The position numbers and the translations under genes were made by a program. This document shows, piece after piece, positions 1 through 40,148 of a stretch of 40,148 nucleotides of DNA. Within the stretch, counting starts at the first letter, position 1; every line of letters begins with the position of its first letter. Source of the DNA: an uncultured Bacteroidales bacterium (lineage in GTDB: Bacteria; Bacteroidota; Bacteroidia; Bacteroidales; Paludibacteraceae); the NCBI GenBank assembly GCA_902771935.1, contig CACXYM010000015.1, positions 1 through 40,148 on the forward strand, read 5' to 3'. Below the pieces are notes generated by a model. The model saw only the letters and a program-made list of their open reading frames with translations, ran no database searches and had not been told where the DNA came from.

Positions 1-768
1 TATAACTTCGAGTTTCAAAACTATGTAAACGCAAAATTCCGTATCACCCAAAACCAAACGAAGGATGATGCTTTTATCTACTGGTCTGGCGATCCCGTTA
101 TTGACCGAGAAATACGCAAAATGTCATTAGGTGCTACACTCTATCCGTTTGGCAATGAAGGTAATGCAGCGTACATACGAGGCAATGATTTAGTGGTAGA
201 AGCAAGCGAACCACTTAAGATGCCTTCTGCCGAATTGGCTTTAGAAGGCAAACATAATCAACTCAACTCAATGGCAGCTTCTATCGCAGCACAAGTACTT
301 AACATTAAGAACGATGTTATCCGCGAGTCTCTTAAACAATTTGCAGGTGTCGAACATCGTCTGCAATATGTAGCTACTGTTAAAGGTGTGCGCTACATCA
401 ACGATAGCAAAGCAACCAACGTCAATTCCTGTTGGTATGCACTCGAAGCCATGACGACGCCTACTGTTCTTATTCTCGGCGGAAAAGATAAAGGTAATGA
501 CTACTCCGAAATAGACGAACTCGTGAAAGAAAAGTGCCACACGCTCATTTTTATGGGACTGCACAATGAGAAACTCCGCGAGCACTTCGGTAACTTCGGA
601 CTGAACATCATCGATACTGACAATTTGCATGATGCCGTACAAGGCGCTTATCACGCAGCTAAAGAAGGAGATACCGTTCTTCTCTCGCCGTGTTGTGCAA
701 GTTTTGATTTATTCACCTCATACGAAGATCGCGGCAGACAGTTTATGGCCGCTGTACGCAAACTATGA
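1..768 (+). CDS. murD: UDP-N-acetylmuramoylalanine--D-glutamate ligase, C-terminal part (5' end outside window)
   Basis: MurD adds D-glutamate to UDP-MurNAc-L-Ala in the cytoplasm, an ATP-dependent step of peptidoglycan precursor synthesis. The reading frame is open from base 1, so the gene is cut by the window edge and about 255 C-terminal residues are visible. Mur-ligase signatures present are HNQLN (ATP-side histidine/asparagine motif), NDSKATN at the start of the C-terminal domain, LGGKDKG, and the C-terminal LSPCCASFD followed by YEDRGRQF. Its stop codon overlaps the ftsW start (ATGA at 765-768), which implies translational coupling. The order murD-ftsW-murG is the standard dcw cluster. 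No oddities are seen in the visible part. Confidence 0.96.
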   Translation, partial: YNFEFQNYVNAKFRITQNQTKDDAFIYWSGDPVIDREIRKMSLGATLYPFGNEGNAAYIRGNDLVVEASEPLKMPSAELALEGKHNQLNSMAASIAAQVLNIKNDVIRESLKQFAGVEHRLQYVATVKGVRYINDSKATNVNSCWYALEAMTTPTVLILGGKDKGNDYSEIDELVKEKCHTLIFMGLHNEKLREHFGNFGLNIIDTDNLHDAVQGAYHAAKEGDTVLLSPCCASFDLFTSYEDRGRQFMAAVRKL

Positions 769-2009
769 AACGATTTGACCTGCGTTATATTGACAAAACC
801 TACTGGGTGCTGTACATTATACTTGCTATAGTGGCAGTTATTGCCCTTTTCTCGGCTGGTAGCACTCTGGTTTACGAACGCCACTCTATTCTTGGGCCGG
901 TGGCCTCGCAAATGATTTTCTTGTGCGCAGGTATTGTTGTCGCCTTTTTCCTGCAGTTTGTTCCGAGTAAGTATATACGTATGGGAGGGTATTTCTTCCT
1001 CGCTATCTCATTACTTTGTTTATGGAGTATGCTTATTCCGGGAAACCCTTTGGTAGCAACTATCAATGGTGCCAGCCGTTGGATTAAAATAGGAGGTTTC
1101 ACTTTCCAGCCTTCCGAGTTAGCCAAACTCTCACTCATTATTGTCGTTACGGACTTACTCTCGCGTATTCGTACCGAAGAAGATAAACGCACATATTTCT
1201 TCTGGACATTGGGTTTGACTGCAGCAACTGCCCTGCCTATTATGACCGGCAACCTCTCGACGGCTGTTCTATTGGGTGGCATTGTGCTTATCCTTTGGTT
1301 CTTGGCACGTATTCCATGGAAGTACATATTATCCGTTATCGGCATAGCTATTGTGCTACTCGTTGCCGGCTATGCTGTTGTAGAGTTTGGCTGGGTAAGA
1401 CAAGGAAAAAGCATCAAAAGCGGACCTTTCAAACGCGCTACTACGTGGGTGGGACGTATAGATGATATTTTCTCTGAACACCATCAGGAATCAGCCGAGT
1501 TCAAACTGAATGATGATAATTACCAACGCTCTATCGCCAAAGTAGCGGTGGCACGTGGTGGCAAGTCTCCACTCGGTGTACTACCCGGTAATAGTCAGGA
1601 GCGTGATTTCCTTCCGCAAGCTTTTGCGGATTATATCTTTGCCATTATCGTGGAAGAAAGCGGTATGTTTGGAGCCATCTTCCTTATTTTCCTTTACATG
1701 GCCGTTCTCTTCAGAGCATGTCTAACATCCAGCCGCTTTGGAGATTACGCGGCCTTACTGATGGTGATGGGCTTAGCCCTTATGCTCACGTGTCAGGCAT
1801 TAGTATCCATGATGGTGGCGGTAGGTCTCGGACCCGTTACAGGTCAACCACTTCCACTTATATCACGCGGTGGAACGTCCGCACTCATCACCTCAGCATA
1901 TTTTGGCATTATTATGTCTGTCAGCCGTGAACAACGCGAACTGTCAGAGCGACAGAATAAAACAACTCAAGAATCCCTTGAAGACGTGCCGGAAATAACA
2001 TTAGAATAA
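765..2009 (+). CDS. ftsW: SEDS-family septal peptidoglycan glycosyltransferase FtsW
   Basis: FtsW polymerises lipid II at the septum together with its partner PBP. The 414-aa product is a polytopic membrane protein of usual length. Family marks include GASRWIKIGGFTFQPSELAK (extracellular loop and following helix), DYIFAIIVEESG in the region of the catalytic loop, and the C-terminal TGQPLPLISRGGTS, where most relatives have PFISYGGSS. FtsW is preferred over RodA because of its position between murD and murG. The start overlaps the murD stop by 4 bases and murG begins one base after the stop, so the three genes should be co-translated from one message. The hydrophilic C-terminal tail (about the last 25 residues) is likely cytoplasmic. 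Confidence 0.95.
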   Translation: MKRFDLRYIDKTYWVLYIILAIVAVIALFSAGSTLVYERHSILGPVASQMIFLCAGIVVAFFLQFVPSKYIRMGGYFFLAISLLCLWSMLIPGNPLVATINGASRWIKIGGFTFQPSELAKLSLIIVVTDLLSRIRTEEDKRTYFFWTLGLTAATALPIMTGNLSTAVLLGGIVLILWFLARIPWKYILSVIGIAIVLLVAGYAVVEFGWVRQGKSIKSGPFKRATTWVGRIDDIFSEHHQESAEFKLNDDNYQRSIAKVAVARGGKSPLGVLPGNSQERDFLPQAFADYIFAIIVEESGMFGAIFLIFLYMAVLFRACLTSSRFGDYAALLMVMGLALMLTCQALVSMMVAVGLGPVTGQPLPLISRGGTSALITSAYFGIIMSVSREQRELSERQNKTTQESLEDVPEITLE

Positions 2010-2010
2010 C

Positions 2011-3078
2011 ATGAAATACCTCATCTCCGGCGGTGGAACTGGTGGTCACATCTTCCCCGCAGTTAGTATTGCAAACGCTTTGCGTGAATTGGACTCAGAA
2101 GCCGAAATACTCTTCGTGGGTGCACTCGGACGTATGGAAATGGAACGTGTTCCGCAAGCAGGTTATAAGATTATCGGTCTGCCTGTACGTGGTTTCAACC
2201 GTGCGCAGCCATGGAAGAATATCTCTGTACTGATTGACTTAATGCGTTCTATGCGTATGGCACGCAAAATCATCAAAGACTTTCGTCCCGATGTAGGTGT
2301 AGGCGTAGGCGGTTATGCTTCGGGAGCAGCGATGAGAGTGGCTGCACGAATGGGGGTACCTATTTTGCTACAAGAGCAAAACGGCTTTGCCGGAGTTACC
2401 AACAAGTTACTGAAAAATGATGCTAAAGTGATTTGCGTCGCATATGAAGGTATGGAGCGTTTCTTCCCTGCTGAAAAGATTATTCTCACAGGTAATCCTG
2501 TGCGACAGAACTTGACGCAAGGCAAGGCGCACAAAGTAAAAGGCGAAAAGAATCTGCTTATCATTGGCGGTTCTCTCGGTGCACGCACCATCAATGAAGC
2601 GATTGCTGCAGGGTTGGACAAACTTGCTGCTGCAAACATCAATGTGGTTTGGCAAACAGGAAAAGTTTACTACGAACAGTATAAAGATATGCAATCGGGT
2701 AACTCCAAGATAGAGATTCGTGAGTTCCTCTCGGACATGCCGGACCGTTATGCAACGGCGGACCTTGTTATTTCTCGTGCCGGTGCATCTTCTATCTCGG
2801 AATTATGTCTGTTAGGTAAGCCCTGCATCTTAGTGCCGTCGCCCAACGTAGCGGAAGATCACCAGACGCATAACGCAATGGCGTTGGTGAACAAAGACGC
2901 AGCAGTGCTTGTGCGCGATAAAGATGCTTTGGAACAATTGGTAGATACGGCTGTGGAATTGATACAAGACGACAAAAAACTCAAGAGTCTTCACACCAAT
3001 ATTTTAACTTTGGCGCAGACAGACTCAGCACGTCGCATTGCGGAAGAAGTAATAAAATTAGCGAAGAACAATAGATAA
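2011..3078 (+). CDS. murG: MurG, UDP-GlcNAc transferase forming lipid II
   Basis: MurG transfers GlcNAc from UDP-GlcNAc onto lipid I at the inner face of the cytoplasmic membrane. The 355-aa GT-B protein has the N-terminal glycine loop SGGGTGGH (residues 6-13), GGSLGARTINE near residue 190 opening the second Rossmann domain, and the C-terminal nucleotide-sugar site ISRAGASSISEL followed by PSPNVAEDHQTHNA. The length is normal. It starts one base after ftsW. In most Bacteroidota murC-ftsQ-ftsA-ftsZ would follow; here an acyltransferase and a glycosyltransferase follow instead, with only 7 bases between murG and the next gene. Confidence 0.97.
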   Translation: MKYLISGGGTGGHIFPAVSIANALRELDSEAEILFVGALGRMEMERVPQAGYKIIGLPVRGFNRAQPWKNISVLIDLMRSMRMARKIIKDFRPDVGVGVGGYASGAAMRVAARMGVPILLQEQNGFAGVTNKLLKNDAKVICVAYEGMERFFPAEKIILTGNPVRQNLTQGKAHKVKGEKNLLIIGGSLGARTINEAIAAGLDKLAAANINVVWQTGKVYYEQYKDMQSGNSKIEIREFLSDMPDRYATADLVISRAGASSISELCLLGKPCILVPSPNVAEDHQTHNAMALVNKDAAVLVRDKDALEQLVDTAVELIQDDKKLKSLHTNILTLAQTDSARRIAEEVIKLAKNNR

Positions 3079-3085
3079 TACGACT

Positions 3086-4042
3086 ATGTCAAACAAAGAG
3101 TTATATAGCGAATGGGTTAAGAGCCAACCCAACATGCCGATTTTTATGCAACCATGGTGGATGGATGCCGTTTGTGCAGGAAGAGAATGGGATGTTATCC
3201 TCATCAAAGACGGAGAGCAAATTATTGCCGCGATGCCGTATATGGAATGCCGCAAATGGTGGATGCGTTGGATTGACATGCCACAAGAAACGCAGATTAG
3301 CGGTTTATGGTTAGATGAAACCAAGGAGTTTGAGGCAGAACAACTGACATCAGTTTGTAATGACATCGCAGCACAACTGGGGGAAAAGAAATTGCACTAT
3401 TACTACCAGCAGTTCCCAATTGGCAGTCCGTGTCCGGAGTTATTCAAATCACTGGGATTTAAAGTAAAAGAGCGCGTTACCTTCCGAATTGACGATGTAA
3501 GCGATTTGGATAAGGTCATAGACCAGTTTTCCAAAAATAAGAAACGCCAATTACAAAAGGCATTGTCGTTGCATGCGGAGAAAAATATCACAGCGGAAGA
3601 GTTCTACCTATTCCACGCGCAATGCTTACATAAGCAGAATAAAAGAGTTTCCTACTCCCGCGAGTTTATACTTGTATTAGAGCAAAAACTACGCAAACAC
3701 CACCAATCGTGCATTGTTACGGTTTGCAATGCGGATCATGTACCTTACGCCGCAGCCTTGCTCGTTTGGGACAAGTGCCGTTTGTATTACCTTATGCCAT
3801 GCTATGACCCAGACTATAAAGAATCCGGTGCAGGAGCATTATTGGTATTGGAGGCCATCAAACAGGCTCGTGAATTAGGTGTAGCCTTTGATTTTGAAGG
3901 CAGTATGATAAGCGGTGTAGCTAAGCACTACAAACAATTCGGCCCGACCGCAGCCACTTACTACAGCATCGAGAAATACTACAAATGGTGGTTCCGATTC
4001 GCCATGTTCATTAGTTGGCTACGCAACAGAAAATACAGATGA
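3086..4042 (+). CDS. GNAT-fold acyltransferase (FemAB/BioF2-like), probable envelope modification
   Basis: The product is a 318-aa protein of the double-GNAT type (Acetyltransf_6 / FemAB-like), probably cytoplasmic. The N-terminal half contains MQPWWMDAV, a common opening in this family. The central segment NKKRQLQKA (about residue 150) and the C-terminal DFEGSMISGVAKHYKQFG (about residues 270-288) are the recognisable marks; the latter resembles the substrate/CoA region of FemX-like proteins. The acceptor is unknown: a sugar amine, a peptidoglycan stem peptide or an O-antigen precursor are all possible. The stop overlaps the start of the next gene (ATGA at 4039-4042), which links it to a glycosyltransferase and favours a role in envelope glycan synthesis. 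That last step is inference. Confidence 0.75.
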   Translation: MSNKELYSEWVKSQPNMPIFMQPWWMDAVCAGREWDVILIKDGEQIIAAMPYMECRKWWMRWIDMPQETQISGLWLDETKEFEAEQLTSVCNDIAAQLGEKKLHYYYQQFPIGSPCPELFKSLGFKVKERVTFRIDDVSDLDKVIDQFSKNKKRQLQKALSLHAEKNITAEEFYLFHAQCLHKQNKRVSYSREFILVLEQKLRKHHQSCIVTVCNADHVPYAAALLVWDKCRLYYLMPCYDPDYKESGAGALLVLEAIKQARELGVAFDFEGSMISGVAKHYKQFGPTAATYYSIEKYYKWWFRFAMFISWLRNRKYR

Positions 4043-4986
4043 ATATTCTCTTTTTCCAAACAGCTCACAGCCGTAATGATGACCGGGTAAAATATCATCA
4101 ATGGCGTAGTTTAGAAGAGGCAGGGCATAGTTGTTGCTTTGCTTCTACTGCGACGGATATCTGTAATATACCCGATGTCGTTATTTGCGACAATCCTGTT
4201 GCGCTGTGGCGGGCTCGAAAAGCATTACCTTCACACGTAACAATGGTGTACGACATAACTGAATGGTATCCATCCAAGAAGAACCTACGCAGTGTTTCAG
4301 GCTGGCTTAGACCATTTAAATGGTTGATTTTATTAGCTGCTAATTATTGGGCTGGTTGGAGTGCAAATGCGTTCCTGTTTGGTGAATTCTATAAGGCGCG
4401 TCCATTCCGGATATTATTCCCGTGGAAACAATACATGTGGTTACCCTATTATCCTTCACTGCATTATATTCAGCACACCCAGCCTCCAACTTTAACCCAA
4501 CAAGTGCGCCTACTCTACGCGGGGCCAAAAACAGCAGAAAAAGGCTATAACAGAATACACGAATTAGTGCGTATCTGTGAAACCGAACTTCCAGACTGGG
4601 AGATTATATTGACCACTATCAACAATCTTTCCTTTGAAGACTTCTGCTCTGAGATATCCCATCACGACATATTCCTTGATTTGCGTGATGCGGATGCAGA
4701 AAATACACGTTGCTTACCTATCAAACTATTTTATTATATGGCAGCAGGCCGTCCGGTAATTTATTCAGACTTGAGAGCTATTTGTCAAGGCGTTCCGGAA
4801 ATCATAGAGGATTCACTCGTCCTACCAAACGACTTACAACAAGCCGCCGCCATGATTTGCGAGTTAGTAAAACAACCTGCAAAATACAAAGCAATTTGCA
4901 AGCGCAATCGGCAATTAGCAGAGAAAAAATACAACTGGGAATCACAAAAAGCAGCTTTTGTTCAGTTTATTCAAAAGCTCAAATAG
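4039..4986 (+). CDS. GT-B glycosyltransferase (group 1 / GT4-like)
   Basis: A 315-aa predicted cytoplasmic glycosyltransferase. The start is placed at 4039 because that ATG overlaps the upstream stop as ATGA and begins the typical MNILFFQT strand; a longer frame from 4015 would overlap the upstream gene by 28 bases. The C-terminal Rossmann domain carries LLYAGPKTAEKGYNRI (about residue 155), a D-rich segment DIFLDLRDADAENTRCLPIK, and FYYMAAGRPVIYSD, the region where retaining GT-B enzymes hold the nucleotide sugar. It is shorter than most GT4 enzymes (about 350-400 aa), and the N-terminal acceptor domain is compact. Acceptor and donor cannot be told. The gene converges on the flippase with an 8-base overlap. 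Confidence 0.8.
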   Translation: MNILFFQTAHSRNDDRVKYHQWRSLEEAGHSCCFASTATDICNIPDVVICDNPVALWRARKALPSHVTMVYDITEWYPSKKNLRSVSGWLRPFKWLILLAANYWAGWSANAFLFGEFYKARPFRILFPWKQYMWLPYYPSLHYIQHTQPPTLTQQVRLLYAGPKTAEKGYNRIHELVRICETELPDWEIILTTINNLSFEDFCSEISHHDIFLDLRDADAENTRCLPIKLFYYMAAGRPVIYSDLRAICQGVPEIIEDSLVLPNDLQQAAAMICELVKQPAKYKAICKRNRQLAEKKYNWESQKAAFVQFIQKLK

Positions 4987-6259
4987 CGAGTTCCTGTTCA
5001 TATCGCCTCACAAAACTCATTAGCCATATATATTGTACGCCGTTGATAATGGCGCTCACTATTGCATAGCACGCAATGGCGAGGACAAAATCATGGAAAT
5101 AGATACCGACACCTAAACCAATAAGACGCGCACCCGCGATAATGATTTCAAAATAGAGCCCGATTTTCTGTTTGGAGAACACATCATACAAATAGCCGGT
5201 GGAAGCACATAAATACCTAGACAACAACCACGGCAAAAGCCAACGAATATATTCACCTGTTACGTACCATTCATCCCCTAATAACCACTGCGTAAGCCAA
5301 GGAAGAATAAACCATAGTGCTGTAAAGAACGGAATAATCACAACAAAGGACCAAGTAGTAAAACGACGATATACATGGGCTATCGATTTACCAGAATTAA
5401 CCTTCGTGGTAGTGTCTTGATAAAATACCTGGTAAAGAGCATTGGTTATCATCGAAATCGGCGAGAAAGAAAGCAGTAGCGCCATTCCCCAGAAACCAAT
5501 TAAGCGCTGACCAAAAAAAGGTGTGAGCAATAGGACAGGCAATTGTCCGGCAATATTATTGATTAAACTATGCGGTAATGAAAATTTAGGGAAGTTACTA
5601 TACGTGGCAGCCATTTGACGGCATGCATCATTATTCCACGAGAACAGAGGAAGAAGGTGTTTTTTTACCGATAGAGATATGGAAATAACCAACGAACAAA
5701 GAGGAGACAACACGGATGAATAAATGAGTCCTCCGCCTGAATAGCCCATAAAACCGAAACCGCTTTTGTAACCAGCAGAAAAGAGTGATTGCGATATTTG
5801 ATAACCGGAAATACGATCATATGTTTTACAACGAATAAACCAGTAATTGAGTACATTCCATATACCCATTAGACACACATAAGCAGGCAGCAACCAATAA
5901 TAAGTAGCCAATTCGGGCGTATTAAACAAATTAGCAATTGGTTGTGAAAAAGGAATAGTAAGAAGAATAACAACTGTCAGTACGCCAATAGTTAACAAAG
6001 ATAAATGCACGATAGCTCCAGCATCCTCATTGTGTTTCGGTAGTACAACTGCTTTATGCCAGTCCAGTGTCGAAACTAAAATAAGCACTCCGCCAATAGA
6101 TGTAAATAGATTCATCAATCCGAAGTCTTCTGGTGTGTATAACCGAGTGAGCAAAGGATAGACGAGCAAACCTATTACCTGAGCAATAATGTTCGCTGAA
6201 AGGAGTTTACCGATATTCCTTACGGATTGTTTAGACCATATGTCAGCTATCTTAGTCAT
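4979..6259 (-). CDS. Wzx-like polysaccharide/oligosaccharide flippase (MOP superfamily)
   Basis: The 426-aa polytopic membrane protein would move a lipid-linked oligosaccharide across the cytoplasmic membrane. The N-terminal signature IGKLLSANIIAQVIGLLVYP followed by LTRLYTPEDFGLMNLF is typical of Wzx/Polysacc_synt proteins in O-antigen and capsule loci, and about 12 hydrophobic segments follow. It overlaps the upstream phosphoethanolamine-transferase-like gene by 8 bases, so both are on one transcript. With the convergent glycosyltransferase and GNAT gene it forms a small envelope-glycan set. No polymerase (Wzy) or full glycosyltransferase battery is present in the window, so the substrate may be a short glycan made elsewhere. 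Confidence 0.87.
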   Translation of the reverse strand: MTKIADIWSKQSVRNIGKLLSANIIAQVIGLLVYPLLTRLYTPEDFGLMNLFTSIGGVLILVSTLDWHKAVVLPKHNEDAGAIVHLSLLTIGVLTVVILLTIPFSQPIANLFNTPELATYYWLLPAYVCLMGIWNVLNYWFIRCKTYDRISGYQISQSLFSAGYKSGFGFMGYSGGGLIYSSVLSPLCSLVISISLSVKKHLLPLFSWNNDACRQMAATYSNFPKFSLPHSLINNIAGQLPVLLLTPFFGQRLIGFWGMALLLSFSPISMITNALYQVFYQDTTTKVNSGKSIAHVYRRFTTWSFVVIIPFFTALWFILPWLTQWLLGDEWYVTGEYIRWLLPWLLSRYLCASTGYLYDVFSKQKIGLYFEIIIAGARLIGLGVGIYFHDFVLAIACYAIVSAIINGVQYIWLMSFVRRYEQELAI

Positions 6260-7811
6260 TATTTATCTCGCACCCTTGACGAAATAGGCTACAACAAGTA
6301 TCCTTTTCTGCATAAGAGACTCCAAACAAGTCCAACAAACTATGTATCATGCCACTGGTGCAGTAAGATTTCTCGGCATCTATATATAATGGATTAGCAG
6401 CCGCAAAATCAGCATTCTGCCAAAAAACACATGGTATCTCATAAAGACTACGTGTTATATGATTATATGAGCGACCTGCATACAAATCGTAGTCAAAGAC
6501 TTCTTCTCCATGATCGGGGAAATAGAGCAGCGCGCAACTGCCATCCTGTTGGTTTAATCGATTAAGCACACTGTCAATCAACCAATCGTTATATCGAACA
6601 GCATCATCATAAGCATTGATGACATCCATTTGTTTTTTTGACAACTTATTTACATAAGGTGAACAAATATCTTCGTTTGCGAAATAGTTAAAACTATTCG
6701 GATAGCGGCGATCATAAGGAAAATGATTTCCGATAAGATGCAGAAATATCGCCTTGCGGGTCGACGTACTATCACGCAACACCTCATCCAAATGTAATAA
6801 ATGCGCCTCGTCATATTGTTCATCTTCACCGCTAAGGTGGAAGGTAGTACACAATTTTGCAATAGCCTGAAAACTTGTAGGCGTCGTATTAGAGGTATTC
6901 ATTCTCCCCTCGTACGGGTCATACCAATAGGTATGCCAGCCTGCAGCATTTAACAATTCCGGCAAGGTAGGTTTATTCCAACGTGCTTCGGGGTCTTCGT
7001 CTGTTGTAAAAGTCAGAACCTGTTGCAGGACGGTCTGCGTCATAAAGTCAGCCGATCGTACATTCTGATAAACAGTAATATCGTTGCGCTTGCTTAACCT
7101 TGGATTTGTCGGGCGGCAATAGCCATACAACGAACAGTGTTTTCTGTTGAGGCTCTCACCAATAATTACAACAATGGTAGCCGTACTATCTTTCATATCA
7201 TTTGTTACTAGTCCGTCCAGATTTTGACGATTAAACAGGAAAGCCTCAGCCAATTGCAGTTCAGCCCTGAAGCCACGATAACTGTTATAGAAATTAATGC
7301 AGGGCACATTGTAACGCACGCCGGGAATAAGTAAGAGCGAAAGAACCAACACACTCGCAACAGCTGAGGATATATATTTCGTTTGTTCATTACTCTCCCG
7401 TAGTGCCAATATTAGTAAAACTACGCTGACCACGAAATAGCACACAAGTAAAATCCACTGCCACCATTGTACCATAGACAAGAAGCCAGCCGTTTCGGTA
7501 GGATTAGTGGCAAATATCGCCCATAACTGGTTACGAATCAATACACTTTGGTCTATGATAAACCATCCTGTTTCTATCAAAGAGGGAAAAAGAGCAAGTA
7601 GATAAAACAGTATCAATCCGACCTTTCTAACCCACCCCGTTATAAAAATAAACAATAAAAGAAGAAGTCCTGAAAATAAGCAGTTATACACCAACAAGTC
7701 CGTTCTGTCATCAGGATCTGAAACAAATGCTGAATACACAATAATCAAACCACACATCCACAACAGATATGTCAGCATCCACTTGTTATGTTGCAACAAC
7801 TTAGCTATCAT
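6252..7811 (-). CDS. Membrane-anchored phosphoethanolamine transferase-like protein (EptA/alkaline-phosphatase fold)
   Basis: The 519-aa protein has about five N-terminal membrane helices and a periplasmic sulfatase/alkaline-phosphatase-fold domain, the architecture of EptA/MCR/CptA enzymes that move phosphoethanolamine from phosphatidylethanolamine to lipid A or core sugars. Visible marks are IGESLNRKH (about residue 220, metal-ligand glutamate), a TQT segment near residue 259 where the nucleophilic threonine is expected, GNHFPYDRRYP, and PDHGEE (about residue 434, Asp-His metal ligands). The GTG start at 7841 is rejected because the promoter at 7821-7852 lies inside that extension; ATG at 7811 follows it. 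The acceptor is unknown. It is followed by a flippase in the same operon. Confidence 0.85.
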   Translation of the reverse strand: MIAKLLQHNKWMLTYLLWMCGLIIVYSAFVSDPDDRTDLLVYNCLFSGLLLLLFIFITGWVRKVGLILFYLLALFPSLIETGWFIIDQSVLIRNQLWAIFATNPTETAGFLSMVQWWQWILLVCYFVVSVVLLILALRESNEQTKYISSAVASVLVLSLLLIPGVRYNVPCINFYNSYRGFRAELQLAEAFLFNRQNLDGLVTNDMKDSTATIVVIIGESLNRKHCSLYGYCRPTNPRLSKRNDITVYQNVRSADFMTQTVLQQVLTFTTDEDPEARWNKPTLPELLNAAGWHTYWYDPYEGRMNTSNTTPTSFQAIAKLCTTFHLSGEDEQYDEAHLLHLDEVLRDSTSTRKAIFLHLIGNHFPYDRRYPNSFNYFANEDICSPYVNKLSKKQMDVINAYDDAVRYNDWLIDSVLNRLNQQDGSCALLYFPDHGEEVFDYDLYAGRSYNHITRSLYEIPCVFWQNADFAAANPLYIDAEKSYCTSGMIHSLLDLFGVSYAEKDTCCSLFRQGCEINND

Positions 7812-7820
7812 AAGCGGCTG

Positions 7821-7852
7821 CAAAAGTACAAAAGTTTTCACAAACAGCCAAA
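7821..7852 (-). promoter_or_regulatory. Bacteroidota-type promoter of the phosphoethanolamine-transferase/flippase operon
   Basis: On the minus strand, TTTG (7849-7852) is followed after 20 nt by TACTTTTG (7821-7828), matching the -33/-7 consensus of the primary sigma factor of this phylum. The ATG at 7811 lies 9 bases beyond the box, so the leader is very short. Confidence 0.8.
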
Positions 7853-7886
7853 TTTAATAATATTTTTGTAAAAAAAACTCGAAAAA

Positions 7887-7918
7887 TTTGCACATACAAG
7901 AAAAATGTTGTATCTTTG
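7887..7918 (+). promoter_or_regulatory. Bacteroidota-type promoter of tonB-recG
   Basis: TTTG (7887-7890), 20 nt, then TATCTTTG (7911-7918). Transcription should start near 7925, about 35 bases upstream of the tonB ATG at 7959. It is divergent from the promoter at 7821-7852, with the two -33 boxes 34 bases apart. Confidence 0.85.
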
Positions 7919-7958
7919 CACCCACTTTTGGTATATAGGAATATAAACAACACGCCAT

Positions 7959-8639
7959 ATGCAAGTCAAAAAATCACAAAAAGCGAGTCTTGAGGACAAG
8001 AAATTGACCTACGTTTTGTTAGGTTTTGTATTCGTGCTCAGTTTGTGCTACGTCGCATTAGAATGGACGGAGCGTGAAGTTACGAAGTACGAAGTGGCTG
8101 ATATGGATTTCCAATTTGAAGAGGAAATCGAGATTCAACAGACCAGTCAGGAAACCACTCCTCCACCTCCACCTCCTCCAGTACAAGAGGTTGAAGTACT
8201 CAACGTAGTTGAAGACGACGTTGAGACGCAGGAAATTGAAATTAACACCGAGGATGACAAGAACACCGAAGTGATAATTCAGGCTCCGGTAGAGGTTCAG
8301 GAAGAGGAAGAAGAAGAAGAGGTTGTCTTTGTTGTTGTAGAGAAGATGCCAGAGTTCCCCGGTGGTCAACAAGCTTTGTTCAAGTACTTGAGTGAGAACG
8401 TTAAGTATCCTGTTATTGCTCAAGAGAACGGTATCCAAGGTCGTGTAATCTGCCAGTTCGTAGTAAATAAGGATGGTAAGATTGTTGATGTTGAAGTTGT
8501 ACGTTCCGGTGGCGATCCCTCGTTGGATAAGGAGGCAGTTCGTGTTATTAAGTCCATGCCGCCTTGGAAGCCAGGTCAGCAACGCGGTAAAGCAGTTCGC
8601 GTGAAATATACAGTTCCTGTTAACTTCCGTTTACAATAA
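7959..8639 (+). CDS. tonB: TonB-type energy transducer
   Basis: TonB carries proton-motive energy from ExbB/ExbD in the inner membrane to outer-membrane TonB-dependent receptors. The 226-aa protein has one N-terminal transmembrane helix (about residues 17-35), a periplasmic linker with a seven-proline run (about residues 68-74) and a long acidic stretch ending in seven glutamates, and a C-terminal TonB domain (about 130-226). Marks in that domain are EFPGGQQALFKYL, GRVICQFVVNKDG and the final YTVPVNFRL. The linker is more acidic than the Pro/Lys linkers of proteobacterial TonB, as is common in Bacteroidales. The stop abuts the recG GTG start with no gap. Confidence 0.92.
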   Translation: MQVKKSQKASLEDKKLTYVLLGFVFVLSLCYVALEWTEREVTKYEVADMDFQFEEEIEIQQTSQETTPPPPPPPVQEVEVLNVVEDDVETQEIEINTEDDKNTEVIIQAPVEVQEEEEEEEVVFVVVEKMPEFPGGQQALFKYLSENVKYPVIAQENGIQGRVICQFVVNKDGKIVDVEVVRSGGDPSLDKEAVRVIKSMPPWKPGQQRGKAVRVKYTVPVNFRLQ

Positions 8640-10745
8640 GTGGAATTAGCTCATCAAGATATAGGATATTGTAAGGGTGTCGGTAACAAGCGTGCCGACA
8701 CTCTTCGTAAAGAGTTGAACATTGTCACTGCGCTCGACATGGTGACAACAGTGCTTCCATATAAGTACACAGACCGTAGTAAGTTCTACAAGATACATGA
8801 GATTGTCGATGAAGATACGGCTGTGCAGATTATAGGTGAAGTGACAGAGTGGCACATGGTGGGTATCGGTAAGGGTCAACGGTTAAGTGCTACTTTTACG
8901 GACGGACAGCATATGATTGAGTTAGTTTGGTTTAGAGGAGTCCAGTTCGTCAAATTAGAGAAAGGTGTTCAATACCTTCTTTTCGGCAAGCCGACTCGCT
9001 ACAACCACCAATATAATTTCGTCCACCCGGAATTAACTCCTATGTCTAAGGTCAAGCCACAGATGTTACAAGGTCTTGAGCCTGACTACAACACAACTGA
9101 TGGCATGAAGCGGATAGGTCTAAACTCCAAAGGGATACGCAACATTATGGCCTCGCTTATGCCGGATGTGCAACACGGAGTGGCTGAAACTATTGGTCAA
9201 GACATACTGGACAAGTACCACTTAATGGGAAGAAGGGATGCTATCCTAAATGTGCATTTCCCGCCCAATACCGCTGTTATGCAGAAGGCCCGCGAACGAA
9301 TGAAGTTCGAGGAGTTGTTTTATATCCAGTTACATATTCTCCGTCAAATGAAGCGACGGGAGAATAACGAGGGATTTCTTATGCCAATTGTTGGTAAACA
9401 CTTCAATCGTTTTTATCACGAGCAACTTCCTTTTGAACTTACCAATGCTCAGAAGCGCGTTATTCGTGAGATTCAGGGTGATATGAAGTCCGGCAAACAG
9501 ATGAACCGTTTGCTCCAGGGAGATGTAGGTAGCGGTAAGACATTGGTAGCATTACTATGCGCACTATTAGCGGTAGATAACGGCTATCAAGCATGCATTA
9601 TGGCTCCTACGGAAATACTCGCTAATCAACATTACTCCACGTTGCATGAGATGTTGCAGCCTAAAGAAGGCGGAGAGCCGATTGCCCGCGTAGCATTACT
9701 CACGGGTTCAACAACGCAGAAACAGCGTACGCTCTTGCACGATTCTCTGCGTAACGGTTCACTTAATATATTAATAGGTACTCACGCGTTGATAGAGGAT
9801 GAGGTGCAGTTTGCGAATTTAGGTTTAGTGATTGTAGATGAGCAACACCGTTTTGGTGTGGCTCAACGTGCTAAACTATGGACTAAGAACATTCGTCCGC
9901 CTCACGTACTTGTTATGACGGCAACCCCTATTCCACGCACCTTAGCGATGACAGTATACGGTGACTTGAAGACAAGTATAATTGACGAGTTACCTCCCGG
10001 CCGCAAGCCTATTACGACGGTGCACTACTCTATTCAGCGTAAGGCCAGCGTCAATCAGTTTATCCGCAAACAGATTGATTTAGGGCGACAAGTATACGTG
10101 GTCTTCCCTTTGATTAAAGAGAACAAGGATCTGGAGTTGAAGGATTTGCAGAACGGTTATAATGAATTATGCGAGACCTTTCCAGACTATCGTATCTCGA
10201 TGGTTCACGGACAAATGAAGGCCAAAGACAAAGACGAACAAATGCGACGTTTTGCTAGTGGCGAAACGCAGATTCTTGTTGCTACAACCGTTATTGAGGT
10301 AGGTGTTAATGTTCCCAACGCAAGTGTGATGATTATTGAGAATGCTGAACGCTTCGGTTTAAGTCAATTACACCAATTGCGCGGTCGTGTCGGTCGCGGT
10401 GCAGACCAAAGTTATTGCGTGCTGATGACTAAGCTGGAACTGAGTAAGGATACTCGTCAGCGCATGGATATTATGGTAGCTACCAATGATGGTTTCCGCA
10501 TTGCAGAAGCAGACTTGCAGTTACGCGGTCCAGGCGATTTGGAAGGTACTCAGCAATCAGGATTACCATTTGATTTGCACATTGCGAGTCTAGTAACAGA
10601 TGGACAAATATTAGATATTGCACGCAGTGCAGCGAAAGAGATATTGGACAATGATCCTCTGTTAGAGGACCAATATAATCAAATGTACAAACGTCGTTTG
10701 GATGTGCTTCGTCAGACGACGACTTACTTCGGAGAGATATCCTAA
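8640..10745 (+). CDS. recG: ATP-dependent DNA helicase RecG
   Basis: RecG remodels stalled replication forks and Holliday junctions. The 701-aa protein has normal length and domain order: an N-terminal wedge/OB region (about residues 60-150), then two RecA-like motor domains with GDVGSGKT (motif I, about residue 295), DEQHRFG (motif II, about 400), MTATPIPRTLAMT (motif III), and RecG-specific VHGQM, IEVGVNVPNA and HQLRGRVGRG (motif VI). The start is GTG directly after the tonB stop; no ATG further in would keep the N-terminal helix intact. There is no promoter of its own, so it is probably read from the tonB promoter. It converges on the PqqD-like gene with a 4-base overlap. Confidence 0.96.
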   Translation: MELAHQDIGYCKGVGNKRADTLRKELNIVTALDMVTTVLPYKYTDRSKFYKIHEIVDEDTAVQIIGEVTEWHMVGIGKGQRLSATFTDGQHMIELVWFRGVQFVKLEKGVQYLLFGKPTRYNHQYNFVHPELTPMSKVKPQMLQGLEPDYNTTDGMKRIGLNSKGIRNIMASLMPDVQHGVAETIGQDILDKYHLMGRRDAILNVHFPPNTAVMQKARERMKFEELFYIQLHILRQMKRRENNEGFLMPIVGKHFNRFYHEQLPFELTNAQKRVIREIQGDMKSGKQMNRLLQGDVGSGKTLVALLCALLAVDNGYQACIMAPTEILANQHYSTLHEMLQPKEGGEPIARVALLTGSTTQKQRTLLHDSLRNGSLNILIGTHALIEDEVQFANLGLVIVDEQHRFGVAQRAKLWTKNIRPPHVLVMTATPIPRTLAMTVYGDLKTSIIDELPPGRKPITTVHYSIQRKASVNQFIRKQIDLGRQVYVVFPLIKENKDLELKDLQNGYNELCETFPDYRISMVHGQMKAKDKDEQMRRFASGETQILVATTVIEVGVNVPNASVMIIENAERFGLSQLHQLRGRVGRGADQSYCVLMTKLELSKDTRQRMDIMVATNDGFRIAEADLQLRGPGDLEGTQQSGLPFDLHIASLVTDGQILDIARSAAKEILDNDPLLEDQYNQMYKRRLDVLRQTTTYFGEIS

Positions 10746-11014
10746 ACCGCTATTCCTATTTCAATCCAGTCAGCGATAATAAGTTTGGCATCCTCAAGAG
10801 CGATGTCACGTGTAACATCGTATTCGTCGCAGAGCCAATCAGCCATCATATCGGCAGTAACATCACCTTTATGTTTCTCACATTGCTGCCAGAGGAATGC
10901 TGCTGTTTCGTTGAAGGTAATCATTTTGTCGAAGTTGACTTGATCAGCGCCTTCTCCGAGCAGCATCCACTCGTCACCAATTGGACGGAGTTTAAATCCT
11001 TTCTTAATTTTCAT
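10742..11014 (-). CDS. PqqD-family small protein (RiPP recognition element fold)
   Basis: A 90-aa protein with the winged-helix PqqD pattern. An N-terminal strand region (MKIKKGFKLRPIG) is followed by FNETAAFLW, and the C-terminal part has DEYDVTRDIALEDAKLIIAD, the most recognisable PqqD piece. PqqD-like domains bind leader peptides of ribosomally made, modified peptides, but free-standing members in Bacteroidales often have no known client. The start overlaps the stop of the peptidase gene (ATGA, 11011-11014), so the two are coupled. No radical-SAM enzyme, ABC exporter or obvious short precursor peptide is in the window. A role as peptide chaperone for the neighbouring peptidase is inference. 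Confidence 0.85.
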   Translation of the reverse strand: MKIKKGFKLRPIGDEWMLLGEGADQVNFDKMITFNETAAFLWQQCEKHKGDVTADMMADWLCDEYDVTRDIALEDAKLIIADWIEIGIAV

Positions 11015-11475
11015 AATGTGTTATTTTGAAGTTTTAGCAGTTTGCGATATATTTTGAGTAATATTCTTCTAATTGGTTTGAGATAGAACCAGATTCTTCC
11101 TCGCGTAAGGCATTTGGTCTGTCCATTGGGTTTGTATATTTGAACGACCGTGCCATAGATATCATTGGTAGTACATTGCTCCGTTCCTTGAAGATTACCA
11201 TCGCCTTGGAGCGTAATAAGCTTGTCATTGATAGCGATAATGCGGTGCAAAACATATTGAGGATTGGTAATTGGAGATTGGAGATTTGGGATTTGGGCAA
11301 GGACAATATCTCCCACTCGGAAGGTAGCGCATTTTCTTAGGACGACGGTATCCCGTTCGCCTTCTATAAAAGGGCGCATGCTGAAACCAGAAGGAGTAAA
11401 ACGGACATCCCTCCCTTGTTGGAGGAGGGCGCCCATTTCAGGGATCAATATGTCATTATCCACTTTGTGTGCCAC
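11011..11475 (-). CDS. S24/S26-type serine peptidase, probably soluble, Ser/His-type dyad
   Basis: The 154-aa protein has the S26/S24 pattern: SGFSMRPFI with Ser32 as the expected nucleophile, RVGDIVLA as the following strand, VLHRIIAI with His77-Arg78 where the general base is expected, and GDGN at about residues 91-94. A His in place of Lys is the arrangement of the SEC11-like (S26B) branch. There is no N-terminal membrane helix, so it should act in the cytoplasm or at the membrane surface, unlike signal peptidase; the C-terminal tail is strongly basic. Start is GTG directly after the stop of the 65-aa gene. An unusual segment PNLQSPITN (residues 63-71) is encoded by a simple repeat. Confidence 0.8.
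   Translation of the reverse strand: MAHKVDNDILIPEMGALLQQGRDVRFTPSGFSMRPFIEGERDTVVLRKCATFRVGDIVLAQIPNLQSPITNPQYVLHRIIAINDKLITLQGDGNLQGTEQCTTNDIYGTVVQIYKPNGQTKCLTRGRIWFYLKPIRRILLKIYRKLLKLQNNTL
11262..11309. repeat. Simple degenerate repeat inside the S24/S26 peptidase gene
   Basis: The plus strand reads as iterations of a GGAGATT/GGGATTT-like 7-mer. It is in frame with the peptidase and encodes the extra segment between the IVLA strand and the catalytic VLHR strand. Confidence 0.6.
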
Positions 11476-11673
11476 TTATTCTTGCGGTTTTTCTTTATCT
11501 TTATCGCGCAGGTCCTCACGTGCTTTCATTGAGCCTCTTACAACGATGATGAGCAATCCTGCAACAAGTACATAGTTCGCATATTCCTTCCACGGAGTGA
11601 AAGTGAGTATTGCTCCAGCAAGAAGGATGATCAGACCGATAATAAGTAATATCTGTGACTTTTTCTTAGGCAT
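11476..11673 (-). CDS. Small two-helix membrane protein of unknown function
   Basis: A 65-aa protein, MPKKKSQ then two hydrophobic helices (about residues 8-25 and 34-49) separated by a short FTPWKEYAN loop, and a charged tail rich in Arg, Asp, Lys and Glu. I do not recognise the family. The ATG at 11673 is chosen over a longer frame from 11730, because the longer form would overlap the upstream gene and begins with sequence that reads like its tail in another frame. It lies 4 bases after the upstream stop and directly before the peptidase start, so it is part of the same unit. It could be a membrane anchor or partner for the soluble peptidase, which is speculation. Confidence 0.65.
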   Translation of the reverse strand: MPKKKSQILLIIGLIILLAGAILTFTPWKEYANYVLVAGLLIIVVRGSMKAREDLRDKDKEKPQE

Positions 11674-11677
11674 ACGA

Positions 11678-12418
11678 TTATTTAGCTTGTTGTTTTCTAC
11701 GATGAATAAGTACGGCGCCGGCATAAGCAACTGCGGCGATGAGCAAAGCCCACAATCCGTCCCCTAACGGTACAGGATCTTTCATCGGTTCGAGAGGGTT
11801 ATCATCATCATCTTCACCGTTTAGGCGTCTAATTTTTCCAACATGAGATATTGCATCTGCGCTATTGTCAGCAAGTAATTGTTGCTCTGCGGCCAACGTA
11901 TTCTTAGCAGACAAGGAACGAGACGAAGTCCATACTGCAGTTGACATCACCATACTAGATGTAGAAGTGCTGAAAGGTACGGAGGAAGAAACATGTACTG
12001 TTGTTCCTGATGTTCCTGAACCAGAACTTATTCCTGCACCCAGATTACGCGCTTTTGCCGATGAAGTTGTATAAACTTTAATCGGTTGAGAGTTTGAAGT
12101 GTGATTGCCATATTGTGAAGCAGTAGGATTGACCGGTTCTACCTCATGATGGATAAGTCCGGACTGACGATAGTCAGTGTGATATGCGGCAACTATTCTA
12201 CCTGAAGCATGTTTGGAAGGTAAGGGAGCGACAAAGGCATCCACACGTATTACGCTACCCTCATATTGGTTCACTGCAGCTTGATCGGAGGCATCGCTTG
12301 GTTTCAACATATAAGTGGACAAAAGGATAAAGAGATATCCAATGCCAAGGATTATTCCTGCGAAGATAAACCAACGGCGTGTGGAACGTCTTTGCTCCGA
12401 TTTGATAATAGCCTTCAT
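11678..12418 (-). CDS. Membrane protein with N- and C-terminal helices and a Ser/Thr/Gly-rich middle, unknown function
   Basis: With the start at 12418 (MKAIIKSEQRRSTRRWF) the protein has 246 residues: a basic N-terminus, a membrane helix at about residues 16-37, a periplasmic region of about 170 residues with low-complexity Ser/Thr/Gly stretches (about 120-165), an acidic EDDDDN segment, then DPVPLGDGLWALL leading into a second helix and a basic tail HRRKQQ. The P-(L/V)-G-D/N-G plus helix plus basic tail ending is a pattern I associate with Bacteroidales proteins near large secreted proteins, but I cannot name a family. The gene lies 73 bases after the giant surface protein gene and 4 bases before the next, so it is probably co-transcribed with both. 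Confidence 0.65.
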   Translation of the reverse strand: MKAIIKSEQRRSTRRWFIFAGIILGIGYLFILLSTYMLKPSDASDQAAVNQYEGSVIRVDAFVAPLPSKHASGRIVAAYHTDYRQSGLIHHEVEPVNPTASQYGNHTSNSQPIKVYTTSSAKARNLGAGISSGSGTSGTTVHVSSSVPFSTSTSSMVMSTAVWTSSRSLSAKNTLAAEQQLLADNSADAISHVGKIRRLNGEDDDDNPLEPMKDPVPLGDGLWALLIAAVAYAGAVLIHRRKQQAK

Positions 12419-12491
12419 ATTATTTAAAATATCAATACGCATAATAATCAAAATTTAGAGAGTGATTAAACTTGTTCTTTATTTGTATTGA

Positions 12492-15400
12492 TTATTTTAC
12501 TATTTGTTCAATACGTCCGTGTATATCATAGATTACGCCATCTCGCGCAATGTGTAAATGTCCGTCCGGTGTAACAAACTTTATAACCTTGTTATTCCCT
12601 ATTGTTTGTTTGCCGAATGAAGTTGTTATACTTGGCTCTTTACGGATAGTGACGCTAACATAGAATCTATCTTTTATTGCTTCAGTAGAAGCTGTTGAAT
12701 TGAACTCATAGCTATTTTGAGTGATATCCGTATAGATATTTGACTGCGCGTCATATAATATCACAGACTCAACTCGACTCAAATCGTAAGCTTCGTTCAA
12801 TTTGAAGGAGTATTGCCCATCCATTAATGTATAGCAACTTAATGGTACAGCGTTTGTGCGTGCGGCTTCGGCTTCAGACAAAGCATTAAAGGCCATCTCG
12901 CCAGCCTCCGACATAGAGAAGCATACTGGTTTTGTGTATTCAGTAAACTTTGTTCCTTTCCATTTGTAAAGGTCTGCACCTACTTCATATACGCCCTGAG
13001 CATATTGGTTATGGATACATAAGCCCGTGTTATCTATTTCGTTTTTAGAATTCGACAATTGTATACCGACGAATACCGGAGCCTCCTCTTTCTCCTCATC
13101 ATCAGTATAACGTTGTTGAATCATTGTTTTACGACCGCTATTGTTAAACATAACGCTTTTTTCTTCGTTTTTAACAGCTCCCGCAATTTGCACGAAATAT
13201 GAGGTGAAAGGAGGTAATTCGGTAGCCGTTACCAATTCTTGAGAATATTCCGATTTACCACCATTTTGCGGGATAGTGACATAATACAGAGATGTAGTTT
13301 CCGGATCATAATCATAATAAGGTAATCCCTCCGAATCATAGAACACCTCTAGTTTACCTGTTTGAAGCGGAGTAGCGGCATTAAATCCGTTGTAATAGCT
13401 CAAATACGGATCGCCGACGAGGTTCCAACCTTTATTGTTTGGTTTCAGCTCAGCATAATCAGAGCCTGCGCCATAAGCTTTAACAGCGACGTTCTTTGGA
13501 CTTGTTTCATCATATCCGGCCATTGGGAAGCGGAGTGCTTTCCACTGACGTTTACTGCCATTCTTGCCTGTTACGGTTTTCTGGTCAGCGATTGCAACAA
13601 TATATCCCACACCTGGTAACAACTGCGGAGTTGTTGAAGGATCCAGATGTTTCCAGTTGCGTCCATCTGCTTGTGAAGGATTGTCTGCACGTGCTTCACC
13701 ATCATACCACTTAATCCAATAGTCGGTACGATAGACGCAAGAAGTATTATCTGTAAATGTAATCTCTGCCACATTCACAGGATAAGGAACGGTTATCCAG
13801 TGCCAGTCTTCATCAGAGATATACTTCTCGAAGTACACATTCGGTTGACCGCCATCACCGTTTACATCTGCAAGTTGCGTATTATTTGGTATATAAGCTG
13901 ATGACACTTCATCTTGTCTAGCACGGAGGGTGAGGGAAGCCGCATTTAATTTCTTATTTGTTAGGTCTAATTTAGAACCTTCATAAATCGTAATATGTCC
14001 TAACGAATCAACACCTGCGGTAGCAGAAGATAGTGTTTTGCCATCACGTACAATGACATCACATTCCTTGCACACCTTATTTCCGTGCTTGGTGAAGATA
14101 ACATCATTTGTATTAGTATTCTTTTCATAGACGATAATAGGTACTGTGTAGATATTTTCAGCGGCAGGTTTCTTATCACCAGAATTTGCAAAGACTTGTA
14201 CCTTAAGCTTAGAGCATGACATTTTATACAATGTATCTACCGGAATACGGTACGTTCCATCATCGTTGATGCCGACCGTATCTAGTCGTGTAGAGTCAAC
14301 TTTCAACTCGAAGGCTTTATAGTAATCCGTGTAGTTGTAACTACCTACCCATTCAAAACCGGCACAGGAAGCTGCCACACCATGGTCATCATGTCCTTCT
14401 GCATCAACGTTAGGAATTTGCTCCCCGAACCACTCTCCTTCAATACCATCATGATCACCAAGAGTTACAAAGTCAGAAGTATTCAGGTCAACGGCATTGT
14501 TCGCACCTTGATTGGTTGAATTATATCCCGAGAAGACTATATTTTTTCGTATTAGAAGACAACGGTTTGTAGATAGAGGATAGTCTTTATTACCCAAAGT
14601 ATCAGTACCATAATTTGTTCCCCAACCACCTGGCGAATCATTCCACGACATAGATTTTTTAGCAGATCCATTTTTTCCACTCGCATCACCAGCGCCAATT
14701 AGGTCAATTATTCTGCTGTCTGCAATACGATACAAAGCAATTGCATCATCGCCATTAAAAGCCAGATTATTTTTAGTTGACCATTCTACACGATAATAAT
14801 TTGCAAAACCGGATTTAGGGCTCTCCTTAGCACAATTTAATATACTTACATCACCAGCATAATCAGGGCGTTGTTGAGAATAAATTATAAGTTCCTTACC
14901 CGGCGCCAACTGCATGGGAAGTTTATCAGTCGGTCCTGACTTCACTATAAGTTGATTGAAATTTTCTTTTTTGGACCAGTCAGCATATGTGGCGTCTCCT
15001 GTTGTTGCCCACAATTGATAACCGGATAAGTCTACAGTATCAGGAGTTCCGTTAAAGATACCCAACAATTTTACGTTATAGGAAGCCTCAAAGTACTTTG
15101 AGAAGAATATTTCGTCTGCAATTTTACCACTACCTTCATTTCCGTGTTGTACTTCGTCATACAACATAATGACAGGTGTTCCGCTGATATTAACAGCAAC
15201 ATCCACTTGCTGCGGATGCCACGTCATAATTTCCACATTAGGGTTCTTAGTCATAAATTCGCCAATTGCCGAAGGACATCCAGGAGCATCAACACCTGTT
15301 TCAGCAGCATACACTCGGTAATAATATTGTTTTGATTCCGTCAAGCCGGTAACCACATGTGGAGATTTGGTTGCAGTAATATCGCTTCCCACCTGAGTTG

Positions 15401-18400
15401 TACAAGTTTCATCAGAATATAGACGGATGATGAAATTATTGCAAGTGAATCCATCCATAGTCCACGAAATGGTAGCAGTTGTTGAAGATGGATATGGTGT
15501 TCCCAAATTAACAACATAATCACATTGTGTTGTTGTCACTTGATATTCTACACCCGGGTTAGGAGCACAAAGGTCTGCATCATCGACAGAAGTATCTGTT
15601 CCACGGATGAGAATCGTATTTTGCACGCCACGTGTTAGCCCTGATACAGGCACACGGACTTGTTTGCTTCCAGACGGATTAACGAACTCTATCTCGCTCA
15701 ATTGCAGCGTTTCCCATGAAGCGGCGTCGTTAACCTTGTATTGGTATTGTTTAGCATAAGGGATGGAATCTAACAAGATTTTGACACTTTCCGATTTAAT
15801 TGATGCGGCTCCCATATTGACTGGTTGAGCAAAATAGTAACAACGTTCGGTATAAGGGAGAATACGGAATTCCTTATTTCCCGTAGCATATAGACCAATT
15901 TGATTAGATGTATTCATGCATAAACTACGGTCGTTGGCGTTATTGTTAGATTTGATAAAATAAGTCTCATTATCATTTGTCAACAGAATCCATTCATAAG
16001 GTTGTTTGGCCGTAGATACATTGACACCATTATATATTTGGTTTCCTGATTTTGCACCATATAAGCACTTTCCTTCATCTCCGACGAACCGAACTGTCCA
16101 AGGCACTGAATCGTAACGAGAATGGGAAGCTCCCGTAGCGGGTGTTGTGCAGGCAGTAGATAGGGAGTAGTGTGTATTTATAGCTGTTCTGTCTGCGCTT
16201 GCAGGATCTGAATCACTATCCACATCCGTCGGGATACCAGTATATGTGCTGGCTTCCGGCATATTAGCCGGAACTGCGCGCCAAGTGTCCGAAGCGTCTT
16301 TCGCCACAATAACAAAGGATTCAGGTAGTGAGCGACCATGAACGGTAATTGTTGTGCTTGCCAAATCGCGGTCATCTTTTAGCGTAATGGTCGCCGTTTC
16401 ATCAGCTACATTTGCTGAATTCGGAGTATATTTGATAGCCAACTTTGTAGTAATCTTACCATCCGTAATGGTGTTACTCTTCAGCGTAGTAGTAAACTTG
16501 ATATTATCAGAAGTCGCATAAAGAGTACTTGCACCTGTCAGCATAGTACCTTTGACATCAATAGAGTCAACGGCTTGGATAGTTAAACCATTTGCTGAAG
16601 TTATATAAGGTTCTCCTTCTGCTTTAATAGTTGGTCCACAAGAAGGTTGTTGGGTATAAGTAGTTGCGTATTTCTCCAACAATATCCAGTTTTGAGTCGC
16701 AGAGGCGTTCCTATCATATAACTGCGCCATACCATTATATAATTCAAAATCTAAAGAACTTGTGTATGCAATTTGCATTGTTCCTGACACAGTTGCAGTA
16801 GATGTCCGTATGTTCCACATGTCAACCTCATCAGACAAAGTGACTAGCGCATTTTTCGCAACCGAAGCGGCAGATACGTATTGGGATCCATTGTATAGTG
16901 CATGAGGATAATCGTCATATCCTGTCAGTTTCACTGTCCATAATTCATCTAAGGGTATTGACGTTAACACCGTTGATGTTGTTATAGTTTCGGTATAAGC
17001 TTCTGCTGTTCCACCTGTTTTGAACTTTAACTTGGGATTATTACCATATATGGCGATATGTGCACCTTCTACAAGTAAAGAGGGATCATCAATAGGAGAA
17101 TATGATTTTGTTTCTTTGTCTTCAAAACTATAAACTGCATAATAGGTGGTAGCTTCTGTTAGCGTTTGTTCACCCTTTACGATTCCCGTTGGTGCAGTTG
17201 CTGTTCCATCTGTATAGTTTGATGTTACCCAGCCGAGGAACGTATAATCCGGACAAGAGGATGTTCCGAAAGGTAATGTATAGACCTCGCCTGCAACGCG
17301 ATTAGTTACATCAGTACTTGTACCATTATCAACCAAAGTGATGGTAAAGGATTGTGGAACGGTGACAGTACAATAGCCAGTTGCGGAAGTACTACCCTGT
17401 GTGCCAGTACAACTAATAGTACAAGTACCAGAACCATTATAAGTTACGGTTGCCGAGGCATCATTACCTGAGACGGTAGCCACAGAAGGATCAGAAGTTC
17501 CCCAAGTCCAGGAAGCTGGAGTGAACAGATTTGCGGTAGCTATTACGTTTGCAGTTCCTGTATTTGGTCGTTCTGCTGTCAAGGAATTAGGAGTGATAGA
17601 TACTGATGGTCCGCAGGAGATTGTGTATTCGGAATATGAAACACCGCCTCCCCAGAAAATAATAATTGTATCCAAATATAGTGCCCCACTTGCCGAACGA
17701 ATTCCGATATATTCATACTCGTCGTCAATAGTTAGTTCCGTAGAAGTTCCTTCCACACAAGTTCCTAACAAAGTGCCTTGTTTAGATGAATTGTACAAAT
17801 CAGCAGCACTTTCGTATGCGCTATTGCTTCCATAAATATTGGTTGTTCTTTCAGCCGAAGTATTACTATTCCAAACCACCTCAATCTTCGTAGCCTTACC
17901 ACCAGAAGTCGTAGTAACGATACCGCTATTATTGTTATTCGAGCGCAACTGAATAGCGTTATTCCCCCCCGCTGTCATTCCCGCATATTTTGCATCTGAA
18001 TGATGAGATTTATTACTCCAATCCACATAAGAGGTTCCAGTAACACCTATCATATCGTATGTCAAAGTGTCACTTACACTCGTTCCTGCACCAGATTCAG
18101 CTTTTGCGAAGACGGCGTAGTACGTTGTACCGCCAATAGGAATAGTTTTTCCACTGAAGCTTGTGAATAAATCATCTGGAGCATCGGACGGGTCGGCATA
18201 TGTACCATCGGCAGTCCATCCTACAAAGACTTTAGAGCCATCACAGATACTCGAAGCGGGAGTTCCAGGATTTGTAAGAGCCGTTCCCGCCACATCTGTT
18301 TGTGCAGAGCCGAATTGTGAGCCATTAGCCATCCAAGTTACGGTGTAAGTTGGAGCAGCACTAACAGTAATGGATTGTGTAGTAGACTTACCTCCGTAAG

Positions 18401-19097
18401 TAATGGTGATAGAAGTATTACTCGTTGTTAGAGGTGTAGAGGTTGAAGGCGAGAAAGAAAAATCGCTTTCATGTCCACCATAGGTATAAGTATCCGGATC
18501 TCCAGTATTATAGTTACGTGTAATAACTAATCCTGCAGGGTCAAAGGTTTCGCCTTCAAAATAAGTTACTTTCGTTGGTGCCGTTTGCACAGCAATTGAC
18601 TCCAAGGTTTTGGTGCTGCCGCCGGAATAGGTGACATCTATTGCACTAATTCGCAAGTGTCCTGATGTTCCATCCTGCGTAAAAACGATAGAAGCGGCAT
18701 CACCTGTCCAATTAGGAGTACTCCATGTTCCTTCATCTACAGATATGCTATTATCCGTTCGAGTATACGAAATAGTTATAGCAGAAATATTACCAACGGT
18801 CGATGTGATTGTTAAAGTTCCTCCTCCATACCACCTTATAGCGGAACCATTAGTGTAGTATTGTGTGGCAGTCCCCCCAGATCGTTTATTAAAAGTTGCC
18901 GTTATACCATCGACTATAGTAATAGGAGTCTCATCTACCACTGTATTAGAAGAATATTTTGCACTAAAAGTGATTGAGGCATCTGCTGACCAGAGGGAGG
19001 TGGTGAGAGATAAGGAGATAAATAGGAGAAAGGTTTTGTGAAGGGATGAGTTGATAAAAGACTTAAGACCTTCGAGGATAGAAACTTGTTTATTCAT
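12492..19097 (-). CDS. Giant secreted modular surface protein (Ig-like, FN3-like and lamin-tail domains, C-terminal sorting-like tail)
   Basis: A 2201-aa exported protein. ATG at 19097 is preferred; it opens a signal peptide ending near SLTTSLWSADA. Modules by eye: beta-sandwich (40-160), Big_3-like Ig domain with the LESIAVQ start (162-246), InlB-like repeat ending in FVGWTADG (249-329), second sandwich (335-480), Big_2-like Ig domain (496-579), InlB-like repeat (582-659), FN3-like domain (1192-1286), lamin-tail domain with ADEIFFSKYFEA and NLAFNGDDAIALY (1319-1532), then a beta-rich region with DWHWITVPYPV. The last 40 residues (VTPDGHLHIARDGVIYDIHGR) resemble the short C-terminal domain of T9SS cargo. 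It is first in a five-gene operon. Binding target unknown. Confidence 0.85.
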   Translation of the reverse strand: MNKQVSILEGLKSFINSSLHKTFLLFISLSLTTSLWSADASITFSAKYSSNTVVDETPITIVDGITATFNKRSGGTATQYYTNGSAIRWYGGGTLTITSTVGNISAITISYTRTDNSISVDEGTWSTPNWTGDAASIVFTQDGTSGHLRISAIDVTYSGGSTKTLESIAVQTAPTKVTYFEGETFDPAGLVITRNYNTGDPDTYTYGGHESDFSFSPSTSTPLTTSNTSITITYGGKSTTQSITVSAAPTYTVTWMANGSQFGSAQTDVAGTALTNPGTPASSICDGSKVFVGWTADGTYADPSDAPDDLFTSFSGKTIPIGGTTYYAVFAKAESGAGTSVSDTLTYDMIGVTGTSYVDWSNKSHHSDAKYAGMTAGGNNAIQLRSNNNNSGIVTTTSGGKATKIEVVWNSNTSAERTTNIYGSNSAYESAADLYNSSKQGTLLGTCVEGTSTELTIDDEYEYIGIRSASGALYLDTIIIFWGGGVSYSEYTISCGPSVSITPNSLTAERPNTGTANVIATANLFTPASWTWGTSDPSVATVSGNDASATVTYNGSGTCTISCTGTQGSTSATGYCTVTVPQSFTITLVDNGTSTDVTNRVAGEVYTLPFGTSSCPDYTFLGWVTSNYTDGTATAPTGIVKGEQTLTEATTYYAVYSFEDKETKSYSPIDDPSLLVEGAHIAIYGNNPKLKFKTGGTAEAYTETITTSTVLTSIPLDELWTVKLTGYDDYPHALYNGSQYVSAASVAKNALVTLSDEVDMWNIRTSTATVSGTMQIAYTSSLDFELYNGMAQLYDRNASATQNWILLEKYATTYTQQPSCGPTIKAEGEPYITSANGLTIQAVDSIDVKGTMLTGASTLYATSDNIKFTTTLKSNTITDGKITTKLAIKYTPNSANVADETATITLKDDRDLASTTITVHGRSLPESFVIVAKDASDTWRAVPANMPEASTYTGIPTDVDSDSDPASADRTAINTHYSLSTACTTPATGASHSRYDSVPWTVRFVGDEGKCLYGAKSGNQIYNGVNVSTAKQPYEWILLTNDNETYFIKSNNNANDRSLCMNTSNQIGLYATGNKEFRILPYTERCYYFAQPVNMGAASIKSESVKILLDSIPYAKQYQYKVNDAASWETLQLSEIEFVNPSGSKQVRVPVSGLTRGVQNTILIRGTDTSVDDADLCAPNPGVEYQVTTTQCDYVVNLGTPYPSSTTATISWTMDGFTCNNFIIRLYSDETCTTQVGSDITATKSPHVVTGLTESKQYYYRVYAAETGVDAPGCPSAIGEFMTKNPNVEIMTWHPQQVDVAVNISGTPVIMLYDEVQHGNEGSGKIADEIFFSKYFEASYNVKLLGIFNGTPDTVDLSGYQLWATTGDATYADWSKKENFNQLIVKSGPTDKLPMQLAPGKELIIYSQQRPDYAGDVSILNCAKESPKSGFANYYRVEWSTKNNLAFNGDDAIALYRIADSRIIDLIGAGDASGKNGSAKKSMSWNDSPGGWGTNYGTDTLGNKDYPLSTNRCLLIRKNIVFSGYNSTNQGANNAVDLNTSDFVTLGDHDGIEGEWFGEQIPNVDAEGHDDHGVAASCAGFEWVGSYNYTDYYKAFELKVDSTRLDTVGINDDGTYRIPVDTLYKMSCSKLKVQVFANSGDKKPAAENIYTVPIIVYEKNTNTNDVIFTKHGNKVCKECDVIVRDGKTLSSATAGVDSLGHITIYEGSKLDLTNKKLNAASLTLRARQDEVSSAYIPNNTQLADVNGDGGQPNVYFEKYISDEDWHWITVPYPVNVAEITFTDNTSCVYRTDYWIKWYDGEARADNPSQADGRNWKHLDPSTTPQLLPGVGYIVAIADQKTVTGKNGSKRQWKALRFPMAGYDETSPKNVAVKAYGAGSDYAELKPNNKGWNLVGDPYLSYYNGFNAATPLQTGKLEVFYDSEGLPYYDYDPETTSLYYVTIPQNGGKSEYSQELVTATELPPFTSYFVQIAGAVKNEEKSVMFNNSGRKTMIQQRYTDDEEKEEAPVFVGIQLSNSKNEIDNTGLCIHNQYAQGVYEVGADLYKWKGTKFTEYTKPVCFSMSEAGEMAFNALSEAEAARTNAVPLSCYTLMDGQYSFKLNEAYDLSRVESVILYDAQSNIYTDITQNSYEFNSTASTEAIKDRFYVSVTIRKEPSITTSFGKQTIGNNKVIKFVTPDGHLHIARDGVIYDIHGRIEQIVK

Positions 19098-19157
19098 GAT
19101 AATAATTATTTGTTCAAGGTTAACACTGTGCATAAAGACGCAAAATAATTAAGCGTG

Positions 19158-19189
19158 CAAAGGTACATATTTTTTGGCAAATACGCAAA
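19158..19189 (-). promoter_or_regulatory. Bacteroidota-type promoter of the giant surface protein operon
   Basis: On the minus strand, TTTG (19186-19189), 20 nt, TACCTTTG (19158-19165). Transcription should start near 19150, about 55 bases before the ATG at 19097. It is the only recognisable promoter for the five genes down to 10742. Confidence 0.85.
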
Positions 19190-19213
19190 ATAAAAAGGAG
19201 AAAAAATGACAAA

Positions 19214-19231
19214 CTATGTTATACAACATAG
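19214..19231. promoter_or_regulatory. Dyad upstream of the giant protein promoter, candidate operator
   Basis: CTATGTT-ATAC-AACATAG is a perfect 7-bp inverted repeat with a 4-base centre. It lies 24 bases upstream of the -33 box, a position suitable for an activator. There is no T-run, so it is not a terminator by itself. Confidence 0.4.
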
Positions 19232-19343
19232 CAATTTAATAAGTATTAAGAAGAATAGGTTGTGGGAGAGTTTGGGATTAACAATTAGTTAAAGTATCCA
19301 AAAATGGGGCACATTACACTTGAGCCTTATTGTAGCGTACCGC

Positions 19344-19379
19344 GAATCCTGTGTTAATCCTGTGTTAATCCTGTGTTAA
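19344..19379. repeat. 11-bp tandem repeat, about 3.3 copies
   Basis: AATCCTGTGTT is repeated three times without mismatch and followed by AAT. It lies between the dyad and the 16-bp repeat. Not coding. Confidence 0.9.
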
Positions 19380-19408
19380 TGCTATGGATGCATCTGGACG
19401 AGTTAGGA

Positions 19409-19504
19409 GAGGTAGTAGTTAAGGGAGGTAGTAGTTACGGGAGGTAGTAGTTACGGATGGTAGTAGTTACAGGAGGTAGTAGTTACGGGAGGTAGTAGTT
19501 ACGG
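19409..19504. repeat. 16-bp tandem repeat, six copies, overlapping the end of the GHL10 gene
   Basis: The unit GAGGTAGTAGTTACGG is present six times in direct tandem, with single-base changes in the first copy and two or more in the fourth. The copy at 19489-19504 encodes the last residues NYYLP of the GHL10 gene, whose stop falls in the neighbouring copy. There are no spacers, so this is not a CRISPR array. Confidence 0.92.
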
Positions 19505-20805
19505 ATGGTGTCGCAGACGCCGAGGGGGTTGCGGAGAAGAGGTTTGGTGGAATAGAAGCACTCACCCTCTATTTGCGGGATAGTGCGGTTGATTTTCATT
19601 TGTCGGTCAATCTCATTGCCGGTACGCCAAGCGGCAGCTTCTTTTTCGCTACCAAGTCTGTAAGGCGCCATGCCGATATAGAGTTTGCAGAATGTTACAG
19701 GCACGGGCGAAGGATGAATGATATCGTCGCGCGAAGCAGGCGGAACGATTTCTTCGGTAGTTAGGCGACGGAAAGCTTTTTTTGCGTATTCGAGATTGGC
19801 TTCGTCCACCCTCTGTGCCCACCAATGGGCAAGTGTATTATAATCGGCAGCGCGATTGCCTATATGCCAATAGAGTTGCGGGCAGACGTAGTCAATCCAT
19901 CCTTCTCTAATCCAATAGAGCACATCGGCATAGAGATTGTCGTAGTTGGTCAGTCCGGCTGTGGTAGCGCTACCGAGCGAGTCTCGGGTGTTATTGCGCC
20001 AGACGCCAAATGGAGAGATACCGAACTCAACGTCGGGTTTGGTAGCTTTGATGGTTTTGGAGATGTCGCGGATAGCCATATTAACGTTATTTCGTCTCCA
20101 TTCGCGGATATCGGTAAATCCTCTTGGATGTGCTTCAAAACATGCTTTATCGGGAAGAGGAAGTCGCGGTTTGGGATATGGGTAGAAATAGTCGTCCATG
20201 TGTATGGCATCGATGTCGTATCGTGAAACGATGTCTTCAACGACGAGGCAAATCCAGTGGCGTGTTTCGTCAAGTCCGGGTTCGAAATACCATTGTTCTC
20301 CGTACTGCCAGAACCAATCGGGATGAAGTCTCATGATATGATTCGCGACAAGTTGTGACGTGTCCATCATGCTGATAGTGACGCGATAAGGATTGAGCCA
20401 GGCGTGGACTTGCATATCTCGGTCATGGGCTTCGGATACGATAAATTCGAGCGGGTCGTATTGGTCATCTATTCCGGCAAGCAGGCTGCCGTTATCCTGC
20501 CAGTAACCTTGTATGCCAGTAAGCCAATGCGACCATGGTTCGAGTTCAGACCAATAGAGTGCATCTGCAGTTGGGCGGACTTGGAAAATGACGGAATTGA
20601 TGCCGATGGATTGCAGACTGTCGAGGATATCTGTGAGTTCTTGCTGCTGCGTGGCGGGATAGCCGATAGAGCCAGTTGACGGCCAGTCGATATTGGCAAC
20701 TGTAGCAATCCACGCGCCGCGGAAGGTTATTTCCGCCCGAGCAGGAGTAATGAATAATGAATAATGAATAATGAATAATACTATTGTGATGTATAACTTG
20801 CGCAT
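19483..20805 (-). CDS. Secreted glycoside hydrolase-like family 10 (GHL10, formerly DUF187) protein
   Basis: A 440-aa protein with a signal peptide (cleavage near TPARA) and a TIM-barrel domain of the YngK/GHL10 type, thought to act on cell-wall or other glycans outside the inner membrane. Marks are FRGAWIATVANIDWPS at the N-terminus, QVRPTADALYWSELEPWS, HAWLNPYRV, the acidic cluster DAIHMDDYFYPYP (about residue 205), FGISPFGVW, and YVCPQLYWHIG. A segment after the last barrel strand (about residues 350-375, LTTEEIVPPASRDDIIHPSP) looks inserted before KLYIGMAPYRLG. The signal peptide is encoded by ATTCATT iterations and the last codons by a tandem repeat. It follows recF after 10 bases. Confidence 0.88.
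   Translation of the reverse strand: MRKLYITIVLFIIHYSLFITPARAEITFRGAWIATVANIDWPSTGSIGYPATQQQELTDILDSLQSIGINSVIFQVRPTADALYWSELEPWSHWLTGIQGYWQDNGSLLAGIDDQYDPLEFIVSEAHDRDMQVHAWLNPYRVTISMMDTSQLVANHIMRLHPDWFWQYGEQWYFEPGLDETRHWICLVVEDIVSRYDIDAIHMDDYFYPYPKPRLPLPDKACFEAHPRGFTDIREWRRNNVNMAIRDISKTIKATKPDVEFGISPFGVWRNNTRDSLGSATTAGLTNYDNLYADVLYWIREGWIDYVCPQLYWHIGNRAADYNTLAHWWAQRVDEANLEYAKKAFRRLTTEEIVPPASRDDIIHPSPVPVTFCKLYIGMAPYRLGSEKEAAAWRTGNEIDRQMKINRTIPQIEGECFYSTKPLLRNPLGVCDTIRNYYLP
20752..20790. repeat. ATTCATT iterations within the signal-peptide codons of the GHL10 gene
   Basis: The plus strand reads TAATGAATAATGAA repeated about four times. On the minus strand it is in frame and encodes the hydrophobic core FIIHYSLFIT of the signal peptide. 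Confidence 0.8.
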
Positions 20806-20815
20806 TTACAATTAC

Positions 20816-21940
20816 TTACGATGGGTTAATAGAAGTAGTAATTACACCATTTTCCACGTAGAAGATTTTGGCGGATTCGTCGGGTTTGAGAATGGTAGTC
20901 AAATGCTGGCGATCGGTGTCGGTAATGAAAATCTGGCCGAAGCGATCGGACTGCACGAGATGCACGATACGTTCGACGCGCTCGGAGTCAAGTTTATCGA
21001 AGATATCGTCGAGAAGAAGAATGGGATATTCTCCTTTTGTAATTTGTGATTTGTAATTTGTTAAATATAGCGCTTGTGCCAATTTCATAGCGAGGAGGTA
21101 GGTTTTTTGCTGTCCTTGGCTGCCGACGCGCTTGAGTGGATAATCGTTTTCTCCATCTGTAATGAGCATCTCGAGTTCGTCCTTATGAATGCCTTGCGAA
21201 GTCCATCCGAGGATAAGGTCGCGCTGGCGTGTACGACGGAAAGCCTCTGCCAAGTCACGGTCTTGCATCTGGCTGATATAGAGCAGTTTAACTTGCTCTT
21301 TATTCCCACTAATTGCGCTATATACTTCCTGAAAAACGGGCAGGAAATCGTCGATAAATCGGCTTCGTGCAGCGAAGATATATTGTGCGGGTTCGATGAG
21401 TTGTTCGTCGAAAATCTCGAGCAAAGAGAAGTCCGGTTGCTCCTGCTCTTCGAGTTGTTTGAGAAGTGCGTTTCGCTGTTTGAGGACGGCATTATATTGA
21501 GTCAAGTTCTCGAGATAGCGTTTGTCCTGCTGAGAAATAACGGCATCCAAGAAGCGACGCCTTTCGTCACTTCCTTCTTCGACGAGCTGATTGTCCTGCG
21601 GGCAGACCATTACCAAGGGAATAAGGCCGATGTGGTCAATGAGGCGTTTATAGTCTTTTTTTCCGCGTCGGAAGGATTTTTTCACACCCCGTTTGATGCC
21701 GCAAGAAAAAGTTTCGTCTCCATAAGTTCCCTGCACCATTGCCATTTCTTCTCCATGCGTAATATTCTGACTATCAGACGATGAGAAGGCTGATTTGGTG
21801 AAAGAAAGGAGATAGATAGCGTCAAGCAAATTGGTTTTACCTTGCCCGTTAAGCCCAATAAAACAATTGAGTTTATCCGAGAAGTCCAAGGAAGCCTCGC
21901 GGATATTTCGGTAGTTCAATATTTGTAAGTGGTTGAGCAC
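20816..21940 (-). CDS. recF: DNA replication and repair protein RecF
   Basis: RecF is an SMC-like ATPase that works with RecO/RecR to load RecA at gaps. The 374-aa product has Walker A GLNGQGKTN (about residues 28-36), the arm region with CPQDNQLVEEGSDERRRFLD, the ABC signature VGSQGQQKT and Walker B PILLLDDIFDKLD, all of RecF type. The start is GTG at 21940: a frame continues upstream to 22033, but the promoter at 21960-21991 lies inside that extension. Between signature and Walker B sits TNYKSQITKGE, encoded by a simple AT-rich repeat (21036-21066) and longer than expected. It is followed after 10 bases by the GHL10 gene and is divergent from the NtrC-type regulator. Confidence 0.94.
   Translation of the reverse strand: MLNHLQILNYRNIREASLDFSDKLNCFIGLNGQGKTNLLDAIYLLSFTKSAFSSSDSQNITHGEEMAMVQGTYGDETFSCGIKRGVKKSFRRGKKDYKRLIDHIGLIPLVMVCPQDNQLVEEGSDERRRFLDAVISQQDKRYLENLTQYNAVLKQRNALLKQLEEQEQPDFSLLEIFDEQLIEPAQYIFAARSRFIDDFLPVFQEVYSAISGNKEQVKLLYISQMQDRDLAEAFRRTRQRDLILGWTSQGIHKDELEMLITDGENDYPLKRVGSQGQQKTYLLAMKLAQALYLTNYKSQITKGEYPILLLDDIFDKLDSERVERIVHLVQSDRFGQIFITDTDRQHLTTILKPDESAKIFYVENGVITTSINPS
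21036..21066. repeat. AT-rich simple repeat inside recF
   Basis: TTTGTAATTTGTGATTTGTAATTTG on the plus strand is a degenerate GTAATTT/GTGATTT repeat. It is in frame and encodes an extra loop before Walker B. A similar sequence lies at 28716-28757. Confidence 0.7.
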
Positions 21941-21959
21941 TTTTTCACAAAAAATCGCG

Positions 21960-21991
21960 CAAAGGTACAACTTTTTTTGCACATATGCAAA
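21960..21991 (-). promoter_or_regulatory. Bacteroidota-type promoter of recF
   Basis: On the minus strand, TTTG (21988-21991), 20 nt, TACCTTTG (21960-21967). The GTG start at 21940 is 19 bases past the box. Its -33 region shares 16 bp with the divergent promoter. Confidence 0.87.
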
Positions 21992-22007
21992 ATTATTTCT
22001 ATCTTTG
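21976..22007 (+). promoter_or_regulatory. Bacteroidota-type promoter of the NtrC-type regulator operon
   Basis: TTTG (21976-21979), 20 nt, TATCTTTG (22000-22007); the ATG at 22027 follows 19 bases later. It overlaps the recF promoter over 21976-21991 (TTTGCACATATGCAAA), where both -33 boxes lie back to back. Confidence 0.87.
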
Positions 22008-22026
22008 CAGCAAATTTGGAAGAGAG

Positions 22027-23190
22027 ATGGCAAAAATTCTCATAATAGATGACGAACGTGCAATTCGTAACACGCTCAAGGAGATATTAGAGACCGAGGA
22101 TTACGAGGTCGACGTGGCAGAAACGGGTGATGCAGGTCTGGCTAAAGTGGGCAAGACTTCATATGACCTTGTTTTCACGGATATCAAGATGCCCGGTATG
22201 GACGGCATTGAGTTTTTGGAAAAATCCCAGTTGCATTGTCCTGTGATTATGATATCCGGTCACGGCAATATAGAGACGGCAGTTGAAGCGATGAAGAAAG
22301 GGGCTTGGGATTTTATGGAGAAGCCACTTGACCTGAACCGTCTGCTTCAAATGACGAAAAATGCTATTGCCTATGGCAGTGTACGCACGGAATTGAAGGA
22401 AAAGACAGAGGAATTACAACAAATTCGCAAACAGGTTGGTGCGCGCTACCAGATGGTTGGAGATTCGGCAGCTATCACGCGCGTGCGCGAAATTATAAAC
22501 AAGGTGGCCGGCACGGAAGCTCGAGTTTTGATTACGGGCGAGAATGGTACAGGTAAAGAAGTTGTGGCGCATCTGCTTCATGAACAATCGTCTCGCGCGA
22601 ATGGTCCTATGGTGGAAGTGAACTGTGCAGCCATTCCGTCGGAGTTGATTGAGTCGGAGTTATTCGGTCACATGAAAGGTTCGTTCACCGGAGCAGTAAA
22701 AGACAGAGCCGGTAAGTTTGAACAGGCTGACGGCGGTACGCTTTTTCTTGATGAGATAGGCGACTTGAGTTTGGCTGCACAAGCCAAAGTGCTTCGCGCA
22801 CTTCAGGAAAATGAGATAACGCGTGTTGGTTCTGACAAGACAACGAAAGTGAATGTACGCGTACTAGCAGCTACGAACAAGGATCTTCCGAACGAAATCA
22901 AAGCAGGAAATTTCCGCGAGGACCTTTTCCACCGTTTGAACGTTATACCTATCTGCGTACCGGCACTTCGTGAGCGTTTGGAAGATATTCCTTCGTTGAC
23001 AGAGTACTTTGCCAACCAAATATGCGCCGAACAAGGATGGAAAGAAAAAACTTTTGCTCCTAAGGCTATTGAGGCTTTGCAGCAACACGATTGGCCGGGT
23101 AATATCCGTGAATTGAGGAATGTGATAGAACGATTAATTATTCTGGCAGGGGATGAGATCACGGAGGAAGATGTGAAGAATTTTGCATAA
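22027..23190 (+). CDS. NtrC-type response regulator (REC + sigma-54 AAA+), no DNA-binding domain
   Basis: The 387-aa protein starts MAKILIIDDE; the ATG at 22027 is chosen because the promoter lies inside the longer frame. The receiver domain (1-115) has the acidic pair D8-D9, phospho-acceptor Asp52 in FTDIKMPGMDG and lysine in MEKPLD. The AAA+ domain (about 135-365) has GENGTGKE (Walker A), GSFTGA (sigma-54 contact loop, usually GAFTGA), and GGTLFLDEIGDL (Walker B). It ends with PGNIRELRNVIERL and about 20 residues, with no Fis-type helix-turn-helix. It therefore probably acts without specific DNA binding or through a partner. Its sensor kinase is not in the window. udk follows after 17 bases. 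Confidence 0.92.
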   Translation: MAKILIIDDERAIRNTLKEILETEDYEVDVAETGDAGLAKVGKTSYDLVFTDIKMPGMDGIEFLEKSQLHCPVIMISGHGNIETAVEAMKKGAWDFMEKPLDLNRLLQMTKNAIAYGSVRTELKEKTEELQQIRKQVGARYQMVGDSAAITRVREIINKVAGTEARVLITGENGTGKEVVAHLLHEQSSRANGPMVEVNCAAIPSELIESELFGHMKGSFTGAVKDRAGKFEQADGGTLFLDEIGDLSLAAQAKVLRALQENEITRVGSDKTTKVNVRVLAATNKDLPNEIKAGNFREDLFHRLNVIPICVPALRERLEDIPSLTEYFANQICAEQGWKEKTFAPKAIEALQQHDWPGNIRELRNVIERLIILAGDEITEEDVKNFA

Positions 23191-23207
23191 CGAAAAAGAC
23201 TATTTAT

Positions 23208-23855
23208 ATGTTTGTTATTGGTATTGCCGGCGGAACCGGCTCAGGAAAGACAACTGTTGTTAAGAAACTGATTGAACGCCTTCCAAAAGGCGAAGTGGCT
23301 GTATTGCACCAAGACTCTTACTACAAGGATTCGAGTAATGTACCTGTGGAAGAGCGTCAGAACATCAACTTCGACCACCCGGATGCATTTGACTGGAAGT
23401 TGCTTGAGGAGCATATCCACAATCTTCGTGAAGGCAAGAGTATAGAAGAGCCTATCTACAGTTATATCACCTGCACACGTTCCAAAGAGACCGTACATAT
23501 CGAGCCGAAAGAGGTAGTAATATTAGAGGGAATTATGGCACTTCGCGATAGCAAACTGCGCGATGAGATGGATTTGAAAGTGTTCGTAGATGCGGATGCC
23601 GATGACCGTTTAGTGCGCGTTATTAAGCGCGATATAGTAGAGCGTGGTCGTACTGTAGAAGCCGTGATGGAACGCTATGTCAGAGTGCTGAAACCGATGC
23701 ACGAACAATTCATTGAGTCATGTAAGCGCTATGCTGACGTTATTATTCCTCAAGGCGGTCACAATAACCCTGCCATAAACATGATGACCAAGTTCATCAA
23801 ACAACAACTGCGCGAGCAGCAACAAATGGCTAACGGCGAATATCGAGTAATTTGA
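23208..23855 (+). CDS. udk: Uridine kinase
   Basis: Udk phosphorylates uridine and cytidine in pyrimidine salvage. The 215-aa cytosolic protein has the P-loop GIAGGTGSGKTT (residues 5-16), LHQDSYYKD with the catalytic aspartate, FDHPDAFDW, the lid RVIKRDIVERGR and the C-terminal PQGGHNNPAI, all standard for the family. The length is normal. The stop overlaps the TTG start of the chromate-transporter gene (TTGA at 23852-23855). No promoter is visible in the 17-base gap upstream, so it is read with the regulator. Confidence 0.96.
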   Translation: MFVIGIAGGTGSGKTTVVKKLIERLPKGEVAVLHQDSYYKDSSNVPVEERQNINFDHPDAFDWKLLEEHIHNLREGKSIEEPIYSYITCTRSKETVHIEPKEVVILEGIMALRDSKLRDEMDLKVFVDADADDRLVRVIKRDIVERGRTVEAVMERYVRVLKPMHEQFIESCKRYADVIIPQGGHNNPAINMMTKFIKQQLREQQQMANGEYRVI

Positions 23856-24277
23856 GCGATTTTAAGAAGATTTTCGAGCTATTTTGGGTGTATCTGAAAA
23901 TAGGTACATTCACTATTGGTGGCGGGTACGTGACACTCACCTTAGTTCAGCGTGAGATAGTGGATAAGCTGCACTGGGTTGAAGAAAAAGAGTTCATGAA
24001 CATGTTGGCTTTGGCCCAAGCTGCACCTGGTCTAATTGCTGTAAATACGGCTATATTTGTAGGCTGGTGCGTAAGCAAGGGCAAACACCGTTGGGCCTAT
24101 ATCATGGCTGCAGTTCTTGGTGCTGTCCTTCCTTCGATTATTTGTATTTTGGCAATTGCCATTTTCTTTACGCAGTACAAGAATCTGCCGGCAGTAGAGA
24201 GTGTGTTTAAAGGTGTTCGTCCGGCCGTTGTAGCATTGATAGGGGCAACTGTTATTCGCTTGGCAACGAAAGTATAA
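23852..24277 (+). CDS. Chromate transporter half-protein (CHR family), shortened at the C-terminus
   Basis: This 141-aa membrane protein is the N-terminal-type CHR unit: FWVYLKIGTFTIGGGYVTL (residues 11-29) and ALAQAAPGLIAVNTAIFVGW are the family signatures, and paired short CHR proteins form one transporter. Its own physiological substrate is not proven to be chromate. CHR half-proteins usually run to about 175-200 residues; this one stops just after RPAVVALIGATVIRLA, so the last two or so helices are missing. No frameshifted remainder is seen before the next ATG five bases on. The start is TTG overlapping udk. Confidence 0.85.
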   Translation: MSDFKKIFELFWVYLKIGTFTIGGGYVTLTLVQREIVDKLHWVEEKEFMNMLALAQAAPGLIAVNTAIFVGWCVSKGKHRWAYIMAAVLGAVLPSIICILAIAIFFTQYKNLPAVESVFKGVRPAVVALIGATVIRLATKV

Positions 24278-24282
24278 AGTTA

Positions 24283-24873
24283 ATGGTTTACTTGGAGTTA
24301 TTCATATCATTTCTGAAAATAGGGCTGCTCGGCTTTGGCGGCGGCATGTCCATTATCGCCTTGATACAGATAGAGGTGACCAACCACGGTTGGATGACAG
24401 AGACCGAGTTTTTGGATATAGTGGGTATAAGTCAAGTTACTCCGGGGCCAATCGGCATGAACTGCGCGACCTACGTAGGTTACACAGCGACAGGCAGCGT
24501 GTGGGGCAGCCTTATTGCTTCCGTAGCGATAGTAATTCCGAGTTTGATAATCATGCTTACAGTCTGCACCATTTACATGAAGATACGCGACAAGTGGGCA
24601 GACAACAAGGTGTATCAGGCAGTGATGCGATTTATACGTATCGCCGTTGTGTGCTTGATTGCTTTTGCGGCATATCGTCTCTGCAACAAAGAAAGTTTCA
24701 TTGACACAACGAGTTACGTGCTTTGCGCAGTTGTGGGTATATGCAGTCTGTTGCCTCTGCTGAAAAAGCCACTGCATATTGAGAATCCGCGATGGGTACG
24801 GGTAATAGACGTGCTCAGCCACCCTATTCTACTTGTAGTAGTGGCGGGTGTTACAGGAGCGATAATGTATTAG
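24283..24873 (+). CDS. Chromate transporter half-protein (CHR family), full length
   Basis: The second CHR unit, 196 aa, has the expected LFISFLKIGLLGFGGGMS (residues 6-23) and GISQVTPGPIGMNCATYVGY signatures and a complete set of C-terminal hydrophobic segments, ending VVAGVTGAIMY. It should pair with the shorter upstream partner in the inner membrane. It is the last gene of the plus-strand operon and converges on phoH with 3 bases between the stops. Confidence 0.9.
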   Translation: MVYLELFISFLKIGLLGFGGGMSIIALIQIEVTNHGWMTETEFLDIVGISQVTPGPIGMNCATYVGYTATGSVWGSLIASVAIVIPSLIIMLTVCTIYMKIRDKWADNKVYQAVMRFIRIAVVCLIAFAAYRLCNKESFIDTTSYVLCAVVGICSLLPLLKKPLHIENPRWVRVIDVLSHPILLVVVAGVTGAIMY

Positions 24874-24876
24874 CGA

Positions 24877-25800
24877 TTATTTGTATGCGTCAACGATGTG
24901 TTTGACAAGCGGGTGGCGGACGATATCCTTCTGATTAAATTCGACGGTAGCTATACCTTTGATGTTAGCGAGGCGCTCGATAGCGTCGCGCAGTCCTGAG
25001 TGCTGCGATGCAGGCAGGTCAATTTGGGTAAGGTCACCTGTGACAATCATTTTACCGTTTATGCCGAGGCGTGTAAGGAACATCTTGAGTTGGGATGCGG
25101 TAGTATTCTGCGCTTCGTCAAGAATGACAACGGCGTCAGAGAGTGTACGACCGCGCATAAAAGCAAGAGGTGCAATCTGGATAACGCCTTTTTCCATGTA
25201 TTCGTTGAGCTTAATACTCGGAATCATATCCTGCAACGCATCGTAAAGTGGCTGTAGATATGGGTCAATCTTCTCCTTCATATCTCCAGGTAAGAATCCG
25301 AGTTTTTCGCCTGCTTCGACTGCGGGTCGTGAGAGGATAATGCGCTTTACCTCGCGGTTTTTGAGAGCTCTAACGGCAAGCGCGATGGCTGTGTATGTTT
25401 TACCCGAACCTGCAGGGCCAATAGCAAAGAGTAGATCATTATCGTCATACTCGGTAACAAGGCGTTTCTGATTGACTGAACGCGCCAAGATGGGTTTACC
25501 ATTAACGCCGTGGAGGATTAAGTTATCGTGCTCCACCGCATGAGGACGTTCACCGTGAATAAGTTGGAGGATTTGCTCTTCGTTTAGTGTGTTATGCTGT
25601 GCGCAGTAATTCTCAACTGCTCGGAGGTTAGCCGCAAATTTATTAACAGCGGCGTCAGAGCCAGACACCTTTATTTGGTATCCGCGCGCAACGATACGTA
25701 CGTCCGGATGCTGGTTTTTGAGGCATATAAAGTTCTGATTATTGACGCCATAAAAAGTCGGCGTATCAATATTTTCCTGAAGCGTAAGGATTGTTTCCAT
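24877..25800 (-). CDS. PhoH-family ATPase
   Basis: The 307-aa cytosolic protein matches PhoH/YbeZ, a P-loop NTPase linked to RNA metabolism and ribosome maturation, with biochemistry still unclear. The N-terminal 100 residues are KH-like. Walker A is AIGPAGSGKTYTA (about residues 126-138), followed by SRPAVEAGEKLGFLPGDM, MRGRTLSDAVVILDEAQN (Walker B) and TGDLTQIDLP. The length is normal. It lies one base after the HsdR-N-like gene and is the last of the eight-gene operon. It is the most distant from the promoter. Confidence 0.94.
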   Translation of the reverse strand: METILTLQENIDTPTFYGVNNQNFICLKNQHPDVRIVARGYQIKVSGSDAAVNKFAANLRAVENYCAQHNTLNEEQILQLIHGERPHAVEHDNLILHGVNGKPILARSVNQKRLVTEYDDNDLLFAIGPAGSGKTYTAIALAVRALKNREVKRIILSRPAVEAGEKLGFLPGDMKEKIDPYLQPLYDALQDMIPSIKLNEYMEKGVIQIAPLAFMRGRTLSDAVVILDEAQNTTASQLKMFLTRLGINGKMIVTGDLTQIDLPASQHSGLRDAIERLANIKGIATVEFNQKDIVRHPLVKHIVDAYK

Positions 25801-25801
25801 G

Positions 25802-26215
25802 TTATAATTGGTTGTACAGAGGTATTGCGTTTATGTATTTAATGGTATTGTCATCAACAAATGCGATAACCGTTTGCGGCCCATTGTGAAGGAGTAAATA
25901 TGGCACTCTGAGTTTGCGATTATACGTCGCGGCTTGGTCGAGTGTTTTTTGAGTGAGCGGAACCGACTCCGCTTTGCACTCAATGAGCATAAGAGGTTGC
26001 ATAGCGTTGTTATAGACAATCGCGTCACAACGTTTTTGCAAGTCTCCGACCTTAATCGGTGCTTCTACGGCAATCAGAGATGCAGGATAACCAAGTTGCT
26101 CCACCAAACGGTGAAGCAACTGTTGTCTAACCCACTCTTCGGGTGTGAGGCGCACCCATCGGCGGCGCCATTCGCAAAAGATTTGTTCCTTTCCGTTGAA
26201 GATGCGGGTTCTCAT
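25802..26215 (-). CDS. Small protein with HsdR N-terminal nuclease-like domain (HSDR_N_2), not part of a restriction system
   Basis: A 137-aa protein with the PD-(D/E)xK-like core of the HSDR_N_2 family: RLTPEEWVRQQLL near residue 25, an aspartate in KRCDAIVYN (about residue 64) and LIECKAES (about 78-82) with the E-x-K pair. Type I R subunits carry this domain at the start of a 1000-residue protein; here it stands alone between glnS and phoH, and no HsdM, HsdS or helicase gene is near. Bacteroidales carry such stand-alone genes in housekeeping contexts, so a role in nucleic-acid maintenance is more likely than defence. Spacing to both neighbours is 1-3 bases. Nuclease activity is inferred. 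Confidence 0.83.
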   Translation of the reverse strand: MRTRIFNGKEQIFCEWRRRWVRLTPEEWVRQQLLHRLVEQLGYPASLIAVEAPIKVGDLQKRCDAIVYNNAMQPLMLIECKAESVPLTQKTLDQAATYNRKLRVPYLLLHNGPQTVIAFVDDNTIKYINAIPLYNQL

Positions 26216-26218
26216 ACC

Positions 26219-27937
26219 TTATTTGAGGTAATTGTCTTTAAGCGAACATGTACGGTTAAGTACGAGGTGCTCGGCATTGGTATCCGGATCCACAACGAAG
26301 TATCCCTGTTTAAGGAGTTGGTAGTGGTTTTCCTGCTCTATGCCGTTAACGATAACCGGTTCGTGAAGTTCGTTTCGGAGCGAGCCTTCAATCTTGATAT
26401 TCTTAACGATAAGGCTTTCGGGATTGAGCAGATCACGGAAGTCGCCCTCTTCAGCAGATGGGTTCTCAACAGAGAAGAGCCTGTCGTACAAACGCACTTC
26501 GGCATCCAGACATGAGTTGCACTCCACCCAGTTAATGGTGGCCTTTGTTTTGCGGTTACCGCCTTCTGTTCCGGACTTGGACGTTGGATCATAGGTGGCA
26601 TAAACGGTCGTTATATTGCCTGCCGCATCTTTCTCACAGCCAGTAGCTTGTATGATATAAGCATTTTTGAGTCGCACTTCACGTCCGTTAGGAGAAAGGC
26701 GATAGAATTTATTGTCCGCTTCCTCAAGGAAGTCACCACGTTCAATATATAATTCGCGTGCAAAAGGCATCTCCCGAGTTCCAAGTTCAAGATGTCCGTC
26801 AATATTTTCACCGATAAGCACTTCGCCGTTGCCTTCGTAGTTGGTAATGACGAGTTTAACGGGATCAAAGATAGCGCAAACACGTGGAGCAGTTTCTTTG
26901 AGGTCCTCTCGGATAGTGTGCTCGAGCAAGCCTTGGTCAATCATTCCTTCGACCTTGGTATAACCGATGCGGTCCATGAAGTTACGAATAGCAGATGGTG
27001 TATAACCACGGCGTCTCAGTCCACAGACTGTCGGCATTCGCGGATCGTCCCAACCGGCTACGAGTTTTTCCTGTACTAATTGCAACATTTTGCGTTTGGA
27101 CATAACCGTGTAAGTTATGTTAAGTCGGTTGAACTCGCGCTGTTTAGGTCGATAATCAGGTCCGTAAGGAGATAGTCCGCAGAAGTTCGGACCGGAGAAT
27201 TGGTCAATAAAATAGTCGTAGAGTGGACGGTGCACTTCGAACTCGAGTGTGCAGATAGAGTGCGTAACTCCTTCGAAGTAGTCGGATTGTCCATGTGCAA
27301 AATCATACATAGGATAGACATTCCACTGTCTACCAGTACGATGATGCGGATGCGACGTGATGATGCGGTACATAATCGGATCGCGGAAGTGCATATTAGG
27401 ATGCGCCATGTCAATCTTTGCGCGTAGCACCATTTTTCCTTCCTCAATTTCTCCGGCTTGCATAGCTTCAAAGAGTCGGAGATTTTCCTCAACAGGACGG
27501 TCGCGATACGGCGAAGCTACACCGGGTTCCGTAGGTGTACCTTTTTGTTCGGCAATCTGTTCGGGTGTCTGTTCATCGACATATGCCTTGCCCTCTTTGA
27601 TGAAGCGAATAGCCAGGTCGTAGAGTTGCTGGAAGTAATCGGAGGCATAGAATATTTGTCCCCATTTGAAACCGAGCCATGCAATATCGCGCTCAATAGT
27701 TTCAACGTATTCGGTATCCTCTTTGGCCGGATTTGTATCATCAAAGCGGAGGTTACATATACCATTATATTTCTCAGCGATACCGAAGTCCATGCAAATG
27801 GCTTTGACATGTCCGATATGTAGATAACCGTTTGGTTCCGGCGGGAAACGAGTTTGAATACGTCCGTTGTTAACACCTTCAGCAATGTCTTTTTCTACTA
27901 TTTGTTCAATAAAATTGAGACTACGTTCTTCGTCCAT
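26219..27937 (-). CDS. glnS: Glutaminyl-tRNA synthetase
   Basis: GlnRS charges tRNA-Gln in the cytosol. The 572-aa class I enzyme has RFPPEPNGYLHIGHVKA (HIGH motif, about residues 26-42), VMSKRKML (KMSKS equivalent, about residue 278), RFDDTNP and QFEFARLN-type region represented by QREFNRLNITYTV, then a C-terminal beta-barrel anticodon domain with DPVKLVITNYEG and the PTSKSGTEGGNRKTKATI segment. GlnRS rather than GluRS is indicated by the C-terminal barrels and length. It starts one base after lpxA. Its presence suggests direct charging rather than the amidotransferase route. Confidence 0.96.
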   Translation of the reverse strand: MDEERSLNFIEQIVEKDIAEGVNNGRIQTRFPPEPNGYLHIGHVKAICMDFGIAEKYNGICNLRFDDTNPAKEDTEYVETIERDIAWLGFKWGQIFYASDYFQQLYDLAIRFIKEGKAYVDEQTPEQIAEQKGTPTEPGVASPYRDRPVEENLRLFEAMQAGEIEEGKMVLRAKIDMAHPNMHFRDPIMYRIITSHPHHRTGRQWNVYPMYDFAHGQSDYFEGVTHSICTLEFEVHRPLYDYFIDQFSGPNFCGLSPYGPDYRPKQREFNRLNITYTVMSKRKMLQLVQEKLVAGWDDPRMPTVCGLRRRGYTPSAIRNFMDRIGYTKVEGMIDQGLLEHTIREDLKETAPRVCAIFDPVKLVITNYEGNGEVLIGENIDGHLELGTREMPFARELYIERGDFLEEADNKFYRLSPNGREVRLKNAYIIQATGCEKDAAGNITTVYATYDPTSKSGTEGGNRKTKATINWVECNSCLDAEVRLYDRLFSVENPSAEEGDFRDLLNPESLIVKNIKIEGSLRNELHEPVIVNGIEQENHYQLLKQGYFVVDPDTNAEHLVLNRTCSLKDNYLK

Positions 27938-27938
27938 A

Positions 27939-28712
27939 TTAGATACCTTTTATGACGCCACGTGGCGATGATTTAACAAAGTTAACGATATAGTCGCGAT
28001 CCTCGGATTCGGGGATAGTTTCGTTTATAAGCGCGAGCGCTTGCGATACATTGAGGTCGGACTGGAAGAGGATGCGATAAATGGCATGTATCGCTTCAAT
28101 ACGTTCGTTGGAGAATCCTCGACGATGCAATCCAACAGAGTTGAGACCACAATACATAATCGGATCGCGTCCTGCCGTAACAAACGGAGGAACGTCCTTG
28201 AGCACTTTAGTTCCACCCTGTATCATGACATAAGAGCCGATGTGACTGAACTGGTGCGCCAGTGTTCCGCCGCCAATAACGGCGCAATCGTCCACCACCA
28301 CTTCACCCGCGAGTTGGGTCATATTAGACATAATAATATTATTTCCGAGAACGCAATCGTGCGCCACGTGGCAATATGCCATGATGAGGTTATTGTTACC
28401 TATAACTGTTTTCTCCTTAGAGAATGTTCCCCTGTGGATAGTGACGCACTCGCGCAAGACGTTGTTGTCACCGATTATGGTGTAAGTCAGTTCGTCATGG
28501 AACTTTAAGTCCTGCGGAATAGCTCCAATAACGGCAGATGGGAAGATGTGACAGTTTTTGCCGATGCGTGTGTGTGCGCAGATAGTTGCGTTGGCATCAA
28601 CTATGGTGCCAGCACCAATTTCCACGTCGTCATCAATGAAGACGAAAGGTCCTATCTGTGCTGTTTCGTCGATTTTTGCGTTCGCGTGAACGCTGGCTAA
28701 TGGAGATATCAT
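27939..28712 (-). CDS. lpxA: UDP-N-acetylglucosamine acyltransferase LpxA
   Basis: LpxA adds the first 3-hydroxyacyl chain in lipid A synthesis. The 257-aa protein has the left-handed beta-helix hexapeptide repeats from the N-terminus, the catalytic region AYCHVAHDCVLGNN (about residues 112-125) and the C-terminal helical part with AGRDPIMYCGLNSVGLHRRGF, where the substrate-sensing loop sits. LpxA rather than LpxD is clear from the HRGTF motif and helical C-terminus. Length is normal. It lies 12 bases after lpxC across a simple repeat and one base before glnS. Confidence 0.96.
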   Translation of the reverse strand: MISPLASVHANAKIDETAQIGPFVFIDDDVEIGAGTIVDANATICAHTRIGKNCHIFPSAVIGAIPQDLKFHDELTYTIIGDNNVLRECVTIHRGTFSKEKTVIGNNNLIMAYCHVAHDCVLGNNIIMSNMTQLAGEVVVDDCAVIGGGTLAHQFSHIGSYVMIQGGTKVLKDVPPFVTAGRDPIMYCGLNSVGLHRRGFSNERIEAIHAIYRILFQSDLNVSQALALINETIPESEDRDYIVNFVKSSPRGVIKGI

Positions 28713-28715
28713 ATT

Positions 28716-28757
28716 GTTTATGATTTATGATTTCAAATTTATGATTTGTAATATTTG
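28716..28757. repeat. AT-rich simple repeat spanning the lpxC stop and lpxC-lpxA gap
   Basis: The plus strand shows degenerate copies of ATGATTT and AAATTT. On the minus strand it encodes the last residues (QIINLKS) of LpxC, contains its stop and fills the gap before lpxA. Confidence 0.7.
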
Positions 28758-29630
28758 CTTAGCGCAAGCGGTATTGAAGCCATGTCCCGGACAGGTTGCT
28801 TCGATACGTCCCCTGATGCGTTTGCCGATAAGAGCCAAGTCCCCAATGACATCAAGCAGTTTGTGTCGCGCCGGTTCATTTTCATACTTAAGGGGACTTA
28901 AGTATCCAAGTTTGGATGCATCGATATGCGGCTGGTTGAGTTTATCAGTCATAGAATCGAGCGACCGCTGCGACATTTTCTTATCGTATATTACAAGTGC
29001 GTTATTCAAGTCACCGCCTTTGATAAGTCCGAGCCGCAGCAACCATTTTATCTCACGCAGGAAGCAGAAGGTACGCGCCTCCGCCACTTCCTTTTGGAAC
29101 GAGGAAAGGTCGGTTAGTTCAGCCCGTTGTAGGTGTAAGATTGGCGACGGATAATCAACATCCACGATCACCTCATACCTATCACAAGGTGTGATGGTCA
29201 TCTTACAGCCTTTGCCGTTATCAAAATACAAGGGCTCGGTTACCACCCACTCGTCTGCTTCTGCCTCTTGGGTAAGGATACCAGCTTGTAGCACGGCATC
29301 CACAATCGGTTTGGCACTACCATCAAGGATGGGTACTTCAGGAGCATTCACTTCAATGAGGCAGTTAGTTATATTGAGAGCATAAAGCGCAGAGAGTACA
29401 TGTTCAACGGTTGACACCTTCCATTTGCCATTCTCGAGCACGGTACCTCTGCTGGTTTGCGTAACGTAAGACGCGAGTGCCGAGTGCGTCGGTTGGTCAG
29501 GCAGGTCTACGCGGCAGATACGGATACCGTGATTTTCCGGTGCAGGACAAAAATGCGCCGTGATAACAATACCTGTATGCAGGCCTTTGCCTGAGAGGGT
29601 GAAATCCGTTTTAAGGGTCTGCTGCTTCAT
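28725..29630 (-). CDS. lpxC: UDP-3-O-acyl-N-acetylglucosamine deacetylase LpxC, without the usual fused FabZ domain
   Basis: LpxC is the Zn-dependent deacetylase and first committed step of lipid A synthesis. The ATG at 29630 (MKQQTLKTDF) fits the family start and lies one base after the lpxD stop; a longer frame to 29825 is inside lpxD. All catalytic marks are present: STVEHVLSAL (first Zn His, about residue 76), RHKLLDVIGDLAL (second His and Asp, about 253) and CPGHGFN (general-acid His, about 283). The protein ends at 301 residues. In many Bacteroidota the gene continues into a FabZ dehydratase domain of about 150 residues; here it stops in a simple repeat and no fabZ is in the window. Confidence 0.95.
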   Translation of the reverse strand: MKQQTLKTDFTLSGKGLHTGIVITAHFCPAPENHGIRICRVDLPDQPTHSALASYVTQTSRGTVLENGKWKVSTVEHVLSALYALNITNCLIEVNAPEVPILDGSAKPIVDAVLQAGILTQEAEADEWVVTEPLYFDNGKGCKMTITPCDRYEVIVDVDYPSPILHLQRAELTDLSSFQKEVAEARTFCFLREIKWLLRLGLIKGGDLNNALVIYDKKMSQRSLDSMTDKLNQPHIDASKLGYLSPLKYENEPARHKLLDVIGDLALIGKRIRGRIEATCPGHGFNTACAKQILQIINLKS

Positions 29631-29631
29631 G

Positions 29632-30675
29632 TTACTCTTTGTTCTTAAGTTGTTTTTCGAGATCGGATACCCTATGCATGATGTCCGGAAGCTGCTTAAA
29701 TCCGGCTGTGCATTTACGCCAAGCGAGTGCATCAAAAGCTGGAGCGCCTTGATAGAATCCCGGTTTGCGAGGATTGGAATGCACACCGGCTTTAGCGCCA
29801 AATACGCAGTGGTCAGCAATTTCAATATGTCCGTTTACTCCAACTTGTCCAGCAAAGATACAATGGTCCCCAATAGTTGTGGAGCCGGCAATACCTACTT
29901 GCGCACAGAGGAAGCAACTCTCGCCAACGATTACATTATGCGCGACTTGGACCAGATTATCAATCTTGGCATTTTTCTTGATGCGTGTTGAGCCCATCAT
30001 TGCACGGTCAACGGTTGAGTTGGCGCCTATTTCAACATCATCTTCGATAATAACATTACCTATCTGCGGCAGTTTTTGGTTCACTCCATTGGCATCGGGT
30101 TCAAAACCGAAACCATCTCCGCCGATTACGACTCCAGCGTGAAGGATGCAATCTTTACCAATTTCGCAGTTATAGTACACTTTGACGCCGGAATAAAGAA
30201 TGGTGTTATCGCCAATTTTGACATTGTCTCCGATATAACAATTGGGATATATTTGCACGCCTTTTCCGAGTTGCACATTCTTACCGATGTAAGCAAATGC
30301 GCCAACATACGCATCCTCAGGAACTATCACTCCCTGAGCGACAAACGACGGTTGTTCCACACCTTGTTTTGCAGGATTGAGCGTTTTGGCTACGAGTTGC
30401 AGTAATTGTCCTATTGCGGCACGAGCGTTCTCGACCACGATGATAGTGGAGCGAGTCGGCAGCGTCTCGGCAGCGTCTCGTAAGCCACTCGAAAGAAGTA
30501 CTACGGATGCATTGGTCGTTTCGAGCTGCGGAAGGTACTTCTCTTCACACAAGAAAGAGAGTTGTCCTTCGTGTGCAGACTCAATCGGTCCCACATCCGA
30601 CACCTTGCGGTTCGGGTCACCAATGATTGTTCCGCCCAAAAGTGCGGCTATTTGTTGTGCACTGAATTCTATCAT
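29632..30675 (-). CDS. lpxD: UDP-3-O-acylglucosamine N-acyltransferase LpxD
   Basis: LpxD adds the second 3-hydroxyacyl chain, to the amine freed by LpxC. The 347-aa protein has an N-terminal uridine-binding domain (about 1-100, with EFSAQQIAALLGG) and a long left-handed beta-helix including VIGGDGFGFEPD, VDRAMMGSTRI, and VAHNVIVGESCFLCAQVG with the catalytic His near residue 247. The C-terminal helix (RVSDLEKQLKNKE) is typical. The ATG overlaps the HD gene stop as ATGA (30672-30675). Confidence 0.96.
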   Translation of the reverse strand: MIEFSAQQIAALLGGTIIGDPNRKVSDVGPIESAHEGQLSFLCEEKYLPQLETTNASVVLLSSGLRDAAETLPTRSTIIVVENARAAIGQLLQLVAKTLNPAKQGVEQPSFVAQGVIVPEDAYVGAFAYIGKNVQLGKGVQIYPNCYIGDNVKIGDNTILYSGVKVYYNCEIGKDCILHAGVVIGGDGFGFEPDANGVNQKLPQIGNVIIEDDVEIGANSTVDRAMMGSTRIKKNAKIDNLVQVAHNVIVGESCFLCAQVGIAGSTTIGDHCIFAGQVGVNGHIEIADHCVFGAKAGVHSNPRKPGFYQGAPAFDALAWRKCTAGFKQLPDIMHRVSDLEKQLKNKE

Positions 30676-31925
30676 GCTCTAAACTGGAATAAATAAAGTT
30701 TATGTGGTTTACGCGTAAGCGTTTTGAGGTCAAGTATTTCGCTTGCGGAAGCGATATCTCTCACTGTTCCATCGTTATAGAGGATATCAATTGAGTCATC
30801 CTTTTCGGAATAGGTATTGCTGGTCGAAACGTGCTCGGCATAGAAATAATGCGCATCGGCAGGGTCAATACCCAGCACTTGTACATAATGGCGTTCGAGC
30901 ATTGCCTTCTCACTATCTGTCAGCGGTTCAGCCAAGATGCGTCCACGATAGAGTTGTCTATTGGTGAAAGCAGCAGACAGATAAGCGAGCACTTTGTCGT
31001 CACAGGACATCCACGCTTTGATCGCAGACAAGACATCGCTGTCATCAAGGAGCGCATATTGTTTCATTGCCTCGGAACCAAGCGCAAAGTCCTTCTTCGA
31101 CACATGATTATATAAGAAGTAATGCAAGGCCGGCGCACAGAAGAGGTCAACGCCGCGGTCCGCCAATTCTTTCGCCCTGAGAAGAATTTTAATGAGTAGT
31201 TGCTCGGCTGCGACAGAGGTCTTGTGCAGATAGACCTGCCAATACATAAGACGCCGTGCTACGAGGAATTTCTCAACAGAGTAAATACCTTTATATTCCA
31301 CGACGAGTCGGTCATCCACAACGTTGAGCATTTTGAGCAATCGTTCGCTTGCCACTCTGCCTTCTTGAACGCCAGAGAAGAACGAGTCACGGCAGAGATA
31401 ATCCATTCTGTCAACGTCCAATTGGCTTGAGATGAGTTGGTGGAAGAAGTGTCGCGGATACTTGTCTTTGAATATTGCTATTGCAAGATCCAATGGTCGT
31501 TGGGTCCAGAGTTGTTGCTCAGACTTCGGTGACAAGTCAAAGTTGATTTGCTCCATCATAAGGAGCGAAATCTCCTCGTGCGTAATGCCATCAACCAATG
31601 TATGCTCCAGCACATGCGAAAAAGGTCCATGTCCGATGTCGTGCAGTAGAATAGCTGCCATGGCGCCCGTGGACTCTCCGTCGGAAATAACCACACCTTT
31701 ATTGCGCAAAGAGTTGAGGCCTTCTTGCATGAGATGCATTGCTCCGATAGAGTGCAAGAATCGCGTATGCATTGCTCCTGGATAGACGAAGTTACTCAAG
31801 CCAAGTTGTCTAATACGCGACAGACGCTGCACGTACGGGTGCTGCAGGATATCGAAGAGGAGGTCGTTCGGAATAGAAAGGAAACCGAAGACCGGGTCGT
31901 TGATTATCTTGTGCTTGTTTACCAT
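30672..31925 (-). CDS. HD-domain phosphohydrolase (SAMHD1/YwfO-like)
   Basis: The protein of about 417 residues is a metal-dependent HD hydrolase, a family that includes dNTP triphosphohydrolases. Marks are VYPGAMHTRFLHSIGAMHLM (first metal His), LLHDIGHGPFSHVLEH (HD pair plus further histidines), HEEISLLMM, and SSQLDVDRMDYLCRDSFFSG with the final metal Asp and substrate-side residues. Its substrate is unproven. The start is ambiguous: ATG at 31925 overlaps the upstream stop by 7 bases, while ATG at 31940 overlaps by 22; 31925 is preferred because it opens with MVNKHKIINDPVFGF. Position directly before lpxD is common in Bacteroidales. Confidence 0.88.
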   Translation of the reverse strand: MVNKHKIINDPVFGFLSIPNDLLFDILQHPYVQRLSRIRQLGLSNFVYPGAMHTRFLHSIGAMHLMQEGLNSLRNKGVVISDGESTGAMAAILLHDIGHGPFSHVLEHTLVDGITHEEISLLMMEQINFDLSPKSEQQLWTQRPLDLAIAIFKDKYPRHFFHQLISSQLDVDRMDYLCRDSFFSGVQEGRVASERLLKMLNVVDDRLVVEYKGIYSVEKFLVARRLMYWQVYLHKTSVAAEQLLIKILLRAKELADRGVDLFCAPALHYFLYNHVSKKDFALGSEAMKQYALLDDSDVLSAIKAWMSCDDKVLAYLSAAFTNRQLYRGRILAEPLTDSEKAMLERHYVQVLGIDPADAHYFYAEHVSTSNTYSEKDDSIDILYNDGTVRDIASASEILDLKTLTRKPHKLYLFQFRA

Positions 31926-32761
31926 TTTGCGATTCGACACACTTCGCAGTTATGCCAGCGATAAGATAATGAAAGACCTATTTGGAAGTAACCATCTCCC
32001 CATTGGAAGACCGATGACTTGTCAAGCGGCCAAGCATCCAAGTTTGCATGTCCCATATCCATAAGACCTTGATGGACAGCAACCGAGATGCCGAGAAAGA
32101 CACTTCTGCCCAAATAGAAGTTATAACCTATTTCGAGAGGCAACATCGGGAGTACGCTGACTGTATTTCCTGCGGGGATGGAAGTTTTATAAAAATCATA
32201 AGTAATATAGCTTACCGCCACGCCAAGACCTGCATAGAGATAGAATCCAGCACGCGGGAACGGATAGAACTCAACACCTACGTTGGCTTCTCCGAACACA
32301 CTACTGAATTTACCCTTTCCGGCAGGAATTTTTATAGCATCTTTGACTGTATAGCGAGAACTATCATTACCATGTAAGTAACCAGCTCCGAGCGTAAAGC
32401 GCCAGTTACAGAAGCGTCCTAAAGGCATGAGATAGCCGAAGTGGAGACCACCTCCGACAGAAAGGTTTTGCGGCTGGAATCCATGCACAAAAGCTTGATC
32501 AAGCATGTCTATATCTCCGTAATAATACATGGCGTTCAGGTTCAAGCATACGCCGTTTGCAACGGAACGGTTTTGAATGGTATATAGACCCGTTTGGTGA
32601 CTTGCTTTTTTTCCCCACCGGGGATCAGTGTAATACGCAGTACGATTTTTTTCGTGCTTTGAGGTTTGCGCTTTCGCCTCAGCATAAGACGAATTAGGCA
32701 TAACGATGCACCCTAGAAGCGCGAGAGAAATAATGATTAAAAAGCGTTGAGTATGTGCCAT
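31919..32761 (-). CDS. Outer-membrane beta-barrel protein, possibly PorG-like (DUF6089)
   Basis: A 280-aa exported protein. ATG at 32761 opens a signal peptide (MAHTQRFLIIISLALLG, cleavage near SSYAEA); the longer frame to 32842 is excluded because the promoter lies within it. The mature part has alternating strands typical of a small outer-membrane barrel: LNLNAMYYYGDIDML, VGGGLHFGYLMPLG, FTLGAGYLHG, FYLYAGLGVAV, and a terminal IGLSLSYRW strand followed by a short cysteine-containing tail. The YYGDID and early gliding/T9SS PorG-like features are suggestive only; a generic outer-membrane barrel is the safer name. It heads the eight-gene operon. Confidence 0.7.
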   Translation of the reverse strand: MAHTQRFLIIISLALLGCIVMPNSSYAEAKAQTSKHEKNRTAYYTDPRWGKKASHQTGLYTIQNRSVANGVCLNLNAMYYYGDIDMLDQAFVHGFQPQNLSVGGGLHFGYLMPLGRFCNWRFTLGAGYLHGNDSSRYTVKDAIKIPAGKGKFSSVFGEANVGVEFYPFPRAGFYLYAGLGVAVSYITYDFYKTSIPAGNTVSVLPMLPLEIGYNFYLGRSVFLGISVAVHQGLMDMGHANLDAWPLDKSSVFQWGDGYFQIGLSLSYRWHNCEVCRIAKW

Positions 32762-32812
32762 ACGTTTGTTATTATGTGATGTGCGCGTGCGCGATTCTTC
32801 CAAATAGGCTTG

Positions 32813-32843
32813 CAAAGATACACTTTTTTTTTCAAACCGCAAA
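32813..32843 (-). promoter_or_regulatory. Bacteroidota-type promoter of the barrel protein-HD-lpx-glnS-phoH operon
   Basis: On the minus strand, TTTG (32840-32843), 19 nt, TATCTTTG (32813-32820). The ATG at 32761 is about 50 bases downstream. No other promoter is evident for the eight genes down to 24877. Confidence 0.82.
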
Positions 32844-32898
32844 ATTTTAATATAAAATTCTTCTTTTTTTATTTTTTTGCAAAAAAAACAATAATATA

Positions 32899-32930
32899 TT
32901 TGGTCGAATGAAAAAATAGCAGTACTTTTG
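32899..32930 (+). promoter_or_regulatory. Bacteroidota-type promoter of tRNA-Leu
   Basis: TTTG (32899-32902), 20 nt, TACTTTTG (32923-32930), followed after 34 bases by the mature tRNA 5' end. Confidence 0.85.
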
Positions 32931-32964
32931 CAGCCGGTTTTACCGATAAGGTTGTTTACGCAAC

Positions 32965-33050
32965 GCCGCGGTGGTGGAATCGGTAGACACGAAGGACTTA
33001 AAATCCTTTGGCCAGTGATGGCTGTGCGGGTTCAAGTCCCGCCCGCGGTA
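32965..33050 (+). tRNA. tRNA-Leu, anticodon TAA
   Basis: An 86-base class II tRNA. The acceptor stem GCCGCGG pairs with CCGCGGT (first pair G-U), with discriminator A at 33050. The anticodon arm is AAGGA-CTTAAAA-TCCTT giving anticodon UAA, followed by a variable arm (GGCCAGTGATGGCT region) and a T arm GCGGG-TTCAAGT-CCCGC. The 3' CCA is not encoded. It converges on tamL, whose stop codon begins 8 bases downstream. Confidence 0.97.
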
Positions 33051-33057
33051 CTTATCA

Positions 33058-35337
33058 TTAGAACGGATATCCAATAGCGAAATGGAACGTCATGTCGTCA
33101 TGCCATGACAGTCCGTTTCTTGCAGTCCGCCACACTTTACTACCATTGTCTTCGTACAACCTTGTCGGGTCGTACAATTTTACACCAAAGTCTACGCGGA
33201 AGAGCAGGATACTGAAGTCCAGCCGTAGGCCTACTCCATAACTCCAAGCTATTTGTTTGTAGAACTCGTCAAAGTGGAACGTTCCGTGTTCCTGTCCGGT
33301 GTAATCACGGATAGTCCATATATTACCCGCATCGGTAAAAGCTGCTAATTCAATAAAGTTCCACACTTTCCATCGATACTCCAGGTTGAGATCCAAACGG
33401 ATATCTCCCGCTTGCATATCGTAAACGAGTCCACCTCCGGCCCCTTTGAATCCTCCAGGTCCAAGTGTACGTGCCTGCCAGCCACGCACGCTGTTAGAAC
33501 CTCCTGAGAAATACCGCTTTTCGAACGGCACTGATGAAGCATTTAGAAATGGTACTACTGCACCAACACCAATATGGTACACAAGTCGATGATTAGGCAC
33601 TAATACCTGATGGAAGGTGAAATTAACATCAGCCTTAGCATACTGTGAGAATGGAATATTCCACAGCACATAGGAACCTGCTTCATTCTGCTCCAGATTG
33701 GCCACTTTGCTCACTGCATAAAGGAAGTTACCAGCTGTTTCAATAAGGTACTGAAAGCGAATATAGTTATGGTTTGGTCGCAACTGGAGGCGGCTTGTAT
33801 AGACACCCATATAACTCCAATCCATGATGAAGTGATCGGTGTAACTATACTTGAGCAAACTTGATTTATTGATAATTTTCTCTTGAAACTCCTTAGATTT
33901 CCATGGCAGATAGACATAACTGATATCAATGAGATTGAAGATATGGCGCCAGTGTGAGTTAGGATTACGACGAATAGTATAATACAAGCCAGCCGAAGCG
34001 ATATCGCGGATGAATTCATCCGGTCGGTTTTGGTATTGGAAGGCCAATTTCAAATTTAAGCTGTTAGGAAAAAGCAATCCAGCCTCACCTTTAGCCTCAA
34101 TGGCACGTCCTCCATTTTGTCTCCACTCATAACTAAATCGACCATTAAGGGACAATTGTTCTGCACCTCGGAAGATATTACGATTGATATATCCTGCACC
34201 TACTGCGATACCCCAGTCTCCAGCGCTATAAGTACCTTCTATTTCGGCTGATACACTATTCAGTTTCGTGCGTGACACAGTCACGTGGCACTCCAATTTG
34301 TCTTCGCCTGCCGGTTCAAAACGAATCTCCACATATTTTATCGGTGCCAAAGTATTGAGCAATGCATAAGAACGCTCCACCACCGACTCATCATAATAAT
34401 CTCCGGGACGGATTTTGCATGTTCGACGTAATACATTATTGCGCAAGAGCGGTTTGTCGATATAAGAATAAATGTAGTCGTTAGCACCACGGGTGACCAA
34501 TGTAGTATTAACCGGCATATGCTCCGGATCATAGTCTTGGTGGAAAAAGACACGACTGATTCTATAGCGTGTATATACTTTACTACGAACAGAATCCGGC
34601 CAATCGGAAGTCAGCTTATTCATTTTAAGTTCCACCGCAACTTCGTGGGCGTTGTAACTACTATCTGCAAGATAGTCTAACATCGACTTATCAAAATAGT
34701 AATATCCGTCTCGTCGCATTGCAGAAGTAATACGTTGGCGTTCATTATCCAGAGTTTCGGTATTGAAAATATTACCCTCCTTAACCAAGCAGTTTTTGTC
34801 CGTAGCAAAAGCCAACAAGTCCTCCTGCTGCAGGTTAACCTTATATTCACGAATATGATAAGGCTGATTAGCTGTCACATAGTAAGTTATGTTCAGTTTC
34901 TGATTTTTCTTAAGTACGGTTTGCGTATCTACTTTAGCATTAAAATAGCCACGGTTAAGCATTGCTTTACTGAGTTGCTGAATTGATGCTTCTGTCAGTA
35001 ACGGGCTGTAGACGACAGGCGCCTCACCCATCTTATGCGCATTCTCCGCCAAACGTTTCTTGGATTTGGTTGTAGTATCTGCCGGAGCCGTATTGTAAAT
35101 GTGCAACTGCAGCTTCCAGAAACCCAAAACTTCCGAGTTTTGTTTCTGCTGTAGGTATTTAGCAAGGTCCGTCGTTGACTCTTCATGCGTGTCGGTAACA
35201 ACAACTTTAGCCTTATTGAGCAGGTATTCATTTTCTGGCACATATTTTGCTGCACGGCAACCGCACAGCAATAACAAAACAACCAAAATCAGTGGTTGCA
35301 AAGCGTAATTCAATATGTTATGGGCACAATACCGCAT
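33058..35337 (-). CDS. tamL: TamL-type outer-membrane lipoprotein (BamA/TamA family)
   Basis: A 759-aa Omp85-family protein. The start at 35337 (MRYCAHN) follows the promoter at 35349-35380, while the longer frame begins before it. The N-terminus is a lipoprotein signal with lipobox LLCGC (lipidated Cys at about residue 27), then KYVPENEYLLNK, the hallmark of the Bacteroidota TamL form, which acts with TamB in outer-membrane transport. POTRA-like repeats follow (about residues 40-380), and the C-terminal barrel (about 390-759) has RYFSGGSNSVRGWQ, the conserved VRGW region of the family's strand 12 loop, and ends FAIGYPF. It is divergent from the TrmH-like gene. Confidence 0.9.
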   Translation of the reverse strand: MRYCAHNILNYALQPLILVVLLLLCGCRAAKYVPENEYLLNKAKVVVTDTHEESTTDLAKYLQQKQNSEVLGFWKLQLHIYNTAPADTTTKSKKRLAENAHKMGEAPVVYSPLLTEASIQQLSKAMLNRGYFNAKVDTQTVLKKNQKLNITYYVTANQPYHIREYKVNLQQEDLLAFATDKNCLVKEGNIFNTETLDNERQRITSAMRRDGYYYFDKSMLDYLADSSYNAHEVAVELKMNKLTSDWPDSVRSKVYTRYRISRVFFHQDYDPEHMPVNTTLVTRGANDYIYSYIDKPLLRNNVLRRTCKIRPGDYYDESVVERSYALLNTLAPIKYVEIRFEPAGEDKLECHVTVSRTKLNSVSAEIEGTYSAGDWGIAVGAGYINRNIFRGAEQLSLNGRFSYEWRQNGGRAIEAKGEAGLLFPNSLNLKLAFQYQNRPDEFIRDIASAGLYYTIRRNPNSHWRHIFNLIDISYVYLPWKSKEFQEKIINKSSLLKYSYTDHFIMDWSYMGVYTSRLQLRPNHNYIRFQYLIETAGNFLYAVSKVANLEQNEAGSYVLWNIPFSQYAKADVNFTFHQVLVPNHRLVYHIGVGAVVPFLNASSVPFEKRYFSGGSNSVRGWQARTLGPGGFKGAGGGLVYDMQAGDIRLDLNLEYRWKVWNFIELAAFTDAGNIWTIRDYTGQEHGTFHFDEFYKQIAWSYGVGLRLDFSILLFRVDFGVKLYDPTRLYEDNGSKVWRTARNGLSWHDDMTFHFAIGYPF

Positions 35338-35348
35338 ATTAACCGCCG

Positions 35349-35380
35349 CAAAATTACTACTTTTTTTGCACATATGCAAA
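35349..35380 (-). promoter_or_regulatory. Bacteroidota-type promoter of tamL
   Basis: On the minus strand, TTTG (35377-35380), 20 nt, TAATTTTG (35349-35356). The ATG at 35337 lies 11 bases past the box. It overlaps the divergent promoter by 16 bp. Confidence 0.82.
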
Positions 35381-35396
35381 ATTTTATGTATTTTTG
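35365..35396 (+). promoter_or_regulatory. Bacteroidota-type promoter of the TrmH-like methyltransferase gene
   Basis: TTTG (35365-35368), 20 nt, TATTTTTG (35389-35396); ATG at 35414. The shared core 35365-35380 (TTTGCACATATGCAAA) is identical to that of the recF/NtrC divergent promoter. Confidence 0.82.
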
Positions 35397-35413
35397 CAGC
35401 AAATTTTCACGAT

Positions 35414-36142
35414 ATGGCATCAATAAGTAAGTCACAGATAAAACTTATTCGCTCATTACAACATAAAAAATACCGTGATGAACTTGGCTTGTTTGTGGCG
35501 GAGGGACAAAAATGTATTGAAGAACTTAAGAAAAGTTTTGACCTTGTGGTAGAGGTGACACCAGCTAATGCTACCGAATCCGAAATTGCTCAAATGTCTG
35601 GGCTTAAAACGCCACAAGGGGAGATTGGTGTTTTCAAGAAACGTCCGGAAGGTTACAACAAAGGTCAGATGTCTGATTTAACGCTCGCGATAGACGGCGT
35701 CCAAGATCCGGGAAATCTTGGAACGATTATTCGTACGTGTGACTGGTTTGGGGTTCACCAAATCGTTTGTTCTAAAGACACAGCTGATTGCTATAATCCT
35801 AAAGTGGTACAAGCAACTATGGGGTCTCTAACCCGCGTGCAACTAATTTACACAGACCTTTCTGACTGGCTTAGAGAGCAAAAAAGGCCCATTTACGGGA
35901 CTCTCCTTGACGGGAAAAACATGTATGATGTTCTAACAAACGAACGCGTTATAGAATTGAAGGATAAGGGAGCGATTATTGTAATGGGGAATGAAGGTAA
36001 TGGTATCTCACAAGAGGTACGTAAAGTCATTTCCAACCCTATTCTAATTCCCTCATACCCTTCAGAAACCGAGACATCAGAGAGTCTTAATGTGGCTATT
36101 GCCACGGCTATTGTTTTAGCGGAGTTTAGAAGGCTCCGATAA
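35414..36142 (+). CDS. SpoU/TrmH-family RNA 2'-O-methyltransferase
   Basis: The 242-aa cytosolic SPOUT methyltransferase would 2'-O-methylate a ribose in rRNA or tRNA using S-adenosylmethionine; the exact site cannot be told. The N-terminal RNA-binding part starts with SKSQIKLIRSLQHKKYRDEL and LFVAEGQKCIEEL. The catalytic knot has DGVQDPGNLGTIIRTCDWFG (motif 1), VMGNEGNGIS (motif 2) and IPSYPSETETSESLNVAIA (motif 3). The start at 35414 is preferred over 35315, which is upstream of the promoter. The 3' end overlaps convergent rnhB by 27 bases. Confidence 0.9.
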   Translation: MASISKSQIKLIRSLQHKKYRDELGLFVAEGQKCIEELKKSFDLVVEVTPANATESEIAQMSGLKTPQGEIGVFKKRPEGYNKGQMSDLTLAIDGVQDPGNLGTIIRTCDWFGVHQIVCSKDTADCYNPKVVQATMGSLTRVQLIYTDLSDWLREQKRPIYGTLLDGKNMYDVLTNERVIELKDKGAIIVMGNEGNGISQEVRKVISNPILIPSYPSETETSESLNVAIATAIVLAEFRRLR

Positions 36143-36763
36143 CTTAAGGTTGAACGTCATACGGTGATACGGACTTGGGCCGTATTGCTGCAGTGCTATA
36201 TAGTGGGCTGCCGTCGGGTAGCCCTTATTTTCAGCCCAACCATACTGTGGATATTCGTTGTGCAAACGGAGCATATAATCGTCACGGTAGGTTTTGGCGA
36301 GGATACTTGCCGCTGCTATAGACAAATACTTACCATCTCCTTTGACCACGGTGCGTGCAGGCGTTTCAAGCAATCCATCCGGTGCTACATAAGGCTTCCA
36401 TTTATTGCCATCAACAATAATATGTTCAGGTTGGGGATTCAACTGCGCCAATGCGCGCTGCATGCCTAAAATACTGGCATTCAGTATATTAATTCGGTCT
36501 ATCTCTTCTGCCGTAACTTCTGCGACTGCCCAAACAAGTGCATATTGTTCGATTATCGGACGCAGTTCGTAGCGGGTGTGTTCGTTGAGCTGTTTGGAGT
36601 CATTTAGTTTGTCTAAACCCGTTTGCATCAGCCATTCTTGGTTGGCTGCTTCAGGTGGGAGGATAACAGCAGCCGCGAACACACTCCCTGCGAGTGGTCC
36701 ACGGCCTGCTTCATCACAACCCGCTTCCAATATTCCTTTAATATAATAAGGAAGCAAAGCCAT
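36116..36763 (-). CDS. rnhB: Ribonuclease HII
   Basis: RNase HII removes ribonucleotides from DNA and RNA-DNA hybrids. The 215-aa protein has the family start GCDEAGRGPLAG (about residues 15-26, with the Asp-Glu metal ligands), LNDSKQL, an aspartate in HIIVDGNKW, and KGDGKYLSIAAASILAKTYRD (the region of the fourth ligand), with the GYPTAAH motif near the end. The length is normal. It follows thrS after 13 bases on the same strand, so it is probably read from the thrS promoter. Confidence 0.95.
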   Translation of the reverse strand: MALLPYYIKGILEAGCDEAGRGPLAGSVFAAAVILPPEAANQEWLMQTGLDKLNDSKQLNEHTRYELRPIIEQYALVWAVAEVTAEEIDRINILNASILGMQRALAQLNPQPEHIIVDGNKWKPYVAPDGLLETPARTVVKGDGKYLSIAAASILAKTYRDDYMLRLHNEYPQYGWAENKGYPTAAHYIALQQYGPSPYHRMTFNLKLSEPSKLR

Positions 36764-36776
36764 TCTTCTGTCTCAT

Positions 36777-38723
36777 TTAATACTGTTTCATTTGTTCCTC
36801 AACGGTGTTGTTGATAAAGTCAGCAAACTCTTGAATAGTCATTTGACCTTTTTCTTCCGCACCTTGTTGACGAACAGAGACGAGACCTTGTTCTGCCTCT
36901 TTTTCACCGACAATCAGCATGTAAGGTATGCGTTTCAGTTCATTGTCGCGAATCTTACGGCCGAGTTTTTCGTTGCGGTCATCAACTACGACACGCACGT
37001 CTTGAGCCTCCAGTAGTTCTTTCACTTTCCATGCATAGTCATTGCTCTTCTCTGAGATAGGCAGAACCACTGCTTGATCCGGTGTAAGCCACAATGGGAA
37101 TTTACCGGCAGTATGCTCGATTAGTACAGCAACGAAACGCTCCATCGAACCAAATGGAGCACGGTGAATCATCACCGGACGATGTTTTTGGTTATCCTCT
37201 CCTGTATATTCGAGTTCAAAGCGTTCAGGAAGGTTATAGTCTACTTGGATTGTGCCTAATTGCCAACGACGGCCAATGGCATCTTTTACCATAAAGTCCA
37301 ACTTAGGACCATAGAATGCAGCTTCGCCTGTCTCTTCACGCGCTGGGAGATTCATCTCTTTACATGCCTCACGGATAGCATTTTCTGCATGTTCCCAAAC
37401 TTCGTCAGAGCCGACATATTTCTCATGGTTGTTAGGGTCACGCAATGATATCTGAGCTTCATAGTTTTCAAAATTGAGAGCTTTGAAGATTATATTAATA
37501 ATCTCCATAACACGAATAAACTCTTGCTTAACTTGATCCTGGCGGCAAAATATATGTGCATCATCCTGCGTGAAACTACGCACGCGTGTCAAGCCATGCA
37601 GTTCACCACTTTGCTCGTAACGATATACCGTTCCAAACTCAGCACAACGGAAAGGAAGATCTTTATAACTACGTGGGCTGTTTTTGTAAATTGCGCAGTG
37701 ATGTGGGCAGTTCATCGGTTTAAGTAGGTACACTTCACCCTCCTCTGGAGTAGTAATAGGTTGGAACGAGTCTTTACCATAGTGATCCCAATGCCCGGAA
37801 GTCATATATAAGTTCTTCGAACCGATATGAGGAGTAATAACTTGCTGATAACCATAGCGTTTCTGTATCTTCTTCAAGAAGTCTTCGAGACGCAGACGCA
37901 ACGCCGTGCCCTTTGGCAACCAGATAGGCAGACCTTTACCTACCATATCGCTGAACATAAACAACTCCAACTCTTTGCCAATCTTGCGGTGATCACGTTT
38001 TTTCGCTTCTTCAAGCAAAGTCAAATACTCGTCCAACATCGCTTTCTTCGGGAACGAAATTCCATAAATACGCGTCATCATCGGACGTTTCTCGTCACCA
38101 CGCCAATAAGCGGCTGCACAACTCAGCACCTTTACTGCTTTTATTGGCTCAGTAGTCAATAAATGCGGACCTTTACATAAGTCTGTAAAGTTTCCTTGAG
38201 TATAGGTCGATATGTGTCCATCTTCGAGTTCGCTAATCAGCTCGCATTTGTAACTCTGTCCCTTCTCACCAAACGCTTTCAAAGCGTCAGCTTTCGAAAT
38301 AGACTGTTTTACAACAGACTCCTTCTTTGCGCGCAATTCCATCATTTTGTTCTCAATTGCCACAAAGTCAGAATCCTTAATCACTTGACCTTCTGCCGGC
38401 ATCACATCGTAATAGAATCCGTTCTCAATAGCGGGACCTATTCCGAATTGAATTCCAGGATACAGTTCCTGCAAGGCTTCAGCCATCAGGTGTGAAGAGG
38501 TGTGCCAAAAAGCGTGTTTTGCCTCTGCATCATCCCACTTGTGCAAACGAATGGATGCATCGTTTGTAATGGGCTGATTCAACTCAACTACTTGATCATT
38601 AACACTCGCGCATAGAATTTCCTGCGCTAATCGACTGCTGATACTTTCAGCTACTTGAAGCGGAGTTATTCCGCTCTCATACTCACGGACACTCCCGTCC
38701 GGGAAGGTAATTTTAATCATCAT
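36777..38723 (-). CDS. thrS: Threonyl-tRNA synthetase
   Basis: ThrRS is a class II synthetase with an editing domain. The 648-aa protein has the N-terminal TGS domain (about 1-62), the second additional editing domain with [11 protein letters not shown] and [11 protein letters not shown], the catalytic core with [11 protein letters not shown] (first Zn Cys), class II motif 2 region [20 protein letters not shown] and [14 protein letters not shown], and a C-terminal anticodon domain with [16 protein letters not shown]. There are two adjacent ATG codons at 38723 and 38720; either may be used. The promoter is at 38784-38815. The 5' leader is too short for a long attenuation structure, and none is seen. 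Confidence 0.97.
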
Positions 38724-38783
38724 ATAAACCTACAAATGTTTACGGCTCAGAACTCACGAATGCTCTTTTGCCAAAAAATCGCG

Positions 38784-38815
38784 CAAAGGTACTGCAAAAA
38801 AATGGATTATGCAAG
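38784..38815 (-). promoter_or_regulatory. Bacteroidota-type promoter of thrS-rnhB
   Basis: On the minus strand, CTTG (38812-38815), 20 nt, TACCTTTG (38784-38791). The upstream box deviates by one base from TTTG. The transcript would begin about 55-60 bases before thrS. Confidence 0.75.
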
Positions 38816-38831
38816 TTTTTTGCATTTTTTC

Positions 38832-38863
38832 CTTGGATAATCAAAAAATAATTGCTAATTTTG
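38832..38863 (+). promoter_or_regulatory. Bacteroidota-type promoter of the methylmalonyl-CoA decarboxylase gene
   Basis: CTTG (38832-38835), 20 nt, TAATTTTG (38856-38863); ATG at 38889. The upstream box again has C for T. Confidence 0.75.
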
Positions 38864-38888
38864 CGGACATTTTATAACTATAAGACAT

Positions 38889-39686
38889 ATGATTAATCTT
38901 GTCATCGACGATCGCATTGCTTGGATTACCATGCAAGATGCAGACCACTTCAACTGTTTGAGCGAAACAATGTGCGCAGCACTCATTGACGCTATCGACA
39001 AAGCCTATGCCAACGAATGCGTAGGTATTATCCTTACTGCAGAGTGTAAACATGGTGTATGGTCTGCAGGACATAATATTCACGAACTGCCGACAGATGG
39101 TTCCGACCCATTAGCCTACGAAGTACCAATGGAACAATTGTTGCGTAAGGTACAAGATATTCCTATTCCTGTTATAGCATGCGCTAATGGTACCGTTTGG
39201 GGTGGTGCTTGTGACTTATGCCTCAGTTGCGATATGATTATTGCTGCTGATACTGCCACTTTTGCTATTACGCCCGCGAAGATTGGCATTCCTTATAATG
39301 CGTCTGGCATCATGCACTTCATCAATCAACTTGGTATCAATAAAGCACGAGAGATGTTCTTTACGGCTAATCCTATCACGGCGCAGGATGCGCTAAATGT
39401 AGGCCTTGTCAATCACATAGCGCCTATAGACAAACTGAATGATCTACTTGAGGAAAAATTCTGCGCGCCGCTTAGACGCAATTCTATCCTTAGTATTTCT
39501 GCTATTAAACGACAGTTCCGCATTCTCAGTAAGGCTGCGGCAACTATGTCTTCCGAAAGTTTCGAGCGCATCAACACCTATCGAACCAAAGTATATCGAG
39601 GAGAAGATTATAAAGAAGGTATCAATGCTTTCTTCGAGAAACGTCCTCCGCAGTACAAGGGTAAAGCGGCCGACTTAGATGATTGA
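38889..39686 (+). CDS. scpB: Methylmalonyl-CoA decarboxylase (crotonase fold), ScpB-like
   Basis: The 265-aa crotonase-fold protein closely follows E. coli ScpB, which decarboxylates methylmalonyl-CoA to propionyl-CoA without biotin. Shared segments are SAGHNIHELP (His62 at the active site), a DP-Y segment, GTVWGGACD (oxyanion-hole glycines 105-106), KIGIPYN (Tyr136), FTANPITAQDAL and EDYKEGINAFFEKR near the C-terminus. His, Gly and Tyr are those described for ScpB, as recalled. A generic enoyl-CoA hydratase is less likely because the usual hydratase glutamates are not in their places. No mutase, epimerase or CoA-transferase gene is adjacent. Confidence 0.88.
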   Translation: MINLVIDDRIAWITMQDADHFNCLSETMCAALIDAIDKAYANECVGIILTAECKHGVWSAGHNIHELPTDGSDPLAYEVPMEQLLRKVQDIPIPVIACANGTVWGGACDLCLSCDMIIAADTATFAITPAKIGIPYNASGIMHFINQLGINKAREMFFTANPITAQDALNVGLVNHIAPIDKLNDLLEEKFCAPLRRNSILSISAIKRQFRILSKAAATMSSESFERINTYRTKVYRGEDYKEGINAFFEKRPPQYKGKAADLDD

Positions 39687-39732
39687 TAATTCGCAAAACC
39701 TTTTCCGCAACATACGATTAAATAAACAAAGC

Positions 39733-39762
39733 AACCTCAGGGAATGAATCCTCGAGGTTTTT
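39733..39762 (+). terminator. Rho-independent terminator after scpB
   Basis: AACCTC pairs with GAGGTT, extended inward by AGG/CCT past one bulged base, and ends in TTTTT. It lies 47 bases after the scpB stop. Confidence 0.75.
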
Positions 39763-39794
39763 CCAATAGAATAATAGGGAGTAGGTAGCAGCAC

Positions 39795-39834
39795 AAAAAA
39801 CAAGAGAGCCCGTGGATTACTCCTCGAGCTCTCG
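39795..39834 (-). terminator. Rho-independent terminator of the rRNA operon
   Basis: On the minus strand, AGAGCTCG pairs with CGGGCTCT (one G-U), extended by GG/CC beyond an A-A mismatch around the loop AGTAAT, followed by a T-rich tract read from 39795-39803. Confidence 0.8.
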
Positions 39835-39835
39835 A

Positions 39836-39945
39836 AAGTGGCGGCTACCTACTCTCCCACAATTGCAGTACCATCGGCGTTGCTGAGCTTAATGACCCTG
39901 TTCGGAATGGGAAGGGATGGGACCTCAGCGCTATAACCACCTAAA
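39836..39945 (-). rRNA. rrf: 5S ribosomal RNA
   Basis: The minus strand carries the conserved 5S elements: GGTGGTTATAGCG at the 5' side, GGTCCCATCCCTTCCCATTC, CGAACAGGGTCATTAAGC, and the 3' arm GGGAGAGTAGGTAGCCGCC that closes the outer stem. The length is about 110 bases and the ends are approximate. It lies downstream of 23S in the usual order and ahead of the terminator at 39795-39834. Confidence 0.95.
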
Positions 39946-40062
39946 TATGGGGTTGACGTTTGATGTAAAAGCTGAGCGAACGATAGTTCGCAGTACTAGG
40001 AGAACTAGAAAACCTAGGAGACCTAGGAAAACTAATCATTCTAGTTAATAGTCTTTTTAGAA
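39946..40062 (-). other. 23S-5S spacer with short internal repeats
   Basis: About 115 bases without a tRNA. It contains an imperfect direct repeat of about 19 bases around CTAGGAGA-C-TAG-AAAAC (39995-40033), made up of CTAG/CCTAGG palindromes, which may fold and help processing. Confidence 0.7.
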
Positions 40063-40148
40063 AAAGATCTCGGGCAATTAGTACTGCTCGGCTTTATGTC
40101 ACCATTGTACACCTGCAGCCTATCAACGTCGTAGTCTACAACGACCCT
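40063..40148 (-). rRNA. rrl: 23S ribosomal RNA, 3' end (rest outside window)
   Basis: The minus strand shows the terminal part of 23S: GACTACGACGTTGATAGGC, GCTGCAGGTG, and GCCGAGCAGTACTAATTGCC close to the mature 3' end. About 85 bases are visible and the 3' boundary is approximate. Confidence 0.93.

What the first reader, a model, noticed from the sequence alone, without database searches (positions are those of the whole stretch)
10742..19097. Surface-protein operon ending in a soluble S24/S26 peptidase and a PqqD-like protein
Seen: a 2201-aa secreted modular protein, a protein with helices at both ends, a 65-aa two-helix protein, a peptidase with no membrane anchor and a PqqD-like protein lie on one strand. 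The last four are spaced by 4, 0 and -4 bases, and the only recognisable promoter is at 19158-19189. Known: PqqD folds bind leader peptides, and pairing a leader-binding domain with a protease is the logic of lasso-peptide B1/B2 proteins. Inference: this may be a dedicated processing or peptide-maturation module tied to a surface protein, with the two membrane proteins as substrate or anchor. No radical-SAM enzyme, exporter or clear precursor peptide is present, so it is not a standard RiPP cluster.
Basis: partly seen in the sequence, partly recalled or inferred. Interest (0 to 1): 0.72.

Follow-up and report, generated by a model that had tools for sequence, protein, structure and literature searches.

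The report
Scattered peptide-maturation system for surface proteins
In a group of animal-gut bacteria, the protease and peptide-binding protein at the end of this surface-protein operon appear to be half of a four-gene system that processes small peptides, many of them encoded directly behind surface-protein genes around the genome.

Summary
In detail: five minus-strand genes, gaps 4, 0 and -4, S24/S26-type and PqqD-like genes last. The two membrane proteins are incidental (7 of 80 loci); the peptidase-PqqD pair is the core (together in 80 of 80). Two genes elsewhere in the genome, an HprK-like kinase and a PF14907 nucleotidyltransferase, co-occur with the pair; 16 of 61 genus genomes lack all four, with at least 5 changes on a RecG tree. 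Kinase, nucleotidyltransferase and PqqD (B1) are lasso-peptide parts, yet the genome has no lasso cyclase and no B2 protease by Pfam. A leader HMM hits 33 of 44 PqqD-positive and 0 of 17 PqqD-negative genus genomes at E<=0.1; 34 of 39 examined ORFs lie right behind a protein with a T9SS-like tail (background 35 of 1343 genes). In another family surface protein, PqqD, YxxP peptide, kinase, peptidase and ABC exporter form one cluster; in two more the peptidase domain is fused to the exporter. I read it as a RiPP-like maturation system serving surface proteins. Chemistry and function are untested.

The parts
10742..11014 (-). PqqD-like protein (RRE, lasso B1-like), 90 aa
   Evidence: PF05402 46.5 bits, cut-off 23.4; model pLDDT 90.9, best PDB matches lasso B1 with bound leader; family profile matches TfuB1 at E 3.3e-7
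11011..11475 (-). soluble S24/S26-type serine peptidase, 154 aa; Ser32, His77 and GDGN conserved
   Evidence: with PqqD in 80 of 80 named loci
11476..11673 (-). 65-aa two-helix membrane protein, lineage-specific passenger
   Evidence: 7 of 80 loci; no family above cut-off
11678..12451 (-). 257-aa protein, helix at each end, C-terminal PLGDGLW-helix-RRK; lineage-specific passenger
   Evidence: 7 of 80 loci; no family above cut-off
12492..19097 (-). 2201-aa secreted modular surface protein
   Evidence: Big_3 just above cut-off; LTD, fn3, Big_2 below
12492..12599 (-). C-terminal tail (IKFVTPDGHLHIARDGVIYDIHGRIEQIVK) of the kind that precedes YxxP peptides elsewhere in the genus
   Evidence: tail regex; not a Pfam Por_Secre_tail match
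19158..19189 (-). promoter-like TTTG-N20-TACCTTTG upstream of the five genes
   Evidence: sequence; consensus recalled

Best explanation
The pair is the leader-binding (PqqD) and leader-cleaving (S24/S26-type) half of a RiPP-like system whose other parts in this genome are an HprK-like kinase and a PF14907 nucleotidyltransferase. Its substrates are short precursors, MKKxYxxPx[TIV]E... leader (about 22 residues) plus a Gly/Pro/Ser-rich core (about 20-30 residues), encoded one by one, mostly behind genes of surface proteins with a T9SS-like tail. Proposed steps (inferred): PqqD binds YxxP; the kinase phosphorylates the core; the nucleotidyltransferase elaborates the phosphate; the peptidase cuts at or near the [ILM]-C-A-S junction; an ABC exporter releases the product, which acts with or on the partner surface protein. 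Shown by computation: pairing, co-occurrence and co-loss, leader-core anatomy, position behind surface-protein genes, compact clusters in other families, peptidase-exporter fusion. Inferred: every chemical step and the purpose.
For: (1) Peptidase and PqqD together in 80 of 80 named loci: 74 on one strand within 200 bp, 5 at 243-1005 bp, 1 on opposite strands; and within 1.5 kb in 43 of 43 peptidase-positive genus genomes (coordinates). (2) Profile over 61 genus genomes: peptidase 43, PqqD 44, kinase 43, nucleotidyltransferase 41 over cut-off; 16 lack all four (one of the 16, G041, has a nucleotidyltransferase hit below cut-off); RecG tree of 45: at least 6 changes, 5 forced by strong branches. 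(3) YxxP leader HMM at E<=0.1: 33 of 44 PqqD-positive, 0 of 17 PqqD-negative genomes (Fisher p 4e-8); without the 10 genus genomes that gave training rows, 23 of 34 against 0 of 17. DNA pattern: 148 hits in 44 against 6 in 17; reversed control 9 and 4 (not every hit is a short ORF). (4) 34 of 39 peptides lie within 200 bp behind a tail protein against 35 of 1343 genes. (5) Other families: G086 T9SS-tail protein, PqqD, peptide, kinase, peptidase, ABC, with the nucleotidyltransferase convergent; G087 surface protein with a sub-threshold tail match, PqqD, peptide; G079 peptide, kinase, peptidase, PqqD, nucleotidyltransferase, ABC; G089 PqqD, peptide. (6) S24 domain fused to the N-end of an ABC exporter in G072 and G098. 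(7) PqqD fold and profile match leader-bound lasso B1. (8) The lasso cluster bsf has A, B1, B2, C, D, K and N; its B1 aids both phosphorylation and leader removal, and YxxPxL is conserved (PMC10368454, passages).
Against: No YxxP ORF was found in the window. 11 of 44 PqqD-positive genomes, including the closest relative G060, have no HMM hit at E<=0.1, and in G049 the only hits are leaders fused to lipoproteins. Four PqqD-positive genomes lack the nucleotidyltransferase and two the kinase; G031 has those two without the pair; G053 lacks the peptidase (all are drafts). Outside the genus the HMM does not discriminate (G086 best E 0.55, G087 2.7); of the 20 order-level loci around other PqqD, kinase or nucleotidyltransferase genes 3 show a YxxP ORF beside PqqD, and G068 and Candidatus Limimorpha (L296) have the enzymes with no YxxP ORF found. 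No exporter recurs beside the genes in the genus; none was sought genome-wide. Tail proteins also occur in system-negative genomes (5 in 224 kb against 54 in 1689 kb), so they do not need the system. Only 12 of 124 tail ORFs in the fetched loci have a YxxP ORF behind them, at least one spurious; other long frames 60 of 1360 by the same loose rule. Independent-pairs test: 5 pairs, none opposed, p 0.0625 at best.
Confidence: 0.7

Rival explanations
1. Local reading of the first reader: peptidase and PqqD process the products of the same operon (the 2201-aa, 257-aa and 65-aa proteins).
For: Same strand, near-overlapping, one promoter-like site; 7 of 7 loci with the 257-aa gene also have a 621-2341-aa protein directly upstream; in 36 further loci a secreted ~183-aa protein stands upstream instead.
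Against: The two membrane proteins are there in 7 of 80 loci; in 26 of 80 the kinase is the neighbour; neither protein carries a YxxP leader; a soluble, presumably cytosolic peptidase would not meet a Sec-exported protein after export (inference).
Confidence: 0.12
2. A relict lasso-peptide tailoring set: kinase, nucleotidyltransferase and RRE survived loss of the cyclase, with a recruited peptidase, and now do something other than peptide maturation, such as modify a glycan.
For: In about ten genomes the nucleotidyltransferase precedes a run of genes that look by eye like glycosyltransferase and sugar genes; no cyclase or B2 in the genome.
Against: Clusters with a YxxP ORF in four other families; catalytic residues and pairing kept; peptides absent from the genomes that lost the set.
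Confidence: 0.1
3. The YxxP ORFs are unrelated small proteins whose co-loss with the system reflects shared lineage or habitat.
For: Short, selected partly by pattern; few independent losses; only a minority of tail genes have one.
Against: At least 5 strongly supported changes, with peptides going the same way in 4.4 of 5 pairs on average and never opposed; YxxP ORFs adjacent to system genes in G079, G086, G087 and G089.
Confidence: 0.08

Closest known systems
Phosphorylated lasso-peptide clusters (bsf of Bradymonas, PMC10368454; paeninodin and pseudomycoidin recalled)
   Same: discrete B1 RRE, HprK-like kinase, predicted nucleotidyltransferase, ABC exporter (in other families here), YxxPx(L/I/T/V) leader
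   Different: no PF00733 cyclase and no PF13471 B2 in the window's genome; S24/S26-type peptidase instead; genes dispersed; precursors scattered, mostly behind surface-protein genes
Peptidase-containing ABC exporters (C39 type; recalled)
   Same: leader peptidase fused to the N-end of the exporter in G072 and G098
   Different: peptidase is S24/S26-like, not C39; leader has YxxP, not a double-Gly motif
S26 signal peptidases and SipA
   Same: Ser in an SMxP motif, LHR and GDGN motifs, fold
   Different: soluble, no membrane anchor seen, coupled to an RRE
T9SS cargo proteins
   Same: Por_Secre_tail above cut-off on the protein before PqqD in G086; similar-looking tails before the genus peptides
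   Different: the window's 2201-aa protein is not matched by that model; genus tails were recognised by my own regex

Membership tests
lasso peptide cluster | asparagine-synthetase-like cyclase (C) | tested here: not met
   no PF00733 match at E<=0.001 in G000, a 95% complete genome
lasso peptide cluster | transglutaminase-like leader peptidase (B2) | tested here: not met
   no PF13471 match at E<=0.001 in G000
lasso peptide cluster | discrete RRE (B1) of lasso type | tested here: met
   fold and profile; no NCBIfam lasso PqqD model matched the window protein
lasso peptide cluster | precursor with YxxPxL leader | tested here: met
   YxxP in 49 of 50 peptides and T, I or V two residues on in 47 of 50, but Y and P were used to find them
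lasso peptide cluster | macrolactam ring | not testable with these tools
   needs mass spectrometry
RiPP system in general | encoded precursor with leader and core, and modifying enzymes that need the leader | tested here: inconclusive
   anatomy and co-occurrence fit; no biochemistry
S24/S26 peptidase | curated family score | tested here: not met
   window protein below cut-offs; of five other-family relatives scanned, L329, L331 (both fused) and L334 are above the S24 cut-off, L336 and L071 not
S24/S26 peptidase | fold and Ser plus base catalytic motif | tested here: met
   activity not tested
HprK-like kinase | Hpr_kinase_C or HprK_rel model | tested here: inconclusive
   the window genome's own kinase has no Hpr_kinase_C hit, only weak PEPCK_ATP and P-loop hits; relatives hit HprK models below cut-off
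T9SS cargo | Por_Secre_tail on the 2201-aa protein | tested here: not met
   no match; the tail resembles it by eye only

The most novel reading that the evidence does not exclude
A genome-wide RiPP service for the cell surface: one dispersed set (RRE, S24/S26-type leader peptidase, kinase, nucleotidyltransferase, exporter) matures many different companion peptides, each co-encoded with its own T9SS-type surface protein, giving that protein a modified peptide partner, ligand or anchor. This would be a new RiPP class without cyclase and a link between RiPP chemistry and T9SS-type surface display.
Probability: 0.33. Interest if true: 0.92.

Novelty: new variant of a known kind. Interest (0 to 1): 0.8.

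Why it matters
It assigns likely substrates and partners to an unannotated protease-PqqD pair found in 141 stretches of one genome collection and present in other Bacteroidales families. It may account for some lasso-type RREs without cyclase or leader peptidase: RRE-Finder's discrete lasso model was the top scorer for almost 8,000 proteins, of which about 4,000 co-occur with both (PMC7470986, passages). It proposes that a natural-product-style system serves surface proteins in gut bacteria, and it gives short precursors and four enzymes ready for in vitro tests.

Tried and rejected
Whole module as a standard lasso cluster: rejected, no cyclase or B2 by Pfam. Membrane proteins as general substrate: rejected. 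OrgC-like and LPXTG-like weak hits of the 2201-aa and 65-aa proteins: below cut-off, taken as chance. A precursor inside the window: none by the YxxP scan. Nearby exporter in the genus: one ABC family stands near system genes in 5 genomes only. The pattern put GAR out of frame by my mistake; its 17 of 61 genomes with hits mean nothing. Rows dropped before the 39-peptide count: L208 (no motif), L210 (leader fused to a lipoprotein), L211 (unrelated longer protein). The five of 39 without a qualifying upstream gene: L217 (tail present, ORF cut to 76 aa), L231 (contig start), L236 (a tail variant that my regex misses), L224 and L234 (no tail). The PqqD clusters of L339-L344, L346 and L347 are another system. 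Codon comparison of near-identical peptide genes: L222/L223 8 silent, 0 replacing; L221/L222 5 and 2; L221/L223 6 and 2; L235/L241, more distant, 5 and 18.

Paper searches that returned no description of this gene set: (listings seen only); passages read of PMC10368454 and PMC7470986. Absence from print is claimed for these searches alone.

Full report
Observation. PqqD is certain by Pfam. The peptidase falls below all curated cut-offs, but its family keeps a Ser in SMRPFIEG, a His in VLHR and a GDGN motif, and its predicted structure matches LexA/UmuD domains, SipA and signal peptidases (best Foldseek E 1.1e-3). I see no membrane anchor; a conserved basic helix ends it.

What is conserved. 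I searched the own genome, 60 genomes of the same genus and 40 of the order. The peptidase is in 43 of 61 genus genomes, PqqD in 44; wherever the peptidase is found in the genus, PqqD is within 1.5 kb on the same contig. One scan of a GTDB collection gave 141 related stretches, of which the best 80 became loci (titles: Bacteroidales or Paludibacteraceae bacteria, Candidatus Colicola, Candidatus Limimorpha; hosts named in titles are ruminants and horses). PqqD is with the peptidase in 80 of 80: 74 on one strand within 200 bp, 5 at 243-1005 bp, 1 on opposite strands. The 65-aa and 257-aa proteins are there in 7 of 80, a secreted ~183-aa protein in 36, the kinase in 26. A same-strand ORF of 350 aa or more ends within 400 bp upstream of the 257-aa gene in 7 of 7 and of the 183-aa gene in 25 of 36; 19 of those 25 and none of those 7 fit my tail regex, the seven ending instead in GxYxVRV...VY. 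So the surface-protein operon ending in the pair recurs in 32 of 80 loci, and the small membrane proteins are replaceable.

Two missing parts. In some genomes the pair sits beside an HprK-like kinase and a PF14907 nucleotidyltransferase. Genome-wide, the kinase is in 43 and the nucleotidyltransferase (over cut-off) in 41 of 61 genus genomes; in the window's genome they are at G000:C11:30040-30741 and G000:C7:173134-173745. The kinase name rests on weak hits of relatives to HprK models; the own-genome protein scores only weak PEPCK and P-loop hits. 16 genomes lack all four, G041 among them with a sub-cut-off nucleotidyltransferase hit. Exceptions: G031 (kinase and nucleotidyltransferase only), G053 (no peptidase, also not in its 3.8-kb contig), G006 and G036 (no kinase), G005, G010, G012 and G060 (no nucleotidyltransferase). 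On a RecG tree of the 45 genomes for which I held the gene (31 with the system, 14 without), presence needs at least 6 changes, 5 forced by strong branches. Dispersed genes lost together several times are good evidence for one system.

Link to lasso peptides. The bsf lasso cluster has precursor, B1 (PqqD), B2 protease, cyclase, exporter, kinase and nucleotidyltransferase; B1 aids both phosphorylation and leader removal, and a YxxPxL leader motif is conserved (PMC10368454, passages). The window's genome has no asparagine-synthetase domain and no transglutaminase-like B2 at E<=0.001, so it should not make a lasso by the known route. The PqqD model's six best PDB matches are chains of TbiB1 and TfuB1 with bound leaders; the family profile matches TfuB1 at E 3.3e-7.

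Candidate precursors. Directly before the kinase in G079 and before a second PqqD in G007 lie small ORFs beginning MKKLYTSPEIE and MKKFIAPEV. A DNA pattern for MKKxYxxPxI matched, within the genus, 16 PqqD-positive genomes and one negative, G028, whose hit has an immediate stop; the hits of G038 and G053 lie in longer unrelated ORFs and several others in fused lipoproteins. A leader HMM of 12 rows hits, at E<=0.1, 33 of 44 PqqD-positive and 0 of 17 PqqD-negative genomes; leaving out the 10 genus genomes that supplied rows, 23 of 34 against 0 of 17. In G049 the only hits are fused leaders. Outside the genus the HMM does not discriminate. A looser DNA pattern gives 148 hits in the 44 positive and 6 in the 17 negative genomes, the reversed control 9 and 4: negatives are at control level. 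In 50 peptides (38-59 aa), beyond the Y and P that served to find them, a hydrophobic pair and then C (24 of 50), A (18) and S (19) mark a junction; counted from the residue after that C position, the 1153 core residues are rich in Gly, Pro and Ser and hold no Cys. Two copies in G038 differ by 8 silent and no replacing codons; other pairs are in Tried and rejected. Own-genome members: MKKNVYNRPVIDVIQVSLSHFILAGSSGNINLGGGGGSGIIPD, MKKQYIAPQVQEHKFETTSRIMVGSFGPDYHPSLSPRQIP, and a leader fused to a lipoprotein that looks fimbrillin-like. By lasso numbering the cut would fall just before the C; by signal-peptidase habit (recalled) after the S; I cannot decide.

Where the peptides sit. Of 39 peptides with fetched surroundings, 34 lie within 200 bp behind, and on the strand of, a protein of 150 aa or more with a tail like K-x-(D/N)G-x-(L/I)-(Y/F)-I ... 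(Y/F)-(D/N)-x-x-G; of 1343 ORFs of 100 aa or more in 104 other genus loci 35 do. The 2201-aa protein in the window has this tail. Tail proteins also occur in system-negative genomes (5 in 224 kb, against 54 in 1689 kb of loci partly chosen near the system), so the system is an addition to them. In 7 of 11 further cases near the peptidase a YxxP ORF lies 6.6-7.3 kb downstream of the peptidase on the same strand. The reverse view is weaker: 12 of 124 tail ORFs in the fetched loci have a YxxP ORF behind them, at least one spurious; of other long reading frames 60 of 1360 by the same loose rule; in negative genomes 1 of 5 (spurious by sequence) and 3 of 130.

Other families. G086: T9SS-tail protein (Por_Secre_tail above cut-off), PqqD 2 bp later, YxxP peptide, kinase, peptidase, ABC exporter, nucleotidyltransferase convergent. 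G087: surface protein with a sub-threshold tail match, PqqD, YxxP peptide. G089: PqqD then a YxxP ORF, with kinase, peptidase and an ABC protein about 30 kb away (ABC confirmed). G079: peptide, kinase, peptidase, PqqD, nucleotidyltransferase, ABC. G072 and G098: the S24 domain is the N-terminal part of an ABC exporter. Candidatus Limimorpha equi (L296): nucleotidyltransferase, kinase, peptidase, PqqD, ABC, no YxxP ORF found. G068: PqqD, ABC, kinase, peptidase, no YxxP ORF found. Of the 20 order-level loci fetched, 3 show a YxxP ORF beside PqqD. The fusion suggests that cleavage and export are coupled, as in peptidase-containing ABC exporters (recalled).

Mechanism, shown and inferred. Shown: membership of parts, co-loss, leader-core anatomy, genomic partner. 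Inferred: RRE binding of YxxP, phosphorylation, nucleotidyl or sugar transfer on the phosphate, cleavage, export, and a role with the partner surface protein (ligand, anchor or maturation factor). The exporter in the window's genus is not identified; it was not sought genome-wide.

Novelty. I file it as a new variant of a known kind: lasso-like tailoring without cyclase, with an S24/S26-type leader peptidase. The searches named above found no description. If the pairing with surface proteins is functional it would be more than a variant.

Noticed in passing
L339-L344, L346, L347 (eight other genomes of the order): Another PqqD system: PqqD, a ~350-aa protein (IAVTGLNxIDSPGPG), a ~450-aa protein with [YF]E[RK]P near its N-end and, in most, a ~730-aa membrane protein. 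Possibly the same RRE motif on a full-length enzyme.
   Followed up: no
L149/L210 (G000:C2:161712) and L141, L146, L147, L150, L151, L156, L158: A YxxP leader (MKKIYxQPRIETVATTPQQMLCASGG) fused to the N-end of ~360-375-aa lipoprotein-like ORFs in several genomes.
   Followed up: partly
L329:1716-3956 and L331:1176-3593: S24/S26-type peptidase domain fused to an ABC exporter.
   Followed up: yes
L042:12901-13455 and its kin: A secreted ~183-aa protein, often with a C-terminal Cys-x-Cys, upstream of the peptidase in 36 of 80 loci; the one member scanned has no family match above cut-off.
   Followed up: partly
window 11678-12451: C-terminal PLGDGLW-helix-RRK resembles a protein-sorting tail; no match above cut-off in Pfam or NCBIfam.
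   Followed up: no
L094-L096, L103, L108, L114: The nucleotidyltransferase often stands before a run of genes that look by eye like glycosyltransferase, ATP-grasp, DegT and small-multidrug-type genes.
   Followed up: no
L135 (G069:C140:4556): A UmuD/LexA-like 147-aa protein that itself begins MKKIYSYPNI, a YxxP start on an S24-type protein; perhaps chance.
   Followed up: no
window ~19400-19490: Short direct repeat (AACTACTACCTCCCGT and variants on the minus strand) between the 440-aa gene's stop and the promoter region.
   Followed up: no
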